The notes beneath the pieces are model-generated. The model was not told where the DNA came from, did not search any database, and worked only from the letters and a program-made list of their open reading frames with translations. This document shows positions 1 through 64,000 of a stretch of 64,000 bases of DNA, piece by piece. The position numbers were made by a program, and so were the translations under genes. This stretch comes from an uncultured Sphingomonadales bacterium (GTDB lineage Bacteria; Pseudomonadota; Alphaproteobacteria; Sphingomonadales; Rhodothalassiaceae), in assembly GCA_947499155.1 (NCBI GenBank), contig CANMND010000001.1, forward strand, positions 310,001-374,000. Direction: 5' to 3'. Numbering within the stretch: the stretch's first letter is position 1; the number at the start of each line of letters is the position of its first letter.

Positions 1-336
1 GATGCCGATGATCATAGTCCCCAGCTTATATATGACAATCCAGATGATTGGAAAGGTCCAGGGGTTGCCGACAAGAGTCCCAACCCAGGCAGCAAGCACA
101 TTTCCCCGTGTTGCCATGGCAATTCCCATAGCGCCAATGAGGTGGAAACCCATAAACGGAGTGAATGATATTGCAACCCCAGAAGCCACGCCGGCTGCAA
201 TGCCATGAGAGCTGTCTTTCAATCTGGCCAGACGGTGCCAGACATATTTTGCTGCCCGCGTCCAGCCACTTTTTGGCCAAAGCGCCTGTCGCACTTTTTG
301 CCCAAGTTTCAGCGGATTTTTACGACGAAACAGCAT
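1..336 (-). CDS. DUF2062 domain protein (3' end cut by window)
   Basis: The frame is open from an ATG at 336 down to base 1 with no stop, so the gene continues beyond the left edge; 112 residues are visible. After a basic N-terminus (MLFRRKNPLKLGQKV) comes the pattern of DUF2062 membrane proteins: a Gly/Ala-rich stretch ending SFTPFMGFH, then two hydrophobic helices separated by GTLVGNPWTFP, which is the family hallmark. The function of DUF2062 proteins is not established; they are small inner-membrane proteins. The gene lies downstream of pyrE and the (p)ppGpp synthase on the same strand, the usual alphaproteobacterial order. The family is clear; the role is unknown. Confidence 0.8.
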   Translation of the reverse strand, partial: MLFRRKNPLKLGQKVRQALWPKSGWTRAAKYVWHRLARLKDSSHGIAAGVASGVAISFTPFMGFHLIGAMGIAMATRGNVLAAWVGTLVGNPWTFPIIWIVIYKLGTMIIGI

Positions 337-379
337 TTACCCACGATACCTTACAAAGATCGAATACAGCCGGACGCAC

Positions 380-961
380 TTAAACCAAATCACGACTGCC
401 CGGCTTAACTGCAGGAATCCGGGCGAGTTCACCTGGAATATCTTCCGGGCGATAAACAGGGGCATCTATCGAGGCAAGCGCGATCAAAGGTACCCCTACA
501 TCGGCATTGCCGCCTGATCGGTCAATGAGGCACGCCGCCGCAACAACCTGCCCGCCATGACGTTCGATGGTGGCAATACATTCCCGCGATGATAGCCCCG
601 TCGTTACAACATCTTCCACCATCACAATCCTTTGCCCCGGTTTGATGGCAAAACCACGGCGAAACGTGAAGGCTCCGTTCACACGTTCAGCAAATATGCT
701 TGTGGTCCCTAGATGGCGTGCCACTTCATAGCCCACGACCACCCCGCCCATAGCAGGACTGACTACAAGATCTACCTCACCAAACCGCTCGCGGACTCTG
801 GCTGCAAGAGCTGAACACAAACGAGCCGACCGGCGCGGATCCGCCATAACTTTGGCGCACTGGAGGTAAACCGGGCTGTGCAAACCCGAAGACAACAAAA
901 AATGGCCTTCAAGCAAGGCCCCTGCCGCACGAAATTCCTCCAGAATGCTATTCTTGTCCAT
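380..961 (-). CDS. pyrE: Orotate phosphoribosyltransferase
   Basis: Transfers phosphoribose from PRPP to orotate, giving orotidine 5'-phosphate in de novo UMP synthesis (cytosolic). The 193-residue protein carries the PRPP-binding signature VEDVVTTG at about residues 115-122, preceded by the hydrophobic strand IVM, and the [10 protein letters not shown] segment typical of the N-terminal orotate lobe. Length is normal for the short bacterial form. The ATG at 961 is preceded by a purine-rich GGGGTGAG. It follows the (p)ppGpp synthase/hydrolase gene after about 100 bp on the same strand, and a DUF2062 gene follows it. Identification is secure. Confidence 0.95.
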
Positions 962-1062
962 ACTGCTCTCACCCCTTTACATGTCATGGCATATTTTGGT
1001 TAACAAGACGGCAACAAACCCAGCTGGCACAAGGTAAAACCTTGTCAACAGCAGGCCTCTCG

Positions 1063-3219
1063 TTACCCCCGCAGGCGCTCAGCGCTACTGACAACGCGTG
1101 TAGCCCGCAAACTTGTCAGAATGTCAATCAGGTGGCGTACGTCGCGTACTTCCACATCCACCAGCATAGTATAGAAATCCCGGTCCCTATCGGTGATTTT
1201 GAGGTTCGAGATGTTCCCACCCTGTTTTGCCACCAGTGAAGCGATGCTGGCAAGAGCCCCCATCTCGTTCAAAACAATAAGTCGCAGGCGCCCGGCAAAG
1301 AAATCCTCATCACCTGCATTTGGCTGCCACGCAACATCGAGCCAACGCTCTGGTGCTTCAGAAAAGGCTGCCAGTGCCTCACAGTCGATTGTGTGAACGA
1401 TAACCCCGCGCCCTTTGGTCAATATTCCCACCACCCTGTCTCCAGGCAGGGGATGGCAACAATCACCCAGGTGCACAGCCATGCCAGGAGTGAGGCCAGT
1501 CAAGGGTATCGCCTGGGCATCCGATTTGTTCTTGGCCCAGTCGCCCGCCCAGTCCCGCTGTACAGGTGGCAGACCCTTTTTGTCGGCGCGCAACAAAACG
1601 CCAGGGAAGCAGGCCAGAATAACCTCCCGCGCTTTCAAAATACCCTGACCCACATCAACAAAGACATCTGCAACTGATTGTCGCTTCATTTTCGTAAGGG
1701 CCTGCTTGATGGCGCGGTCAGAAAAATCCACACCTTCTGCCGCAAATGCCCGTTCCAGAATGGTCCGGCCCAGCCCCTCATATTCCTCGCGCTGACTTTG
1801 ACGGACATAACGGCGGATAGCAGATCTGGCTTTTCCGGTGACAACAAACGTTTCCCAGCGCGGGCTTGGCTCTTGACCTTTCGATGTAAGAATATCCACC
1901 TGGTCACCATTGCTGAGTTGATGACGCAATGGCACCAGTCGGCCATTCACCTTGGCACCGACACAACGGTCCCCCACCTGGGTATGGACCGCATAAGCAA
2001 AATCCACCGGTGTGGAGCCACGAGGCAATGAAATGAGGTCGCCTTTTGGCGTAAAGCAAAAGACCTGATCATTGAACATTTCAAGCTTGGTATGTTCCAG
2101 AAATTCTTCGGGCGAAGACGCATTCTCCAGAATCTCCAGCAACGCCCGTATCCAGCGGTAGCGTGATCCTTCCGCATATTCTGTCGATTGTTTGTATTGC
2201 CAGTGCGCTGCAACCCCCAACTCCGCCACCTCGTGCATGTCACGGGTCCTGATCTGAACTTCGATGCGGGTCTTTCTGGGGCCAATCACTGTCGTATGTA
2301 TAGATCGGTAACCATTGCGCTTGGGAGTCGAGATATAATCCTTGAACCGTCCTGGAACCATTGACCATTTGCTGTGAACAATACCCAAGGTCCGGTAACA
2401 GGTGGCGATATCATCAACTACGATACGAAATGCCATCACATCGGCTATTTGCTCGAACGGAGCCTGCATGCTTTCCATTTTTTTCCAAATGGAATAGGAC
2501 CGCTTTTCCCGCCCGCTGACCGTTGCGGATATAGTCTCGGCCCGCATGGTTTCGGTCAGTTCCGCGACGACATCATCAACCAGCGTTCCCGCTTCCTCAC
2601 GCAGATAAGCAAGACGGACCCGCACTGTTTCCCAACCTTCCGGGTCGATCTGCTGGAAGGCCAGCTCTTCCAGTTCATCCTTCATTTCACGCATGCCGAT
2701 CCGTTCGGCAAGCGGTCCATAAATCTCCAGCGTTTCCAGCGCGATGCGCCGGCGTTTTTCGGGATTTTTGATAAAGTGAAGCGTCCGCATATTGTGCAGA
2801 CGATCGGCAAGTTTCACCAGCAACACACGAATATCGTTAGACATGGCCAGCACAAACTTGCGAAAATTTTCCGCATGTCGTGCATGCTCCGTCTGCATCT
2901 CAATGCGTGAAAGCTTGGTAACTCCATCGACCAGTTCAGCGATCTTGGGGCCGAACAGGTCAGCCAGTTCCTCGATACAGGCATCTGTATCTTCCACTAC
3001 ATCGTGCAAAAGTGCGGTAGCAATGGTCGCACTATCAAGCTTCATTCCAGTAAGAATGCCTGCCACTTCAAGGGGATGTGAGAAGTAGGGGTCGCCCGAT
3101 GCACGCTTTTGGCTGCCATGAGCCTTCAGGGAATAGACATAAGCGCGGTTGAGCATGGCTTCATCCGCGCCGGGATCATAGGCCTTAACTCGCTCAACCA
3201 GCTCATATTGTCGTACCAC
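1063..3219 (-). CDS. rsh: Bifunctional (p)ppGpp synthetase/hydrolase (Rel/SpoT homologue)
   Basis: Makes and degrades the stringent-response alarmone (p)ppGpp. The 718-residue protein has the full long-RSH order. The N-terminal HD hydrolase domain shows HDVVEDT near residue 72 and KLADRLHNMRTL further on. The synthetase domain shows RFKDYISTPKRNGYRSIH near 295. The TGS domain begins at about 385 (FTPKGDLISLPRGSTPVDFAY), and a C-terminal ACT domain covers about the last 75 residues (NEMGALASIASLVAKQGGNIS). Both catalytic halves look intact, so it should be bifunctional, as is usual where alphaproteobacteria have one long RSH. Translation appears to begin at a GTG (3219), giving the usual MVRQYELVERV start. 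It is downstream of rpoZ, with a terminator-like hairpin in between. Confidence 0.95.
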   Translation of the reverse strand: MVRQYELVERVKAYDPGADEAMLNRAYVYSLKAHGSQKRASGDPYFSHPLEVAGILTGMKLDSATIATALLHDVVEDTDACIEELADLFGPKIAELVDGVTKLSRIEMQTEHARHAENFRKFVLAMSNDIRVLLVKLADRLHNMRTLHFIKNPEKRRRIALETLEIYGPLAERIGMREMKDELEELAFQQIDPEGWETVRVRLAYLREEAGTLVDDVVAELTETMRAETISATVSGREKRSYSIWKKMESMQAPFEQIADVMAFRIVVDDIATCYRTLGIVHSKWSMVPGRFKDYISTPKRNGYRSIHTTVIGPRKTRIEVQIRTRDMHEVAELGVAAHWQYKQSTEYAEGSRYRWIRALLEILENASSPEEFLEHTKLEMFNDQVFCFTPKGDLISLPRGSTPVDFAYAVHTQVGDRCVGAKVNGRLVPLRHQLSNGDQVDILTSKGQEPSPRWETFVVTGKARSAIRRYVRQSQREEYEGLGRTILERAFAAEGVDFSDRAIKQALTKMKRQSVADVFVDVGQGILKAREVILACFPGVLLRADKKGLPPVQRDWAGDWAKNKSDAQAIPLTGLTPGMAVHLGDCCHPLPGDRVVGILTKGRGVIVHTIDCEALAAFSEAPERWLDVAWQPNAGDEDFFAGRLRLIVLNEMGALASIASLVAKQGGNISNLKITDRDRDFYTMLVDVEVRDVRHLIDILTSLRATRVVSSAERLRG

Positions 3220-3346
3220 CGCGCCGTCCGCCTTTGTTTACAAGAGATACGCCAATCGTCCTAAACTATCAGATAAGCACTTTCACCGTCTTCTGAAAGT
3301 ATCAAACGGCCCGGTTAATATCTTGACACAAAAAAGTTCTCAAATG

Positions 3347-3376
3347 AAAACGGCCCCTGCTTGATGCGGGGCCGTT
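3347..3376 (-). terminator. Hairpin between rpoZ and rsh
   Basis: A GC-rich inverted repeat (AACGGCCCC, 9-10 nt loop, GGGGCCGTT) lies between the rpoZ stop (3433) and the rsh start (3219). On the minus strand it is followed by TTTTCATTTGAG, a short T run. It should terminate or attenuate rpoZ transcription, so rsh may depend partly on its own promoter in 3220-3345. Confidence 0.75.
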
Positions 3377-3432
3377 AGTTTGCCTGTCACTTTCATAGGG
3401 GTAAAGCCGGCGAGGCCAGCTTGTTGGCCACC

Positions 3433-3735
3433 TTAATCCGGCAAATCTCCGCCAGAGCGACGTGCACGCATCATGAAAGCCATATCGTCTTCTTCCGGCT
3501 CGTCAACTTCAACATGTTTTTGCATGCCCTGTATGACAGCTTCCCGCAACGCATCGGGTTTGATTTTTTCATCGGCGATCTCGCGCAGAGCCACCACTGG
3601 ATTCTTGTCATTGTCGCGATCAACCAGCAAGGACGCACCAGAAGAAATCTGACGCGACCGCTGGGCCGCAAACATCACAAGTTCAAAACGATTGGTAACC
3701 TTATCGACGCAATCTTCGACAGTTACGCGTGCCAT
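3433..3735 (-). CDS. rpoZ: RNA polymerase omega subunit
   Basis: Small RNA polymerase subunit that assists beta-prime folding and, in proteobacteria, contributes to the ppGpp binding site. The protein begins [13 protein letters not shown], the conserved omega N-terminus, followed by [17 protein letters not shown] and the [10 protein letters not shown] segment. The 100-residue length and acidic, variable tail are typical. The ATG at 3735 is chosen over the in-frame start seven codons upstream because it aligns with the family and has GAGGAG seven bases before it. Its position upstream of the ppGpp synthase gene is the classical arrangement. Confidence 0.95.
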
Positions 3736-3837
3736 GCACAGCTCCTCAAGAAGCAAATTCTGATTGAATCGGCGTTGTATAGCCTGTTACCAGCTTCATG
3801 TAAAGCAGATCACAGGACCCTTAACGATCATTATTAT

Positions 3838-3993
3838 CTATTTTATGGGTCGTTCCGGTGCATGTGGTGTAGTATAGCTCGCAGGGTCACTGGCAGGAAA
3901 TGTCTGCTCAAGAGCCTCGTCCACATCCTCACAAAGTCGCTTGTTGTTACGAAGTTCGTCTTTTTTTGCACCTGTGTATTTCTTGACCGACAT
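3838..3993 (-). CDS. Small conserved protein with a FPASDP motif (51 aa)
   Basis: A 51-codon ORF, ATG at 3993 and TAG ending at 3838, with GAAGG before the start. The product is Lys-rich at the N-terminus (MSVKKYTGAKKDEL), then has an acidic helix (CEDVDEALEQ) leading to TFPASDPASYTTP. I recognise the pattern EALEE(S/T)FPASDPP(S/A) as a recurring small-protein type of unknown function in alphaproteobacteria; I know of no assigned role. It lies about 100 bp upstream of rpoZ on the same strand. It is too short for many ORF callers and could easily be missed. The reading frame and motif make it credible; expression is inferred. Confidence 0.75.
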   Translation of the reverse strand: MSVKKYTGAKKDELRNNKRLCEDVDEALEQTFPASDPASYTTPHAPERPIK

Positions 3994-4273
3994 GGATATT
4001 ACCTTCACTTGCTACGCGTTTACAGGCACCCGGGGACATCTGTAAGACCGTTGGTACAAATTTGTAATTTGTTCTCCCATGACATCCCAATTCGGCACCT
4101 TTAACTATACTCACATATTGGGTCACGACCAAGTTGTTTCAACGGCCGGTTCGAACTTCCGCCCTTTACAAAGTGGACCAGCTCTTTTATCCGGGCGGCT
4201 CACAAAACAGCTTTCCCTATGCTGGCGACTGAGCGCATAAAGTGGCCCCAAGACAAGGCGGAGCCGAAACACC

Positions 4274-6154
4274 ATGAACACCACCTTCGATCCCGCTACT
4301 CTTCTTGCGTTCATCCTGGCCGCCGGTGTCGTTGCCCAGTGGGTTGCGGAACGATTTCGCTTCCCGTCAATCCTGCCTTTGTTATTGATCGGCTTTGTCG
4401 TCGGCCCGGTCACAGGTTTTCTTAATCCGGACGCTGTCTTTGGAGACCTGCTGCTCCCCGGCGTTCAGCTGGGCGTTGCTGTCATCCTGTTTGAAGGCGC
4501 ATTAACCCTGCGGTTCGCTGACATTAAAGGGGCAGGCAATATCGTTTTGCGCCTGATCACAGTCGGCGTCGTCGTCACTATCGCGGTTATAGCGCTTGCA
4601 ACCCGGTTTGCCCTTGGGTTTGACTGGCAACTGGCTTTGTTGTTCGGCGCTATTGTGAGTGTGACTGGCCCTACAGTCATTATCCCGCTATTGCGAGCCG
4701 TGCGTCCCAGTGAACGACTGTCCAGAGTTCTGCGCTGGGAAGGCATCCTGATAGATCCCGTTGGTGCTGTGTTGGCGGTGATCATGTTTGAAGTCATCAT
4801 GGCTGGGACAGCCTCCAACAGTGAACCCCTGATCGATTTTGCCAAACTGTTCATTCTGGGAAGCCTTGTAGGTGCAGCAGGGGGCTTTCTTATGGGCACC
4901 TTGCTCAAAAAGCATCTCCTGCCCGACTATCTCATCAATGTCACAGCCCTGAGCTCCGTACTGCTCACATTCGTTCTTGCCAACCTGATTGCCCATGAAG
5001 GCGGCCTGGTAGCTGTGACTGTCATGGGTCTTGTCATGGGTAACAGTCAGGGGATTCCGAAAGACAGTATTCTCGACTTCAAGGAAAGTTTGTCACTTCT
5101 GTTGATTTCTGCACTGTTTATCATTTTGGCCGCCCGGCTTGATCTCGACGCTTTGCTGGCTCTTGGTCCTGCACTTGGCATTGTTCTTGTGATCATATTG
5201 TTTGTGGCCCGGCCTCTCACAGCATTTGCATCGACAGTTGGAACAGACATGCCATGGCGCGAACGAATATTATTAGGCTGGATGGCACCAAGGGGGATTG
5301 TCGCCGCAGCAGTCTCAGCTCTTTTCGCCCTGCAACTTGATGCAGCGGGAATTGTTGATGGTCACTTGCTGGTTCCCTTGACGTTTTCTGTGATCGTCGC
5401 AACTGTCGTCATCCACAGCCTGACATCGCGGCCTTTCGCAAAACTTTTAAATGTCGCAGAACCGGAAGCGCGCGGCGTCTTGATAGTCGGTGGGAATCCA
5501 GTTGCCATAAAAATTGCCCAGATACTGCAGGAAAACAATATCAAGGTTCTAATGGCCGACGCTTCATGGGCACAGGTGCGTCAGGCCCGGATGTTGGGTA
5601 TCCCCGTCTTTTTTGGACATGCCGTCTCAGATATCGCCGACCGCAAGCTGGATCTTCTTGGCCTTGGGACCCTGCTCGCCCTTTCCCGCGACCCAGCCTT
5701 GAATGCACTGTCGTGCCTGCGATATCGGACTGAGTTTGGACGCGCCAATGTTTATACAGTCCGACGTGACCAGAAGTTCATGGAAAGGGAGCGGGAAACC
5801 GTCACTTTCAATTTTCGTGGACGACTTTTATTCAAGGAATCCATGACGCTCGACAGGCTGGAAAGCGAACTGGAACAGGGACGCAAAATCCATTTAACAC
5901 CAATAAGTTCCGATTATTCCTTTGATGACCTGTTGGAAAAAGCCGGAGATACCAGCCCAATGCTTTTTGCCATCAGCCCACGGGGAAAGCTTTATCCATT
6001 TTCCGATGACCCAACATTCCGTATTGGAACGAAATGGCGCGTGGCATGGCTTTCAATGAATGGTAAACCAATTCAAAATAACAAGAAAAAAGAAAAAGAT
6101 GACAAAACATCCAACCTGCCCAAGCCGGGGACACCGCAACCCAATCTGCCATAG
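4274..6154 (+). CDS. CPA1-type cation/proton antiporter with C-terminal nucleotide-binding-like domain
   Basis: Inner-membrane monovalent cation:H+ antiporter. The first ~390 residues are very hydrophobic (about 12-13 helices) and follow the Na+/H+ exchanger pattern: VILFEGALTL near residue 75, then VSVTGPTVIIPLLR and WEGILIDPVGAVLAV, where the acidic residues of the ion site sit. From about residue 395 the protein turns soluble (EARGVLIVGGNPVAIKIAQILQ), resembling a TrkA-N/RCK-like Rossmann fold that could gate transport by nucleotide binding. The last ~30 residues are Lys/Pro-rich. Total 626 residues. Ion specificity (Na+ or K+) cannot be read from sequence. It is convergent with the patatin-like gene, leaving a 10 bp gap. 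Confidence 0.88.
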   Translation: MNTTFDPATLLAFILAAGVVAQWVAERFRFPSILPLLLIGFVVGPVTGFLNPDAVFGDLLLPGVQLGVAVILFEGALTLRFADIKGAGNIVLRLITVGVVVTIAVIALATRFALGFDWQLALLFGAIVSVTGPTVIIPLLRAVRPSERLSRVLRWEGILIDPVGAVLAVIMFEVIMAGTASNSEPLIDFAKLFILGSLVGAAGGFLMGTLLKKHLLPDYLINVTALSSVLLTFVLANLIAHEGGLVAVTVMGLVMGNSQGIPKDSILDFKESLSLLLISALFIILAARLDLDALLALGPALGIVLVIILFVARPLTAFASTVGTDMPWRERILLGWMAPRGIVAAAVSALFALQLDAAGIVDGHLLVPLTFSVIVATVVIHSLTSRPFAKLLNVAEPEARGVLIVGGNPVAIKIAQILQENNIKVLMADASWAQVRQARMLGIPVFFGHAVSDIADRKLDLLGLGTLLALSRDPALNALSCLRYRTEFGRANVYTVRRDQKFMERERETVTFNFRGRLLFKESMTLDRLESELEQGRKIHLTPISSDYSFDDLLEKAGDTSPMLFAISPRGKLYPFSDDPTFRIGTKWRVAWLSMNGKPIQNNKKKEKDDKTSNLPKPGTPQPNLP

Positions 6155-6164
6155 CGTGCACGCG

Positions 6165-7250
6165 TCACAGCGGTTGTAACATTTCCGGCAACAAACCACG
6201 CTCGATAATGCATTCAAATGCGTCCGCCATCCGTCTGGTCTCAATCAAAACCTGACGCCAATATGCCAGTCGCTCATCCGTTTTAAGGCGGGTAAAGTCC
6301 TTGCGATCTGGAATTTTACCATAGGGCAGGCTCGCAACTAACTTTGCACTGGGTGCGATCAAAAGAACATTGTCCATGTTTCCCGGTCGACCTCGTCGCC
6401 AGAAGAGTGGTTTGTCAAACCAGCCCGGCACTACATGATCATAAAAATGAGGGTAAAGAACGACACCCTCAGGGTCGTTTTGCAGGAACGCCTGATCAAA
6501 ATGATAATCAATAATCCCACCGTCGCGGTAAAGTCCGGCTGGAGCACCGGCTATATCGCCCACTGCATCCAGCACCAGTGGAATCGAACAGGAGGCCATA
6601 ATTGCCTGCCTCAGATTATCTGCCGTAAGGGGAATATGGTTGATAGGCATGCCAGACCAGTCAGCAAAGTGTCCACCACTTCTGGGATCGGCAAATAAAG
6701 CACGCTCAAAAAATAGCCCCAAACTTTTGCGGCTCACCAGATTGCCCATTGCTGCCGCCATCAGCCCTGCACCTAGCGGGACTTTATGGTCACTATTAAG
6801 GATGTGCCGTCCACGCACAGCCATTACGGATAGGCGCATCGGCCCCTGCAACGCCTCTGCAGCGCCGGAATCACCCAAAAAATGGTCAAGGATAGCAAAG
6901 CTGTCACGACTGATATCTGCCGCACTGTCACCAGGTTTATATCGATAGGCGAGATATGCCTCTTCCAGTCGGTCAAAGGCTTTGAGAGGATCGGCTTGTG
7001 CGTAACAGGCAAAGCGCCATGTCCCAATGGAAGACGCAAGCAGGTCAAGTGGCTCTGACCGGCCCACGATCCAGCGACGCATGATTGCACGATCCAGATG
7101 GGCAAGAACCAGCCATTTGGGGCCACCTGAGGCTCCCACCATCATACGGATCCGTGCGGGATCCAACCGGCCTTCGCGTTGGACAATCTCTCGAACCCGA
7201 GGTCCGGCTCGAAACGTCAGGATTTCGGAAAGCTCTGTAACCGTGCTCAT
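6165..7250 (-). CDS. Patatin-like phospholipase family protein
   Basis: Predicted serine lipid hydrolase with a Ser-Asp dyad. The nucleophile elbow GASGGPKW (G-x-S-x-G) lies near residue 37, and the second active-site motif YRDGGIIDYH lies about two-thirds along, so both catalytic residues are present. There is no signal peptide, so the 361-residue protein is probably cytosolic or membrane-associated. The ATG at 7250 is preceded by GGGGAG and is preferred to an upstream in-frame start. It stands alone between the antiporter gene (convergent) and tRNA-Gln. The physiological substrate is unknown. Confidence 0.85.
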   Translation of the reverse strand: MSTVTELSEILTFRAGPRVREIVQREGRLDPARIRMMVGASGGPKWLVLAHLDRAIMRRWIVGRSEPLDLLASSIGTWRFACYAQADPLKAFDRLEEAYLAYRYKPGDSAADISRDSFAILDHFLGDSGAAEALQGPMRLSVMAVRGRHILNSDHKVPLGAGLMAAAMGNLVSRKSLGLFFERALFADPRSGGHFADWSGMPINHIPLTADNLRQAIMASCSIPLVLDAVGDIAGAPAGLYRDGGIIDYHFDQAFLQNDPEGVVLYPHFYDHVVPGWFDKPLFWRRGRPGNMDNVLLIAPSAKLVASLPYGKIPDRKDFTRLKTDERLAYWRQVLIETRRMADAFECIIERGLLPEMLQPL

Positions 7251-7343
7251 GTTTTCTCCCCGTCTTTTGTGGGGCAGATGACTGGCCGGAAAACCCGTAT
7301 ACAATGGCAAAGCATGTTCAAATTTGGAAGGTCTGGAAGGTCA

Positions 7344-7418
7344 TGGCTGGGGCGGCAGGATTCGAACCTGCGCATGACGGGATCAAAACCCGTTGCCTTA
7401 CCGCTTGGCTACGCCCCA
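7344..7418 (-). tRNA. tRNA-Gln (anticodon TTG)
   Basis: A 75-nt cloverleaf on the minus strand. The acceptor arm pairs TGGGGCG with CGCCCCA and is followed by G and an encoded CCA (7344-7346). The anticodon stem ACGGG/CCCGT encloses the loop TTTTGAT, giving anticodon TTG. The T arm contains GGTTCGAATCC. It reads CAA glutamine codons. All arms can be paired by eye. Confidence 0.96.
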
Positions 7419-7485
7419 TCATGGGCCATGACGCGGCCACCTTAAAGCACAGCTTTTGCAGCCTGTAAAGCTCGAGAGACCCAAC

Positions 7486-8511
7486 TCAGCGGATTTCTCC
7501 TGCCAGACTCTGGCGACGGGTAAGTGTGACATAGATGCTGTAGTAGCTAAACATTACCAGAACAATCATGGGAAGCGTCAGTTCTGGCCAGAATGTAGCC
7601 AGCCCGCCAGGTACAGCAATAAGACCCAGATAAAGCGTCAGACCATAGCGCCATGGCATACTATCATAAATGATATGATGGAAATGACTGCGATCCGCAA
7701 CAAATGGTGCACGGCCCAAACTGACCCTTGTGGCGATTAGGCGGATGCAATCGCATGTCGGTATCAGGAACCACAAAACGATCAGATCAGCAGGAAGCTC
7801 AACGGTGCTGTGATTGAACACATAAATCGACAAAAGACCGATCAGGACTGAAATGGAATAACTGCCGGCATCACCAAGAAACAAGCGACCACGGATATTA
7901 AACATGAATGTAACAGACAGCGACATCAGCAGAACTGTCAGCACCAGACGCAGTTCCAAAGGCGCGCAATAGAGAAGAAACCCTGTCCAGATCATGCAAA
8001 TGCCAATAACAAGGCCGTTTTTGCCATCAGCCATATTGACCGCGTTCTGCAATCCTAAAAGGCATAAAAGTGTAAAAGCGCCAGCGATGACAGGGGCCAG
8101 AATATAGGGCCTGTCCAGAAACGAGAAATAGAGAACCTCAAGCCTCAAATCCGGCACCAAAGCCAAAGCACCCATAATCACAAAAGCCGATAAGCCGAAG
8201 CGAAGACCAGGATTTAAATCACGCCGGTCGTCAAAAAAGCCGATCAACAGCATGAAAATAGTTACAATCCCAGTCACACTCGCCAGTGAATTAAGCCCGG
8301 GTTGAAGAAAAAGCAGGCTAAACACAACGGGCAAACTGACAGCAATCCCCCCGACCAGAGGTGTTGGCCTTCTATGACGCTTCCGGCCATTTGCACCATC
8401 TGGCATGTCCATCACGCATAGCGTGTGCGCCAAAGGTTTCGCAAAAATACAAACACCTGCTGATATCAATAAAGCTATCGAACAAATACCAAGGAACAGT
8501 CCCCCTGTCAC
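7486..8511 (-). CDS. WecA/MraY-family undecaprenyl-phosphate sugar-1-phosphate transferase
   Basis: A polytopic inner-membrane enzyme (341 aa, about 10-11 helices) that transfers a sugar-1-phosphate from a UDP-sugar to undecaprenyl phosphate, starting a polysaccharide repeat unit. Family marks in order: FFDDRRDLNPGLRF near residue 90, NMADGKNGL, RLFLGDAGSYSIS and, near the C-terminus, DRSHFHHII (the HxH-type cytoplasmic loop of WecA relatives). The GTG at 8511 has GGAG eight bases before it. It is the third minus-strand gene after the SLBB exporter and the YjbH-like gene, separated by about 200 bp, which suggests it primes the polymer they export. The sugar specificity is unknown. Confidence 0.88.
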   Translation of the reverse strand: MTGGLFLGICSIALLISAGVCIFAKPLAHTLCVMDMPDGANGRKRHRRPTPLVGGIAVSLPVVFSLLFLQPGLNSLASVTGIVTIFMLLIGFFDDRRDLNPGLRFGLSAFVIMGALALVPDLRLEVLYFSFLDRPYILAPVIAGAFTLLCLLGLQNAVNMADGKNGLVIGICMIWTGFLLYCAPLELRLVLTVLLMSLSVTFMFNIRGRLFLGDAGSYSISVLIGLLSIYVFNHSTVELPADLIVLWFLIPTCDCIRLIATRVSLGRAPFVADRSHFHHIIYDSMPWRYGLTLYLGLIAVPGGLATFWPELTLPMIVLVMFSYYSIYVTLTRRQSLAGEIR

Positions 8512-8716
8512 ATTGGTTCTCCGTTATTATTCCTCATATTTCGCACGTATTTTCTTGCCTAATTTTGACAATCTCACATTCGTACAAATCAATTGTGAAT
8601 TTTTCACGACCAACTCATTTGTTGCATGAATTTTTAAAGGATACCCTAATGAAAAACAAGGGCGCGGCACTATAAGTGAGATTCTAAAGTTTATCGCCTC
8701 CTGGTTGATATTTTAA

Positions 8717-11602
8717 TTAGTTAAAAATATCGCCCCAATCCCTTGTAAGCCATGGCTTATTCCGAACATTCAACTGCTCGTACAGGCGCCCGTTAAGCCG
8801 CAAGCGCTGGCCGCTGTCTCGAGAAATATCTTCAAACCCGGTTGAGAAATCCGATCGTGGGCCACCAAACGGCCAGAAACTGGAGAGTGGAATGGTTATG
8901 TAAACTCCGTTTGCGGGGTTAAGGGCGGCGAATTCCTTGCGGGTTTTATCGGTCAAAGTCAAATAACCGCCGATCCGGACACCATTGTCGAAACGACGTG
9001 ACAGATCGATAGTGCCACCCCAGTCACCGCCCAAATATCTTCCCGCGCGAAAAACAGTGCGAAAGCCGCCCGACCATTCCCGATACAGACTGACGTCCCC
9101 TGTCACCCTGTCGCCGCCCACCAGCCCCAAAAGCTGCTCCACACCGCGCCGCTTCACCCAGTTCAGCTCCGCACCATAGGCCCACTTCCCCTGCGCTGGG
9201 GCAAAAAGTACTTCGCCCGAAAGCCCGGCATACATTTCCTCAAAAATACCCACCGACAATCGCCCAAAAAATTCTTCGCTTAAGGCAAAACGGTAGTCAG
9301 CCTGGAGCCTGGGGATGGATGTGCGTCCTTCCTTTATGTAGCGCCTTATATCCCGGCGCACCACTGGAAGTGCGTCTGGATTTCCCTGTGGCACGATATG
9401 ATCCAGGTTGCCGACTACATATTGACGAGCCACAGCTGAGAGTTCCAAGCCTGGCATAAATGTCAACGAAGCCAACAGGTCAACGCTTAAATCTGCAAGC
9501 CACAATCCGCTCTCCCTGTCACCGGCATGCTGGCGAACAAAAGGTGCAGCACCCCATGAAAAGACAGGATAGGCATCAGGGTTTTTCACTTTTTGATGCA
9601 ACCCCGTCCCCTTGTGAGGCTCGGTGTCGATAACTGTCGTCAGCCAAAGCTCCTCAGGCGAACCCTTGCCCTGAAGTGCCTTAAGGATGTCACGTCTGAG
9701 TAATCGCGTTTCAACAACATCAGTCTTTGCCACCCCGCGCCTGATAGCGATTGCCTCCACCATCTGCGGCGTTTCCTGCGCCAGAAGGCGGGCTGTCCGC
9801 CCGATCAGCGTAACTTCCTTGTCCTCAAAAGGCGTATCGACCCAGACGGTCAGACGCCCCTCATTCCACGCCATTGCCCGCGCATTAATACCGGCATCGG
9901 CAAGAATAGCGAACAAGCGCTTACTGTCTTCGGAGAAAAGATCAGCCGTGTCATAACCCGTCGGCACGACAAGAACATGGCCAAGCTCAGCATGTTCAGC
10001 CAGACGCCCCCCATCCACATTGCCGCTGTCCATACCTTCCACCGCAAGCACGGCTTGCGCACCACCATCAATATCAAGTGATGAGACTGTCACATCATCG
10101 GGGAGAGCCGCCAGAATATGGCGCGCCTCAGCGCTGGCCCGTTTCATACTGATTCCATGCTCGTCCTCTTCATCTTCCCAGTCAGTTGCCGCCACAGCAA
10201 CCCGCAAAATATCATCGGGAAGATGACGTAAAAGATCATCATCTGATATGAGCACAGCCTCATCGCTCGCGACAAGCTGAGCGGTTCCATTCGACAGAAT
10301 GACGGACGAAGCGCCTTGCTCTCCTTCGTCATCAATCAGCGCAAGAAGGGCCGAGCTTTCCTCGCCTGCCATGGTCTTGCGCCGATAATAACGCGCAGCT
10401 CCTGCCCTCTCGCCTTCCTGAGACAGCCAGACAGTCGCCATGGATGGCATCATGACGCCAAATAATGCATCAACTATAGTGTGCTCCCTCAAGGGCGTCA
10501 GTCTCACGCCCTGCGGCACAACCAGTGACAGGGATAGAGCATCATAATTTACATGGGCATCTTCAAGACCAAGACGGTCCAGAAGTGCTGCAAGACGCAT
10601 ATCAAGCCCGGCAGGGTCCTCAACAGATGACGAAACCTGCCTGTTTATAGGCTCATGATGTGGCAAAGGATCAAAGCCTTCGCGAGATGGACGCGGCTTA
10701 TCCCTAAAGGCATACGGCAAATCAAACATGTCAAACCGGATCGCCGTTCGCAACATAACGCTGTTACCGCGTTCAAAGCCAACGGCCATATCGAGCCACG
10801 GCAATGGCCTGTAGGCAAGACCCACATTGACAGGCCATGGATCTTCCAGGGGATTGCCATAGGGTTCCAGCGCCGGGTCTGCTCCATTGTATTCCACCTT
10901 CAAGGACACGCCATCCAATGGTGTTTCCCATTCTACCCCGCCAAAAACAGCAAGATTTTTTCCGGCAAAGTAACTGCCAAGGTTCAGCGTTCCTCTGCCC
11001 TCGTCCTTAGACCGGCTCTTGAAGCTGTTCCTGAATAAAGAAAAGGGATTGCCTACATGATTGCGTGACCCCAGATACCCCCACCCAAGACCAAAGCTGA
11101 AATCAAGCGCACCAAATCGCTTGCTGGCAACAATATATTCCCCACCGAACCGGGCACGGCCCAGTATATCCTGAGCACCGATGGCAAAAGCCGGCAAAAC
11201 TCTGGTCTCTTCAGACAATCTGATCTTGATATCAAAATTACGGTCGGTCACCGTTCCGCCGCCCCTGAACCGGAGCAGGTCTTCCATGAACGACACCTCT
11301 TCCAGAGGCCGGACAGTGCCGTCGCGCGATACATTGGTGATATCAACAGCCCGAAAAGAAAGCTCAAGCCACGACAAAGGCTGGGTCAACAGATAGAGCC
11401 CACGATATGGCTCTACCGCCAGAGCACCCAACTCCAGACTCCCCACAGGAGCCATCCGCGCTGTACGTGTCTGCAGCAGACCGACACCACCGAAGTCATT
11501 GGCAGACACGTCAGGTTCAGGCGCAAATTGTGCCTTCACGTCGGTGCTGTTCAGAACAAGCACAAATGTCAGCGCGACTGCGGCAATGATCCGGCGTGTC
11601 AC
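8717..11602 (-). CDS. YjbH-domain outer-membrane polysaccharide export/assembly protein
   Basis: A large (961 aa) secreted beta-rich protein of the YjbH type (E. coli yjbEFGH exopolysaccharide operon). A Sec signal peptide (ends near STDVKAQF) is followed by NDFGGVGLLQTRTARMAPVGSLE, the start of the YjbH domain, and then many alternating aromatic/hydrophobic strands compatible with an outer-membrane barrel. The TTG 42 bases upstream would overlap the SLBB gene and has no ribosome site. The GTG at 11602 has AAGGTGAG just before it and is chosen. It starts 22 bp after the SLBB stop, so the two are probably co-transcribed. The precise mechanism of YjbH proteins is not settled. Confidence 0.85.
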   Translation of the reverse strand: MTRRIIAAVALTFVLVLNSTDVKAQFAPEPDVSANDFGGVGLLQTRTARMAPVGSLELGALAVEPYRGLYLLTQPLSWLELSFRAVDITNVSRDGTVRPLEEVSFMEDLLRFRGGGTVTDRNFDIKIRLSEETRVLPAFAIGAQDILGRARFGGEYIVASKRFGALDFSFGLGWGYLGSRNHVGNPFSLFRNSFKSRSKDEGRGTLNLGSYFAGKNLAVFGGVEWETPLDGVSLKVEYNGADPALEPYGNPLEDPWPVNVGLAYRPLPWLDMAVGFERGNSVMLRTAIRFDMFDLPYAFRDKPRPSREGFDPLPHHEPINRQVSSSVEDPAGLDMRLAALLDRLGLEDAHVNYDALSLSLVVPQGVRLTPLREHTIVDALFGVMMPSMATVWLSQEGERAGAARYYRRKTMAGEESSALLALIDDEGEQGASSVILSNGTAQLVASDEAVLISDDDLLRHLPDDILRVAVAATDWEDEEDEHGISMKRASAEARHILAALPDDVTVSSLDIDGGAQAVLAVEGMDSGNVDGGRLAEHAELGHVLVVPTGYDTADLFSEDSKRLFAILADAGINARAMAWNEGRLTVWVDTPFEDKEVTLIGRTARLLAQETPQMVEAIAIRRGVAKTDVVETRLLRRDILKALQGKGSPEELWLTTVIDTEPHKGTGLHQKVKNPDAYPVFSWGAAPFVRQHAGDRESGLWLADLSVDLLASLTFMPGLELSAVARQYVVGNLDHIVPQGNPDALPVVRRDIRRYIKEGRTSIPRLQADYRFALSEEFFGRLSVGIFEEMYAGLSGEVLFAPAQGKWAYGAELNWVKRRGVEQLLGLVGGDRVTGDVSLYREWSGGFRTVFRAGRYLGGDWGGTIDLSRRFDNGVRIGGYLTLTDKTRKEFAALNPANGVYITIPLSSFWPFGGPRSDFSTGFEDISRDSGQRLRLNGRLYEQLNVRNKPWLTRDWGDIFN

Positions 11603-11624
11603 ATATCTCACCTTAACCGACAGG

Positions 11625-14498
11625 CTATCTGGATATGACCGCAACCGATGCGGCAGAAACGGCCAGATTACTCAGGACCTGTGTGATTTCACGCACGATA
11701 TTGAGCGTTTCAAGCGGATTGACATCCTTTGGCACAACTATGGTGCTGCCAGGCGGGACCATAATCGAATTGCGAGACCAGCGTGACAAGGAGACAGGCT
11801 CCGCTACACCATTGGGGAAGACAATGAAAACGCGGCCCTTGTCGGCGGTCTCCTGGAAACCGCCTGTTTCAGCCAAATAGTCCTCGATTGTTTTCCCAGG
11901 GCGGAATTGCAAGGCGCCGGGATTAAGAACATCACCCGCCATCAGAACGAAATTGGGACGCTTGGGCATAAAGATCGCGTCGCCACCTTCCAATGCGAGA
12001 TTCCTCTCAGGCGACTGCCGCAACACGACAGGGTCTGCTTCCACAACGACCCGTCCAGCCGCCTCCACTGACGCAAAGGATCTGACAAGACCACTCGCCG
12101 CCGTTAGCGCTTCACCAGAGACATTTTGTTTTAGCATGGCCAAGGCAAGAGCATTGTTCAATTCGCGCGCTGTTCGCCGGAAGCCTTCCTGCTGCTCTTG
12201 CTTGACACTGACCCGGGTAAAGACGGCACCGAAAGGATAAGCCTGATCCGACAGCCCGCCTGCCCGTTCGATCACATCCAGAATGGTCTCGCCCTTGCTA
12301 ATGGAATAAACGCCCGGTCGGTTGAATTCACCAGACAGCAATACCGTACCCGCTTCCAATGCCGACTTTTGCGGTGCAAAGCGCACCGTGCTGCCAGGCA
12401 GGACAGATACATCAGACAAGGATGTGTTATTAAGGTCGATATATTTACGCTCAGCAACACCAAGTGCTGCCAGATTGCCGCTCCGAAATGATGATATTTC
12501 AATCTGCCTTGGATCAGCCGACAGGCTGAGACCACCGGCCGACGCCACAAGATCGCGCAAAGAGGCAACTTCTGCCACGGGGAACATGCCCACTTGCCGT
12601 ATTGCACCCATCATGACCACCGCATATTCGATAGCAAAGGGCAAGAATTCGGGTCGATTTTCAAAAAAGCGGTTACACTCTATCTCACGTCCTGCCTGCC
12701 GAATAACCTCCTCGTCTGTCAGTACCCCCAGAGAAGGTCCACCTGTGTTACCCCCTGAAGCAAGGTCCTTTGTTCCGGACCTGTCTTTTTCATCCTCACC
12801 TCGAACGACAAAAACCGACCGGGCTGCTGCTGAAAGGCGCTCACCATCCGCCTGTCGAGCCAGACGACGAAGAAAGTCCACCGCTTTGCATTGGCCAGAG
12901 CTTACGACTTCAGGGAAAAGGATTGCATTCCTGACCTCCTCCGAAGTCAGGTAGGATTGCTCCTCCGGCCCCAATATAAAAAGTGTGTCCTGGTCCTTGA
13001 GAACGACATCTTCCAGCCCAGCCAAAATCGGTCCAAGGTTTACAGGGCGCAAGACCTTCTGATGGGATTCGCTATCCGTGGTCTCAAGGACCGCAAACAA
13101 GGTGTACGGTCCAGGCTTGAGCGCATCTCCATGTGCCAGAAGGGAAGACAGGGTCGGGAAGTCATCAAGCGCCCGCTTTCCTGACTGATAAACATAACCT
13201 TCAAGGCCGACCTGTCCCACCTTAATCTGTTTTTGTGCGGCAACCCTGTAGACATCACCAGCCATAATCTGACTGTCCAGACTGGCAGTTCCTATTTCCT
13301 GCCGCCCATTGGGGCTGATGCGATTCCGCTCAACCCGGTAGCCACGGGGGCGAATAGCCCCACCAGCCAGAGCCAGACCGTCGCCCACAAGCGGACCTTG
13401 CTCAACGGCAAGTTCATAAATACCTGGGCGCATAACAGCACCGTCGACAGCAAAGGTGTCGCCGATCAGTGGCACAAACAGTCGGTCCCCGTCACGCAAG
13501 GAAAGATCTACGCCTGGCGCACCATTCAGCACATCATAGAGATCGACTGTTCTGGACTCACCCCCACTGACGAGCATGATCCTGCGCAATGAACCGGTTT
13601 TAAGAACGCCACCAGCACGGGACAAAAGCTGCAGCAGGTCTGTTTGACTGGTAATATTAAAATAGCCGGGCTGCGCTACTTCTCCGACGACCGTGACCAT
13701 AATCTGGCGCAGGGAGCCAACCGACACAAAGACATCCGTACCCAAAAGGGTTTGTGCGACTTGCTGCTTCAACTCAGCTTCGAAAGCTCCGAATGGCCTC
13801 CCTGCCGCATTGATCGGCGGTAAATCAGACAAAACCACACGGCCTTCACGATCAACGGACGTTGTGACCGTACGCCTGACCGATCCGGTGAACGTGATAA
13901 CCAACTCGTCCCCCACGCCCAGTATATAACGATCTGGCAAGCGCCCTGTGACAACGCCTTGCGGGGCCATCTGAGTGCCTTGAAACAGGTCATAACCATA
14001 TTGGCGCAGCAATCCGGGTTGGCCGAGGCGTGCACCCAGTTCCTCTCGCCTGACAATCTCTGCTTCTTTTCGAGCCCTGCGGGCTTGAAGAGCTTGAATG
14101 GTCTGAGGATCCTGAAGAGAGTCCAAGTCCTGCTCGTCACCTTTAGTTTGTCTTCTCTCGGCTTTTTCTATGTCTTCCACAGACCGGCCAAGACGCAAGT
14201 TATAATCAAACTCCAAAGCGGATAGCGGCTTGCCATTTTCAAGCTCTATGCCCTCTTTGGGGAATGACCGGTCTGATCCGGTTTGCCCCTGGCTTCGCTG
14301 ACGTGCGAGATCAACAGGGGACGGACTATTACCCTGCTGTCCTTGAAGGCGTTGACGTTGCTCCAGCAACTGCCGCACCGTTTCCTGATCGGGCACCTGT
14401 GCATGAGCGCCGGTTTGCATCATGGCTGCCAAAATCAAAGCAAGAAAACATCCAATCAAGCAGATGCCCCACACGAACCCGGTGCGCCCATTCTTCAT
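11625..14498 (-). CDS. Large polysaccharide export protein with Poly_export and about six SLBB domains
   Basis: A 957-residue Wza-like exporter. After a signal peptide (MKNGRTGFVWG to GAHAQ) and a Gln/Arg-rich helical region (about 40-170) comes a Poly_export domain (YILGVGDELVITFTG near 210). SLBB-like ligand-binding units follow, recognised by repeats of VxGEVxxPGYF...LLxxAGG, GAVMRPGIYE, GAIRQVGMFP, LSGEFNRPGVYS and AGDVLNPGALQF. There is no lipobox and no C-terminal amphipathic Wza-type helix that I can recognise; the companion YjbH-like protein may form the outer-membrane part. The ATG at 14498 gives a clean signal peptide; an ATG at 14555 would add 19 residues without a ribosome site. 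Confidence 0.88.
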   Translation of the reverse strand: MKNGRTGFVWGICLIGCFLALILAAMMQTGAHAQVPDQETVRQLLEQRQRLQGQQGNSPSPVDLARQRSQGQTGSDRSFPKEGIELENGKPLSALEFDYNLRLGRSVEDIEKAERRQTKGDEQDLDSLQDPQTIQALQARRARKEAEIVRREELGARLGQPGLLRQYGYDLFQGTQMAPQGVVTGRLPDRYILGVGDELVITFTGSVRRTVTTSVDREGRVVLSDLPPINAAGRPFGAFEAELKQQVAQTLLGTDVFVSVGSLRQIMVTVVGEVAQPGYFNITSQTDLLQLLSRAGGVLKTGSLRRIMLVSGGESRTVDLYDVLNGAPGVDLSLRDGDRLFVPLIGDTFAVDGAVMRPGIYELAVEQGPLVGDGLALAGGAIRPRGYRVERNRISPNGRQEIGTASLDSQIMAGDVYRVAAQKQIKVGQVGLEGYVYQSGKRALDDFPTLSSLLAHGDALKPGPYTLFAVLETTDSESHQKVLRPVNLGPILAGLEDVVLKDQDTLFILGPEEQSYLTSEEVRNAILFPEVVSSGQCKAVDFLRRLARQADGERLSAAARSVFVVRGEDEKDRSGTKDLASGGNTGGPSLGVLTDEEVIRQAGREIECNRFFENRPEFLPFAIEYAVVMMGAIRQVGMFPVAEVASLRDLVASAGGLSLSADPRQIEISSFRSGNLAALGVAERKYIDLNNTSLSDVSVLPGSTVRFAPQKSALEAGTVLLSGEFNRPGVYSISKGETILDVIERAGGLSDQAYPFGAVFTRVSVKQEQQEGFRRTARELNNALALAMLKQNVSGEALTAASGLVRSFASVEAAGRVVVEADPVVLRQSPERNLALEGGDAIFMPKRPNFVLMAGDVLNPGALQFRPGKTIEDYLAETGGFQETADKGRVFIVFPNGVAEPVSLSRWSRNSIMVPPGSTIVVPKDVNPLETLNIVREITQVLSNLAVSAASVAVISR

Positions 14499-14634
14499 TT
14501 CGGTCCAACCCCTGTCGTCATTCCGGATGCCGGTTTTAATGTACACAAAATTCATTCATCAGATCTGGTCACATTAATGCGCCGGCACTTTAAGCAATAG
14601 AGTACAAAGGCCACAAGGAAATAGAAGGTAAAAG

Positions 14635-15525
14635 TCAGTCTGGTTCATGAAACCCACCCGCCCGACACCACCATTGTGGATACTGACTTGATATAACTTT
14701 TTCTGCCCTTTGCGCCTGATCCTTATCGTCAAACAATGCAAAACACGTTGCACCGCTACCGCTCATACGGACAAGACGGCAGGATTGCAACGACCGAAGT
14801 GCGGCAAGGACCGAACCTATCACAGGCGCGATTTTCATGGCCGGCGCTTCCAGGTCATTGCGGCTCTGCCGTGAAAGCCAGTCCAGATCACGCCAATCCC
14901 CAGGCCCTGTATCGTCATGAGAAAACCCAGCGCCTTCTTGACCATATGTCTTGAAAATCTGAGCAGTAGAAACAGCGACGCGGGGGTTAACCAAAAGGAT
15001 ACCCCAATCCGGGTTATCACCCAGGGGCGTCATGAGTTCGCCAGTTCCGCGCACATGGACAGGCCGACTGACAAGGCAGGACGGCACATCAGCTCCCAGC
15101 TCTTCCGCCAAAACCATCAACCGCTTGTCAGGCAGGATGACACCCCAAAGCCGCATCAAAAGCTTAAGCGCAGCCGCTGCATCAGCAGACCCGCCACCAA
15201 TGCCTGCCGCAACCGGAATGTTTTTTGTCAGTGTCAAATGCGCACCTGGCACTGAGGCAGAGCATTGCATCTCAGCAAGCAACAGGCGTGCAGCACGCAA
15301 AACCAGATTATCGGAATCAGCTTCACCAGCCAGAGCACCCGCCCATGGGCCTTTTGTCTCAAGGGAAAGCCCATTGGCTGGCTTTGCCGTCAGATGATCT
15401 GCAAGATCGGCAAAGACAAAAACACTGTTGAGTAAATGATATCCATCCGCCCGCTTTCCTGTCAGGCGCAGATAGAGGTTAATTTTGGCGGGCGCCCATA
15501 TCTCCAACCCATCATCCGCACTCAT
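14635..15525 (-). CDS. ispE: 4-diphosphocytidyl-2-C-methyl-D-erythritol kinase
   Basis: GHMP kinase that phosphorylates CDP-methylerythritol in the non-mevalonate (MEP) isoprenoid pathway. The 296-residue protein shows APAKINLYLRLTGKRADGYH at the N-terminus, the ATP-binding glycine loop IPVAAGIGGGSADAAAAL near residue 105, and the C-terminal RMSGSGATCFALF motif. Its ATG lies only 6 bp beyond the stop of the TPR lipoprotein gene, so the two form an operon. A TPR gene followed by ispE is common in alphaproteobacteria. Confidence 0.95.
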   Translation of the reverse strand: MSADDGLEIWAPAKINLYLRLTGKRADGYHLLNSVFVFADLADHLTAKPANGLSLETKGPWAGALAGEADSDNLVLRAARLLLAEMQCSASVPGAHLTLTKNIPVAAGIGGGSADAAAALKLLMRLWGVILPDKRLMVLAEELGADVPSCLVSRPVHVRGTGELMTPLGDNPDWGILLVNPRVAVSTAQIFKTYGQEGAGFSHDDTGPGDWRDLDWLSRQSRNDLEAPAMKIAPVIGSVLAALRSLQSCRLVRMSGSGATCFALFDDKDQAQRAEKVISSQYPQWWCRAGGFHEPD

Positions 15526-15531
15526 AAACGA

Positions 15532-17256
15532 TCAGTCCTGAGAACTGGCTTTGAGAGCGGCCTGGGCAAGATCCAGACCAAATACCATCTTGTCCCTGAT
15601 GATGGCCTGTGCATCTGGTTCAGGGTCGCTGGCAAGAGCATGTCGCCACTGGAACCGCGCTTCTGTACGCCGCCCCACCTTCCAGTACGCGTCGCCCAAA
15701 TGGTCGTTAATTGTAGGATCTGACGGTTCTTTTAAAACAGCGCCCTCTAACACCTCCACGGCCCTTTCATAATCCCCGCGCAGATAATAGGCCCACCCCA
15801 GACTATCGATGATAAAGCCATCATCTGGTCGCAACTCTACAGCACGCTTGATCATCCGGGTCCCCTCTACAAGGTTGATGCCGCGATCAATCCAGCTATA
15901 CCCCAGATAATTCAGCACCTGCGCCTGATCGGGGTTAATCTCCAGTGCTGTCAAAAATTCAGCTTCAGCGGTTTCAAAACGCCCCAGTCTTTCGTAACTG
16001 ATTCCGCGCGTAAAATGTAAAAACCATTGCTGAACCTGACCTTCGCCAACATTAAGATTCAGGGCCTTGTCATAGGCAGTGATGGACTGCTCAAACTGCG
16101 AATCCATACGATAAATATCCCCAAGAGCCGCCCAGCCCTGGGCACTTTCGGGCCGGTCCTCGAGATAGTTTTTGATAGAGTCCACCGCTTTGTTTGTCTC
16201 GCCAATCTGCTGATAAACGAACCCCGTCTGAATACGGGCGGCGTCATAAAGCGCGGCGTCTTTCCCCACTTTTTCCAGTTCCAGAAGTGCAGAAGAATAA
16301 AGTTCTGCTTCCGTCAGCATTGCTGCCAACGCCAGACGGGCGTCACCCAGATCCGGGGCCAGATAAGAGGCAAGGCGAGCATAAACGATAGCGGGCCTGT
16401 GTGCATCACCCCGTCCCAGTTCGCTGGCTGCCCGGTACAAAATCAGGCTGACGCCGCCTTCCGGAGTTGAGGCGGCATAATCCACTGGCTGACCGGCCAG
16501 CAGACGATCATGGGTCCGCGCCAACAGCCCATCACTTCTGAAGGCCTCCATGTACTTCTCAATCATCTGCACGGCCTTGTCCGCCTCGCCGCGCTCTTGC
16601 AAAAATGATGCATAGGCAACCACCGGCTGAAGCGAGGATATCTGCGGACTTTGGAGGGCGACCATATAGGCGCTTTCCACCTCATGCTCGTCCTTCAGAT
16701 AATGCAGAAGATATGCCCTTTGAGCAACGCCAAACGGGCGAAGCGACGGCACTGCAATTAAGGGCGCCAAGGCTTCCAGCGCTTCGTCACGTTTGCCTTC
16801 TTCAGCAAAGATCCAGGCGTTCAAAATAGGGGCAATCAGCGTCTCAAGCCCACCTGTAGAAAGGTCTCCTGTCAAATTGTGAGCCTCTTTTAACCGGGAA
16901 TGCTTGAATGCATCCAGAGAGAGCAACAAAGTGCCAAGACTATTCTCAGGATCAACCTTGCGCAGCTTGCGGGCCACTGCCACCGCTTCTTCCATACGCC
17001 CATCGGTCAATAATGATAAAAAGGCGCGACTAAGCAAAACACTGTTGCCAGGGTCTTGATCTGCCGCTTTCAACAAGAAATCGGCAGCACGCGGATCGCC
17101 TGTCTGATGAGCAAACCTGCCGGCCACATAATTGCTGAAATCGGCTTGCCCGTCCTTATTGAGTGGCATTTTGACAGTGCGGTCACCGCTCTGGGACGCA
17201 CAAGCGGACAAGACCATCGCCAAACCACCGAAGAATACAATGCGCGATAGTCGCAT
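15532..17256 (-). CDS. TPR-repeat lipoprotein
   Basis: A predicted lipoprotein (574 aa): signal sequence ending in the lipobox LSAC (Cys about 19). The mature part consists of tetratricopeptide helices throughout. Examples near the C-terminus are SAQGWAALGDIYRMDSQFEQSITAYDKALNL, NPDQAQVLNYLGYSWIDRG and DGFIIDSLGWAYYLRGDYERAVEVL. Such proteins scaffold envelope complexes; no partner can be named from the sequence. It is directly upstream of ispE on the same strand with a 6 bp gap. Long TPR proteins with this C-terminal pattern and position are conserved in alphaproteobacteria, which argues for a housekeeping role. Confidence 0.88.
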   Translation of the reverse strand: MRLSRIVFFGGLAMVLSACASQSGDRTVKMPLNKDGQADFSNYVAGRFAHQTGDPRAADFLLKAADQDPGNSVLLSRAFLSLLTDGRMEEAVAVARKLRKVDPENSLGTLLLSLDAFKHSRLKEAHNLTGDLSTGGLETLIAPILNAWIFAEEGKRDEALEALAPLIAVPSLRPFGVAQRAYLLHYLKDEHEVESAYMVALQSPQISSLQPVVAYASFLQERGEADKAVQMIEKYMEAFRSDGLLARTHDRLLAGQPVDYAASTPEGGVSLILYRAASELGRGDAHRPAIVYARLASYLAPDLGDARLALAAMLTEAELYSSALLELEKVGKDAALYDAARIQTGFVYQQIGETNKAVDSIKNYLEDRPESAQGWAALGDIYRMDSQFEQSITAYDKALNLNVGEGQVQQWFLHFTRGISYERLGRFETAEAEFLTALEINPDQAQVLNYLGYSWIDRGINLVEGTRMIKRAVELRPDDGFIIDSLGWAYYLRGDYERAVEVLEGAVLKEPSDPTINDHLGDAYWKVGRRTEARFQWRHALASDPEPDAQAIIRDKMVFGLDLAQAALKASSQD

Positions 17257-17325
17257 GAACTCACTCCAATCCTGTTATCGTTTTACGTCATCGTCGTTCC
17301 GCCCCTGAACAATGACGCCTATCCC

Positions 17326-18981
17326 TTACATATTGGGATAGTTAGGTCCCCCGCCCCCTTCTGGAACAACCCAGTTAATATTTTGGGTCGGATCCTTAAT
17401 ATCACAGGTTTTGCAATGCACACAGTTTTGCGCATTGATCTGAAGTCTGGGCCTGCCTTCCTCTCTGCCGACAATCTCATAGACACCGGCAGGACAATAA
17501 CGCTGCTCTGGCGCATCATATAGCGGCAGATTGATCGTGATTGGTACGTCATGATCCTTCAACTGCAAATGCGATGGCTGATCTTCTTCATGATTGGTGT
17601 TCGACAGGTAAACAGACGATAATCGATCAAATGTAATGACCCCGTCGGGCTTGGGATACGCAATCTTTTCAAAATCTGCCGCCTTGCCTGTCGCGCTGTG
17701 ATCGGCACGGTTGGGGAAGGTCCACGATAACAGCCTGCCCAGACCCAACTGATGGAGCCACATCTCAAAACCAGCATAAATAGTACCCCACGTAATTCCA
17801 AACTTGTGGAGAGCAGGACGGGAATTGCGTACTTTATGAAGCTCGGTCCAGACCCAGGACTTTTTAAATGCCCGGCTATAGCTCACGAGCTCGTCACCAC
17901 CGGTACGCCCTTCACTTATGGCGTTGAATGCGGCTTCTGCTGCCATCATGCCGGTTTTCATGGCTGTGTGAGAGCCCTTGATCCGGGGCACATTTACAAA
18001 ACCCGCCGTACAGCCAATCAGGACACCACCGGGAAACACCAGTTTAGGTATGGATTGCAGACCACCCTCGTTAATGGCACGTGACCCATAGGATACCCGC
18101 CTGCCCCCTTCCAGAAGCTCGCGTACCGCAGGATGGGTCTTCCAGCGCTGCATTTCGGCAAAGGGATAGAGATGCGGATTTTCATAATCCAGCGCCACCA
18201 CAAAGCCCAACGCCAACTGGTTGTTTTCCTGATGATAGATAAAGCCACCACCAGCCACATCCTTCAGCGGCCAGCCTTGAGTGTGTATAACCGTCCCCAG
18301 CTTGTGTTTGGACGGGTCAATTTCCCACAATTCCTTGATACCGATGGCAAAAGTCTGGGGGTCCACACCCTCGCGCAGATTAAAGGTCTCAAACAGACCC
18401 TTGGTCAGCGATCCCCGCACGCCTTCGGCAAAGAATGTATATTTGGCATGCAGCTCAATGCCCGGCTGATAGCTGTCTTTTTTTGTGCCGTCCTTGGCGA
18501 TTCCCATATCACCGGTTGCGACACCCCGGACCGAGCCGTCCTCATTATAAAGGACTTCTGCGACTGCAAAACCGGGATAGACTTCGACGCCCAGATCTTC
18601 GGCTATGCCAGCAAGCCAGCGGCACAGATTACCCAGGCTGCCGGTATAACAGCCCTTATTCTTCATGATTGATGGCATCAGGGCATGCGGCAATCCGAAC
18701 TTTTTCGTCTCACCTAAAAACCAGTGATCACTGACTGTAACCTCTGTATTGACGGGGCAATCACGTTCGCGCCAGTCGGGGATCAGCTCATCGAGCGCGA
18801 TCGGGTCGATAACGGCGCCGGACAAAATATGCGCCCCCACCTCTGACCCCTTTTCAAGAACACATACGCTGAGATCATTGCCCTTTTCCGCAGCCAGTTG
18901 GCGCAAGCGGATCGCTGCTGCAAGACCTGCCGGCCCTGCCCCCACAATGACTATATCGAACTCCATGGATTCGCGTTCCAT
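17326..18981 (-). CDS. Electron transfer flavoprotein-ubiquinone oxidoreductase
   Basis: Passes electrons from reduced ETF (fed by acyl-CoA and other dehydrogenases) to ubiquinone at the inner membrane. The 551-residue protein begins with the FAD-binding motif DIVIVGAGPAGLAAAIRL, has the ubiquinone-site and FAD middle segments (GVRGSLTKGLFE, GCTAGFVNVPRIKGSHTAMK), and ends with a 4Fe-4S ferredoxin-like domain (RYCPAGVYE, then CVHCKTCDIKDP). All four cysteines are present. The ATG at 18981 has AAAGGAA eight bases upstream. The length and domain order match mitochondrial ETF-QO. It is monocistronic; no ETF alpha/beta genes are in view. Confidence 0.95.
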   Translation of the reverse strand: MERESMEFDIVIVGAGPAGLAAAIRLRQLAAEKGNDLSVCVLEKGSEVGAHILSGAVIDPIALDELIPDWRERDCPVNTEVTVSDHWFLGETKKFGLPHALMPSIMKNKGCYTGSLGNLCRWLAGIAEDLGVEVYPGFAVAEVLYNEDGSVRGVATGDMGIAKDGTKKDSYQPGIELHAKYTFFAEGVRGSLTKGLFETFNLREGVDPQTFAIGIKELWEIDPSKHKLGTVIHTQGWPLKDVAGGGFIYHQENNQLALGFVVALDYENPHLYPFAEMQRWKTHPAVRELLEGGRRVSYGSRAINEGGLQSIPKLVFPGGVLIGCTAGFVNVPRIKGSHTAMKTGMMAAEAAFNAISEGRTGGDELVSYSRAFKKSWVWTELHKVRNSRPALHKFGITWGTIYAGFEMWLHQLGLGRLLSWTFPNRADHSATGKAADFEKIAYPKPDGVITFDRLSSVYLSNTNHEEDQPSHLQLKDHDVPITINLPLYDAPEQRYCPAGVYEIVGREEGRPRLQINAQNCVHCKTCDIKDPTQNINWVVPEGGGGPNYPNM

Positions 18982-19188
18982 GTTTTATTCCTTTCGCCAC
19001 AACAGCTTTATTCGTCAGTATCACGACGCATCAATCTGTATGATCAATGCACTTGCCTTGTCATATGCCGTCCTGAGACCGTCCTTGTCCACAGTCTGCT
19101 GATCAGGATCCAGTGACAAATCATGCCTATCATGGTAACGCCCTTTTTGGACATGGGGTATGAAGATCAGAAAAAAAGTGCAAATGAC

Positions 19189-20040
19189 ATGACAGTGCAC
19201 GCTGACCAATCAGTAAAATCAGGGATTCATGCGCTTTTAACCTGGTATTGCGAATCCGGTGTGGATGAAGCAACAGCCGATAGCCCACTTGATCGTTTTG
19301 AACTGAGTGCACAACGAAAAGCCGCCATTAATACCAGTGCTGCGCAATCGGACAAAAGGCCTGCGGGGAAAACTCCTCCGCGTGCGCCCTCAGCCCATGC
19401 CCCCTATAAAGCATCCCCGGTTCAGGCACAGGCACAAGAATCCGCTCGAGCCGTGGCCTTTGCCTCACAAAGCCTTGAGGATCTGGAAAAGGCTCTTCTT
19501 GCTTATGAGGCATGCGGGCTGAAGCATTCTGCCATGTCCACGGTTTTTGCTGACGGCCCCACAAATGCGCCCGTGATGGTCATTGGCGGTGCACCGGATG
19601 CAGATACGGATCGGTCCGGCACTGCCTATTCTGGAGATGCTGGCCTCTTGCTGGATCGCATGCTCGCCGCCATTTCGCTATCCCGCAAGGATACGGCACG
19701 GCTCAGCTATCTTATTCCATGGCGTCCACCTGGAAATCGTCAGCCCACTGACGAGGAACTGGCCCACTGCCTGCCATTCCTGCAACGACATATTGAACTG
19801 CTAAAGCCTGCACTTGTTATCAGCCTCGGTGTTAGTGCCAGCAACGCCCTTATGGCCCGTGATCATACGATCACCAAGGCCCGTGGCCGTTTTGTTGATC
19901 TGACACTTGCCGGACACAATTGCCCCCTAGTGACTTTGCATCGCCCTGGTGACCTCCTGAACCAACCCCGTCTTAAGGCCTTTGCCTGGAAAGACTGTCT
20001 TGCCATAGCGGATCGTCTTGCCGCCCTCAAAACGGGATAA
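19189..20040 (+). CDS. Divergent family-4-like uracil-DNA glycosylase homologue
   Basis: A 283-residue protein with the overall pattern of alphaproteobacterial uracil-DNA glycosylases: YEACGLKHSA, TVFADG, GLLLDRML, LIPWRPPGNRQPTDEE, AHCLPF and a C-terminal TLHRPGDLLNQPRLKAFAWKD. Two catalytic-site motifs differ from what I know of the family: motif A is GGAPDADTD instead of GEAPGxxED, and the late motif is HRPGDLL instead of HPAYLL. Activity is therefore uncertain. An Ala/Pro/Gln-rich linker occupies about residues 40-95. Start: the ATG at 19189 fits the usual family N-terminus (GIHALLTWYCESGVDEA); ATGs at 19123 and 19153 are also possible, none with a strong ribosome site. The gene is followed after 7 bp by the transglycosylase gene. 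Confidence 0.8.
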   Translation: MTVHADQSVKSGIHALLTWYCESGVDEATADSPLDRFELSAQRKAAINTSAAQSDKRPAGKTPPRAPSAHAPYKASPVQAQAQESARAVAFASQSLEDLEKALLAYEACGLKHSAMSTVFADGPTNAPVMVIGGAPDADTDRSGTAYSGDAGLLLDRMLAAISLSRKDTARLSYLIPWRPPGNRQPTDEELAHCLPFLQRHIELLKPALVISLGVSASNALMARDHTITKARGRFVDLTLAGHNCPLVTLHRPGDLLNQPRLKAFAWKDCLAIADRLAALKTG

Positions 20041-20047
20041 CCGCCAT

Positions 20048-21874
20048 ATGCTTCGCGCCATCTGTCTGTGTTTTGCTGGTCCTGGACTCACGCTTTCGTG
20101 CTTGGTGGTCTTATTCGGAATTGCCCGGGCTGAAACAACAGAATCGCCAATTTTGACACATGCCGACGATAATCTGCATCTTGCTACCGTGCCACAGGTT
20201 CTGTCCGATGCCGATACCGGGCGCTACATGCGTCTATTTTCTTTGCAGGATGAAGGGGACTGGAAAACCGCTGACCGCATGATGCAAGAGCTAACGGACC
20301 CTGTGCTTATGGGCCATCTGCTGTTCCAGCGTTATATGCACCCCACTCTCTGGCGCTCCCGCTATGGGGACCTGAAAGAGTGGTTGTCGGATTATGGCGA
20401 CCATCCCGGCGCCAACCGGATTTATAAGCTGGCAAAGCAGCGCCAAGGAACGGCGTCCGCGCCTTCAAAGCCTGTCCCGGCCCGTGGCGTTTATGGCGCA
20501 GCGCCTGATACAATTACCCGTCCTCCTGCACCCAAACGCAGTAAAGACGAACGGCAAATAGTCGAAGACTTCCATAAAGTCCTAAAAAGGGAAGTCCGGC
20601 GTCGCAATCCTGATCGTGCGGAAAAGCGCTATTGGGCGATAGAAAGTCTCGACATTCTGGCGCCCCATGAAACCGCCGAAGCTCTGGGGCGGGTGGCTTT
20701 TGCCCACTTTATGGCCGGCAATGATGAAAAGGCCGTGGCCCTTGCGACGATTGCGTCAAGGCTTGCTCCGACATTTGCACATGATGCCAACTGGTATGGC
20801 GGGCTGGCTGCATGGCGCCTGCAGGATTTCAAAACTGCGCAGGTCTTGTTCACACATTTGGCAAACGCTTTGGATGCTGACCCCTGGCAACGGGCAGCCG
20901 GTGGTGTCTGGGGGGCGCGAGCCGCTCTTGCCCAAGGCCAGATGTCGGCCGTGACGGAGCTTTTGCTGTCGGCGGCAAGCGAAAACGAGACATTTTATGG
21001 CCTGATTGCGGCAAGGCAGCTCGGCCTGCGCCATGCTCATGACTGGCAAATTCCCGCCTTGAACGCCACCATGCTTGATGATCTGCTGGCAATAAAAGCC
21101 GTACGACGGGCCATAGCCCTTGTACAAATCGGACAAAGCCAGTTGGCAGACGAGGAAATCCGACTTGTAGCAGGACGGACAAAGCGCGATGTCTGGCCCG
21201 CACTTGCCTCCCTTGCGGCTCATCTTAACCTGCCGACCAGCCAGCTTCGTCTGGCCCATGCGCTGGCGGACGACGCCCTGCCAACACGCTTGCACTATCC
21301 CCTGCCCGACTGGGCACCAGAGGATGGTTTTACGGTGGACCGAGCGGTCCTGTTTGCGATCATTCGCCAGGAATCGAAGTTTTCCAGTGCCGCCCGCTCT
21401 TACAAGGGTGCATCAGGCCTGATGCAGATCATGCCGGCAACCGCCAGCTATATCACCGGGGACGCGGCCCTGCGCTGGCAGAAAAGCCGGTTGCTAGAGC
21501 CGGATTTCAACATGTCTGTCGGACAGAGCTATGTCACCTATCTGTCCAAACATCCTGCCGTCAAAGGCAATCTCATAAAGCTGGCTGTGGCCTATAACGC
21601 CGGGCCTGGCAATCTTTCGCGCTGGGAGCGGACGGTCAATTACCAAAACGACCCCTTGCTGTTCATGGAGGCCCTGCCATCCAGAGAAACCCGCAGCTAT
21701 GTTGAGCGCGTAATGGCCAATCTGTGGCTTTACCGTATCCAGCTTGGTCAGGACGCACCGGGACTTGATGCCCTCGCTGCGGGAAAATGGCCGGTTTATG
21801 TCTCGCTGGACGGCCTAAATATGGCGGAACAGCCAACCGCTGAGGCAAAGGACATGGTACATGCCGGGGATTGA
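20048..21874 (+). CDS. Soluble lytic murein transglycosylase (Slt70-like)
   Basis: Cleaves the MurNAc-GlcNAc bond of peptidoglycan with 1,6-anhydro product formation, in the periplasm. A signal peptide (about residues 1-30, ending GIARA) is followed by a long helical superhelix (the Slt U-domain type) and a C-terminal SLT catalytic domain. That domain has the catalytic Glu in IIRQESKFSSAA, then YKGASGLMQIMPATA and VAYNAGPGNLSRW. Total 608 residues. The ATG at 20048 gives the clean signal peptide; a TTG 30 bases earlier would overlap the previous gene. The 3' end overlaps moaB by 14 bp, suggesting translational coupling. Confidence 0.92.
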   Translation: MLRAICLCFAGPGLTLSCLVVLFGIARAETTESPILTHADDNLHLATVPQVLSDADTGRYMRLFSLQDEGDWKTADRMMQELTDPVLMGHLLFQRYMHPTLWRSRYGDLKEWLSDYGDHPGANRIYKLAKQRQGTASAPSKPVPARGVYGAAPDTITRPPAPKRSKDERQIVEDFHKVLKREVRRRNPDRAEKRYWAIESLDILAPHETAEALGRVAFAHFMAGNDEKAVALATIASRLAPTFAHDANWYGGLAAWRLQDFKTAQVLFTHLANALDADPWQRAAGGVWGARAALAQGQMSAVTELLLSAASENETFYGLIAARQLGLRHAHDWQIPALNATMLDDLLAIKAVRRAIALVQIGQSQLADEEIRLVAGRTKRDVWPALASLAAHLNLPTSQLRLAHALADDALPTRLHYPLPDWAPEDGFTVDRAVLFAIIRQESKFSSAARSYKGASGLMQIMPATASYITGDAALRWQKSRLLEPDFNMSVGQSYVTYLSKHPAVKGNLIKLAVAYNAGPGNLSRWERTVNYQNDPLLFMEALPSRETRSYVERVMANLWLYRIQLGQDAPGLDALAAGKWPVYVSLDGLNMAEQPTAEAKDMVHAGD

Positions 21875-22391
21875 CGAGAACCTCACCTTCCAACCCTTGC
21901 AAATCGGCATTTTAACAGTGTCGGATACCCGCACGCCGGAAACGGACAAAAGCGGTGACCTGCTGGCCGGACGCGTCCGTGACGCTGGACATCTGGAGCC
22001 AAAGCGCGCTCTTTGTGGTGACAGCATTGACGCCATCACTGAACATCTGAAGCGCTGGATAGCAGACCCTGAAGTGCATGTGATTCTGGCAACCGGTGGC
22101 ACCGGCGTCACCGCCCGCGATGTGACACCTGAGGCATTTGAGGCGCTTTATGACAAGGCCATCCCCGGCTTTGGAGAATTGTTCCGTATGCTGAGCTATA
22201 AGATCATCGGCACATCCACCATCCAGTCGCGGGCAACGGCAGGGATTGCGGGCGGCACCTATTTATTCGCCCTGCCCGGCTCCACCGGTGCCTGCCGCGA
22301 TGCCTGGGACATGATCCTGCGCGATCAGTTGGACAGCCGCTTCCGTCCCTGCAACTTCGTCGACCTGATGCCGCGGCTCACGGGCGAATGA
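21861..22391 (+). CDS. moaB: Molybdenum cofactor biosynthesis protein B
   Basis: MoaB/MogA-family protein (176 aa), expected to adenylylate molybdopterin before metal insertion, or to be a MogA-like homologue. The family marks are IGILTVSDTRTPETDKSGDLL near residue 16, the glycine motif ILATGGTGVTARDVTPEA near 75, and LFALPGSTGACRDAWD near the C-terminus. The ATG lies inside the end of the transglycosylase gene with AAAGGA nine bases upstream. No other moa or moe genes are in view. The protein runs convergent to the next gene with a 4 bp gap. Confidence 0.9.
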   Translation: MPGIDENLTFQPLQIGILTVSDTRTPETDKSGDLLAGRVRDAGHLEPKRALCGDSIDAITEHLKRWIADPEVHVILATGGTGVTARDVTPEAFEALYDKAIPGFGELFRMLSYKIIGTSTIQSRATAGIAGGTYLFALPGSTGACRDAWDMILRDQLDSRFRPCNFVDLMPRLTGE

Positions 22392-22395
22392 TCAG

Positions 22396-22884
22396 CTAAG
22401 AAACCATTGCCTTGCGGGCCTTGCCCTGGGCCTTGCTCAGGCGGTTGCGCAGGTGATTTAGGGCGTTGTCCACGGCGACCGCTTCCGGTGGTTCGCCTTC
22501 TGTGGCAAAGGCCACGCCATGGACCAGGGCAAGCTGGCAGAAATATTCAATCAGGGCGTCAGAGCGCTGATCCAGCAAGATAATATGTATATCCGGCGTA
22601 AAGCGCTGGCTTTCCACCAGATCCTTGTATCCGGCGGCAAGGTCAACAAGGGCAGGTTCACCCATTTCCGCAAGCGCCTCACAAAAGCGCAGCATCCGTT
22701 CTTCAGAGCTCAAGCCCTGCGGCAGGTCGAATGTGGGTGACGGACAATTCGCCACCTCTTCCAGCACTGAGACAATCTCTTGCAGTTTCCGATCCAGCCC
22801 ATCAGCGACAGCCTTGGGCTGCCGGATAAGGCCAGGCCCTGCCAAAATTGTTGCCTGCAGTACCTTGCCGTCATCAGTGCCCAT
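22396..22884 (-). CDS. Protein of unknown function (162 aa)
   Basis: I do not recognise this family. The protein has no signal peptide or membrane segment. It looks alpha/beta: a helical first half (KAVADGLDRKLQEIVSVLEEV, then LSSEERMLRFCEALAEMG), a beta strand DIHIILLDQ in the middle followed by a helix, and a basic tail (LRNRLSKAQGKARKAMVS). Codon use resembles its neighbours. It is convergent with moaB, 4 bp apart, and about 60 bp downstream of the beta-propeller gene on the same strand, with which it may be co-transcribed. The intact frame and neighbour spacing support a real gene. Confidence 0.7.
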   Translation of the reverse strand: MGTDDGKVLQATILAGPGLIRQPKAVADGLDRKLQEIVSVLEEVANCPSPTFDLPQGLSSEERMLRFCEALAEMGEPALVDLAAGYKDLVESQRFTPDIHIILLDQRSDALIEYFCQLALVHGVAFATEGEPPEAVAVDNALNHLRNRLSKAQGKARKAMVS

Positions 22885-22944
22885 TGTTGTATCCGTCAGT
22901 CATAAGGGACCAAAAGCCTCTATATCCAAGACACATAGCCGTGT

Positions 22945-23976
22945 TTATCTGCCCATAACAAGCGGCAAGGGAGAATACCCCAATCCATCTGAACCTTCAC
23001 CCGCGTCTAAAAGCCCAACCTGCAGCCAGCCTTCGGTTTCAATGCGGGCGATCTGTGCCTTGTTGGTGAGGGCCACATAAAGCATGGACCCATCCGGGGA
23101 AAACAGCAAGGTAACCGGCATGGAGTGTCCTTCACTGCCGGAGTCCAGCTCCAGTGCCTTGGTAACAACCCGTTCGGCCACATCAATCACATTGATGGTG
23201 CCATCGCGGGCATTGGACACGACTGCATGTTTGCCATCGGGGGAGATGGCAACCCGGATCGGCATGCTGCCTGTCTCAATTGTTGCAAGGCGGGTGAAGG
23301 TCTCCGTATCAAAAATATAGACCGTATCCTCATCTCGGTTTGTCACCCACAGTTCCTTGCCATCGGGACTGACGGCCACGCCTTCGGTTTCCTTTCCGGC
23401 GGCAACAGTTTCAACAACACGACCGGCTTCCAGATCCACGACAGTGATACTATCTGAGCCGATATTGGTGACATAAGCAATGGACGCATCAGGCGACAAC
23501 GCCACCATATGCGATACTTTCTGCCCGGTTTTAATGGCAGAGATCACCTCGCCCTCTTCTGTATCCACCATGATCAGCGAACCGCTGCCCTCAGTCGTGA
23601 TCAGCAGGCGCTGGCCATCGGGCATCCATAAAATTCCGTGCGGTCGACGATGGGGGGAAAGATCAATCACCTTCAAGGCCGTAGCCGTTGGCACATCAAA
23701 CAGGCTTACCGACGACCCGGCTTGTCTGCCATCACCATAAGAGACAACAGCGGCAATATTGCCATCAGGGGAAATGGCAACCTCATGCGGCCCTGTCCCT
23801 GTGGGGCGGGTATAGACCATCTCGCCGCTTGCAAGATCAATAAAGCCTGCTGTATCCGCCAGTTTGTTGCCAACAATCAGTGTCTGTGCCCCGGAAAAGG
23901 ACGAAGGAAAAGCAACAAGAGCCCACCCAATGGCGGCTGCCAGACACATCCCGATTGTTCTTTGTCGCAAAGCCAT
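22945..23976 (-). CDS. Secreted YVTN-type beta-propeller protein
   Basis: A 343-residue exported protein. The signal peptide (MALRQRTIGMC to FSGAQ) is followed by about seven blades of the 40-residue YVTN/YncE type, with repeats such as VAISPDGNIAAVVSYG, MVALSPDASIAYVTNIGSD, VAVSPDGKELWVTNRDED and VAISPDGKHAVVSNARDG. Such propellers bind partners or ligands in the periplasm; no catalytic motif is seen. The ATG has GGAG seven bases upstream. It is divergent from the TRAP transporter operon (about 190 bp shared upstream region), so the two may be co-regulated; that link is inferred. Confidence 0.85.
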   Translation of the reverse strand: MALRQRTIGMCLAAAIGWALVAFPSSFSGAQTLIVGNKLADTAGFIDLASGEMVYTRPTGTGPHEVAISPDGNIAAVVSYGDGRQAGSSVSLFDVPTATALKVIDLSPHRRPHGILWMPDGQRLLITTEGSGSLIMVDTEEGEVISAIKTGQKVSHMVALSPDASIAYVTNIGSDSITVVDLEAGRVVETVAAGKETEGVAVSPDGKELWVTNRDEDTVYIFDTETFTRLATIETGSMPIRVAISPDGKHAVVSNARDGTINVIDVAERVVTKALELDSGSEGHSMPVTLLFSPDGSMLYVALTNKAQIARIETEGWLQVGLLDAGEGSDGLGYSPLPLVMGR

Positions 23977-24167
23977 GATCCGCTCCGAATTCTACATTGC
24001 CCCATCTGGATAAAAGAATGCCTTGATATCTTTGCTTTTGTCCAGCCTGCCTCACTGTTCTCCGGCCATTCTCACAGGATCGTAATGAAATATTTGCACA
24101 AGTGTTGCAGCACCTTATAGTTTTGAAATCAAATGGGGATGTCACCTCATAAAGGAGAATAAAACCG

Positions 24168-25379
24168 GTGACAAAAGGGGATAGTAAAATTGCCGGTGAG
24201 GTCAATGCCGACGACAAGGTGAATGTCAATCGCCGGGCAGCGCTCAAGACAGCCGCAGCTTTGGGAGCTGCAGCGACTGGTGCCGCAGTTGTTGCAAGCG
24301 TTGTAACAGCCCACGGACCCAACCAAACCGGCCAACAAGGCCCCGCCATAATTGGAGGTGCCGCCCGCAAGCTTCGCATGGTGACCACCTGGCCACGGGA
24401 CTTTCCTGGCCTTGGGACAGGAGCGGCACGGCTTGGCCAAAGGATCAATGACGCAAGCGGTGGCAGTCTTGATGTGACCGTATATGGCGCCGGTGAACTG
24501 GTGCCGGCGCTTTCCGCTTTTGATGCCGTAAGCCAGGGCAAAGCCGACATGTATCATGGCGCTGAATATTACTGGCAGGGCCGCTCTCTTGCCTTCAATT
24601 TCTTTGCCGCAGTCCCCATGGGATTGACCGCAGCGGAAATGGAGGCCTGGATCCGTTTTGGCGGCGGGCAGGAATTATGGGACGAGTTATCTGCACGCCA
24701 TAATATCAAGCCGATGATTGCCGGTAACACAGGCGTCCAGATGGGTGGCTGGTTCAAGCGCCGGGTCAACGGCCTTGCGGATTTTCGCGGCCTTCGTATT
24801 CGCATGCCCGGTCTGGGCGGAGAGGTGATGAAAAGGCTGGGTGCCACACCTGTCACCAAGGCGGGGGGCGAATTGTTTCAGGCTCTCGATCAGGGGAATA
24901 TCGACGCCAGCGAATGGGTTGGCCCCTGGAACGACATGGCGTTCGCCTTCCACAGCATCGTCAAAAACTATTATTATCCGGGGATACATGAACCGGGGTC
25001 GGCCCTGTCGCTTGGGATCAATATGGAGCTTTGGAACGATCTCGACCCACGAGAAAGAGCCGTCATCAGCAATGCAGCCGCTGCTGAATCCGTTGTGATG
25101 CATGCTGAATTTGAACACCAGAATGCACTGTCGCTTGAGCGCCTGCTGAATTCGACCGATGTATCCGTCCTGCGCTTTTCAGACACCATATTGAAACGCA
25201 TGGCGGAAATCAGCACACAGGTACTTGAGGAAGTGGCCGCAGCCGACAGCTTTACCGCCAAGGTTTATGAAAGTTTTCTCGCCGCCCGGCAAAGGGGAGA
25301 TCGCTGGGGAGATGTCTCTGAACGGGCCTATGCCCATGCCCGGTCTCTGCTGCCCGCACGGGTTAGGGGTGAGCCATGA
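24168..25379 (+). CDS. TRAP transporter substrate-binding protein (Tat-exported, DctP family)
   Basis: Periplasmic binding component of a TRAP carboxylate transporter. The N-terminus has a twin-arginine signal (NRRAALKTAAALGAAATG, RR at about residues 23-24), so the protein should be exported folded via Tat, as are some dimeric TRAP binding proteins. Family features follow: LRMVTTWPRDFPGLGTGAARL, ADMYHGAEYYWQG, FRGLRIRMPGLGGEVMKRLG and DASEWVGPWNDMAF. Total 403 residues. It starts at a GTG with AAAGGAG upstream. Its stop overlaps the next start (ATGA). The ligand is probably a 2-oxo acid or other organic acid, which is an inference from the subfamily pattern. Confidence 0.9.
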   Translation: MTKGDSKIAGEVNADDKVNVNRRAALKTAAALGAAATGAAVVASVVTAHGPNQTGQQGPAIIGGAARKLRMVTTWPRDFPGLGTGAARLGQRINDASGGSLDVTVYGAGELVPALSAFDAVSQGKADMYHGAEYYWQGRSLAFNFFAAVPMGLTAAEMEAWIRFGGGQELWDELSARHNIKPMIAGNTGVQMGGWFKRRVNGLADFRGLRIRMPGLGGEVMKRLGATPVTKAGGELFQALDQGNIDASEWVGPWNDMAFAFHSIVKNYYYPGIHEPGSALSLGINMELWNDLDPRERAVISNAAAAESVVMHAEFEHQNALSLERLLNSTDVSVLRFSDTILKRMAEISTQVLEEVAAADSFTAKVYESFLAARQRGDRWGDVSERAYAHARSLLPARVRGEP

Positions 25380-25936
25380 TCGATCTTTTACTCAGACCGG
25401 AAAGTCGGCTCATTCGTGTTCTTGACCGTATCAATGACAGCTTTGGACGTGCCCTTGGAATCGCGGTCCTGGCCCTGATACTGGTTCAGTTCATTCTGGT
25501 TATAAGTTCAGCCGCTTTTTCTTATGGCTCCATCTGGCTTCAGGAATCACGGCTTTACCTTAATGCCCTGATTTTCCTTGGGGGCGCGGGTTATGCCATG
25601 ATTCATGACAGCCATGTCCGGGTCGATGTATTCTTTCGAGACGCCGATGGCCTTACCCGTGCCTGGGTTGATCTTCTGGGCAGCCTGCTTTTCCTGTTGC
25701 CATTTTTGTTTCTCATCTGGTGGGCGGGCCTGCCCTATGTTCTTGACAGCATCAGGTCAGCAGAAGGATCAGTGGAAACCGGTGGCATCCCGTTCGTCTA
25801 TGTGATGAAAGCCATGGTTTTGTTGTTTGCCGCAACCCTGAGCCTCAGCGCAGTCACCATGATTGTGCGCTCTCTCATCACCATCTACAAAAACCCATAC
25901 GCCGTACAGGATACGATCGGAGATAATGGTCCGTGA
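25376..25936 (+). CDS. TRAP transporter small permease (DctQ family)
   Basis: Four-helix membrane subunit that bridges the binding protein and the large permease. The 186 residues show the DctQ pattern: QFILVISSAAFSYGSIWLQESRLYLNALIFLGGAGYAMIHDSHVRVDVF, where the conserved WxxE and HVRVD segments are seen (read here in parts), then two further hydrophobic helices. Translation is coupled at both ends: its ATG overlaps the upstream stop by 4 bp, and its stop overlaps the GTG of the large permease. Together the three genes form one operon. Confidence 0.9.
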   Translation: MIDLLLRPESRLIRVLDRINDSFGRALGIAVLALILVQFILVISSAAFSYGSIWLQESRLYLNALIFLGGAGYAMIHDSHVRVDVFFRDADGLTRAWVDLLGSLLFLLPFLFLIWWAGLPYVLDSIRSAEGSVETGGIPFVYVMKAMVLLFAATLSLSAVTMIVRSLITIYKNPYAVQDTIGDNGP

Positions 25937-27489
25937 CAGATCCTGCCGCCCTTCTTGTCGGTTTGCTGTTTGTAGCCCTGTTTTGCTTTTTGCTGACCGG
26001 ATTTCCTGTTGCGTTCATTTTGGGCGGCGTCGCCTTGCTGTTTGCCGCCATAGGTCTTGCCACCGGACATCTTGATCCCGGCTTCATTATGCTTTTACCT
26101 GACCGGATCATTGGCATTGCCCGCAATGAATTGTTGCTGGCTATACCCTTGTTCGTTGCCATGGGGGTGCTGCTTGAAAAATCCCGGATAGCTGAAGACC
26201 TGTTGTTGTCGATGGCCCGCCTTTTCGGCTCTGTTCGTGGCGGCCTTGGCTTTTCCGTTATTTTCGTAGGCGCATTGCTTGCTGCATCCACAGGCATTGT
26301 TGGTGCAACCGTCGTCACCATGGGCCTGATGTCGCTGCCGGTGATGCTAAAGCGGGGCTATGATCCCGCCCTGGCTGCAGGTTCAATCGCTGCTGCCGGC
26401 ACTTTGGGGCAAATCATTCCGCCATCAATCGTGCTGATCATGCTGGCTGATGTGTTGTCTTCTTCTTATCAGGAAGCCCAGCGTACCTTGGGGATAACGG
26501 CCACAAAGGCGCTTTCAGTGGGCGAGCTGTTTGCCGGTGCCCTTGTTCCCGGACTGGGGCTGGTGGTTTTGTATCTGCTTTATCAGGCGGGAATGGCGAT
26601 ATTCCGACCACAATCAAGCCCGGCCATTCGTCCTGATGACGAACTGAACGAAACCGACGTATCGCGGCTCCATATTCTGTCCGTGTTGTTACCGCCGGTC
26701 ATTTTGATCATCGCCGTGCTTGGCTCCATTCTTGTGGGAATCGCAACGCCGACTGAAGCGGCGGCCATGGGGGCAGTCGGTGCGATCATGCTGAGTGGGC
26801 GCAGACTTAAAGACGGACGGCAATGGCTTATGAACACAAGTCTGGCCGCTTTTGCCCTTCTTGCAATCCAGATACTCACGCTCGGACCGGCACTGGATGG
26901 TCTTGCCCTGATCTCAGCCCTTGTGCTTGGCAGCATTGGCATAGCGGGACTGGTGATGGCGGTCCGGATACTTCACACGTCAGCCATATTAATGCCCGTG
27001 ATGCAGGCATCTGTCCGCATCACGGTGATGATCTTCACAATTCTGATAGGCGCTGCCCTTTTCTCGCTGGTATTCAGGGGTCTTGGCGGCGATCACGTCA
27101 TTGAAAGCGTTCTCACCGGCCTTCCAGGTGGCGTTACCGGTGCGCTTGTTGTGGTGATGCTGGTGATGTTCTGTCTTGGATTTTTTCTCGACTTTATCGA
27201 AATTACCTTCGTCGTAGTGCCGATAATCGCACCGGCGTTATTTGTCATGGGTGTGGACCCTGTTTGGCTCGGAGTGATGATGGCAATCAATCTGCAAACC
27301 AGCTTTCTCACCCCGCCATTTGGATTCGCCCTGTTTTATTTGCGCGGTGTCGCACCCGACAGCGTCCTCACCGGGCAGATTTATCGTGGCGCTATCCCAT
27401 TTGTTCTGATCCAGCTATTTGCACTTGTCCTGCTCGCTTTTTATCCGTCCTTTGCCACCTGGCTTCCGCAACGCATATTTGCCGGTTAA
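25933..27489 (+). CDS. TRAP transporter large permease (DctM family)
   Basis: The Na+-coupled transport subunit, a 518-residue protein with about 12-14 membrane helices. Typical DctM segments are FLLTGFPVAFILGGVALLFA near the N-terminus, GIVGATVVTMGLMSLP, GTLGQIIPPSIVLIMLADV and, near the C-terminus, NLQTSFLTPPFGFALFYLRG. A region of about 100 residues in the middle (QSSPAIRPDDELNETD onward) enlarges the protein relative to short DctM forms, as in the longer 'fused' type. The GTG start at 25933 overlaps the dctQ stop. It is the last gene of the TRAP operon. Confidence 0.9.
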   Translation: MTDPAALLVGLLFVALFCFLLTGFPVAFILGGVALLFAAIGLATGHLDPGFIMLLPDRIIGIARNELLLAIPLFVAMGVLLEKSRIAEDLLLSMARLFGSVRGGLGFSVIFVGALLAASTGIVGATVVTMGLMSLPVMLKRGYDPALAAGSIAAAGTLGQIIPPSIVLIMLADVLSSSYQEAQRTLGITATKALSVGELFAGALVPGLGLVVLYLLYQAGMAIFRPQSSPAIRPDDELNETDVSRLHILSVLLPPVILIIAVLGSILVGIATPTEAAAMGAVGAIMLSGRRLKDGRQWLMNTSLAAFALLAIQILTLGPALDGLALISALVLGSIGIAGLVMAVRILHTSAILMPVMQASVRITVMIFTILIGAALFSLVFRGLGGDHVIESVLTGLPGGVTGALVVVMLVMFCLGFFLDFIEITFVVVPIIAPALFVMGVDPVWLGVMMAINLQTSFLTPPFGFALFYLRGVAPDSVLTGQIYRGAIPFVLIQLFALVLLAFYPSFATWLPQRIFAG

Positions 27490-27653
27490 TTCGTCTTTCT
27501 TGAATATCCGGCATGCCATTCAATAATAATCCCCTGTTCGACCGTCCGCTTTAGCCTTTTTTAAGCTTGATTTTAGATAGTTGTCCGCAAGCACCTGTGG
27601 AACAGCAACTGTTTCAGGGTCATAATTCAGGCAGCCAACGGCGGTTTCAGCGC

Positions 27654-28523
27654 ATGTTTTTGATTATCGGTCTTGTTATTGTCCTCGCCATGGTCTTCGG
27701 CGGTTATTTACTGGCGGGCGGCAAGATGGAAATCATCCTGCATGCCCTGCCTCATGAGCTGATGGTGATTTTTGGTGGTGCGATTGGGGCCTTCATCATC
27801 GCCAATTCATTGGGGATCATCAAAAAAGCACTGGCAGGCTGCGTCAAGGCGTTCAAGGGCGCAAAATGGACGAGCCAGGATTATGTCGATCTCTTGAGTC
27901 TGCTGTTCATTCTGATCAAGACGATGCGCACCAAGGGTGTGGTCGCAATCGAACAGCACATCGAGCACCCTGAAGAATCCAAAATATTCAACTATTTTCC
28001 AAGAATTGCAGCCGACCATCATGTGGTTGCATTCATCGCGGACTATCTGCGCATGATGACCATGAACTTTGAAGATCCGCACCAGATGGAAGAAGCAATG
28101 GACAAGGATCTGGAGCGTCATCACGCAGAAGAGCATGAACCACAGCACTCCATGCAGGTGATGGCGGATGGCCTGCCTGCAATCGGCATTGTCGCCGCTG
28201 TTCTTGGTATCATTAAAACCATGGCCTCCATCAACGAGCCAGTAGAAATTCTTGGCCGTCTTGTCGGCGGCGCTCTGGTCGGGACGTTTCTGGGAATCTT
28301 CCTGTCTTATCTGATTGTTGCACCTATTGCGGGCCGCTTTGGACAGGTGTTGGCAGAAGAAGCAAAATTCTTCGACATTATCAAGACGGTGCTGGTCTCC
28401 CACCTTCATGGCAATCCACCGCAAATTTCCGTTGAAATCGGTCGCCGCAACGTACCGGCACACCACCAGCCCAGTTTCAACGAGCTTGAAAACGCGCTGG
28501 ACGAAATACCGCCAGACCTTTAA
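27654..28523 (+). CDS. motA: MotA-like flagellar stator/proton channel subunit
   Basis: Inner-membrane stator protein that, with MotB, conducts protons to turn the flagellum. The 289 residues show four membrane helices: two near the N-terminus (IGLVIVLAMVFGGYLLAGG, ELMVIFGGAIGAFIIANS), a cytoplasmic loop of about 100 residues, then GLPAIGIVAAVLGIIKTM and GRLVGGALVGTFLGIFLSYLIVAPIAG with the conserved prolines. The ATG at 27654 is chosen because it starts the first helix; upstream codons add an unlikely Gln-rich leader. No motB follows, so the partner must be elsewhere. The gene supports motility, in line with the chemoreceptors at 35-39 kb. Confidence 0.92.
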   Translation: MFLIIGLVIVLAMVFGGYLLAGGKMEIILHALPHELMVIFGGAIGAFIIANSLGIIKKALAGCVKAFKGAKWTSQDYVDLLSLLFILIKTMRTKGVVAIEQHIEHPEESKIFNYFPRIAADHHVVAFIADYLRMMTMNFEDPHQMEEAMDKDLERHHAEEHEPQHSMQVMADGLPAIGIVAAVLGIIKTMASINEPVEILGRLVGGALVGTFLGIFLSYLIVAPIAGRFGQVLAEEAKFFDIIKTVLVSHLHGNPPQISVEIGRRNVPAHHQPSFNELENALDEIPPDL

Positions 28524-28619
28524 GCCATCACAAAGCCCCGCCAGAAATCTTCTGCGTCTTAAGTGACCAAAGTGCGGGTTCCCCTTGCCCACAGGCTTTG
28601 TGCAGCATAGGTTTGAGTT

Positions 28620-29744
28620 ATGAGTACACAGGTTTTTCGTATCGGAATTCTGGGCGCATCCGGCTATACCGGGGCTGACCTTGTTCGTCTTTTATGCGTC
28701 CATCCCAATGTGGAGATTGCGTTGCTTTCGGGCGGGCGCAGTGCCGGCCGCCCATTGGCAGATGTATTTCCCCATTTGGCCCATCTGGATCTGCCAGACC
28801 TAATCGGACTGGATGAGGTGGAATGGCCGGCCCTTGATCTTGATCTCATATTCTGCGCCCTGCCGCATGCCAAGACGCAGGAAGTGGTAAAGGGCCTGAT
28901 GCATGAAACAGGTCACAGCCTGCTTGATGAGCTTTTGATCGAGCGGCGCGAGGATCTGGTTTCTGCTGCCAGAAATGACATCAAAATCGTTGACCTGTCA
29001 GCGGATTTTAGGCTGGAAGATACCAATGCATATGAAATCTGGTATGGCCGCCCCCATCAGGCGCCAGAGTTGCAAAAGGCCGCAGTTTATGGTCTGCCAG
29101 AGTTAAACCGCGAACGTATTCGCCACGCTTCCCTCGTTGCCTGCCCCGGCTGTTATCCGACCGCCGCCCTTTTGGCCATTATACCCCTCCTCCAAAATGG
29201 CATGGTTCTGGCTGACGAGATCATCATTGACGCAAAATCAGGTGTGACTGGAGCAGGCCGCAGTCTCAAGGAAAACATGCTTTTTTCTGAAGTGGCAGAA
29301 GCCATGCACCCATATGGGATTGGCCGACATCGCCACATGCCGGAAATGGAACAGGAAATGGCCCGTGCTGCCGGTCGCCCGGTTGGCCTGAGTTTTACAC
29401 CTCATCTCGTGCCCATGAACCGTGGTGAGCTTGAAACCATTTATGTCCGGCTTCAGAAGGGCAAGACAGCGCGTGATCTTCGTGAAGCCCTTATAGAGCG
29501 CTATAAAGACGAGCCTTTTGTCCATATTGCAACAGAGGGTCTGGCACCCGCCACACGCCATGTCCGCGGCTCCAACCTGTGTGTTTTGAATGTGTTTGAA
29601 GACCACATCCCCGGACGCGCCATTATCATTGCCACCATTGACAATCTGGTCAAAGGATCATCGGGCCAGGCAATCCAGAACATGAACCTGATGCTGGGCC
29701 TCAATGAAACAACCGGCCTCAATCAGGCCCCGCTTTTCCCTTGA
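28620..29744 (+). CDS. argC: N-acetyl-gamma-glutamyl-phosphate reductase
   Basis: Third step of arginine synthesis: NADPH reduction of N-acetylglutamyl-phosphate to the semialdehyde. N-terminal dinucleotide motif ILGASGYTGADLVRLL (residues 9-24), catalytic cysteine in VACPGCYPTAALLAI, and the SGVTGAGRSLKE and HRHMPEMEQEM segments are present. At 374 residues it is slightly longer than common ArgC; the extra length lies around residues 95-115 (MHETGHSLLDELLIERRED), between the cofactor domain strands. Its stop overlaps a possible TTG of the carbonic anhydrase gene. It probably heads a three-gene operon. Confidence 0.94.
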   Translation: MSTQVFRIGILGASGYTGADLVRLLCVHPNVEIALLSGGRSAGRPLADVFPHLAHLDLPDLIGLDEVEWPALDLDLIFCALPHAKTQEVVKGLMHETGHSLLDELLIERREDLVSAARNDIKIVDLSADFRLEDTNAYEIWYGRPHQAPELQKAAVYGLPELNRERIRHASLVACPGCYPTAALLAIIPLLQNGMVLADEIIIDAKSGVTGAGRSLKENMLFSEVAEAMHPYGIGRHRHMPEMEQEMARAAGRPVGLSFTPHLVPMNRGELETIYVRLQKGKTARDLREALIERYKDEPFVHIATEGLAPATRHVRGSNLCVLNVFEDHIPGRAIIIATIDNLVKGSSGQAIQNMNLMLGLNETTGLNQAPLFP

Positions 29745-29761
29745 TCAAGTCGGATAGTCTT

Positions 29762-30334
29762 ATGCCCAAAACACAAAGACCCCACGGCCTTGATTCAGAT
29801 AGCGGTGACATCCAGCCATTCAATGGAATCTGGCCGAAAATTGCCGACGATGTCTTCCTGGCATCCGGCGCGCGAATCATTGGAGATGTAGAAATCGGTG
29901 CCGGTTCATCAATCTGGTATAACTGCGTTTTACGGGGCGACGTCAATCATATACGCATCGGTAAAGGCACCAATATTCAAGATGGCAGTGTCGTTCACGT
30001 CTCCCATAAGACGCACCCCACCCTGATCGGCGATCACGTTCTGGTCGGGCATATGGCCATGCTTCATGGCTGCGTGTTGCATAATCACAGCTTTATAGGG
30101 CTTGGAACCATCGTCATGGACGGCTGTGTTATCGAAGAAGACGGAATGCTGGCGGCCGGATCCCTTTTGGCGCCGGGAAAAACCATCAAGGCCGGCGACA
30201 TGTGGATGGGGCGACCTGCCCGGTTCGTGCGGCGTCTGGATGATGCGGAAATCAAGGCCAACAGAATGGGTGCTCCGGGCTATGCGGGGCTTGCCCAAAT
30301 GTTCCGTTCTGAACGGCGCGAAAAGACTTCATGA
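29762..30334 (+). CDS. Gamma-class carbonic anhydrase-like protein
   Basis: A left-handed beta-helix protein (190 aa) built of hexapeptide repeats: ARIIGDVEIGAGSSIWYNCVLRGD, then IRIGKGTNIQDGSVVH and IVMDGCVIEEDGMLAAGS. The zinc-ligand histidines of the gamma class appear in place (SVVHVSHKTH, then LVGHMAMLHGC). Family proteins hydrate CO2 or, in mitochondria of plants, form part of respiratory complex I. The ATG at 29762 gives the standard N-terminus; a TTG seven codons earlier overlaps argC. Its 3' end overlaps the next gene by 4 bp (ATGA). Confidence 0.9.
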   Translation: MPKTQRPHGLDSDSGDIQPFNGIWPKIADDVFLASGARIIGDVEIGAGSSIWYNCVLRGDVNHIRIGKGTNIQDGSVVHVSHKTHPTLIGDHVLVGHMAMLHGCVLHNHSFIGLGTIVMDGCVIEEDGMLAAGSLLAPGKTIKAGDMWMGRPARFVRRLDDAEIKANRMGAPGYAGLAQMFRSERREKTS

Positions 30335-31185
30335 CTGCCAAAACACCTAAGGGCCTCAGCCACTGCTCTCAGCTTGTACACGATCATGACCATGATCGTT
30401 GGTTAACGATGTTGTTTGCAAATGCCGACGACCGTGAGGCGCTGGCCGCTCTTTATGCCTTCAATCACGAAGTGGCAAAAACCCGCGAAACCGTGTCTGA
30501 GCCGATCCTTGGCGAAATTCGGCTGGAGTGGTGGCGCGAAGCGATAGAAGGCCTCTATCAAGGGGCTGTACGCCGCCACCCTGTCACCGAAGCGCTGGCA
30601 AGCGCCATGGAAGCGCGCACCCTGCCCCAAACAGAATTCGAAGCAATTATTGATGGCCGCTTGAGCGATCTATACGATACCAACCCCAAAAGCTTTGATG
30701 ATCTGCTTGATTATGCAGACAAAACCGGTGGGACAGTCTCACGCCTTGCTGCACGCATCTGTGGTGTTGAGGATGACCCATTGCTGCATGCGGCCTCAGC
30801 TATTGGCCGTGCCTGGGCCTTAACGGGACTATTGCGTGCTTTGGGCTTTCAAGCCGCCATGCGACGGACCATGCTGCCAGACGAATCGCTGGACAAAGCC
30901 GGCATTTCAAAGGAGACCCTATTCAAAGGTGAATTCTCACCGGAACTGATTCCGGTCATCAATAATCTGGTGGAGACAGCCCAGGCAGCGTTGGACGAGG
31001 CGCGCACAGTCCGGCCTCTCATCACGCCACAACAGCGCAGCCCTTTTCTTCTGGCAGTCACGGCCCGCAGCTATCTAAAGCGACTGGAACAAAGTGGTGG
31101 CGACCCCTTTGCAACCGACTTTTCCCGTGGCGCTACAAGACGCCAGCTTAAACTGCTCTGGTCTGCACTGCGCAAGACGTTTTAG
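30331..31185 (+). CDS. Squalene/phytoene synthase-family protein, NDUFAF6-like
   Basis: A 284-residue all-helical protein of the squalene/phytoene synthase fold. The Asp-rich DxxxD metal-binding motifs of the true synthases are not seen: the first region reads LYAFNHEVAKTRETVSEP and the second DGRLSDLYDTNP. It keeps the fold signatures RLEWWREAIEGLY and ARSYLKRLEQSGGDPF. This is the pattern of NDUFAF6, the mitochondrial complex I assembly factor that shares this fold without known synthase activity. Its ATG overlaps the gamma-carbonic anhydrase stop, so the two are translationally coupled. A role in complex I assembly is inferred from the family and the neighbour. Confidence 0.82.
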   Translation: MTAKTPKGLSHCSQLVHDHDHDRWLTMLFANADDREALAALYAFNHEVAKTRETVSEPILGEIRLEWWREAIEGLYQGAVRRHPVTEALASAMEARTLPQTEFEAIIDGRLSDLYDTNPKSFDDLLDYADKTGGTVSRLAARICGVEDDPLLHAASAIGRAWALTGLLRALGFQAAMRRTMLPDESLDKAGISKETLFKGEFSPELIPVINNLVETAQAALDEARTVRPLITPQQRSPFLLAVTARSYLKRLEQSGGDPFATDFSRGATRRQLKLLWSALRKTF

Positions 31186-31249
31186 GGATTGACCCGCCGT
31201 ACGATTCCGGGTGCACATACTCCAAGTCACTATCTAAAAGGAATTCATT

Positions 31250-31381
31250 ATGGCCACGTACAAGGAGAAGCCAAAACAGGCGCAATGGATGAGCCCCTAT
31301 GCTATTGTCAAAAACACCAGAGACAGTCTCAATTTTTATCAAGAGGCACTGGATGCTTGCAAGCCATATCGGTATGGATAA
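31250..31381 (+). pseudogene. N-terminal fragment of a VOC (glyoxalase-fold) protein
   Basis: A 43-codon ORF with a good ribosome site (AAAAGGA) starts MATYKEKPKQAQWMSPYAIV and continues KNTRDSLNFYQEALDA, the first beta-alpha unit of a VOC/PhnB-like fold. It then stops at KPYRYG. A different frame of the next 60 bases (MDNAPPPPDGMDS) may be residual sequence, but no further VOC motif follows before parC. A complete VOC protein is about 120-150 residues, so this is most likely a truncated relic. It could also be a free small protein. Confidence 0.55.
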
Positions 31382-31505
31382 TGCGCCCCCGCCACCGGAT
31401 GGCATGGACAGCTGATACTGCTCTCCGGCCACTTTTTTAGGTGCAGCCGGAATATTTTGATTCTTCGATTGTCAGAAGCCCCTTAAAAATTGCTATAGTC
31501 AGCCC

Positions 31506-33755
31506 ATGCCTACACAGTCCACGCCCGATCAGATCATCGAAACGCCGTTCGACACTGCGCTGTCAGAGCGTTATCTCGCCTATGCGCTGTCAACGATCAT
31601 GTCCCGCTCCCTGCCCGATGTGCGCGATGGCCTAAAGCCCGTCCATCGGCGGCTGCTTTACGCCATGCGGCTTTTGAAGCTTGACCCTGAGACGGGCTAC
31701 AAAAAATGCGCCCGGGTCGTAGGTGATGTGATTGGTAAATACCATCCCCATGGAGACCAAGCCGTCTATGACGCGCTGGTGAGGCTCGCCCAACATTTTG
31801 CCGTCCGCTATCCCCTGATTGACGGACAGGGCAACTTTGGCAATATCGACGGCGATAACGCTGCCGCCATGCGGTACACCGAAGCGCGCATGACCGCAAT
31901 TGCTGCCGCATTAATGGATGGACTTGACGAAGATTCCGTAGATTTCCGCCGCACCTATGATGGGGAAGAAGAAGAGCCGGTGGTGCTCCCCGGTGCTTTC
32001 CCCAACCTGCTGGCCAATGGTGCGTCAGGAATCGCTGTTGGCATGGCCACATCAATCCCGCCCCACAATGCGGGCGAACTGGTTGATGCCCTTCAGCTTT
32101 TGATCAAGGCTCGCAAAGGCAAAAGAGGCCCGGTCAGTGATCAGGACCTGGTCCGTCTTGTCCCCGGTCCTGATTTCCCTACAGGCGGTGTGGTCGTTGA
32201 ATCACCAGAGTCTATCCTTCAATCCTATCGTACCGGACGCGGCTCTTTCCGTACCCGCGCACGCTGGGAAAAAGAAGAAATTGGCCACGGCACCTGGCAA
32301 ATAGTGGTTAGCGAGATCCCCTATCAGGTGGGGAAAGCGCGGCTGATCGAAAAGATTGCCGAACTGATCAACGACAAAAAACTGCCAATTCTGGCCGATG
32401 TCCGCGATGAATCGACCGAAGATATCCGACTGGTTCTGGAACCGAAAAGCCGGAATGTGGATCCGGACATTCTCATGGCCAGCCTGTTCAAGTTGACCGA
32501 TCTGGAAACCCGCATTTCACTGAACATGAATGTGATCGACCTGGACGGCACACCGCGGGTTTTGTCTCTTGGGCAGGTGCTGGAAGCATTCCTTGACCAT
32601 CAGCTTGTGGTTTTAAAACGACGCACGGCCTTCCGGCTCGACAAGATCGCACGGCGGCTTGAAATTCTTGAAGGTTATCTCAAGGCTTATCTCAATCTGG
32701 ATGAAGTGATCCGCATCATTCGTGAAGAAGATGAACCAAAAGCAGAACTGATCCGCACATTCACCCTGACCGACATACAAGCCGAAGCGATCCTCAATAT
32801 GCGCCTGCGCTCCCTGCGCAAGCTTGAGGAAATGACAATCCGGGCTGAGCATGAAAAACTGAGCATTGAACAGGAAAGCCTGACCGGACTGTTGGCCGAA
32901 CCCACCCTGCAATGGGCCGAGATCGGCAAAAAACTGACAGATATAAAGAAACGTTTCGGTTCCGGTATGGAGGGGGGTGCCCGTCGAACTGGCTTCTCCG
33001 ACGCACCTGTTCTGGACTCGGTTCCGATGGAAGCAATGATCGAGCGGGAGCCGATTACTGTTGTTTATTCCCGCAGGGGCTGGCTGCGCGCCATGAAAGG
33101 CCATATGACGCCGGACGCCGCCATCAGCTTCAAGGAAGGGGACGAAGAGCGCTTCCGGCTTCATGCCTATACCACTGACCGCATCCTTGCCTTCACATCG
33201 CAAGGGCGCATGCACACATTGTTTGCTGATAAACTTCCCGGCGGCAGAGGGCATGGCGAACCCTTGCGAATTCTGGTCGACCTGCAAGGGGACGAGGAAA
33301 TCGTGGCGATGATGCCCTATGAGCCGGACAGTCACCTGCTTTTGGCCTCATCTGATGGCCGTGGCTTTCAGATTGAAGCGGACAAGGCGCTCGCCTCGAC
33401 GAGAAGCGGCAGACAGGTGATGAATGTGGGAACCAGCGTCAGGGCAACCCACTGTCTGCCAATTGACGGGGACATGGTGGCAATAATCGGTGAAAATCGC
33501 AGATTGCTGATTTTCCCGCTAGATGAGATACCGGTCATGGCACGTGGGCGCGGCGTGATCTTGCAGCGCTATCGTGATGGCGGACTTGCAGACCTGCGTT
33601 TGATTGAAAAAGATCAGGGACTGAGTTGGCCAATGGGGGGATCAACTGGTCGGGTTCGGACAGAAACAGATCTGACGCCCTGGCTTGGCAAGCGGGCAGG
33701 ATCAGGACGTCTGCCCCCAACCGGCTTTCCACGCAGCAACCTGTTTTCAGGCTAA
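31506..33755 (+). CDS. parC: DNA topoisomerase IV subunit A
   Basis: Breakage-reunion subunit that decatenates daughter chromosomes with ParE. The 749-residue protein shows [19 protein letters not shown] at the N-terminus, then [16 protein letters not shown] and [19 protein letters not shown] (helix-turn-helix region). The catalytic tyrosine lies in [11 protein letters not shown] near residue 125. The C-terminal part has beta-pinwheel blades such as [16 protein letters not shown] and [17 protein letters not shown]. Length and blade count match ParC rather than GyrA (no GyrA-box seen by eye). It stands alone; parE is not in the window. Confidence 0.93.
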
Positions 33756-33779
33756 TCGTCCCCGCATGCAGTGCATCAG

Positions 33780-34502
33780 CTAGGCAAATGAGATGTGGCT
33801 TCCAGGCTCCAGCCCAAGGATCGCCTGTGCGCTGCCCTGATTAACGGCGATTTCTGCAAGACCGCAGGAATTGGCGTACCAGAACGCCATGCCCTCGGGA
33901 TAATCACAAAAGGTGCGGCCTCGGGGTAATCGACGTCGGCCAATGAGCAGGACCCTGTCACCCACACGGTCCGCATTCATGCCTGTCATGGCATTGCCAA
34001 AGTCATCAATATATATCACTTGTGGCAAATCATCGGGCCAGTCCTCGCCCGGCATGACGTTCTCAAGCGGTGCAGTTGCTACCTTCTGCCCCATTGCCAA
34101 GGCTGCGGCCGCCGGTGCGAACAGGTCACGTCCATGAAAAGACGCACTGAGCCGGGCGGGTACTTTTGTCAGACGAGAGACCATGTGATGATCCGTTGCC
34201 TGACGCATGACCATCTCAAACAGGCCATTGCCCGGTCCCACCAGCCTGCGACCATCGGCCTCCACCACAACAGCAGGACGCTCACCGCCGACACCGGGAT
34301 CGACAACAGCGCACACGACTGCATCACGTGGCAGATTGTCCAGCAAACTTGCCAGCAAATAGGCAGACCCCTGCGGCCAAAAGCGTGGCGCATCATGCAT
34401 CAGATCAATAACAGGCACACCCGGTGCACGATCAGCAATGACCGCCTTCATCTGACCTACGTAAGGCCCGTTCCATCCAAAATCTGTATAAAGAAAAATC
34501 AT
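33780..34502 (-). CDS. SAM hydroxide adenosyltransferase family protein (DUF62)
   Basis: Family members hydrolyse S-adenosylmethionine to adenosine and methionine (SAM hydroxide adenosyltransferase, related to fluorinase/chlorinase). The 240 residues begin MIFLYTDFGWNGPYVGQMK and carry the conserved DLMHDAPRFWPQGSAYLLAS, VVDPGVGGERPAVVV and GPGNGLF motifs, with FHGRDLFAPAAAALA in the middle. The ATG at 34502 has GGTGAGGAA just before it. The in-frame sequence upstream (to 34619) is only the coding shadow of a palindromic repeat and is not counted. It is divergent from the BtuF-like gene. Confidence 0.9.
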   Translation of the reverse strand: MIFLYTDFGWNGPYVGQMKAVIADRAPGVPVIDLMHDAPRFWPQGSAYLLASLLDNLPRDAVVCAVVDPGVGGERPAVVVEADGRRLVGPGNGLFEMVMRQATDHHMVSRLTKVPARLSASFHGRDLFAPAAAALAMGQKVATAPLENVMPGEDWPDDLPQVIYIDDFGNAMTGMNADRVGDRVLLIGRRRLPRGRTFCDYPEGMAFWYANSCGLAEIAVNQGSAQAILGLEPGSHISFA

Positions 34503-34532
34503 TTCCTCACCAAAAACTGCGCAAGTATTACC

Positions 34533-34568
34533 ATGGATTCCATGGTCAAGCCATGGAATGACGACGAG
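34533..34568 (+). repeat. Dispersed palindromic element, copy 1
   Basis: Core TCCATGGTCAAGCCATGGA forms a 7-bp perfect stem with a TCAAG loop, followed by ATGACGACGAG. The 31 bases 34533-34563 occur in exact reverse complement at 56046-56076, and a covarying variant lies at 56098-56128. It sits in the divergent intergenic region between the SAM adenosyltransferase and BtuF-like genes. Confidence 0.85.
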
Positions 34569-34747
34569 AGTTTCATGGAATGATGTGCAAAGGACCGCAG
34601 TGTTACGAAGAGCGCCCATAAAATGGCAAATAATTTGCCGTGGACTGGCGTGGAGAGGATCACTGCCTGATATGTCAGTTACAGGGAAAGCGCGGTTTCT
34701 TGTCTTTGGACTTGGCGGCGCATTCCCTTGGCGTTATTGTCCGCACC

Positions 34748-35659
34748 ATGAATATTATCACCCTGATCCCGTCCGCTACAGAAATTGTCTCTTGCCTTGG
34801 TCTCATGGACAGGCTGGTGGGAACCAGCCACGAATGTGACTGGCCTGAGACCCTGCCGAACTTGCCAAAATTGACCGCGCCCAAGCTTGATATCACCGCA
34901 ACCAGCGCAGATATCGACCGGTCCGTGAAATCGTTAATCGAGGACGCACTCGGCGTTTATCATGTTGATGCCGATAAAATGAAAGCGCTTGCACCCGATA
35001 TTATTATCACCCAGGACCAATGCGAGGTCTGCGCAGTTTCCGCAGGCGAGCTTGACAAGGCCCTGCACGACTGGACCGGTGGCAAGCCACAAGTCATATC
35101 CCTCTCTCCGCAGAATCTGGATGATATTCTGGACGATATCCAGCGTGTGGCAGCCCTGCTTGGTGTACCGGAGCGCGGAATTGCTTTCCTGCTTGATGCG
35201 CAAAAACGCATGGTAGCAGTAAAAGAAAAAGCTGCACAGGCCGAAACCCGGCCAACCATGGTCTTTCTTGAATGGATTGAACCGATGATGGCCGGTGGCA
35301 ACTGGATGCCGGAACTGGCAGATATCGCCAATGCCGACGCCTTGTTGGCCAAAGCCGGTGCCCATTCGCCTTATATGGACATGGAAGCACTGGCAAATGC
35401 CGACCCCGACGTCATCGTTGTCACGCCATGTGGCTTTGGACTGGAGCGTACAGCAAAAGAAATAGAGCCGTTGCTTGCCGACAAGGACTTTCAGGCTCTC
35501 AAAGCCATGCAAAATGGCCGTGTCTACCTTGCGGATGGGAATCACTATTTCAACCGCCCAGGCCCGCGCATAGTAGACAGCCTGGAATGCCTTTCGGAAA
35601 TGCTTCATCCAGAACTCTTTGAGGCTCGCATGAAGGGATCCGCTTGGCGGACTGTTTAA
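34748..35659 (+). CDS. BtuF-like cobalamin/metal-chelate binding protein without signal peptide
   Basis: A helical-backbone type III substrate-binding protein (303 aa). Motifs are ITLIPSATEIVSCLGLMDRLVG at the N-terminus, then SHECDWPETL, LAPDIIITQDQCEVCAVS, FLEWIEPMMAGGNWMPEL and a C-terminal NHYFNRPGPRIVDSLE. It resembles BtuF and relatives but starts without a secretion signal, as in a known cytosolic-looking 'cobalamin-binding protein' group; ligand and location are thus uncertain. The ATG at 34748 aligns with the family. No permease or ATPase genes adjoin it. A 150-bp relic of the 3' end of a related gene lies at 37698-37850. Confidence 0.85.
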   Translation: MNIITLIPSATEIVSCLGLMDRLVGTSHECDWPETLPNLPKLTAPKLDITATSADIDRSVKSLIEDALGVYHVDADKMKALAPDIIITQDQCEVCAVSAGELDKALHDWTGGKPQVISLSPQNLDDILDDIQRVAALLGVPERGIAFLLDAQKRMVAVKEKAAQAETRPTMVFLEWIEPMMAGGNWMPELADIANADALLAKAGAHSPYMDMEALANADPDVIVVTPCGFGLERTAKEIEPLLADKDFQALKAMQNGRVYLADGNHYFNRPGPRIVDSLECLSEMLHPELFEARMKGSAWRTV

Positions 35660-35692
35660 CGCAAAGACCTAATTACTCAGGCCATTGATTAC

Positions 35693-36895
35693 TTAGGTAT
35701 GGCGAACAGTTTCAAGGAACCGGTCTGATTCCGTTCGCATTTCCACAACGCGATCTTTCATTTCCCTGACTGCGGTCAACACGATTTGTGCTCGCTCACC
35801 GGTGTTTCTCGCGGTATTGCCGATATCTGCCAGTCCGGTACTCATACCGACGGTAGCCTGTTGGATATTGCCGCTGATCTCACCTGTTGCCCGCATCTGT
35901 TCATCGACAGCCTTGGTAATGGCTGTGATTACGCCTTACAAATCCTGTACTTGCTGTGAAATGGCAGTAATTGACGCGACTGTTGATTGTGTCGCCTGCT
36001 GCATTTCTTCGATCTGGTTTGCGATTTCCTGGGTAGCGTTTGCTGATTGGTTGGCAAGCGCCTTCACTTCCCCCGCCACGACGGCAAAGCCCCGGCCCGC
36101 CTCACCTGCACGCGCAGCTTCAATAGTGGCGTTAAGAGCAAGCAGATTTGTCTGCCCTGCTATCCCCCGGATAAAGACAATAACCCGATCCACGCTGGCA
36201 GCAACCTCTTCCAGTTCTGCTACCGCTTTTTGCGCATTCTGGATATCGATTGCCATTGACGTTACAGCATCAGTGGAGAAGTCCCCTTGCCTGCTAATTT
36301 CAAAGATTGAGGTGCTCAATTCTTCAGAGTTTTGAGCAATCGAACTGGCGGTTGCCGTGGTTTGTTCAACATCTTCTGCGGCGGTTGCAGCCACTTCCAG
36401 GCTATCGACTGAACTGGTCAACGCGTCCACAAGGTGCCTCATCTCCCGCTCAAATCCATCGGCAAGCGCGTGCCTTTCTCGTTGAGAAGCCTTTTCCATA
36501 TCGGCCATATGGGCACGGGTATGGTCAATATCACGCGCCCCTTGGGCAAAACTGCCGCGCAGGCCACGCTCCATGAAGCGCCTGTAGTACAAGCCTTTAC
36601 TGGCTGCCTTCAACGTCCCCCGTGAATCCCGGACACAAGCATCGGCCATATCAAGCAAATGATTAAGGGCGTGCATGCTGTCAACACCAAGCGCATCAGA
36701 CGCAATACCTGTAATGCAGGTTTCAAGATCGCCCGTTGCTGCATCCTAGCACACAGCCGCTATTCGCTCCAACGTATCGCGGTATGACAGGCATTCTGCT
36801 TCCAGTTCTTCAATTCTTGCATGACCGGCCCTGTTGATAGTGTCGTTGTCTGCACTGCGAACACCCTTGGCAACAAAACGAGAAAACATATTCAT
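35693..36895 (-). pseudogene. Soluble methyl-accepting chemotaxis protein, disabled by two nonsense codons
   Basis: One continuous frame of 401 codons is closely related to the intact chemoreceptor at 37895-39154, but interrupted by TAG at 36748-36746 (codon 50) and TAA at 35938-35936 (codon 320). The intact copy has Gln at both places, so each is explained by a change from CAG or CAA. It also lacks about 15 residues in the segment before AEQTT and three residues near TVGMSTG. The signalling hairpin ([41 protein letters not shown] region) is still recognisable. Its ATG (36895) overlaps the stop of the PAS gene (ATGA), as in the intact pair, so it was formerly coupled to it. Confidence 0.92.
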
Positions 36896-37434
36896 GCCGC
36901 CCTCTCCTGCGCAATCTGCATAAAGATAAATTCATCAAGGGTCATGTCATGGGCAGCGATCCGTGCGTCCAAAAGCGCGCTACCAGCTTCAAGACCCAGC
37001 TTGCGGCTGCCAGCACTCCTCTCGGCATTACAAAGATCCCGGTACAAGGCGGACATTTCATCAAGTACCGGTCGGTTAGGCGCACGTCGCATGGAATGGT
37101 ATCCGACGATACTGCCATCAGCCGCGAAGGTGGGCGTAAAATGGGCCACGACCCAATAAAAATCTCCACCTTTTGTCAGGTTTTTCACATATGCGAATAT
37201 TTCGTTCCCTGCCTTAAGGCGGTCCCACGCGGCCTTGAATATGGTGCGTGGCATATCGGGATGACGAATAATATTGTGCGGCTGCGTCAGAACTTCGTCT
37301 TCCACATAGTCCGCGATATCAAGAAATTCCCGATTGGCGTAAGTGATGCGCCCTTGCAGGTCTGTTTTTGAAACAATGATATTATCTGGAGAAAGATAAC
37401 GTTCGTTCTGTGTAGGTGTTGGTGTCCGTGACAT
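36892..37434 (-). CDS. Small PAS-domain sensor (Aer-like), copy A
   Basis: A 180-residue soluble protein with one PAS domain of the Aer type: [20 protein letters not shown] near residue 18, then [39 protein letters not shown] and a C-terminal helical part ([21 protein letters not shown]). In Aer such PAS domains hold FAD and sense redox state; that is assumed here. It has no membrane segment and would signal through a separate chemoreceptor. The partner gene next to it, to which it is coupled by ATGA, is a pseudogene. It is nearly identical in design to the PAS protein at 39151-39687. Confidence 0.88.
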   Translation of the reverse strand: MSRTPTPTQNERYLSPDNIIVSKTDLQGRITYANREFLDIADYVEDEVLTQPHNIIRHPDMPRTIFKAAWDRLKAGNEIFAYVKNLTKGGDFYWVVAHFTPTFAADGSIVGYHSMRRAPNRPVLDEMSALYRDLCNAERSAGSRKLGLEAGSALLDARIAAHDMTLDEFIFMQIAQERAA

Positions 37435-37894
37435 ATATACGACCTTATACCGGCATATACTCTTTTCTATGCAGCCTTTATCAGGCTTAGAAGACTTCTA
37501 TCTATATTTCACATAATTAAGAGTTAATTAAGAGAATTATACTAAAAATTTAGTACAATTGGAGATGTCCGAGTTTTCCGGAGCATCGCTTTTGCTTGCG
37601 CTAATAGTCAATTGCACCCCCGTTTACCTCGGGATGACGCAAGCTGTCCCGGCACTACATCTGAGATAGGAAAGGTACAGAGCACGTCATATGGCGAAAA
37701 GCCATGCGGATAAAAATGGGAAATATTTATGGTTACAATCCCACGGACCAATGCAGCGCCGGGCATGTTGAAACACGCCCTCAGCCGCTTCACCCTGAGC
37801 TGTTTGAGCCCTGGATGAAGAGAGCCGTATGGCGGACAGATTTACGCTAAAGCGTCGTCCAGAAGACTTTTACTAGATTAGACCAATACCGGCA
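37435..37894. other. Intergenic region between duplicated blocks
   Basis: 460 bases without an intact gene. 37435-37565 is AT-rich (ATAATTAAGAGTTAATTAAG) and probably holds the promoter of the minus-strand PAS gene. 37566-37697 shows nothing I recognise. 37698-37850 is the 3' relic of a BtuF-like gene. 37851-37894 is the spacer before the stop of the intact chemoreceptor gene, matching the 34-bp spacer of the other copy. Confidence 0.6.
37698..37850 (+). pseudogene. 3' remnant of a BtuF-like gene
   Basis: Translating this strand gives KAMRIKMGNIYG at the beginning and LHPELFEPWMKRAVWRTDLR before TAA. The end of the intact BtuF-like protein reads LHPELFEARMKGSAWRTV, also after KAMQNGRVYLADGN. 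The alignment runs in one frame with only small gaps. The remnant sits 44 bp from the end of the convergent chemoreceptor gene, as the intact BtuF gene sits 33 bp from the chemoreceptor pseudogene, so it belongs to a duplicated block. Confidence 0.82.
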
Positions 37895-39154
37895 TCAGGC
37901 TTGGCGGACTGTTTCAAGGAAACGCCCTGATTGCGTGCTGATTGCCTGAACGCGCTCTTTCATATCCTTGACCGCATTCAATACATCCAATGCCCGCTCA
38001 CCGGTGTTTCTGGCAATGTTTCTAATGTCAGATAATCCGGTACTCATCTCGGACGAGCCAACAGCAGCCTGCTGGATATTTTGACTGATCTCACCTGTCG
38101 CCCGCATCTGCTCATCAACGGCACTGGCTATGTTTGTGATCACACCCTGAAGATCTCGTGCCTGTTGTGCGATGGCAGATATTGACTGGATTGTGGATTG
38201 TGTTGCCTGTTGCATTTGCGTTATCTGAGCCGCGATATCTTCGGTAGCATTGGCGGACTGATTGGCCAGGGCTTTTACCTCTCCCGCCACCACCGCAAAG
38301 CCCCTGCCCGCCTCACCCGCGCGCGCAGCTTCAATTGTGGCATTAAGCGCAAGCAGATTTGTCTGGCCTGCTATATCACGAATAAAGACGACAACACGGT
38401 CCACATTTGCTGCGGCGTCTTCCAGACCTGCCACAGCTTTTTGCGCATTCTGGACATTATTTGCCATCGATGCCACGGCTTCAGCAGAATAATCCCCTTG
38501 CCGGCTGATTTCAGAAATTGACGCGCTTAATTCTTCAGAGCTTGCAGCAATGGCGCTGGCTGTGGATGTGGTTTGTTCAGCATTTGACGCAGCCGTCACA
38601 GCGCTGGTGACCGTATTGTTGGCATTGTCGGCCATGGTGGCAGCCACCGCTTCCAAGCTATCGGCTGAACTGATCAATGTATCGACAAGATGCACCATCT
38701 CGCGTTCAAACTCATCAGCAAGCGCGTGCCTTTCTTGTCTGGCCGTCTTTTCCATATCAGCCATGATTGCCCGCGTCTGGTCGATATCTCTTGCGCCCTG
38801 GGCAAAACTTCCGCGCAAGCCGCGCTCCATGAACCGCCTGTAATATCTGCCTTCACTGGCAGCTTTCAGAGTTCCGCGCGATTCCCTGACATAGGCATCA
38901 GTCATATCCAGCAATTGATTCAGGGCATGCATGCTGTCTGCGCCATGGGCATCGGCGTCAAGCCCTGTTATGCGAACCTCAAGGTTGCCCTGTGCCGCCG
39001 ACTGACACACTGCGGCAATCCTGTCTTGCGTCACACGAAAAGACGTGTTTTCCGCTTCCAGCTCCGCTATGCGCTGATGCAACTTCCTGATCTGCATTTC
39101 ACCAGCGTTACTCATGCGGCTCCTTTTGAGATTAAAGTATGACAACACAGTCAT
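37895..39154 (-). CDS. Soluble methyl-accepting chemotaxis protein, copy B (intact)
   Basis: A 419-residue chemoreceptor without membrane helices. Residues about 20-50 form a coiled coil ([15 protein letters not shown]); 55-140 is a HAMP/linker-like part ([17 protein letters not shown], then [22 protein letters not shown]). From about 190 the MCP signalling domain follows, with the hairpin [20 protein letters not shown] and [17 protein letters not shown]. This is the C-terminal half of an Aer-like PAS-MCP, encoded separately. ATG at 39154 overlaps the PAS gene stop (ATGA), so the two proteins are made together and likely form one oxygen/redox receptor. It presumably contacts CheA/CheW; no che genes are in view. 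Confidence 0.9.
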
Positions 39155-39687
39155 GCTGCGCACTCCCGCACTGTCTGCATGAAGTTGAACTCATCGAACG
39201 TCAAACCATGTGCTGCAAGCCGGGCATCAAGAAGTGCACTTCCAGCCTCCAATCCCAGCTTTCTGCTCCCTGCTGCTGATTCTGCATCACACAGATCTTT
39301 ATAAAGTACCGATATTTCATCAATTACAGGACGATCAGGCGCACGTCGCATGGAATGGTAGCCTGAAATACTGCCATCCGCTGCAAAGGTAGGAGTGAAA
39401 TGGGCCAATACCCAGTAAAAATCACCGCCTTTTGTCAAATTCTTCACATAGGCGAAGATTTCATGACCGGCGGCTATATTCTCCCATGCACGTTTAAAAA
39501 TAGTACGTGGCATATCGGGATGACGAATAATATTATGAGGCTGTGAGAGAACTTCGTCTTCCGCGTAATCGGCAATATCAAGGAAATCACGATTGGCGTA
39601 GGTGATGCGCCCTTTCAGATCTGTTTTTGAAACAATAATATTGTCTGGCGCAAGAAACCGTTCATGAGACGTGGTAACAGGCGTCAT
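39151..39687 (-). CDS. Small PAS-domain sensor (Aer-like), copy B
   Basis: The 178-residue partner of the intact chemoreceptor. The PAS domain begins at about residue 15 ([20 protein letters not shown]) and shows [20 protein letters not shown] and [19 protein letters not shown], the Aer-type core, followed by a helical C-terminus. It differs from copy A by scattered substitutions only. The stop overlaps the chemoreceptor start by 4 bp. The cofactor (probably FAD) and stimulus (oxygen or redox) are inferred from Aer. Confidence 0.9.
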
Positions 39688-39840
39688 GGGGTCACCTTAA
39701 ACAAACTCAAAAAGGGCAATATCCACTCGCCCATACAGGTCGGACCTTGGACAGTATTCAAACGCTCTTAAAAAATTATAAACAGACAAATTTTACGAAA
39801 CTGTCGCGGTAAGCGCATAGCGGTTCCGCACACCTTTCCA

Positions 39841-42015
39841 CTAGCCGGTGCGAACACCCCCTCTTACGACAGACAAGACACGTCCTGGTGTCAGAATCTG
39901 AGGCAAAATCTCCGGTTCGCTGCCATCGGCAGGATAAAAGAGGTAAAGCGGCACGCCATTGCGACCAAAGCGTGCCAGTTCTTGTGCAATTGCATCATTG
40001 CGGTTGGTCCAGTCCGCTTTCAATGTCACGACGCCATGATCCTTCATGGCAGACGTCACAGCCGCATCGTCAAGGGCAACCCGCTCGTTTACCTTACAGG
40101 TGATACACCAGTCTGCTGTGTAGTAGACGAAGACCGGACGTCCATCTGCCCGCAGTTCGGCCAGACGCGCAACTGACCATGGCTCGACATTGAGGCTTGC
40201 TTCAAAGGAACTTTGCGTCCCTTGTGCATCCCCCTCGGCAATAATCCGGCCTGCAGACCCTTCGCTACCCAAACCGGCAAGGTAAGTAAGTGCCGACAGC
40301 ATCGCACCGACCACCAGCACCACCCCAAGCCCGCCGGCAACTCGGCCCTTTAGGCCCGCTCCCTTAAGTCTGCCGGTCAGCCATAACACAAATCCCAAAG
40401 CGACCAGCGCTATAAGAGCAACCGCCACAGCATCAGTCCCCGCCTGCCGCCCCAGAACCCACAAAAGCCAGATTACTGTCAGGAACAAAGGAAATGCCAG
40501 GAACTGACGGAATGTTTCCATCCAGTTACCGGGACGCGGCAACATATGACGCAAGGCTGGGATAAAGGTTAGCAGCACATAGGGCAAAGCAAGTCCAAAC
40601 CCCAGGCTTAGGAAGATCGCCACCGCCACAGGCATAGGCTGGAACATGGCAAACCCAAGGGCCGACGCCATGAAAGGTGCAGTACAAGGTGTTGCGACTA
40701 TGGTTGCCAGAACGCCTGTGAAAAACGCACCGGATGTGCCCTTTTTCTCAGTCAGTGATTGCCCGATACCCGCAAGCCTGCCGCCAAAGGAATAGACGCC
40801 TACCAGATTGAGCCCCAGGCCAAATAAAAGTAAAGCCAGCAAAGTGACGATGACAGGCGTCTGCAACTGGAATCCCCAGCCTATCTGCGCGCCGCCCGCC
40901 CGTAATCCCAACAGGACGAGCGCAACTACAAGAAAACTTGCTAAAATCCCGGCACCATAAGCCAAACCATCCCGTCGCGCCGCCGCTTCGCCAGCACCAT
41001 GAGCACGGATCAAGGCAAAAGCTTTAAGCGACAGAATCGGGAACACGCATGGCATCAGATTGAGGATCATGCCTCCCAAAGCGGCAAATAAAATCGCCTT
41101 CCACGCGCTCATCCCCGCCAACATATCCGGCAAGCCTCCAGCCGCATGTGCAGCACGGGCCGGAACGACAAGGCCTGATACAAAAGAGCCGGGAGCAACA
41201 AGAGAGAATCCTTCCCTCTCTCCTGTGGTGTTGGTCATGACCAGAAGGCCGCTTACCTCATCAATCAGTGAGGCATTACTGGGTCGCTCGGTCACAAGGC
41301 GCAAACCATCGCCGGTTTTTTCCAGTATCTGAGGGGCGGCATAGCGGACAAGCCCATCAGTCAGCGGAAAAAAATAGGCATCCCTGACCAGTGCCATTTC
41401 CTGATCCGACATGGCGACGGTCAATGAAGACGCTGACTCATTCATTTCCGCATGTGCCTGCCATGGCGAGATCTGCGGCAAGGCTGCGCGAGCATCGGCG
41501 AAAAGACGCGCCATTTCAGATGTTACAGACCCCTTGCCCGGGATCATCTGCCATTCAAAATGGCCGCTCTCTGGTACGCAAATCTCTTCACAGACCAGCC
41601 AGTCTCCATCCATGACCATCGGAATCGGCGCGTCAGGAAGTGTTGCAGGAGGTGTCAGCTTGACCAGAAGCGTTGCCGGCAACTCATACCCATAGTTCAT
41701 GAAAGGGCCGACCGGAATACGGTAAGGTACCGGATATAATGGAGTATCTGCTACCCAGCCTTCAGGCAGCTTCCAGTCGAAAAAGGGTACTTTTCCAGTA
41801 TCGCCGTAATTTTCCCAATAGCTGTGCCAGCCCTTGATCGGGGTGACGCGAATACCCAGCCATAGCGGCTCACCGGCTTTGACTGTTGTGCGTTCAACAA
41901 AAATCTCAGTCAGACTTTGAAGATTTTGCACCCGCGACACCGGCTCTGCTGTCTGTGCGACGGACAGAACAGGGAAAGCTACAAGTGACAAAAGCAACGC
42001 AATAAAACGCATCAT
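39841..42015 (-). CDS. DsbD/ScsB-like thiol:disulfide reductase
   Basis: Carries electrons from cytosolic thioredoxin across the inner membrane to periplasmic thiol proteins. The 724-residue protein has a signal peptide and a periplasmic DsbD-alpha-like domain (WHSYWENYGDTGKVPFFDW; CEEICVP cysteine pair). A CcdA-like transmembrane domain follows, with its two cysteines in LNLMPCVFPILSLKAF and VATPCTAPFMASALG. The C-terminal thioredoxin-like domain has the active site DWCITCK. All three redox pairs are present. The ATG at 42015 (or 42012) is the start; the TTG before it is unlikely. Confidence 0.9.
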   Translation of the reverse strand: MMRFIALLLSLVAFPVLSVAQTAEPVSRVQNLQSLTEIFVERTTVKAGEPLWLGIRVTPIKGWHSYWENYGDTGKVPFFDWKLPEGWVADTPLYPVPYRIPVGPFMNYGYELPATLLVKLTPPATLPDAPIPMVMDGDWLVCEEICVPESGHFEWQMIPGKGSVTSEMARLFADARAALPQISPWQAHAEMNESASSLTVAMSDQEMALVRDAYFFPLTDGLVRYAAPQILEKTGDGLRLVTERPSNASLIDEVSGLLVMTNTTGEREGFSLVAPGSFVSGLVVPARAAHAAGGLPDMLAGMSAWKAILFAALGGMILNLMPCVFPILSLKAFALIRAHGAGEAAARRDGLAYGAGILASFLVVALVLLGLRAGGAQIGWGFQLQTPVIVTLLALLLFGLGLNLVGVYSFGGRLAGIGQSLTEKKGTSGAFFTGVLATIVATPCTAPFMASALGFAMFQPMPVAVAIFLSLGFGLALPYVLLTFIPALRHMLPRPGNWMETFRQFLAFPLFLTVIWLLWVLGRQAGTDAVAVALIALVALGFVLWLTGRLKGAGLKGRVAGGLGVVLVVGAMLSALTYLAGLGSEGSAGRIIAEGDAQGTQSSFEASLNVEPWSVARLAELRADGRPVFVYYTADWCITCKVNERVALDDAAVTSAMKDHGVVTLKADWTNRNDAIAQELARFGRNGVPLYLFYPADGSEPEILPQILTPGRVLSVVRGGVRTG

Positions 42016-42190
42016 CAAAGTCTCACATGTGCAGACATCAATTCTCCAATACCGAGTGCAAGTCTAGCACTTGCCCGCGGCTCCCCCCATTCACGACTGC
42101 GTTATGGCCTTAGAACCATTAACAGCCTATGTGGCACAAGGCCCCATGGCGCATCAGTATGTATGAAATTTTACATTTACACACAAAAAA

Positions 42191-42220
42191 AACAGGCACC
42201 CGTTTGCGCAGATGCCTGTT
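42191..42220 (-). terminator. Rho-independent terminator of the rplM-rpsI operon
   Basis: Inverted repeat AACAGGCA ... TGCCTGTT with an inner stem around the loop; on the minus strand it is followed by TTTTTTTTGTGTG. It lies about 25 bp after the rpsI stop, in the expected place. Confidence 0.88.
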
Positions 42221-42245
42221 GTCTTTGTATTTTTTATTACAGCGA

Positions 42246-42746
42246 TTAACGCTTGGAGAACTGGAAGCTCTTACGGGCTTTGGCGCGACCGTATTTCTTA
42301 CGCTCCACCATGCGGGCATCACGGGTAAGGAACCCTGCTGCCTTCAAGGGTGCGCGAAGCTCCGGCTCATAGCGCTGAAGCGCCTGCGCAATTCCGTGCT
42401 TTACCGCACCTGCCTGACCGGAAAGGCCACCGCCCTTAACATTGGCAATTACGTCAAATTGACCCTTGCGACCGGCCACATCAAAGGGCTGGTTCACCAC
42501 AAGGCGAAGCGTCGGGCGTGCGAAATACTCTTCCTGATCACGACCATTGACCGTGATCTTGCCTGAACCCGGCTTCACCCATACACGTGCAACTGAAACC
42601 TTGCGCCGGCCAGTCGCATAAGCACGACCCTGGGCATCAATCTCAGGCTTACGTTCAATGACTGCATCGTCCTCAACGGCGATACCCGTCATCGCAGCTT
42701 GTGTAATGTCCTTCAAATCCTGAAGGCCCTGTTTTTCCGTTGCCAT
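42246..42746 (-). CDS. rpsI: 30S ribosomal protein S9
   Basis: Small-subunit protein whose C-terminal tail reaches the P-site tRNA. The 166-residue form has an N-terminal extension of about 35 residues, as is usual in alphaproteobacteria. Conserved parts follow: [20 protein letters not shown], then [19 protein letters not shown] and the basic tail [16 protein letters not shown] ending in the invariant KR. It lies 6 bp after rplM in the standard L13-S9 operon and before a strong terminator. Confidence 0.97.
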
Positions 42747-42752
42747 GGACCC

Positions 42753-43211
42753 TTACCTCACATTCTTTGAATTAAGGCTGGCCATGTCGATCACCTCGGG
42801 CTGTTGCGCCTCATGAGGATGATCGGTACCGGCATAAACCTTGAGATTGCGCATCTGCTGACGACCAAGCGGGCCACGGGGAATCATCCGCTCCACGGCC
42901 TTTTCAATAACGCGCTCTGGAAAACGACCTTCCAGAACCTGCTTGGGCGTTGTCTGCTTGATCCCCCCGGGATGACCGGTATGACGGTAATAGATCTTGT
43001 CAGTCATCTTGCGTCCGGTCAGCTTGACCTTCTCTGCATTGATGATAACGACATTGTCGCCGCAATCGATATGCGGGGTGTAAAGTGGCTTGTGCTTTCC
43101 GCGGAGGCGTGTGGCAACCAATGATGCAAGACGGCCAAGTACGACCCCCTCAGCATCGATGATCAGCCACTTTTTTTCAACCTCACTCGGCTTTGCCGAA
43201 TAGGTCTTCAT
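42753..43211 (-). CDS. rplM: 50S ribosomal protein L13
   Basis: Early-assembling large-subunit protein (152 aa). Recognised by [20 protein letters not shown] at the N-terminus, then [27 protein letters not shown] and [20 protein letters not shown]. The ATG at 43211 is the family start, with AAAGGAT upstream; the longer frame upstream is not used. It is transcribed with rpsI, which follows after 6 bp. Confidence 0.97.
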
Positions 43212-43374
43212 ATCCGGGTGATCCTTTGTGTTTACAAACTGATAGGCAGCCATGCACCTTGTTTTCAACAGGCACAACTGCTGGTACGAGCGCTGTTTAG
43301 GCTGTGATGTTGCTCCAGTCAAGCAAAAAACATGTTATTACTGATGGAGTTATAGCTGTGGTATGTGAATACCC

Positions 43375-43710
43375 CTATCGAGTTTCCGCCCGCACCCAGT
43401 CCATAAACGGAGTTGATCCATCGGTCCAGGGCCATACACCAATGCAAGGCGTATCATAGCTGTGCAGCTCATTGATGCGCTCCATAAGCTGAGCAACGCG
43501 ATCTTTGCAGGTCTTGAACAGCACATAACATTCCGGGCCATCGGAAATCTTGCCTTCCCAGCGGAAAACCGAGCGTCCACCTGGCAGGATATTGGCGCAA
43601 GCAATCAGGCGTTCCGTTAAAAGAGTACTCGCAATGCTATGCGCCTCAGCTTCATCGGAGACCGTCATATAAAGGGTAACAACCTGATCTGGATTATCAG
43701 CCATGGTCAT
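43375..43710 (-). CDS. cutA: CutA divalent cation tolerance protein
   Basis: A small trimeric ferredoxin-fold protein (111 aa) associated with divalent-cation tolerance; its exact function is unresolved. Family marks are AHSIASTLLTERLIACANI, FRWEGKI, LFKTCKDRVAQLMERINELHSYDTP and WPWTDGS. Its ATG (43710) overlaps the ctaA stop (TGATG), so it is translationally coupled to heme A synthase; an ATG two codons later is also possible. Confidence 0.92.
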   Translation of the reverse strand: MTMADNPDQVVTLYMTVSDEAEAHSIASTLLTERLIACANILPGGRSVFRWEGKISDGPECYVLFKTCKDRVAQLMERINELHSYDTPCIGVWPWTDGSTPFMDWVRAETR

Positions 43711-44774
43711 CAACCTTTTCTGTGCCGATGAACAAAGGCAAGAATGGCTGACAATACAATGAGTCCACCCGCCTGATGAAGAGCGCCAAGAGTGATGGGC
43801 ACACTAAGGAGCACAGTCTGAACACCAATAACAACTTGAAAACAAAGAACAAAGAATATCAACCCCGCCAGAAACCGAACCTGTCCCGGCACCCGTTTTG
43901 TGAGTGTGCTGACAAACAGGAACAGACTGACGACAAAGAGCAAATACGCCCCCATACGGTGGTTGAACTGAACCAAAGCGGTATTATCCAGAAAATTTTG
44001 CCAAACCGGTGACATGCTGAGGACATGTTGGGGAATAAACCGCCCTTCCATCAACGGCCAGGTATTGAAGGTATACCCGGCTTTCAGGCCGGCCACCAAT
44101 CCACCCATGACAATCTGGAGAAAGACCAGCGCCAGCAGCCAGTGCCCCCATCGTCGCATTGTCGCATCACGATTCGGGCGGCGATGCCCAAGCAGGTCAA
44201 ACGCCGTCCATAACAGTGCCGCGAATATGACAAAGGCCAGTGTCAAATGGGCGGTCAAGCGATAGTGGCTCACCTCAGGATGATCGACCAGGCCCGATTT
44301 CACCATGAACCAGCCCAAAAATCCTTGCGCCCCACCCAGCAGTAAAAGACCCACAAGACGCAGACCATACCCCAGTGGAATCTGCCGGCGCACCCAAAAC
44401 ACAAAAAGCGGAATGGCAAAGGCAAGTCCGATCAGGCGCCCCAGAATGCGGTGTGCATATTCCCACCAGAAAATATTCTTGAACTGGGCAAGGGTCATGC
44501 CCTTATTCATCAGCTTGTATTCAGGGTACTGCTTGTAGGCGTCAAAAACCGCCTGCCAATCGGTGTCAGACAAGGGAGGAATGATACCGGTCACAGGCCG
44601 CCACTCTACCATGGAAAGCCCAGATTCGGTCAGCCTCGTAACGCCACCAACCACGATCATGGTGAAGACCAACAGGGCCACGGTCAAAATCCAAAGACCA
44701 ACCACTCGCCCGGATCGATGTCCCGAACGCGCCGAGCCGGTTGCCCCTCCACTATGCAATGTCACCGTGGTCAT
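43710..44774 (-). CDS. ctaA: Heme A synthase (COX15/CtaA type)
   Basis: Oxidises the C8 methyl of heme O to the formyl of heme A for aa3-type cytochrome oxidase. An eight-helix inner-membrane protein (354 aa). Diagnostic segments are VVGGVTRLTESGLSMVEWRPVTG near residue 43, WWEYAHRILGRLIGL with a heme-ligand His, VSHYRLTAHLTLAF and, later, FNHRMGAYLLFV and LGALHQAGGLIVL. It is the longer alphaproteobacterial/mitochondrial (COX15) form. It is upstream of, and overlaps, cutA, and divergent from the RND pair. Confidence 0.95.
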   Translation of the reverse strand: MTTVTLHSGGATGSARSGHRSGRVVGLWILTVALLVFTMIVVGGVTRLTESGLSMVEWRPVTGIIPPLSDTDWQAVFDAYKQYPEYKLMNKGMTLAQFKNIFWWEYAHRILGRLIGLAFAIPLFVFWVRRQIPLGYGLRLVGLLLLGGAQGFLGWFMVKSGLVDHPEVSHYRLTAHLTLAFVIFAALLWTAFDLLGHRRPNRDATMRRWGHWLLALVFLQIVMGGLVAGLKAGYTFNTWPLMEGRFIPQHVLSMSPVWQNFLDNTALVQFNHRMGAYLLFVVSLFLFVSTLTKRVPGQVRFLAGLIFFVLCFQVVIGVQTVLLSVPITLGALHQAGGLIVLSAILAFVHRHRKG

Positions 44775-45047
44775 GCCATCTTGCTACCCTGCTCTTGTCT
44801 TTCAGGCAAGAGTGGCATTACCGCACATGAAAAAATAATTATCGCCATCTATATAGTGTACTATTGGGCAACCTGTTATCAGTATGGAAAGGTCATATTT
44901 GATATATAATATGATCCCGCCAGATGCGCCTGGCACATGAAGCCATCATGATTTAGCAAAAAACATGCGCAGGGACTTTGAATATACTACGTATAACAGG
45001 AACGATAGAGGAGGGGCGTGTACTCTTTTTCTGTTTCAGGGAAAGGT

Positions 45048-46160
45048 ATGCGGGGTACGTATGCTGTGGGTAAAAACATGACGCGACTTATATCTGTTAT
45101 TTTGGTGATTTTCGCTCTGGGTATCTTTGCTGGTGCTGGATATCTTTATTTTTCTGACGATACAGTACAGCAAGGCAGATGGGCGGGTGGCGGAGCCGTT
45201 TCGGTCGATGTCGTGGATGTATCATGGCAGCCCTTTGCAGACAGGATTGAGGCTATTGGCACGACGCGTGCCAATGAGTCCCTTGTCATAAGCCCTCGTG
45301 TTTCTGATACCGTGGAGGCAATTCATTTCGAAGATGGTGACCTTGTCGAAGCGGGCGAAGTGCTCATCACGCTTAATATGGCCGAACAAAAAGCCCTGCT
45401 GTCAGAGTCCGAGGCAACCCTTCTTGAAGCGCAGCAGCAGTTGGAGCGTACTAGGGATTTGGTCACGCGGGGCAACGCTTCACGTGCAACACTCGACAGC
45501 CGTATTGCTGCGGTTGAAGAGGCCCGCTCCCGGGTCGCCGCTGCAAAATCCCGCATTCAGGATCGTATCGTGCGCGCCCCTTTTTCCGGAATTCTCGGGC
45601 TGCGCATGGTCAGCCTTGGCGCCCTGGTTTCTCCCGGAACGCCCATTACAACACTTGACGATATCTCGCCAATAAAGCTGGATTTTGCCATACCTGAACA
45701 GTTCCTGTCGGCACTTGGTAAAGGTCAGGTCGTTATCGCCAAGGCAGCCGCCTATCCCGAACTTGATTTCAACGGCGAAGTCACAACCGTCAGCTCCCGC
45801 GTTGATCCTGTTACCCGTGCCGTAACTGTTCGTGCAGAAATACCCAACGAAGACGGCTATCTGAGACCGGGCATGTTGATGACAGTGAATGTGATCAATC
45901 GCGAGCGCGAAGCCATAGCCGTCCCTGAAGAGGCGATCATTCCCGTTGGGCGTGAGCAGTTTGTCTTTATCATCACGGACGAAAATGTCGCTGAACGACG
46001 CAAGATCACGATCGGCCTGCGCCGACCCGGCATTGTGGAAGTCCTGTCGGGTGTTACGCCGGGTGAAAAGGTAGTCGTTGCGGGCATGTTGCGTCTGCGC
46101 CCAGGCACGCCTGTCCGTATTATGAGTCGTGACTTGGACAAAAACCGCCCGCAGGCATAA
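45048..46160 (+). CDS. RND efflux periplasmic adaptor (membrane fusion protein)
   Basis: Links an inner-membrane RND pump to an outer-membrane channel. The 370-residue protein has one N-terminal membrane anchor (LISVILVIFALGIFAGAGYLYF). It then has lipoyl-like halves (ISPRVSDTVEAIHFEDGDLVEAGEVLI and IVRAPFSGILGLRMVSLGALV) around a coiled-coil hairpin (SESEATLLEAQQQLERTRDLV), a beta-barrel and a membrane-proximal domain. The ATG at 45048 has AGGGAAAGG before it; an ATG at 45078 is also plausible. It is separated from the pump gene by 10 bp. Substrates are not predictable. Confidence 0.9.
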   Translation: MRGTYAVGKNMTRLISVILVIFALGIFAGAGYLYFSDDTVQQGRWAGGGAVSVDVVDVSWQPFADRIEAIGTTRANESLVISPRVSDTVEAIHFEDGDLVEAGEVLITLNMAEQKALLSESEATLLEAQQQLERTRDLVTRGNASRATLDSRIAAVEEARSRVAAAKSRIQDRIVRAPFSGILGLRMVSLGALVSPGTPITTLDDISPIKLDFAIPEQFLSALGKGQVVIAKAAAYPELDFNGEVTTVSSRVDPVTRAVTVRAEIPNEDGYLRPGMLMTVNVINREREAIAVPEEAIIPVGREQFVFIITDENVAERRKITIGLRRPGIVEVLSGVTPGEKVVVAGMLRLRPGTPVRIMSRDLDKNRPQA

Positions 46161-46170
46161 GGATTACCCA

Positions 46171-49100
46171 ATGCTGCTTTCCGACATTTCGGTTAAACGC
46201 CCAATTTTCGCGACCGTCGTCAGCATGTTGCTGGTGGCTTTTGGTATCATCAGCTTTACCCAACTTCCCTTGCGGGAACTGCCTGACATAGATCCGCCCA
46301 TTGTCAGTGTTGATACCCGCTATCCCGGTGCATCCGCTGCTGTGGTGGAAACCCGCATCACTCAATTGATAGAAGACCGCATCGCCGGGATTGAGGGAAT
46401 CAAGTCCATTTCCTCGTCCAGCAACGACGGACGTTCACGCATCACCATCGAATTCAGCCTGAACCGTTCCATTGATGCCGCCGCCAATGATGTCCGTGAC
46501 CGCGTTAGCCGTGTCCTCAACAATCTGCCTGATGAGGCCGATCCGCCGGAAATTTCCAAGGTGGACAGCGATACGGACGCAATCGTCTGGTATTCCCTGT
46601 CCAGCCCTGTGATGGACGTCCTGCAACTGACTGATTATGCTGAACGCAATATCGTTGATCGCCTGTCGGTCGTAGATGGCGTCGCCAACGTGAATGTTGG
46701 TGGCCAGCAGCGTTACGCCATGCGAATTTATCTTGACCGCCAGGCCATCGCGGCCCGCGGATTGACCGTTGACGATATCGAGCAGGCCCTGCGCCGTGAG
46801 AATGTGGAACTTCCGGCAGGACGCCTTGAGTCCGTCTCGCGCGATCTTGTCGTTCGCGTGGAGCGTGAATACGAGACAGCACAGGACTTTTCCGAACTTG
46901 TACTCGCCGTCGGTGATGATGGTCACCTGATACGGCTGGGCGAAGTGGCACTGGTGGAAAAAGGCCCGGTGGACGATCAGACGATCTTTCGCGGCAATCG
47001 CGTACCCCGGGTCGGTCTTGGTGTGATCCGGCAATCAACCGCCAACACGCTTGACGTGGCGCAGGCAGTCCGCCGGGAAGTCGAGATCATTCGCCAAACC
47101 CTGCCAGAAGGAATGGACCTCGAAGAAAGCTATGACAGCTCAGTGTTCATCTCTGAAGCCATTGATGAGGTCTATGTAACACTTGGCATTGCCATGACGC
47201 TGGTGGTGCTGGTGCTCTACGCCTTCCTGGGCTCGATCCGCACTGTGCTTGTCCCGGCTGTTACTGTCCCGGTCTGTATTATTTCCACCTTCACCATCAT
47301 GAGCATAATGGGGGTCAGTATCAATCTGCTGACATTGCTGGCCCTGGTTCTTGCCATTGGTCTGGTTGTCGATGATGCCATTGTCGTGCTCGAGAACATC
47401 TATCGGCGCATAGAAGAAGGTGAACCGCGTCTTCTGGCCGCCTATTATGGCGCAAGGCAGGTAGGGTTTGCAGTGGTGGCAACCACTCTTGTGCTGATAG
47501 GCGTGTTCGTACCTATCGCTTTTCTTGAAGGCAATGTGGGCAGACTTTTTGCAGAGCTTGGTATCACCCTCGCAGCGACTGTGGCGTTTTCCAGCATAGT
47601 CGCCCTAACCCTGACGCCGATGATGTGTTCCAAGCTCTTACGCCGCACCGGCCCAAAGCCATGGCTTAATACCCGCATCGATGACGGTTTCAATGCCCTG
47701 CGCCGGGGTTACAGCAAAGCCCTCAATTTCTGTTTTGCAAACAAGATTATCGTTTTGCTTTTGTTTTTCGCCGTATCGTCTTCCATCATCGGCCTGTTGC
47801 GGGTTATCCCGTCGGAGCTTGCACCCCGTGAGGATCGGGGATCATTCTTCATGGTCGTGCGTGGCCCTGAAGGAGCAAACTTCGATTATATGCGCGACTA
47901 TATGACCGAAATCGAAGACCGGGTCATGTATCTGGTGGAAGAAACTGGTGAGGCCAGCACGATGATTGTGCGTGCCAGTGGCGGCAACCGGGCCTTTGGC
48001 ATTGTCACTTTGAACCCCTGGGAACAACGGTCCCGCAGTGCGGACGATATTATTGAAGAACTGCGCGGCAAGCTGTCTGATCTCACTGGCGTCGATACTT
48101 TCATCAATATGCGCCAGGGCATTTCCGCAGGCGGTGGCCGCAACCCGGTCAACTTTGTCATTGGCGGCAATACCTATGATGATCTCGCCCGCTTCCGCAC
48201 CATTCTGGAAACCGAGGCAGCAAAACTGCCCCTCATCGGAATTGACACAGATTACCGCGAAACCCAGCCCCAATTACGAGTCTCAATCAATCGCGACCGG
48301 GCAGCTGATCTTGGCATTTCTGTTGCAACAATTGGCCGTACCCTTGAAACCATGCTGGGCGGGCGACGGGTCACCACCTTCATCGAGCAGGGTGAAGAAT
48401 ATGATGTGATCATGCGGGCGCGCGACAGTGATCGCCAGCAACCTTCCGATCTCACCAATATTTATGTCCGCTCAACCAGATCTGGAGAGCTGATCCCCCT
48501 GTCCAATCTGATCACCGTCACCGAACAGGCCGCAAGTGCCACACTTAATCGCTATAATCGCGTGCGCTCCCTCACCCTGACCGCGCAGCTTGCTGAAGGC
48601 TATTCCCTTGGAGCAGCCCTAAGTGACCTTGAATCCATCGTACAGCAACATCTGCCAGAAGTAACAACCATTGATTACAAGGGTGAAAGCCGCGAACTGA
48701 AAGAAGCAGGCAGTGCCATCATCTTCACATTTGCCATGGCTTTCCTGGTGGTGTTCCTGATCCTTGCCGCGCAGTTTGAAAGTTTTATCCATCCATTTGT
48801 TATCATGCTGACAGTTCCTCTGGCGGCGGCAGGTGGCCTGCTTGGGCTTTATGTTGCAGGATCCACGCTGAATATTTACAGCCAGATCGGGCTGGTGATG
48901 CTGATTGGTCTTGCCGCAAAGAATGGTATTCTGATCGTTGAGTTTGCCAATCAGCTACGAGACGAAGGAATGGAAATTCGTGATGCCATTATCGGCGCGG
49001 CCCAGATTCGCTTGCGCCCCATAATCATGACAAGCCTGTCCACAGTTATGGGTGCAGTTCCCTTGATTCTTGCCACAGGTCCAGGGTCTGCCAGCAGGTT

Positions 49101-49296
49101 GACTATTGGTGTCGTCGTATTTGCCGGCGTTTCAGTCGCAACCTTTCTGACTGTGTTCATGGTCCCGGTTTTCTATGACACACTGGCCCGCTATACTCGC
49201 TCGCCTGGTTATGAAGCTGCCCGCCTTAAAAAGCAGCAGGAAGACAGGGCATTGATATCCAGTGGAACGGATCCTCAGGCCACACCGGCTGAATAA
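46171..49296 (+). CDS. RND-family multidrug efflux permease (HAE1/AcrB-like)
   Basis: A proton-driven exporter of 1041 residues. It begins LLSDISVKRPIFATVVSMLL, the AcrB/MexF-like N-terminus, and has two large periplasmic loops between TM1-2 and TM7-8. The internal proton relay is visible in TM4 (LALVLAIGLVVDDAIVVLENI, with the DD pair) and in TM10 (MLIGLAAKNGILIVEFANQL). The HAE1-type motif TTFIEQGEEYDVIM is in the second loop. It follows the adaptor gene with AAGGA before its ATG. No outer-membrane factor is in the operon, so it probably uses a shared TolC-like channel. Confidence 0.93.
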   Translation: MLLSDISVKRPIFATVVSMLLVAFGIISFTQLPLRELPDIDPPIVSVDTRYPGASAAVVETRITQLIEDRIAGIEGIKSISSSSNDGRSRITIEFSLNRSIDAAANDVRDRVSRVLNNLPDEADPPEISKVDSDTDAIVWYSLSSPVMDVLQLTDYAERNIVDRLSVVDGVANVNVGGQQRYAMRIYLDRQAIAARGLTVDDIEQALRRENVELPAGRLESVSRDLVVRVEREYETAQDFSELVLAVGDDGHLIRLGEVALVEKGPVDDQTIFRGNRVPRVGLGVIRQSTANTLDVAQAVRREVEIIRQTLPEGMDLEESYDSSVFISEAIDEVYVTLGIAMTLVVLVLYAFLGSIRTVLVPAVTVPVCIISTFTIMSIMGVSINLLTLLALVLAIGLVVDDAIVVLENIYRRIEEGEPRLLAAYYGARQVGFAVVATTLVLIGVFVPIAFLEGNVGRLFAELGITLAATVAFSSIVALTLTPMMCSKLLRRTGPKPWLNTRIDDGFNALRRGYSKALNFCFANKIIVLLLFFAVSSSIIGLLRVIPSELAPREDRGSFFMVVRGPEGANFDYMRDYMTEIEDRVMYLVEETGEASTMIVRASGGNRAFGIVTLNPWEQRSRSADDIIEELRGKLSDLTGVDTFINMRQGISAGGGRNPVNFVIGGNTYDDLARFRTILETEAAKLPLIGIDTDYRETQPQLRVSINRDRAADLGISVATIGRTLETMLGGRRVTTFIEQGEEYDVIMRARDSDRQQPSDLTNIYVRSTRSGELIPLSNLITVTEQAASATLNRYNRVRSLTLTAQLAEGYSLGAALSDLESIVQQHLPEVTTIDYKGESRELKEAGSAIIFTFAMAFLVVFLILAAQFESFIHPFVIMLTVPLAAAGGLLGLYVAGSTLNIYSQIGLVMLIGLAAKNGILIVEFANQLRDEGMEIRDAIIGAAQIRLRPIIMTSLSTVMGAVPLILATGPGSASRLTIGVVVFAGVSVATFLTVFMVPVFYDTLARYTRSPGYEAARLKKQQEDRALISSGTDPQATPAE

Positions 49297-49400
49297 ACTT
49301 CACAAGAAAAGCTGGTGGTCTCTGGCATACAAGGGCCAGCATCGCCATATGAGGTCTGTCCGCCAACCGTTATAAGGTCGGATTAGCCGGAGTGTTGTTT

Positions 49401-50108
49401 GTGAGTTCTTTTCGTGCCGCCACCTATAATGTCCACAGCTGTATAGGGACTGACCGTCACTTTTCGCCGGAACGGATCGTTGATGCGCTCAATCAGATAA
49501 ACGCTGATGTGGTGGCCTTGCAGGAACTGGGCTGGCATCATCGCGGGCAACCTAATTTCGATCAGTTCGCCTTTATCGAGGCAATGACCGACTATCATGT
49601 TCTGGCAGGCCCCACCAAGGATCATGCCCGCGCCCATTACGGCAACGCCATTTTGGTACGTGAGCCTACCCGTGAACATCGGCTTATCGACATTTCAACG
49701 CCCCTGCACATTCCACGTGGATGTATGGTAGCTAAAGTAAAGCTGGCAGGGGAAGTCCGCACCGTTATCAATGTTCATCTCGGGCTGACGCCATGGGAAA
49801 GACAAAATCAGCTCAAACATATTCTTACCGAGATTGATACGCTTCGTGGCGACATTATCCTGATGGGCGACTTCAATATCTGGCGAACCGGATCTTCCAT
49901 ACTGCGCCCCCTGAAAAAACGCCTGCCGCATTTTACCAGCCCGCCCAGCTTTCACACCCGGGCACCGCGAGCACCGCTCGACCGGATCTATCTGTCGCCT
50001 GACCTGACTTTCGACAATGTGGAAGTCTGGCGTACTCCCTTAACGGAACGGGCCTCAGACCATTTGCCTGTCGTTGCTGATATATCGCCAGCCCAGGTCC
50101 GCATTTAA
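49401..50108 (+). CDS. Endonuclease/exonuclease/phosphatase superfamily protein
   Basis: A metal-dependent phosphohydrolase fold (235 aa) with the catalytic residues in place: YNVHSCIG, LQELGWH (metal-binding Glu), NVHLGLTPWERQNQ, GDFNIW, LDRIYLS and SDHLPVVADI (His-Asp). There is no signal peptide. Substrate (DNA, sugar phosphate or phospholipid) cannot be told from the sequence; similar proteins are found among exodeoxyribonuclease III relatives. The GTG at 49401 has GGAG eight bases upstream and is preferred to an earlier GTG at 49392. Confidence 0.85.
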   Translation: MSSFRAATYNVHSCIGTDRHFSPERIVDALNQINADVVALQELGWHHRGQPNFDQFAFIEAMTDYHVLAGPTKDHARAHYGNAILVREPTREHRLIDISTPLHIPRGCMVAKVKLAGEVRTVINVHLGLTPWERQNQLKHILTEIDTLRGDIILMGDFNIWRTGSSILRPLKKRLPHFTSPPSFHTRAPRAPLDRIYLSPDLTFDNVEVWRTPLTERASDHLPVVADISPAQVRI

Positions 50109-50446
50109 AGACAGTCAAGTCATTATCCCCTGCGCCAGCATTGGCAGCCCGACACGCTGACTATCTGTACGGGGCATGTCCTGTCGTAGGTATGCGTAAC
50201 AGTTTCCCCCACTCAGAAACCCGCCGTAATTCATACTTCTGCAGCTCGCAGTCTGAAACTGTCCGACCTGCGTAATTATCTTATGCAACTCTTTAATAAT
50301 GCAGAAAATTAATGTTATTTATGGCGCTGATATAAATAATTATTACCAATATATGAAATAAACGGATAATTAATTTTATCTATACTATTATATTTTCTGT
50401 TTATACATTGTATGGTAGTGTTATCTTCACAGTAGGGGTAGGAAAA
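50109..50446. other. AT-rich upstream region of the TonB receptor gene
   Basis: 338 bases without a gene. 50109-50275 is of normal composition and holds nothing I can name. From about 50280 to 50430 the sequence is strongly AT-rich (for example ATAAATAATTATTACCAATA and GGATAATTAATTTTATC), unlike its surroundings, and leads into the ribosome site GGGGTAGG of the receptor gene. It probably carries that gene's promoter and control sites; no specific operator could be assigned. Confidence 0.55.
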
Positions 50447-52906
50447 ATGCGCATAGCAAGAGCACAAACGCAATTTAATTACAAGAAGGCGACATCTTAT
50501 TTCGCCGCCGGGGCAAGCGCACTCGCGATGACTGTTTGTGTTGGGACTGAACCTGTCTCAGCCCAGTCGTCTTCCGCCCAGTCCACCATCACTCAGGCCA
50601 AATCCAGTTCGGCTATAACAAAGACCCTCGAAGAAATTATCGTGACGGCGCGAAAGCGGTCCGAAAGCCTGCAAGACGTCCCGTTCTCGATTAATGCGCA
50701 GACAGAAGAGCGCATGCGGGATAGCGGGATCACCAATATCGAGGAAATCTCCCGCAATGTTGCTGGCTTCACGGTCCAGAATTTGGGCCCTGGGCAAAGC
50801 CAGGTTGCCATTCGTGGAATTTCAGCAGGACAGATCGTCCGCGACCAGCCAGGCGTTAAAGAACAGGTTGGCGTCTATCTGGATGAATCCGTCTTGTCCC
50901 TGTCCCTGTTCACACCTGACCTTGACCTTTTTGATCTTAATCGTGTGGAAGTTTTGCGCGGACCGCAAGGCACCCTGTTTGGATCAGGATCGCTGTCTGG
51001 CACTGTGCGCTACATCACAAACAAGCCAAATGTGAATGACGTTGAATTCACGATGGAAACGGCGCTGACAAGTATTGATGGCGGGGGCGAAGGCGGCAAT
51101 ATTCGCGGCATGCTCAACATTCCCATCGTACAAGGAAAAGCTGCTGTTCGGGTTGTCGGATATTACAATTACACACCGGGCTATATCGACGCCGTCCAGC
51201 CTGACCTCTCCGTCAACAAGGATGTAAATAATGTAGACAGCTACGGTGGCCGTCTGGCACTGGAACTGCGGCCAACGGACTCACTGACGATTACTCCGCG
51301 CGTAGTTGTCCAAAAAGTCGATGCTGACGGATTTAACCGTATTGATATCTATAACATTCTGGGCAACCCGTTCACAACGACTCGCCCGGCAGTCACGCTT
51401 GGCAAGCGCGAGCAGTTCACGCAGATTGAAGAAGAATTTGATGATAACTTCCTGCTGCTCGATAACACTATTGAATGGAACGTCGGGGCGGTTTCACTGA
51501 CATCAGTCACGTCCTATACCGATCGTGAAGTGCTGGTGGTCCGGGATTCCACACAATTGAGTGGATCGATCACATTCCAGGTGTTTGGTGCGCCGGAAAA
51601 TGTCTTCACCATTGACGCGCCGCTGAGCGATACGACAGATGTTGAAATGTTCACTCAAGAGTTGCGCATCGCCTCCAATAATGATGGCCCCCTGCAATGG
51701 GTATTTGGCGGCTTTTACAGCGATATAGACCGGGAATATAACCAGCAACTGTCCGTGCCGGGCTTTGAAGATGCGACAGGCATACCTACTGTTGGCGTCG
51801 TCAATCCAAAGGATGTCCTGTTCTTCTCACGGATACCTTATAATTTTGAACAGTTTGCCCTGTTCGGTGAAGCGAGTTACGACGTGACAGATGCGCTTTC
51901 CGTCACAGCTGGCCTGCGCTGGTTTGATTTCAAAGAAACCCGCGAACTTAATTTCGACGGAATCTTTGCCGACCAGACCATTGCTCAGCCAGGTAAAACT
52001 TCAAGTAGCGGCGTCTCTCCACGTTTTATGGTCAGCTATGATATCAATCCTGATATCATCTTGAACGCTCAGGTATCAAAAGGCTTCCGTCTTGGCGGCA
52101 TCAACGACCCGCTGAACGAGCCGTTGTGCACCGGCACTGACAAGGAGACATTTGGTGGCCGTCCTGATTTCGCCAATGAAACACTTTGGAACTACGAAGT
52201 CGGTGCCAAAACCAGCTTTATGAGTGGACGAGGCAGCTTTAATGTCGCAGCATTTTATTCTGACATCAATAATCTGCAGGCAACACTTGATGCCGGAACC
52301 TGCTCTTCACGTATTGTCTTCAACGTTCCCAATGCCCGCTCCATGGGGATTGAAGCCGAACTGTTCATGCAGCTCACCGATGAATTGTCGTTTGGTGTGA
52401 ATGGCAGCTACACTGACAGTGAACTGCGCTCGACAGTTACATCAACTGACGAAAATGGTGTCACGACGGTCGTTGCGGGCATTCAGAAAGGAAACCGCCT
52501 GCCAACCGTTCCCAAATTCCAGATGTCGGCCAACACCACCTATGAAAAGCCGATGTTTGAAGATGTCAGTGGCTTTTTCACCGCCAACGTCCAGCATGTG
52601 GGTTCACGCTTTACCCAGATCGGAGACCAGTCTTCAGGCTTTGGCACCATTGACCTGACAGCAATTCCAATCGGCAACCCGACTGCCACCAGCTTCAGCT
52701 TTGACCCCAGACTGCCTGCCTATCAGGTCGGCAATCTGCGTGCTGGTTTTCGCACCGGCAAATGGGAAGTCGCCCTGTTCGTGAACAATATCTGGGATGA
52801 ACGGGCATTTCTCTCTCTCGATCGGGAACGTGGTACATTGGCGCGCGTTGGGTATCACACCAATCAGCCCAGAACATTCGGTCTTCAAGGCCGGATAACC
52901 TACTAA
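50447..52906 (+). CDS. TonB-dependent outer-membrane receptor
   Basis: A 22-strand outer-membrane barrel with a plug, importing a ligand with TonB energy. 819 residues: signal region (ends near VSAQ), TonB-box-like EEIIVTARKRSESLQDVP near 62, and a plug with VAIRGISAGQ and RVEVLRGPQGTLFGSGSLSGTVRYIT. Barrel strands follow to the C-terminal GYHTNQPRTFGLQGRITY, ending in an aromatic residue. The pattern resembles the large sphingomonad-type receptor group, often linked to organic substrates rather than iron. The ATG at 50447 has GGGGTAGGAAAA upstream. It may serve the catabolic genes that follow. Confidence 0.92.
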   Translation: MRIARAQTQFNYKKATSYFAAGASALAMTVCVGTEPVSAQSSSAQSTITQAKSSSAITKTLEEIIVTARKRSESLQDVPFSINAQTEERMRDSGITNIEEISRNVAGFTVQNLGPGQSQVAIRGISAGQIVRDQPGVKEQVGVYLDESVLSLSLFTPDLDLFDLNRVEVLRGPQGTLFGSGSLSGTVRYITNKPNVNDVEFTMETALTSIDGGGEGGNIRGMLNIPIVQGKAAVRVVGYYNYTPGYIDAVQPDLSVNKDVNNVDSYGGRLALELRPTDSLTITPRVVVQKVDADGFNRIDIYNILGNPFTTTRPAVTLGKREQFTQIEEEFDDNFLLLDNTIEWNVGAVSLTSVTSYTDREVLVVRDSTQLSGSITFQVFGAPENVFTIDAPLSDTTDVEMFTQELRIASNNDGPLQWVFGGFYSDIDREYNQQLSVPGFEDATGIPTVGVVNPKDVLFFSRIPYNFEQFALFGEASYDVTDALSVTAGLRWFDFKETRELNFDGIFADQTIAQPGKTSSSGVSPRFMVSYDINPDIILNAQVSKGFRLGGINDPLNEPLCTGTDKETFGGRPDFANETLWNYEVGAKTSFMSGRGSFNVAAFYSDINNLQATLDAGTCSSRIVFNVPNARSMGIEAELFMQLTDELSFGVNGSYTDSELRSTVTSTDENGVTTVVAGIQKGNRLPTVPKFQMSANTTYEKPMFEDVSGFFTANVQHVGSRFTQIGDQSSGFGTIDLTAIPIGNPTATSFSFDPRLPAYQVGNLRAGFRTGKWEVALFVNNIWDERAFLSLDRERGTLARVGYHTNQPRTFGLQGRITY

Positions 52907-52911
52907 CTTTC

Positions 52912-52942
52912 ATGTCCGCCCTGCATAATGCGGGGCGGACAT
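52912..52942. terminator. Stem-loop after the TonB receptor gene
   Basis: A near-perfect inverted repeat, ATGTCCGCCCTGCA - TAA - TGCGGGGCGGACAT, lies 6 bp after the receptor stop. There is no clear T run, so it is either a weak terminator or an mRNA 3'-protecting structure. Confidence 0.65.
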
Positions 52943-53191
52943 TCAATCGACGAAAGCAGGGATGCGAATGATCCTCCCTCAGACAGATACCCGGCAGACA
53001 GGTTCTTGCAGGTCTGTTCACCCTACCCGCCACATTTGAAAAAAACAGGTCTGGTGGACAAAAGTTCAGGTCATGAATTAAAGTATAAGCGATCCCTAAA
53101 GTATTATGTGGCAAACCTTGCCGGGCCTTGTCTTTCATGGCATCACAACCACAACCCAACGAAAGGGGCGCAGCAACAAAAGGGCTGATGA

Positions 53192-53950
53192 ATGGATCTC
53201 CAGTTAAAAGGCAAGCGTGCAATAATCACCGGTGGCACGCGCGGAATTGGGCGTGCTGTCGCCGACATTCTTGCTGATGAGGGCGTTGACATCGCATTTT
53301 GTGCGCGCAACGAAAAAGGCATGGATGAAGCGGTTACAGCCCTTAAGGCGAAGGGTGTGGCGGCTTATGGAAGTACCGTCGATGTTGCCGATCAGGACAC
53401 TTATGTTGCCTGGCTCAATAAAAGCGCCGAAGAATTGGGGGGCGTCGACATCTTTGTCCCCAATGTTTCTGCTGGAGGCGGCCAGACCAAAGACCCGTGG
53501 CGCGAAAATTTTGAAGTCGATCTCATGCATATGGTCAGGGGCTGTGACACTGTTTTGCAGTATCTTGGGCAATCCGATGCAGCCTCAATCGTTGTTCTTG
53601 GCACAGTTGCAGTAGCAGAACCGATGATCGCGCCTCCCTCTTATTCTGCCCTGAAGGCAGCCATGGCAACATACGCAAAGTGGCTCAGCCAAATGGCGGC
53701 TCCCCATGGTATCCGCGTCAACACCGTCGCACCTGGACCAGTTTATTTCGAAAATGGCGCATGGGGTCAGATCAAAAGAGACATGCCAGAGGTGTTCGAG
53801 CAGACACAGGCACAATGTGCACTGGGACGTCTTGCAACACCTGAAGACGTGGCCCGCGCTGTCGCCTTCCTTGCAAGCCCTGCCGCCAGCTATATCACTG
53901 GCAGTACGCTGACAGTTGATGGCGGCTTTACCAAAAGCGTCCAATACTAA
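53192..53950 (+). CDS. SDR-family NAD(P)-dependent oxidoreductase
   Basis: A classical short-chain dehydrogenase/reductase (252 aa): cofactor loop TGGTRGIG (residues 13-20), NVSAGG in place of the NAG motif, and the active-site YSALK (Y151, K155). The position 13 residues before the tyrosine, usually the catalytic serine, is Thr138 (VVLGTVAVAEP). The C-terminus SPAASYITGSTLTVDGGF is typical. The substrate is unknown; the two downstream 2-oxo acid dehydrogenase genes suggest a shared catabolic route. It starts 285 bp after the TonB receptor gene. Confidence 0.9.
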   Translation: MDLQLKGKRAIITGGTRGIGRAVADILADEGVDIAFCARNEKGMDEAVTALKAKGVAAYGSTVDVADQDTYVAWLNKSAEELGGVDIFVPNVSAGGGQTKDPWRENFEVDLMHMVRGCDTVLQYLGQSDAASIVVLGTVAVAEPMIAPPSYSALKAAMATYAKWLSQMAAPHGIRVNTVAPGPVYFENGAWGQIKRDMPEVFEQTQAQCALGRLATPEDVARAVAFLASPAASYITGSTLTVDGGFTKSVQY

Positions 53951-53968
53951 ATCAAACGAGCAGCAAAC

Positions 53969-54937
53969 ATGCAGATGGCAAGAAATGACATTTTGGCAGC
54001 ATGGACCACTATGGTCCGTATCCGGGCCTTTGAGGAATGTCTTGTTAAGGAAAATCGCACAGGCGACATACCAGGGCTTGTCCATCTTTATATCGGCCAG
54101 GAAGCCATAGCCACCGGAGTTTGCGCACATTTAAATGACAGTGATTACATTACGTCCACACATCGCGGCCATGGCCATGCCCTGGCCAAAGGCGTTAATG
54201 CCAAGGCCATGATGGCGGAAATCTTCGGGCGTTCAGACGGCCTGTGTGGCGGCAAGGGCGGCTCCATGCATCTGGCCGACCCCACTAAAGGTCATTTGGG
54301 GGCAAATGGCATAGTCGGTGCCAATGCGCCACTTGCCCTTGGTGCAGCCATCAGCGCCAAAACACTTAAAACCGGCGCTGTTGCAGTCACTTTTAACGGT
54401 GACGGTGCCAGTAATCAGGGTGCTGTGTTTGAATCGATGAATATGGCGGCCGCCATGGACCTGCCAATCCTCTTTGTCATAGAACAAAATGGCTATGGCG
54501 AATTCACACCCAGCGCTGATGTGACAGGAACGGACAATCTGGCCGACCGGGCGCGCGCATTCGGGATGGAGGCGCATGAGGTGGAAGGTACAGACTTTTT
54601 CGCCGTCCATGATCTGGCCCGTACGCTAATCGAGAAAGCACGCGCAGGGTCTGGACCTGCAACTCTTGTCGCGACGGCGCCCCGCCTTGGTGGCCATCAT
54701 GATGGTGATGAGCAGGCCTATCGCCCCGCCGGGGAATTGAGTCAGGAACAAAAAGAGCAGGACTGCATCAGGATTTTCCACGACAGGATAACCAAGGCCG
54801 GCTTGTTGGATGTGGCAGAGCTTGATGCCATAAGGCGTGATGCAGAACTGGAGATGTCCGCTGCAGCTAGTGCCGCCCGACTAATCCCGCCACCGCCTTT
54901 ATCCGCCCTTCTTACAGATATCGTGCACGAGGCCTGA
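53969..54937 (+). CDS. Thiamine-diphosphate-dependent dehydrogenase E1 alpha subunit
   Basis: Alpha subunit of a heterotetrameric pyruvate/acetoin/branched-chain-type 2-oxo acid dehydrogenase E1 (322 aa). It shows IGQEAIATGVCAHL near residue 45, THRGHGHALAKG, and the ThDP/Mg motif GDGASNQGAVFESMNMAA with EQNGYGEFTP. It is 18 bp downstream of the SDR gene and 5 bp upstream of the beta subunit gene. Short E1 alpha chains of this type serve pyruvate or acetoin; which one cannot be decided here. No E2 or E3 gene is nearby. Confidence 0.92.
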   Translation: MQMARNDILAAWTTMVRIRAFEECLVKENRTGDIPGLVHLYIGQEAIATGVCAHLNDSDYITSTHRGHGHALAKGVNAKAMMAEIFGRSDGLCGGKGGSMHLADPTKGHLGANGIVGANAPLALGAAISAKTLKTGAVAVTFNGDGASNQGAVFESMNMAAAMDLPILFVIEQNGYGEFTPSADVTGTDNLADRARAFGMEAHEVEGTDFFAVHDLARTLIEKARAGSGPATLVATAPRLGGHHDGDEQAYRPAGELSQEQKEQDCIRIFHDRITKAGLLDVAELDAIRRDAELEMSAAASAARLIPPPPLSALLTDIVHEA

Positions 54938-54942
54938 AAATC

Positions 54943-55923
54943 ATGTCCATGAAATCCATAGTACAAGCGCTCAATGAAGCGCTCGATCAGGAAATGGCTC
55001 GTGATCCATCTGTAATACTTTTGGGAGAAGACCTCTCAGAAGGCGTTATGGGTGTAACGACCGGGCTTATTGCGAAATACGGCAAGGAACGGGTGATCGA
55101 TACGCCGATTTCGGAAACCGCATTCATCGGAGCCACCGTCGGCGCCGCTGCCAGTGGCTTGCGACCCGTGGCTGAACTGATGTTTGTCGATTTCGCCGGT
55201 GTCTGTTTTGACCAGATCCTCAACCAGATGGCCAAGCTTCGCTATATGACCGGGGGAACTGTAACCGCGCCTCTCGTGCTCAGAACCACCATTGGAGCCG
55301 GTGAACGGGCAGGCGCACAGCACAGCCAGTCCCTCCACCATCTGTTTGCATCCATCCCCGGACTAGTCTGCGTCATGCCATCCAATGCCTATGACGCCAA
55401 GGGCCTGCTTTTATCCGCCATCCGAAGCCCGGACCCCGTGATCTTTTTCGAGCATAAGATGATCTACGGCGACCAGACGGATGTCCCGGATGGAGACTAT
55501 GAAGTGCCATTGGGCAAGGCGCGGATTGTGCGCGAAGGACGTGATGTCACAATCGTCGCCCTGTCACGGATGGTGGGGTTTGCGAAACAGGCGGCCCAAA
55601 AACTTGAACAGACCGGCATAAGTGCCGAGATCATCGATCCACGCACCATCGCCCCGCTGGACCAGAGCGCAATTCTCGCCTCTGTCAGGAAAACCGGACG
55701 TCTGGTGGTTGCTGACGAAGGAGCCGCGCGCTGTGGCATGGCCTCTGACATTGCAGCCATTGTGGCACAACATGCCTGGGACTCGCTTAAAGATCCCGTG
55801 CGTCTTGTCACACCGCCCCATGCACCCATTCCGTTTACTCCCACTTTGGAAGACGCATGGTTGCCTGGCCCCGATGACATTGTTGCCGCCGCGACCGGAC
55901 TAGTCCAGGGCCTGCATAACTGA
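54943..55923 (+). CDS. Thiamine-diphosphate-dependent dehydrogenase E1 beta subunit
   Basis: Beta partner of the preceding E1 alpha (326 aa). Conserved parts: LNEALDQEMARDPSVILLGEDL at the N-terminus, TPISETAFIGATVGAAASGLRPVAELMFVDF, GAQHSQSLHHLFASIPGLVCVMPS and, in the C-terminal domain, EIIDPRTIAPLDQSAIL and VVADEGAARCGMASDIA. The ATG follows the alpha stop by 5 bp, so the two are co-translated. Downstream is a repeat-rich intergenic region rather than the expected E2 gene. Confidence 0.92.
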   Translation: MSMKSIVQALNEALDQEMARDPSVILLGEDLSEGVMGVTTGLIAKYGKERVIDTPISETAFIGATVGAAASGLRPVAELMFVDFAGVCFDQILNQMAKLRYMTGGTVTAPLVLRTTIGAGERAGAQHSQSLHHLFASIPGLVCVMPSNAYDAKGLLLSAIRSPDPVIFFEHKMIYGDQTDVPDGDYEVPLGKARIVREGRDVTIVALSRMVGFAKQAAQKLEQTGISAEIIDPRTIAPLDQSAILASVRKTGRLVVADEGAARCGMASDIAAIVAQHAWDSLKDPVRLVTPPHAPIPFTPTLEDAWLPGPDDIVAAATGLVQGLHN

Positions 55924-56323
55924 TCGTTACATCAACAGCACCCTTGGGTTTCCCGGCTGCCATCTACGCCGCTTCATGCCCCCTGCTTCCTGCACTGCGT
56001 CAACCAATGGCGACTTAACTGTGTCATTCCATGGCTTCTTGGTAACGTCATTCCATGGCTTGACCATGGAATCCATAGTCCACCGACAGATGTGCGCATG
56101 GATCCCACGATCAAGTCGTGGGATGACGAGGGTGAAATATCATGGGATGACGAGGGTGAAATGTCGTGGGATGACGAAGGTAAAGCGTCGTGGGATGACG
56201 GGAGAGGAGGATCGGGGTAACGGATGAAGTCGCCTGAAAAGACATATCCTGTTAATTTTTCATTGGCAGAAGATAGTTTCTGCGCCACAGTTCAAAAGGG
56301 AGAAAAATAAAGGGGACAATATT
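55924..56323. other. 400-bp intergenic region with compound repeats
   Basis: No gene in 400 bases. 55924-56015 is unremarkable; 56024-56206 is the repeat array; 56207-56323 leads to the DUF2189 gene, with AAAGGGGAC upstream of its ATG. Short open frames on both strands through the array are by-products of the 24-nt period. Confidence 0.65.
56024..56206. repeat. Compound palindromic element with 24-nt tandem arms (copies 2 and 3)
   Basis: Two units starting TCATTCCATGGCTT lie 24 bp apart (56024, 56048). The second completes the palindrome 56046-56076, an exact 31-bp reverse complement of 34533-34563. A variant palindrome, CCCACGATCAAGTCGTGGG, lies within 56098-56128. Its right arm is then repeated with a 24-nt period: TCGTGGGATGACGAGGG from 56116, then 56140, 56164 and a partial copy from 56188. 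The arms of the two palindromes differ at three paired positions, with pairing kept. Confidence 0.85.
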
Positions 56324-57115
56324 ATGACGACGGCCCATATAAAGGGGCACGCGCCCCCGGCAAAAATCGCGATTGCAACTATTGGCCCGGATGCTCCATG
56401 GCGCTGGCTGGACCTTGCCTGGAAGCAAATGTGGCAAGCACCAAAGGTCACTCTATTTTACGGAATAATATTCGCAAGTATTTCAGCCGGGCTGTTTTCA
56501 CTTCTGATTAACAAAGGCATGTTGCCCCTGTTCCTGCCCCTTATTGGCGGATTTCTCCTCCTCGGACCACTTTTCGCTGTAGGCCTGTACGAAACGGCAA
56601 GACGGCTTTCCAATAATGAGCCTGTGACCTTGCGAGACGTTTGCCGGGTCAAACCAGGCGCACTGTCCCAGATCGGCTTTATCGGTGTCGTTTTGATGCT
56701 CGCCTTTTTGGTGTGGATCCAGATCGCCATGCTTTTATTTGCAGTTTTTGTGGGGCTTCATGCATCCATTCCACCTGCAGACATATTTTTTGCTGAGTTG
56801 TTTACCACCTCCAACGGACTTGCTCTGCTCATAAGCGGGACATTTGCAGGCGGCATGATCGCCTTCACAATTTTCACGCTGAGCGCGCTATCCGTCCCGT
56901 TGGCACTGGACCGGGAAATCGATGCAGTGACAGCCATGATAACAAGCTATGATGCTGTTAAAAAGAATAGTGGCCCGCTGCTGTTGTGGGGCTGGCTGAT
57001 TGCACTTTTGATCGTCTTTGGAATTGCCACGGCCTTTGTCGGGCTTGTGATCACCTTTCCGCTGGTGGGCCTTGCCACCTGGCACGGCTATAAGGAGCTT
57101 ACAGCAGCTTTATAA
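56324..57115 (+). CDS. DUF2189 integral membrane protein
   Basis: A 263-residue protein of the DUF2189 family: PDAPWRWLDLAWKQMWQAPK before the first helix, then GGFLLLGPLFAVGLYETARRL and about six membrane segments in total, ending GLATWHGYKEL. Function unknown; family members are inner-membrane proteins. It is convergent with pstB (27 bp gap) and follows the repeat region. Confidence 0.85.
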   Translation: MTTAHIKGHAPPAKIAIATIGPDAPWRWLDLAWKQMWQAPKVTLFYGIIFASISAGLFSLLINKGMLPLFLPLIGGFLLLGPLFAVGLYETARRLSNNEPVTLRDVCRVKPGALSQIGFIGVVLMLAFLVWIQIAMLLFAVFVGLHASIPPADIFFAELFTTSNGLALLISGTFAGGMIAFTIFTLSALSVPLALDREIDAVTAMITSYDAVKKNSGPLLLWGWLIALLIVFGIATAFVGLVITFPLVGLATWHGYKELTAAL

Positions 57116-57142
57116 AAGTCCCAGACAGCACGTTTTCGATAA

Positions 57143-57967
57143 TCAGCCAAAGCGGCCAGTTACATAAGCACGGGTCTGCTCGTTTTTGGGCTTCACGAAA
57201 ATGCGACTGGCAAGGTCAAACTCTACCATCTCCCCCAGATGCATGTAACCCACATGGTCAGATATCCGTGCCGCCTGCTGCATATTGTGGGTGACGATCA
57301 AGATGGTGATGTTATCGGCCAGCTTCTCTATCAGATCCTCAATCTTGGCGGTTGCGATAGGGTCAAGCGCAGAAGTCGGCTCGTCAAGAAGCAACAGCTC
57401 AGGCTCAGGGGCCAATGCACGGGCAATACACAAGCGCTGCTGCTGTCCGCCTGACAGACCATAAGCGCTTTCATTTAATCTGTCTTTTACCTCGTCCCAC
57501 AAGGCTGCACCTGTGAGGGCTGCTTCTACCTTGTCGGCGAGGACAGAGCGTTTGTTCATGCCCCTGATACGCAGGCCGGATGCCACATTTTCAAATATGG
57601 ACTTCGGAAACGGATTGGGTTTTTGAAACACCATTCCCACCCGCAGCCGGATCAGCATGGGGTCAGTTTTTGGTCCTACGATATTATCTTCTTCTGGATA
57701 AAGCGTGATTTCGCCTTCATAGCGATTGTTGCGATAAAGGTCGTGCATACGGTTAAAGCAGCGCAAAAGCGTGCTTTTCCCACAACCGGACGCCCCGATC
57801 AAAGCCGTCACTTTCTTGTCGTGCACCGGCAGATGAATGTTCTTCAGGGCCTGGAAATCGCCATACCAGAAATTTAGACCGTTCACATTGGCGCGAAGGC
57901 CGGATTCAGGCTTTCCCCCATTCTCCTTTCGCGTTTCCATAAGATCGCCAAGATCAAACTCTTTCAT
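57143..57967 (-). CDS. pstB: Phosphate ABC transporter ATP-binding protein
   Basis: ATPase of the high-affinity phosphate importer (274 aa). Walker [10 protein letters not shown] (residues 58-66), Q-loop [10 protein letters not shown], signature [15 protein letters not shown], Walker [14 protein letters not shown] and the switch His in [14 protein letters not shown] are all present. An N-terminal extension of about 25 residues precedes the ABC domain. The ATG has GGAGAAG upstream. It is the last gene of pstSCAB on the minus strand. Confidence 0.97.
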
Positions 57968-58016
57968 AGGACTTCTCCAGGCACTGGGCCTCTCCGGTAA
58001 ACTGACATCGCTTGCA

Positions 58017-58919
58017 TCACATCACCTTGCGCAGGCGATAGCGAAGATAAATGGCAAATGAGTTCATCAACAAGGTGAGCGCAAGAAGAACAACGCCCGC
58101 CGCTGCCGCATTGGCATGGAACGCCGCCTGTGGCCGGGATACCCAGTTGAACATCTGAATCGGCAACAGGGAAAACGGGCTTTCGAGCCAATCAAAGTTG
58201 ACGAAGGGAAAGTTGCCCTGGAATGGGGAATCGGGCAAAAATGCGATGAATGTCAGGGCGCCAATAGTGATCACCGGCGCCGTTTCCCCTATTGCACGGG
58301 ACAAGCCGACAATGGCTCCCGTCAGGATCGCTGGCCGGGCACTTGGAATGATATAGCGAGATACGGTCTGCCACTGGTCTGCACCAAGCGCATAAGACCC
58401 CTCGCGCATCGATTGGGGAAGACTGCGGATACCTTCACGGGTTGAGACAATCACAATTGGCAGGATCAATAGCGCCAGCACAAGTCCCGCCACCTGAATG
58501 GTCTGCCCCATTTCCAGGCCATAAACGAACAATCCCAACGCCAATAGTCCGTAAATGATGGACGGGACACCGGCAAGATTGGTCACATTGATCTCGATCA
58601 GATCCGTAACCCAGTTTTTGGGCGCATATTCTTCCAGATATACTCCGGCAGCGACACCCAGTGGAATGGACAAAGCTGCTGTCACGAGCATGACCAGGAT
58701 AGTTCCGACCCATGACGATAAAATCCCTGCTCGCGCTGCACGCCGCGACGGGAAATTGGTAAGGAAGTCGAAATCCAGACGTGGAAGGCCCTGAATTGCC
58801 AGATCGAGGATCAGGGCAACCAGGGTCAACATCGCTATCAAAAGAACAGTCAGACCGACAGCCACAAAGGTGCGGTCCATGAATTTATTGCCTTTGATAA
58901 TCTGACTATGGGTTTTCAT
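58017..58919 (-). CDS. pstA: Phosphate ABC transporter permease PstA
   Basis: Second membrane subunit of the phosphate importer (300 aa, about six helices). It has the PstA pattern: [18 protein letters not shown] near residue 90, [16 protein letters not shown], and the EAA-type coupling loop ([32 protein letters not shown], seen as a whole at about 175-205), then [15 protein letters not shown]. The ATG at 58919 has AAGGA eight bases upstream; a GTG at 58955 would directly abut the pstC stop. Confidence 0.95.
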
Positions 58920-58955
58920 GCCCGTATCCTTGTGGCTGGATGATCGGTTTTGCAC

Positions 58956-59906
58956 TCAGTACTCCTCACGGAAACGACGACGAAGCCAGAACCCGGCAAT
59001 ATTGAACAGCAAGGTAATGACAAACAAGGTAAGGCCAACTGCAAAGATGGTCTGATAGCCAATAGACCCATGGGGAAGATCACCCAGGGACACCTGAACG
59101 ATATAAGCGGTCATGGTCGCCGCCCCTTCAGTCGGGTTCAGCGTCAAATTGGGATTTTGACCGGCCGCAATGGCGACCACCATGGTTTCACCAACGGCCC
59201 GCGACATGCCTAGAATATAAGCAGCCGTAATTCCTGACAAAGCGCCCGGAATGATAACGCGCAAACCGGTATGAAAACGAGAAAAGCCAAGGGCATAAGC
59301 CCCTTCACGTAAACTGTCAGGTACAGCACGCATGGCGTCTTCACTGACTGATACAACATAAGGCAGGATCATGATTCCCATAACCAGTCCTGGTGCCAGC
59401 ATGTTAAATCCGCTCAAGCCAGGCATGAAGGTCTGAAGCAAGGGTGTGACAAACAACAGCGCAAAATAGCCATAAACAACGGTTGGCACACCGCCCAGCA
59501 GTTCCAGCACCGGCTTAATCGATTCACGCAGCTTTGGTGGCGCGTATTCGCTTAAATAAACTGCCAGCACTGTCCCTGCAGGTACCGCAACCAGCAAGGC
59601 AATTCCCGACACCACCAATGTGGCCGTCAAAAGCGGCAGGACGCCATAGCGGGCCTTGGTGAAAAGCGGTGTCCATTCCGTATCGGTGAGGAAATCCACG
59701 ATGGACACAACGCCGAAAAAGGTGAGCGATTCTGAAACCAGAATATAAACTATCGCCGCAGTGATGAAAACAGAGACGCCAGCGGCACTAAACAGGATCA
59801 CACGGGCAATGCGGTCCTTAAGACGCCGACGCCAGAGAAACCCGTTGCTTACCGCCACTTTACCTGTGCCAAGCGTACTACCTGTCGCCATGATCTGGTC
59901 TGACAT
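58956..59906 (-). CDS. pstC: Phosphate ABC transporter permease PstC
   Basis: First membrane subunit of the phosphate importer (316 aa). Features: a soluble N-terminus, VSIVDFLTDTEWTPLFTKARYGVLPLL near residue 85 read in parts, then VPAGTVLAVYLSEYAPPKLRE, GGVPTVVYGYFALLFVTPLLQ, the coupling helix SLREGAYALGFSRFHTGLRV and SRAVGETMVVAIAAGQNP. Six or seven helices are seen. It follows pstS after a stem-loop (59942-59963). Confidence 0.95.
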   Translation of the reverse strand: MSDQIMATGSTLGTGKVAVSNGFLWRRRLKDRIARVILFSAAGVSVFITAAIVYILVSESLTFFGVVSIVDFLTDTEWTPLFTKARYGVLPLLTATLVVSGIALLVAVPAGTVLAVYLSEYAPPKLRESIKPVLELLGGVPTVVYGYFALLFVTPLLQTFMPGLSGFNMLAPGLVMGIMILPYVVSVSEDAMRAVPDSLREGAYALGFSRFHTGLRVIIPGALSGITAAYILGMSRAVGETMVVAIAAGQNPNLTLNPTEGAATMTAYIVQVSLGDLPHGSIGYQTIFAVGLTLFVITLLFNIAGFWLRRRFREEY

Positions 59907-59941
59907 ATCCGGCCCGATCCCGAAAAAAACTACCGTGAAGA

Positions 59942-59963
59942 CGGGAAGGGTTCACCCTTCCCG
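59942..59963 (-). terminator. Attenuator-like hairpin between pstS and pstC
   Basis: A perfect inverted repeat CGGGAAGGGT TCA CCCTTCCCG lies 23 bp after the pstS stop. On the minus strand a run of seven T follows some 14 bases later. It may protect or partly terminate the pstS transcript, so that the binding protein is made in excess of the permease. Confidence 0.75.
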
Positions 59964-59985
59964 CACAAATTCATCTGAGGGCTGT

Positions 59986-60984
59986 TTACCGGGACCGCTT
60001 GGTCCGAAGCAAGTCTTCTATGGATACACCGACTTGCGATCCGCCTTCAAACACAGTCCCAACAACCCGGTCATGAAACAATTTCATTGCCGTTTCATAG
60101 GCTTCTGCTGGCAGCGGAACATATCCTACTTCAGCTATCAGTTCGGGAGCCAAGTCAGGATCCAGGTAATATTCGACAAACTGACGAACCGCTTTGCTTT
60201 TGTCAGCCGCATCTTTGCCCACATAGATAAACAAGGGACGTGACAGGGGCTGGTAAGTTCCATTCTTTGCGCCTTCCAGCGTCGGAAGAACAGGCTCCCT
60301 GCCCTCATATACAATAGGGACAGCCTTCAGCTTGTCGGTGTTTTCAGACAAATAGGCAAAACCGAAAAATCCCAGACCTCCGAGTGTATTGGCAACACCC
60401 ATCACCAGCACATTATCGTCTTCACTGGCTGTAAAATCACCACGGCTGGCATGTTCCTTACCTACGATTGCCTGGGTGAAATAATCATAAGTACCGGAAT
60501 CCGCGCCGGGCCCGAAAAGTTCCAATGAACGATTCGGAAAATCAGGACGAATCTGATTCCAGTTGGAAATTACACCTTGTGCCTCTGGCTCCCACATCAT
60601 TTTCAGCTCTTCGACAGTCAAATGATTTATCCAGGTATTTTTCGGGTTGACCACAACCGCCAAGGCATCAATGGCTACCGGCAATTCCATGAATTCAATG
60701 CCGTTTTGCTTGCACAGCTCCACTTCTGATGCACGGATTGGCCGTGAAGCATTTGTCACGTCCACTTCACCACGGCAGAATTTCTTGAACCCGCCGCCGC
60801 TTCCGGACACGCCAACGGTCACACGGTATTTGCCGCGAAAGTCGATCTGGAATTCTTCAGCGATTGCTTCTGTAATTGGGAACACCGTGCTCGACCCATC
60901 CACTCGCACTATTTCCTGAGCGGATGCTGCCTGTGCCGTGGCAAGCATGACTGTGGCACTGACGGCAATCGTGATTGATTTCAT
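59986..60984 (-). CDS. pstS: Phosphate ABC transporter substrate-binding protein
   Basis: Periplasmic phosphate-binding protein (332 aa). Signal peptide [19 protein letters not shown], cleavage near ASAQ; then the phosphate-site loops [44 protein letters not shown] and [19 protein letters not shown]. The ATG at 60984 has GAGGA upstream; a longer start at 60999 is possible. First gene of pstSCAB; its upstream region contains Pho-box-like repeats shared with phoU. Confidence 0.95.
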
Positions 60985-61052
60985 GAACGAAGTCCTCATT
61001 GAGAAACTGCCCGGACCGCCCGGACGACAAAATTTACAGGGGCACGATGACC

Positions 61053-61099
61053 ATGTCATGTGACAGGGACTTTAATGTAATATGTCAGTTTTGTGACAT
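61053..61099. promoter_or_regulatory. Pho-box-like repeats between pstS and phoU
   Basis: Read on the minus strand toward pstS, elements TGTCACAAAAC, TGACATATTAC and, 11 bp further, TGTCACATGAC follow each other with an 11-bp register. That is how PhoB binding sites are built (consensus CTGTCAT repeats). They also form the palindrome ATGTCA...TGACAT at 61082-61099. The site lies between the divergent pstS and phoU genes and could control both. PhoB binding is inferred. Confidence 0.65.
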
Positions 61100-61258
61100 C
61101 TGCCTGATACGTCCTTTTACCCGAACCCAATCCGCATGTTTTTATAAAGCGGCGGGTCTTGCATGCGCACATAATATGAACGATTCTGTCTATGCCGCCA
61201 ATGGCAACGACATCGAATGTCGCTTATTAATTATTTCGGCGAAGGTCAGGAACAGCTT

Positions 61259-61978
61259 ATGCGCCATACCAACGAGGCTTATGACAATGAATTGCGGCGG
61301 TTACGCAGTATCGTCACCCAAATGGGAGGTCTTGCTGAAGAAGAATTGGCCCAGGCGGTCGAGGCTCTGGTGAACCGTGATCCCGAGCATGCGCGCAAGG
61401 TGGTCGAAATGGACAAAAAGATCGATCTGCTGGAAGTGGAAGCGGACGAACTGGTTATTGAGATGATCGCGCGCCGAAGCCCGGTGGCAGACGATTTGCG
61501 CGACATTATTTCAGCTCTCAAGATTACCACCATGCTGGAACGCATTGGTGACTTTGCCAAGAATATCGCCAAGCGGGTCACGGTTATCTCACAATCAGAA
61601 CCAATTGCGATTTCTGCTTCCATCCCCCGAATGGCGCAAGAAGCGCAAGAAATGATCAAAAACGTGCTGGACGCCTTTGTGGAGCGTGATGCGGACAAGG
61701 CAGTCGCCGTTTGGCAGAGCGATGACAAGGTGGATGCACTTTACAACAGCATGTTTCGCGAATTGCTCACCTATATGATGGAGTCCCCAGGCACCATCAC
61801 GGCTGGTACACATTTTTTGTTTATCGCCAAAAACATTGAGCGGGTGGGAGATCAGGCAACCAATATAGCCGAGGTGGTTTATTATGCCGCCAAGGGTGAA
61901 CCTTTGGACGATAACCGCCCCAAGGCCGACATGACGGCATTCCTTTCTGCTACAGATCAAAATAACAACAAGACCTGA
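61259..61978 (+). CDS. phoU: Phosphate signalling protein PhoU
   Basis: Two three-helix bundles (239 aa) that connect the Pst importer to the PhoR/PhoB system. The repeated motif characteristic of PhoU is seen in both halves: RSPVADDLRDIISALKITTMLERIGDFAKNIAKR and, near the C-terminus, HFLFIAKNIERVGDQATNIAE. The ATG at 61259 has AGGA eight bases upstream and gives the usual N-terminus MRHTNEAYDNEL; an upstream ATG-like start at 61217 is less likely. It is divergent from pstSCAB instead of following pstB, which is not the usual order. Confidence 0.93.
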   Translation: MRHTNEAYDNELRRLRSIVTQMGGLAEEELAQAVEALVNRDPEHARKVVEMDKKIDLLEVEADELVIEMIARRSPVADDLRDIISALKITTMLERIGDFAKNIAKRVTVISQSEPIAISASIPRMAQEAQEMIKNVLDAFVERDADKAVAVWQSDDKVDALYNSMFRELLTYMMESPGTITAGTHFLFIAKNIERVGDQATNIAEVVYYAAKGEPLDDNRPKADMTAFLSATDQNNNKT

Positions 61979-62025
61979 TCTAAAGCCGCTCTCCGGGCGT
62001 CAGGTCAGCGTATCAACCAAGTAAA

Positions 62026-62055
62026 CAAGGCCCAGACGAACACGTCTGAGCCTTG
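62026..62055. terminator. Bidirectional terminator between phoU and cytochrome c
   Basis: Inverted repeat CAAGGCCCAGACG ... CGTCTGAGCCTTG with a short loop lies between the convergent phoU and cytochrome c genes, about 48 bp after the phoU stop and 36 bp after the cytochrome stop. T-rich sequence follows on the plus side (CTTATTCATT). It can serve both. Confidence 0.75.
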
Positions 62056-62091
62056 CTTATTCATTCCATAATCACTTAAGTATATTTGAAC

Positions 62092-62487
62092 TCAGTCGCT
62101 TGATGCGCGCTTGAGGAAAGCAATCACGTCATCACGGTCTTCTTCCTTGCGCAAACCTGGAAAAGCCATGCTGTTTCCTGGTATATACTCGCGCGGGTTT
62201 TCCAGATAACCGTGCAGGGTTTCGTCATTCCAGACGATACCGGAGTCCTTCATGGCGGTGCTGAAACGTGCAAAGCCTTCTAATGTTCCAGCCTCACGGC
62301 CCATAATATTGTGAAGGCTGGGGCCAACCCGGTTCTTGCCCTCTTCAACTGTATGACAGGCCTGGCAGCGTCGAAATATTTTCGCGCCATTATCCGCGTC
62401 ACCTTCTGCCTGCGCCGGCACCGTGAACATCAGTCCAGCAGATAACACCATTGAGGCCGCAAGAGCCGCGTTCTTCAAGGTCAACAC
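62092..62487 (-). CDS. Class I c-type cytochrome, periplasmic
   Basis: A small electron carrier (131 aa) exported by a Sec signal (cleavage near PAQA-EGD). Heme is bound covalently through CQACH at residues 41-45, with Met107 in NSMAFPGL as sixth ligand. The segment RVGPSLHNIMGREAG is typical of cytochrome c2/c550 relatives of mitochondrial cytochrome c. It starts at a GTG (62487) with AAAGGAG upstream. Likely partner: a cytochrome oxidase or the bc1 complex. Confidence 0.92.
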   Translation of the reverse strand: MLTLKNAALAASMVLSAGLMFTVPAQAEGDADNGAKIFRRCQACHTVEEGKNRVGPSLHNIMGREAGTLEGFARFSTAMKDSGIVWNDETLHGYLENPREYIPGNSMAFPGLRKEEDRDDVIAFLKRASSD

Positions 62488-62716
62488 AAGTTTCTCCTTT
62501 TATTCTTGCTATGAGATGCCATCGGAGCAGCCAAAATTCTTTCAAAGCAATATAGCCACAACATGGCAACTCATGCCTTATTCCGATTTATTATGCAGAG
62601 CACCTTGTCTTTCATACAGGAAAACGACAAGGCTTAATGCAGGAAAATGCCATAACCAGCGGTGGCGCATCGTCGCGCTACCTCTTTATATTGTCTCCAA
62701 ACAGGAGTTTCACAAG

Positions 62717-63454
62717 ATGGACAAGGATGCGATCTATAAAAGTATGGAGGGAGCAGGGACTAGCGATTACGAAAAATATCTTGATACCAAAACACTGTTC
62801 TCGGCACAAAAACCCTTCTCAGAATTTTGCAATCGAGATGAGCTTCAATTCCAGATCGTGCACCAGGTCGAAGAATTATGGATGAAGCTTATGGCTTACA
62901 CCCTGCTTGATATCGACGACTATATAAAGGCGCGCAACACCAACCGCGTCATAACCCTTTTCCAGCGCGTTCATATGCTGATGCGTCTCCTGACCGAACA
63001 ACTGACCGTGCTTGAGACCATGTCACCCAAGGAGTATCAGGAAATCCGTCTGCAACTGGGCAATGGATCAGGCCAGGAATCTCCCGGCTTCCGGACTCTT
63101 CTAAAAATGCCAAACCCGATCTGGAAAAGCTTTGAAAACGCCTATCTCAAGCAGGACAATCTGACAGTCGAGAATATCTATAACAGCGAATACACACATA
63201 GTGACGCCTATATGGTGGCGGAGTGTCTGACTGAATTTGACGAACTGTTCCAAAAATTCCGCTACCATCATATCCAGCTCGTCCATCGCAGCATCGGCAT
63301 GGATGCCAAGTCTCTCAAGGGGCGTTCCGTCGAACTGCTGAAAGATGGGCTGAGCACGCGCTTCTTCCCTGAACTGTGGCGTATCCGTAATGAAATGACT
63401 GACAGTTGGGGCGGCACTTACGGCACCGTCCGGGACAGTATTACAGGACACTGA
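62717..63454 (+). CDS. Tryptophan 2,3-dioxygenase family protein (divergent)
   Basis: Heme dioxygenase expected to open the indole ring of tryptophan to N-formylkynurenine (245 aa). Conserved TDO parts: YEKYLDTKTLFSAQKPFSEF at the start, FQIVHQVEELWMKLMAYTL (His and Phe of the distal pocket), EQLTVLETMSPKEYQEIRLQLG with the substrate-binding Arg, and YHHIQLVHRSIG with the heme-ligand His. The GTGGS(S/T)G loop after that histidine, which holds the substrate amino group in known TDOs, is absent: the sequence is GMDAKSLKGRS. So substrate or rate may differ. The ATG at 62717 has AGGAG upstream. No kynurenine pathway gene is nearby. Confidence 0.88.
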   Translation: MDKDAIYKSMEGAGTSDYEKYLDTKTLFSAQKPFSEFCNRDELQFQIVHQVEELWMKLMAYTLLDIDDYIKARNTNRVITLFQRVHMLMRLLTEQLTVLETMSPKEYQEIRLQLGNGSGQESPGFRTLLKMPNPIWKSFENAYLKQDNLTVENIYNSEYTHSDAYMVAECLTEFDELFQKFRYHHIQLVHRSIGMDAKSLKGRSVELLKDGLSTRFFPELWRIRNEMTDSWGGTYGTVRDSITGH

Positions 63455-63468
63455 AAAACCATGAAAAA

Positions 63469-63490
63469 AGGGGACGCAATCGCATCCCCT
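63469..63490 (-). terminator. Terminator shared by the two last genes
   Basis: Inverted repeat AGGGGACGC AATC GCATCCCCT with one mismatch, between the TDO-like gene and the convergent last gene. On the minus strand it is followed by TTTTTT; on the plus strand only by GTTTCTG. It mainly terminates the minus-strand gene. Confidence 0.78.
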
Positions 63491-63518
63491 GTTTCTGCTG
63501 TCTCTATCAAGAGGGACT

Positions 63519-64000
63519 TCAACCGCCCAACTGCTGCCTCATGCGTGGAGCCAGCTTGCGCATCAAGGTCAGGTCCGCCCCCGACACAGTTTTTGTCATG
63601 GCCAGCATTACCATAGCTCCTTCAATACGGGCGCGCACATTGGCAGGCATTGAATCCAGCATTTCAGGAGTCATATTCTCAGCCGTTTTGCGGCTGGCTT
63701 CTGGCATTTTCTCAACCTCAATCGCCATAAAGGCTGCCATCACGCGGTCACCAATACGTGCCCAGGATTCCACACTGTCAAAGCCGTGTTTCTCAGCAAT
63801 CTTTCCCATGGTCCGATAAAGTTCAGGCGTCTCCATTTTCATGAAGGCCGCGCCTCGTGTATATGGCGCGTAGGGCTTGTCTTTTGACGGGCTCATGACC
63901 TGCGAAAACTGCTCTGCCTTATCCGATTCCTGGAGTTGCTGGCCTAAAGTTGTGGCTTCCGGCAGGCTGTCAATAAACCGCTCGGCCTCATCCTGCGTCA
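63519..64000 (-). CDS. Protein of unknown function (5' end cut by window)
   Basis: The frame is open from 63519 through the right edge, so at least 160 residues are visible and the N-terminus lies outside the window. The internal ATG at 63896 is not taken as start because the frame continues upstream (QDEAERFIDSLPEATTLGQ). The sequence looks helical and charged, with repeated Met (MKMETPELYRTMGKIAEKHG; ENMTPEMLDSMPANVRARIEG) and a basic end (MRKLAPRMRQQLGG). I do not recognise the family. It could be an exported protein, since its N-terminus is not seen. Confidence 0.7.
   Translation of the reverse strand, partial: TQDEAERFIDSLPEATTLGQQLQESDKAEQFSQVMSPSKDKPYAPYTRGAAFMKMETPELYRTMGKIAEKHGFDSVESWARIGDRVMAAFMAIEVEKMPEASRKTAENMTPEMLDSMPANVRARIEGAMVMLAMTKTVSGADLTLMRKLAPRMRQQLGG

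Follow-up and report, generated by a model that had tools for sequence, protein, structure and literature searches.

An NDUFAF6-like protein encoded beside a gamma-carbonic anhydrase in an alphaproteobacterium: gene neighbourhoods and co-distribution with complex I

Two overlapping genes in the genome of an uncultured Sphingomonadales bacterium, one for a gamma-carbonic anhydrase (gamma-CA) and the other for a protein resembling NDUFAF6, raise the question of whether they are an ancestral pair or met by local accident. A sequence-only reading of the window (the whole 64,000-nucleotide stretch of DNA analysed) had suggested that they might be a bacterial precursor of a complex I assembly module, with the second protein being something other than an isoprenoid enzyme. 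The 4-bp overlap from which it started is real (ATGA at 30331-30334). We use "AF6" for the family of the protein encoded at 30331-31185.

The overlapping genes and the AF6 protein

The features of the locus are the following.

28620..29744, + strand: argC (N-acetyl-gamma-glutamyl-phosphate reductase); TIGR01850, 406 bits against a cut-off of 233.6
29762..30334, + strand: gamma-CA, 190 aa, ATG at 29762; PF00132 hexapeptide repeats, 60 bits
30331..31185, + strand: AF6, NDUFAF6-like, 284 aa, ATG at 30331, predicted SQS/PSY fold without DxxxD motifs; PF00494, 205 bits
30331..30334, + strand: ATGA start/stop overlap of gamma-CA and AF6, read from the sequence; present in locus L034 too
31506..33755, + strand: parC; TIGR01062, 863.5 bits against a cut-off of 628.9

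Tightly packed on one strand, argC (ending at 29744), gamma-CA and AF6 are followed by a gap of 320 bp before parC. The nearest named relative, alpha proteobacterium Q-1, has the same 4-bp ATGA overlap (L034, positions 9965-9968) and shares with the window the position of parC downstream of AF6. ATGA overlaps are frequent between co-directional neighbours in bacteria, and the overlap by itself is no demonstration of a common pathway.

Several other features of the region were recorded. Between AF6 and parC, a 43-codon frame (31250-31381) looks by eye like the start of a glyoxalase/VOC protein and has no Pfam match. On the minus strand, positions 33780-34619 encode a SAM hydroxide adenosyltransferase (PF01887/PF20257), and a similar gene was seen by eye after parC in L034. 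Farther on, also on the minus strand, two similar chemotaxis receptor genes enclose a PAS protein (35936-39163); the receptor gene at 35936-36676 is short, with a signalling-domain match that ends at profile position 117 of 172, and may be broken.

The PF00494 (SQS/PSY) match of AF6, at 205.2 bits, spans residues 17-264 of 284, nearly the full length of the protein. Against curated equivalog models AF6 nevertheless falls below the cut-offs for HpnD (154.3 vs 278.6 bits) and HpnC (76.6 vs 250.45 bits), and it scores 49.9-57.4 against CrtB models whose cut-offs are 480-550. Three PF00494 genes are present in the window's own genome, AF6 and two paralogues on contig C5, which keep both Asp-rich motifs and are HpnD- and HpnC-like by motif pattern, not by curated-model score. 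Alignment with these paralogues places AKTRE of AF6 against DDIAD of both at motif 1, and ALGFQ against DVEED and DCGDD at motif 2, in agreement with the earlier statement that the second protein lacks DxxxD. On the curated cut-offs and the motifs we rejected AF6 as a third HpnC/HpnD-type enzyme. An AlphaFold2 model (pLDDT 95.5, pTM 0.93) predicts the alpha-helical fold of trans-isoprenyl synthases; the closest folds found by Foldseek were CrtM-like enzymes and HpnC (TM 0.78-0.85; CrtM-like alone, 0.81-0.85).

Relatives were aligned in two sets, A1 (n = 29) and A3 (n = 41). Motif 1 starts with A in 27/29 (A1) and 35/41 (A3) and ends with E or D in 28/29 and 39/41, while motif 2 starts with A in 27/29 and 37/41 and has H as its fifth residue in 20/29 and 27/41. 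R64, W68, D113, G166 and R169 are invariant in both sets, and R110 is nearly so. No AF6 member read at the motifs has the DxxxD pair; the proteins of three genomes (G037, G062 and G081) have one Asp at a motif start without the pair and were counted as AF6 by an R-x-x-W-W-like segment after motif 1. The second matches found in G405, G415, G423 and G447 are HpnC-type proteins with catalytic motifs (IDDMVD, VDDMVD or VDDMAD plus QDAxxDL).

PMC12470011 describes AxxxD and AxxxH/SxxxH motifs in the human and Arabidopsis proteins, assigns NDUFAF6 a role in ND1 biogenesis, and notes that the AxxxD/AxxxH remnants are absent from the fly protein. Judged by its sequence, AF6 is part of a large family of alphaproteobacterial proteins with motif remnants similar to the ones described in human and Arabidopsis NDUFAF6, and it is very probably NDUFAF6-like and not a prenyl synthase. 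Bacterial orthologues have been used before: four served as outgroup in the NDUFAF6 tree of PMC8007014.

The window's gamma-CA finds its best PDB matches in the gamma-CA subunits of plant mitochondrial complex I (E 3e-52) and scores 167.8 against the curated model NF050158, missing the cut-off of 250. Three candidate zinc histidines are present, His79, His97 and His102, which we take to be the ligands by assignment from the Cam enzyme.

Genomic neighbourhoods of gamma-CA and AF6

How often the two genes meet was examined in a class sample of 115 alphaproteobacterial genomes and in a set of named AF6 loci, the best 80 of 573 confirmed. Among the 71 class genomes having both genes, only two place them within 20 kb of each other: the window's own and G102 (8.6 kb). 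Three of the 80 named loci have gamma-CA close to AF6: it is directly upstream in Q-1, and separated from AF6 by sodB in Eilatimonas milleporae and Kordiimonas marina, both Kordiimonadales. One genome of family f18, described below, adds a further case (G442, gamma-CA 2.2 kb upstream on the same strand). Across these class genomes, named loci and f18, adjacency is thus not kept beyond one lineage; contact hardly occurs outside the window's lineage and Kordiimonadales, a pattern close to the restriction to a single lineage that the sequence-only reading had itself named as counting against its module.

Each gene has a recurrent neighbour of its own. For gamma-CA it is argC, which precedes it on the same strand in 15 of the 20 further regions taken from class genomes, hand-picked as mostly the best-scoring gamma-CA genomes plus G022, G089 and G110. 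We rejected gamma-CA as a nuo-operon gene, since nuo genes occur in one of the 20 regions, that of G089, which was picked for that reason. At this locus (L227), gamma-CA follows NuoI on the same strand at a distance of 4.8 kb, and NuoJ-N were not detected in the interval. Nor does adjacency to nuo genes, earlier proposed for survey, hold in the window's genome, where AF6 and gamma-CA are on contig C1 and nuoF-nuoN on contig C2.

AF6 is found instead in the company of an NDUFAF3-like gene (PF04430) and of genes of the Sec machinery. The NDUFAF3-like gene occurs in 61 of the 115 class genomes, together with AF6 in 55 and without it in 6. In 45 of the 55 it precedes AF6 on the same strand by no more than 12 kb, usually with yajC-secD-secF, and it also precedes AF6 on that strand in 53 of the 63 named loci (from the best 80 of 573) that have at least 5 kb of upstream sequence. 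A frequent order is yajC, secD, secF, NDUFAF3-like, AF6, inverted trmFO and inverted uvrA; some loci have an inverted sodB or a small membrane gene between the NDUFAF3-like gene and AF6. Some of the loci (the best 80 of 573) are short; across all 80, secF is present in 54, trmFO in 62, uvrA in 44 and sodB (Fe/Mn superoxide dismutase) in 28. In 27 loci sodB precedes AF6, and in 15 it is an inverted gene no more than 1.2 kb upstream. The window's genome has a yajC-secD-secF-NDUFAF3-like cluster on contig C2, without AF6. In f18, where AF6 is common, just 3 of 150 genomes have an NDUFAF3-like gene above the cut-off; the two can therefore be lost independently. NDUFAF3 and C8orf38 were reportedly linked to SecF/SecD/YajC by Saada et al. 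in 2009. Joint action of NDUFAF3 and C8orf38 also has the support of a co-evolution study (PMC3436739).

These neighbourhoods suggest how the contact in the window may have come about. The gene order is argC-gCA-sodB-AF6 in the two Kordiimonadales loci (L086 and L091) and argC-gCA-AF6 in L034 and the window. Because two Kordiimonadales show the order with sodB, the contact can be read as a move followed by loss of sodB: sodB and AF6 probably left the Sec cluster together and landed behind argC-gammaCA, in an order of moves that we infer, and sodB would later have been lost from between them in the line of the window and in Q-1, producing the 4-bp overlap. Gamma-CA would then be an ordinary enzyme of its family, co-expressed with AF6 by chance. 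The contact seems to be a local rearrangement in a small bacterial branch and should not be taken as function.

Distribution of AF6 relative to complex I

AF6 was found in 74 of the 115 class genomes. For 57 of these the motifs were inspected (29 in A1, and 17, 10 and G017 separately), and the other 17 were called by profile score; in two class genomes the motif check overrode the score, taking G100 out and bringing G110 in. NuoF exceeded the cut-off in 73 of the 74, a count in which relatedness is not corrected for, and in the remaining genome, G105, NuoF is truncated at the end of a contig. The Fisher values computed for the class sample take no account of relatedness or of genome reduction. 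Of the 99 class genomes in which NuoF passes the cut-off, 26 yielded no AF6, and 22 of these 26 are no larger than 2.1 Mb. Complex I can therefore form without AF6; the co-occurrence of AF6 with complex I in the class is one-way only.

Family f18, probably Acetobacteraceae, was picked because its member G187 lacked NuoF in a wider run (332 of 389 over the cut-off), and 150 of its genomes were analysed. Two operon types, nuo13 and nuo14, are described for Acetobacteraceae in PMC10715153. Separate NuoC and NuoD were taken to define mitochondrial-type complex I, and a fused NuoCD with a long NuoG to define the E. coli type. NuoF was over the cut-off in 122 f18 genomes, of a second type only in 11, without a match in 13 and below the cut-off in 4 others, and on operon inspection the second type proved E. 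coli-like (fused NuoCD, long NuoG) in 11 of 11. The TIGR01959 cut-off fails to separate the two types, since G408 and G470 (L186 and L207) have fused NuoCD although their NuoF passes it.

All 13 f18 genomes with E. coli-type complex I only are without AF6 (10 judged by motif, 3 by score). Of the 13 that gave no NuoF match, 12 are likewise AF6-less (6 judged by motif, 6 by score), and the remaining one, G406, is a 550-contig draft. The nine AF6-less genomes judged by score only (G472, G478, G481, G485, G494, G502, G511, G518 and G527) are each congeneric with a motif-checked one and have one or two weak matches. Mitochondrial-type operons were inspected in 27 genomes, and 22 of these have AF6, every one read at the motifs; as for the other five, AF6 is absent from G434 and its sister G522 and from G499, G445 has a broken copy, and G304 was not checked. 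Both operon types are present in G432 and G443, which keep AF6. AF6 was also scored in five f18 genomes without NuoF over the cut-off (G399, G406, G449, G495 and G528), drafts of 160-560 contigs; in G528, NuoF is cut by a contig end.

Gamma-CA was matched at E <= 1e-40 in 92 of the 150 f18 genomes and in none of the 25 (13 + 12) judged to lack mitochondrial-type complex I. It tracks complex I type less closely, because no match at that level was found in at least six genomes that carry both AF6 and mitochondrial-type complex I (G017, G248, G409, G417 and G432 unmatched; G443 only at E 2.6e-4).

Relationships within f18 were approached with a tree of HpnD and HpnC from 35 genomes, for which the window's genome served as the outgroup. 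In it, the genomes that lack mitochondrial-type complex I group together (support 69), nested among AF6 carriers; because they cluster, the joint loss of AF6 and mitochondrial-type complex I may have been a single event. Three losses of AF6 with complex I kept were counted in f18: one in G434 with G522, one in G499 and one in G445. The association between AF6 and complex I type in f18 is suggestive. Together with the class counts it bears out the co-occurrence that had been proposed for survey, in that the distribution of AF6 follows mitochondrial-type complex I.

Interpretation and comparison with known systems

Three other accounts of these observations have to be weighed. One is that gamma-CA and AF6 do form a bacterial complex I assembly module, gamma-CA acting as a platform or as a local pH/CO2 element as in plants. 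The overlap kept in the window and Q-1 would fit it, as would the complex I gamma-CA subunits that are the closest PDB relatives and the absence of both gamma-CA and AF6 from those 25 f18 genomes that were classed as having no mitochondrial-type complex I. However, AF6 has the NDUFAF3-like gene and SecDF/YajC as its neighbours, gamma-CA has argC, and contact between them is rare elsewhere, so a paired module is unsupported and an ancestral pair was rejected; the six genomes that combine AF6 and mitochondrial-type complex I without a strong gamma-CA match, and the Kordiimonadales order that explains the contact by a move and the loss of sodB, likewise argue against the module, which we consider distinctly unlikely. 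What survives of the earlier proposal is that AF6 is NDUFAF6-like, linked to complex I and very probably no isoprenoid enzyme, as its motifs, its scores against the cut-offs and its tie to mitochondrial-type complex I indicate; the joint ancestral module, with a contact nearly limited to one lineage, does not.

AF6 might still be an isoprenoid or lipid enzyme working through an altered active site, perhaps as a metal-free transferase or phosphatase, with only an indirect link to complex I. The modelled fold, close to CrtM-like enzymes, and the invariant residues (with R110 nearly so), which could line a pocket, are compatible with such activity, and 12 of the 80 named loci (best 80 of 573) have a further SQS/PSY gene close by on the opposite strand. 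Yet the DxxxD pair is absent from the members read, and a nematode NDUFAF6-like protein is described in PMC12470011 as having no squalene or phytoene synthase activity. Moreover, AF6 is no substitute for a catalytic SQS/PSY protein, because f18 genomes read as lacking AF6 keep catalytic-type genes and most AF6 carriers have them too. An enzymatic role is unlikely on this evidence. The recurrence of AF6 near yajC-secD-secF could also mean that it aids membrane protein insertion in general, through Sec, and not complex I specifically. The absence of AF6 from f18 genomes without mitochondrial-type complex I speaks against such a general role, and NDUFAF3 and NDUFAF6 are listed or modelled as mitochondrial complex I assembly factors in PMC7050145 and PMC3436739; we regard a general Sec function as very unlikely.

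Given the predicted fold, the loss of motifs, the compared gene orders and the co-distribution with mitochondrial-type complex I observed for AF6, our preferred reading, which we hold to be probable, is that AF6 is the bacterial NDUFAF6, a non-enzymatic helper in building mitochondrial-type complex I, and that its contact with gamma-CA is a local rearrangement. AF6 would be a squalene-synthase-fold protein that has lost its two metal-binding motifs and been turned to assembly, where its partners at the membrane would most likely be the NDUFAF3-like protein and the insertion machinery of YajC-SecD-SecF. Its step would probably be the insertion of NuoH (ND1), its presumed client, and the proximal membrane arm, and their joining to the peripheral arm, and its retained pocket could hold a lipid or a quinone tail. 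More broadly, and here we find the case evenly balanced, alphaproteobacteria before mitochondria may have had a dedicated assembly line for mitochondrial-type complex I, in which YajC-SecD-SecF, the NDUFAF3-like protein and the NDUFAF6-like protein acted on NuoH and the proximal arm; E. coli-type complex I would not use this line, and AF6 would have been dropped when the type was swapped.

In humans, NDUFAF6 variants cause Leigh syndrome. If the assembly-line reading is true, the function of NDUFAF6 could be solved in a free-living bacterium. The presence and absence of AF6 by complex I type offer a natural comparison, and Paracoccus or Rhodobacter a simple system for finding client and ligand.

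Set beside known systems, AF6 corresponds most closely to NDUFAF6 (C8orf38; Ndu1 of Candida), which has an SQS/PSY domain with both DxxxD motifs lost. It resembles NDUFAF6 in the AxxxE/D and AxxxH remnants of most aligned members and in a distribution tied to mitochondrial-type complex I; it differs in being bacterial and, in the window, in having AxxxQ at the second motif where H is usual, and the likeness is drawn from bacterial sequences and published eukaryotic motifs. With HpnC, HpnD and CrtB (squalene, presqualene and phytoene synthases) AF6 shares PF00494 and the predicted fold, but unlike them it misses the curated cut-offs and has no Asp-rich motifs. The window's gamma-CA is like CA1/CA2 of plant complex I, its closest solved relatives, in keeping the three candidate zinc histidines; unlike them, the bacterial gene has argC as its recurrent neighbour, and its likeness to complex I subunits is one of sequence. 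The cluster of NDUFAF3-like (DUF498) and SecDF/YajC genes is the recurrent neighbourhood of AF6 in the examined loci, and the window's genome departs from it in that the NDUFAF3-like gene stays with yajC-secD-secF on contig C2 while AF6 stands apart on contig C1.

Follow-up and report, generated by a model that had tools for sequence, protein, structure and literature searches.

The 64,000-nucleotide stretch of DNA analyzed here, called the window, carries a block that probably constitutes a duplicated operon for a CetBA-type bipartite energy-taxis receptor, with both sensor proteins, CetB-A and CetB-B, likely docking on CetA-B. One of the two transducer genes, cetA-A, is broken and both cetB genes are intact, and therefore the locus encodes two CetB proteins and one CetA.

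The first copy lies next to an intact plus-strand gene for a BtuF-like substrate-binding protein (34748..35659; Peripla_BP_2, Pfam PF01497, E 3e-24). This gene is convergent with cetA-A, and the duplicated segment has its left edge in the 3' end of the BtuF-like gene. Block A itself is on the minus strand and consists of cetA-A (35693..36895; MCP-A), a soluble CetA-like chemoreceptor pseudogene recognized by its stops, in-frame deletions, and accelerated branch, and cetB-A (36892..37434), which encodes an intact stand-alone Aer-type PAS protein of 180 aa. The second copy begins with a piece of the BtuF-like 3' end on the plus strand, the secure part of which is 37787..37850. It is followed on the minus strand by cetA-B (37895..39154; MCP-B), an intact soluble CetA-like transducer of 419 aa with an MCP signalling domain (PF00015, E 1e-31), and by cetB-B (39151..39687), an intact stand-alone Aer-type PAS protein of 178 aa identified by the CetB-family profile and a Foldseek match to Aer. 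The right-hand neighbor, dsbD (39841..42018, minus strand), is conserved within the genus. The cetB and cetA genes overlap by ATGA at both junctions, and the spacers between the BtuF-like sequence and the chemoreceptor gene are 33 bp in A and 44 bp in B. The original prediction had given these block coordinates, overlaps, and spacers, and all of them were correct. Matches to consensus promoters and terminators at the locus were near chance level.

A tandem duplication had been proposed for this locus, and nucleotide alignment of the two blocks supported it. Blocks A (35693-37434) and B (37895-39687) were colinear and 72% identical over 1834 aligned columns (about 1.8 kb). Direct repeats with a spacing of 2202-2259 covered nearly the whole unit at 74-83%, and the similarity reached beyond the conserved MCP and PAS domains to include the BtuF 3' end. 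CetB-A and CetB-B were sisters in the CetB tree (support 100/99), as were CetA-A and CetA-B in the CetA tree (100/99). A relative with a single block was also sought and was found in G002, a genome of the same genus, in the order motA - cetA - cetB - thioredoxin-like gene - dsbD. Colinear copies, sister relationships in both protein trees, a copied flank, and a single-copy relative thus all support the duplication. The sequences upstream of cetB-A and cetB-B had no alignable similarity beyond chance and did not provide a right edge for the duplicated segment. Gene conversion between A and B was also considered and rejected, since the copies had diverged evenly over the length of the block, the longest identical run was 29 nt, and no conversion tract was seen.

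The copied segment would have started within the BtuF-like gene, in its 3' end, extended past cetB into the upstream sequence, and been placed head to tail. In the BtuF 3' region, 35602-35665 matched 37787-37850 over 64 nt with 75% identity (E 1e-6), and none of 500 shuffles gave an equally good match. The relic had been predicted to start at 37698. A short AAAGCCATGC...AAAATGG match could lengthen it leftward to approximately that position, which makes this start plausible, but the extension is suggestive only (13 of 500 shuffles) and the secure part is the last 64 nt. It had also been claimed that the two copies decayed in a complementary way, the chemoreceptor in A and the BtuF-like gene in B. 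The decay of cetA-A is real, but that of a BtuF-like gene in block B was not supported, and neither was the inclusion of the BtuF-like gene in the duplicated unit. Only a 3' end is present beside block B, and a duplication starting inside the BtuF-like gene would leave exactly such a piece, making decay unnecessary. A simpler reading is that the relic marks one edge of the copied segment. No comparable BtuF gene was found at E<=1e-20 in the two same-genus genomes, G001 and G002.

The identity of the sensors was addressed through their fold and their cofactor site. The best PDB sequence match of the CetB-family profile was the Aer PAS domain 8dik (E 2e-37), and the AF2 model of CetB-B (pLDDT 95) had the same structure as its best PDB match (Foldseek E 1.7e-13). 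The FAD pocket of Magnetospirillum gryphiswaldense CetB2 is formed by His54, Asn55, Arg58, Phe67, Trp71, Asn86, Val100, and Arg117 (PMC12442639). Seven of these eight residues are kept, and their counterparts, H51, N52, R55, F64, W68, N83, and R114, are identical in CetB-A and CetB-B; at the eighth position, Val100, both copies have Phe. The residues and the modeled fold suggest that CetB-A and CetB-B are FAD-binding sensors. They are the only CetBs in the source genome (2.81 Mb), which has one intact CetA at E<=1e-50 and also carries CheA/CheW-type genes and flagellins.

The locus encodes a stand-alone Aer-type PAS protein beside an MCP without a sensory domain of its own, but not the inner-membrane CetA with a TM hairpin that is present in the two characterized systems. 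No hydrophobic or TM segment was found in CetA-A, CetA-B, or the CetAs of G001 and G002. The hhalign alignment of CetA-B with membrane CetAs (E 6e-100) spanned 380 columns, starting at a HAMP-like region and ending at the C-terminus, and left out only the TM hairpin of the membrane CetAs; the membrane proteins used were fetched alphaproteobacterial ones, with M. gryphiswaldense CetA2 itself not among them. The Pfam HAMP domain was not detected in any of the soluble or membrane CetAs tested, and both kinds have a common conserved region before the signalling domain. Because there is no TM segment and the alignment covers all but the TM part, the product of this locus appears to be a soluble relative that works like CetBA rather than a textbook member. 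A survey took in 104 loci; a soluble CetA came after 53 of the CetBs and a membrane CetA after 36 (soluble in 53 of 89 pairs), counts that are not population frequencies since the loci were picked by similarity to the window's CetB.

In the proposed mechanism, CetB would hold FAD and report the redox state of respiration. It would switch the soluble CetA by contact, and CetA would in turn control CheA through CheW, with energy taxis as the expected output. Both CetB-A and CetB-B would dock on the remaining CetA-B, in the way that CetB and CetC dock on CetA in Campylobacter jejuni. The 2:1 state is observed in the genome, and by this analogy the two CetB paralogs may act through one CetA.

The two genes of block A have had different fates. 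Read in frame, cetA-A has stop codons at positions 50 (TAG) and 320 (TAA) and, relative to cetA-B, in-frame deletions of 15 codons (45 nt) and 3 codons (9 nt), with no frameshift. The CetA-A branch exceeds that of CetA-B by 0.16 substitutions per site (95% 0.04 to 0.29); the CetB-A branch is not longer than that of CetB-B (difference -0.02, 95% -0.18 to 0.14). Between copies A and B, dN was 0.13 and dS was saturated for CetB (NG86 2.5), and dN was 0.19 and dS 1.4 for CetA. Since the synonymous differences in CetB are near saturation, the duplication is old, and the low dN combined with saturated dS indicates that both CetB sensors have long been constrained. The low overall dN of CetA points to a loss of constraint on CetA-A late after the duplication, and cetA-A appears to be a recent pseudogene relative to that event. 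Both copies would have co-existed for a long time before nonsense mutations and small deletions broke cetA-A and left both cetB genes intact.

Another explanation is that CetB-A is a leftover that lost its signalling role when its partner died and is the next gene to go, so that the two-sensor state is passing and functionless. We consider this possible but rather unlikely. If CetA-A decayed recently relative to the duplication, CetB-A has had little time to follow, and CetB-A alone departs from the rest at four outgroup-invariant sites, compared to one for CetB-B. The single block in G002 also fits this explanation. However, the CetB-A frame is open, all of its FAD-site residues are present, and its branch is no longer than that of CetB-B; 95% of bootstrap pairs hint that constraint on CetB-A continued after the death of CetA-A. 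In addition, Iodidimonas muriae has retained an intact second CetB without an adjacent CetA, and arrays of two sensors and one transducer, in the order B-B-A or B-A-B, recur in other genomes (loci L038, L102, L128, L017, and L056). The tandem CetB pairs at L038, L102, and L128 are sisters in the CetB tree. Two complete tandem cetBA pairs, both intact, were seen in another genome, G013 (L036 4963-8872).

I. muriae JCM 17843 (G001; contig NZ_BMOV01000008) belongs to the same genus as the source of the window and has two CetBs and one CetA in total. One of its contigs (C9) starts with cetA - cetB - thioredoxin-like gene - dsbD, and another (C8) starts with a second cetB directly beside motA, without a cetA between them. 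The contig starts bear similar insertion-sequence-like ends (L031 1-75 and L032 1-68; AGTCCTGAACCTAG / GGTCCTGACCCTAG), which probably explain the assembly break at the cetB array, and the adjacency of C8 and C9 is thus taken from synteny. The thioredoxin/AhpC-TSA-like gene found between cetB and dsbD in both I. muriae and G002 is absent from the corresponding interval of the window (39688-39840). In the CetB tree, the two I. muriae CetBs group together (99/97). Pairing copy A with the orphan CetB of I. muriae was rejected (AU p 0.0003), and forcing copy B together with I. muriae CetB-1 and G002 was also rejected. The simplest reading is that two duplications, one in the source lineage and one in I. 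muriae, apparently occurred independently and that each ended as two sensors with one transducer. It is improbable that a single duplication in the ancestor of the genus was followed by gene conversion within each genome and by loss of a copy in G002. The extra CetB does lie on the side away from dsbD in both the source genome (G000) and I. muriae, and its CetA is dead or absent in both. Against this, the even divergence of A and B shows no sign of a conversion tract, neither I. muriae nor G002 has any trace of the BtuF end delimiting the duplicated segment here, and the grouping of copy A with the orphan was rejected, though complete conversion would yield the same tree. It is very improbable that cetA-A is still alive as a shortened protein that starts at an internal ATG and works as a signalling stub. 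The open frame from 36676 to 35936 (246 aa) does span the signalling tip and a portion of the HAMP-like region, but the stub would lack the N-terminus, a C-terminal stretch, and 15 further residues, and the cetA-A branch is approximately twice the length of that of CetA-B.

The surroundings of the block have also been rearranged. TRAP-large adjoins SAM_HAT in G001, G002, and G004, and motA is near dsbD in G002, G003, G004, and G048 and on the facing contig ends in I. muriae. The window has motA (27567..28523, plus strand; PF20560/PF01618) after TRAP-large, and SAM_HAT adjoins the BtuF-like gene and block A. Because this gene order differs from that of the relatives, the segment from SAM_HAT to motA must have been inverted in the source lineage. 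One breakpoint of this inversion is at the edge of the cetBA block, and motA, which adjoins cetBA on the left in I. muriae and G002, was moved away by it. Relative to those two genomes, the junctions fall at 27489-27567 and 34619-34748, and neither an inverted repeat nor a common sequence was found at the two. A short palindromic repeat of the CCATGGATTCCATGGTCAAGCCATGG type is located at 34530-34563, beside the breakpoint and within the extended N-terminal part of the SAM_HAT ORF. A genome search at E<=0.01 gave 18 matches to this repeat, itself included. Another member of the family, at 56023-56129, overlaps a small ORF (55974-56288) that encodes a repetitive PSSSHD-type peptide.

The receptor belongs to a known kind; its soluble CetA and the recurrent 2:1 outcome are mildly interesting and no large surprise. 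If the proposed reading is correct, the locus offers a natural experiment in the evolution of split receptors, in which the sensor is easily duplicated and retained and the transducer is not. The locus draws attention to soluble CetAs, which were common in the survey, as opposed to the membrane CetAs of characterized systems. With a parallel 2:1 outcome in two Iodidimonas lineages, it becomes testable whether a single CetA can serve two CetBs. A more speculative idea, to which we give limited credence, is that selection favors the 2:1 state. In bipartite energy-taxis receptors, copies of the small sensor gene would arise repeatedly and persist, the surplus transducer would disappear, and one soluble CetA would carry mixed CetB pairs and integrate two redox thresholds, with the window and I. 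muriae as two independent arrivals.

Three known systems can be compared to this locus. The parallels to M. gryphiswaldense CetB2-CetA2 (PMC12442639) are the overlapping cetB-cetA pair, the stand-alone PAS protein, and the matching FAD-site residues; however, CetA2 is anchored in the inner membrane and the window's CetA has no TM segment. Herz et al. 2025 (PMC12442639) found that other CetB paralogs of M. gryphiswaldense do not replace CetB2. Paralogs are therefore not necessarily interchangeable, which counts against easy sharing of one CetA. In contrast to those paralogs, the window's CetBs come from a tandem duplication that has left one CetA. The C. jejuni CetABC system (PMC2628428, PMC3558505) likewise encodes a pair of PAS proteins next to a single CetA-type transducer, and there both CetB and CetC serve CetA, with CetC able to substitute for CetB (PMC3558505). 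Unlike the soluble CetA of the window, C. jejuni CetA resides in the membrane and has a HAMP domain. The PAS genes of C. jejuni flank cetA, whereas in the window the pair was duplicated in tandem and one CetA was then lost, which gave the 2:1 ratio. Escherichia coli Aer shares the PAS fold, its PAS domain 8dik being the nearest solved structure, but Aer combines PAS, HAMP, and signalling in one membrane protein, whereas the window divides the receptor between two proteins without TM segments.
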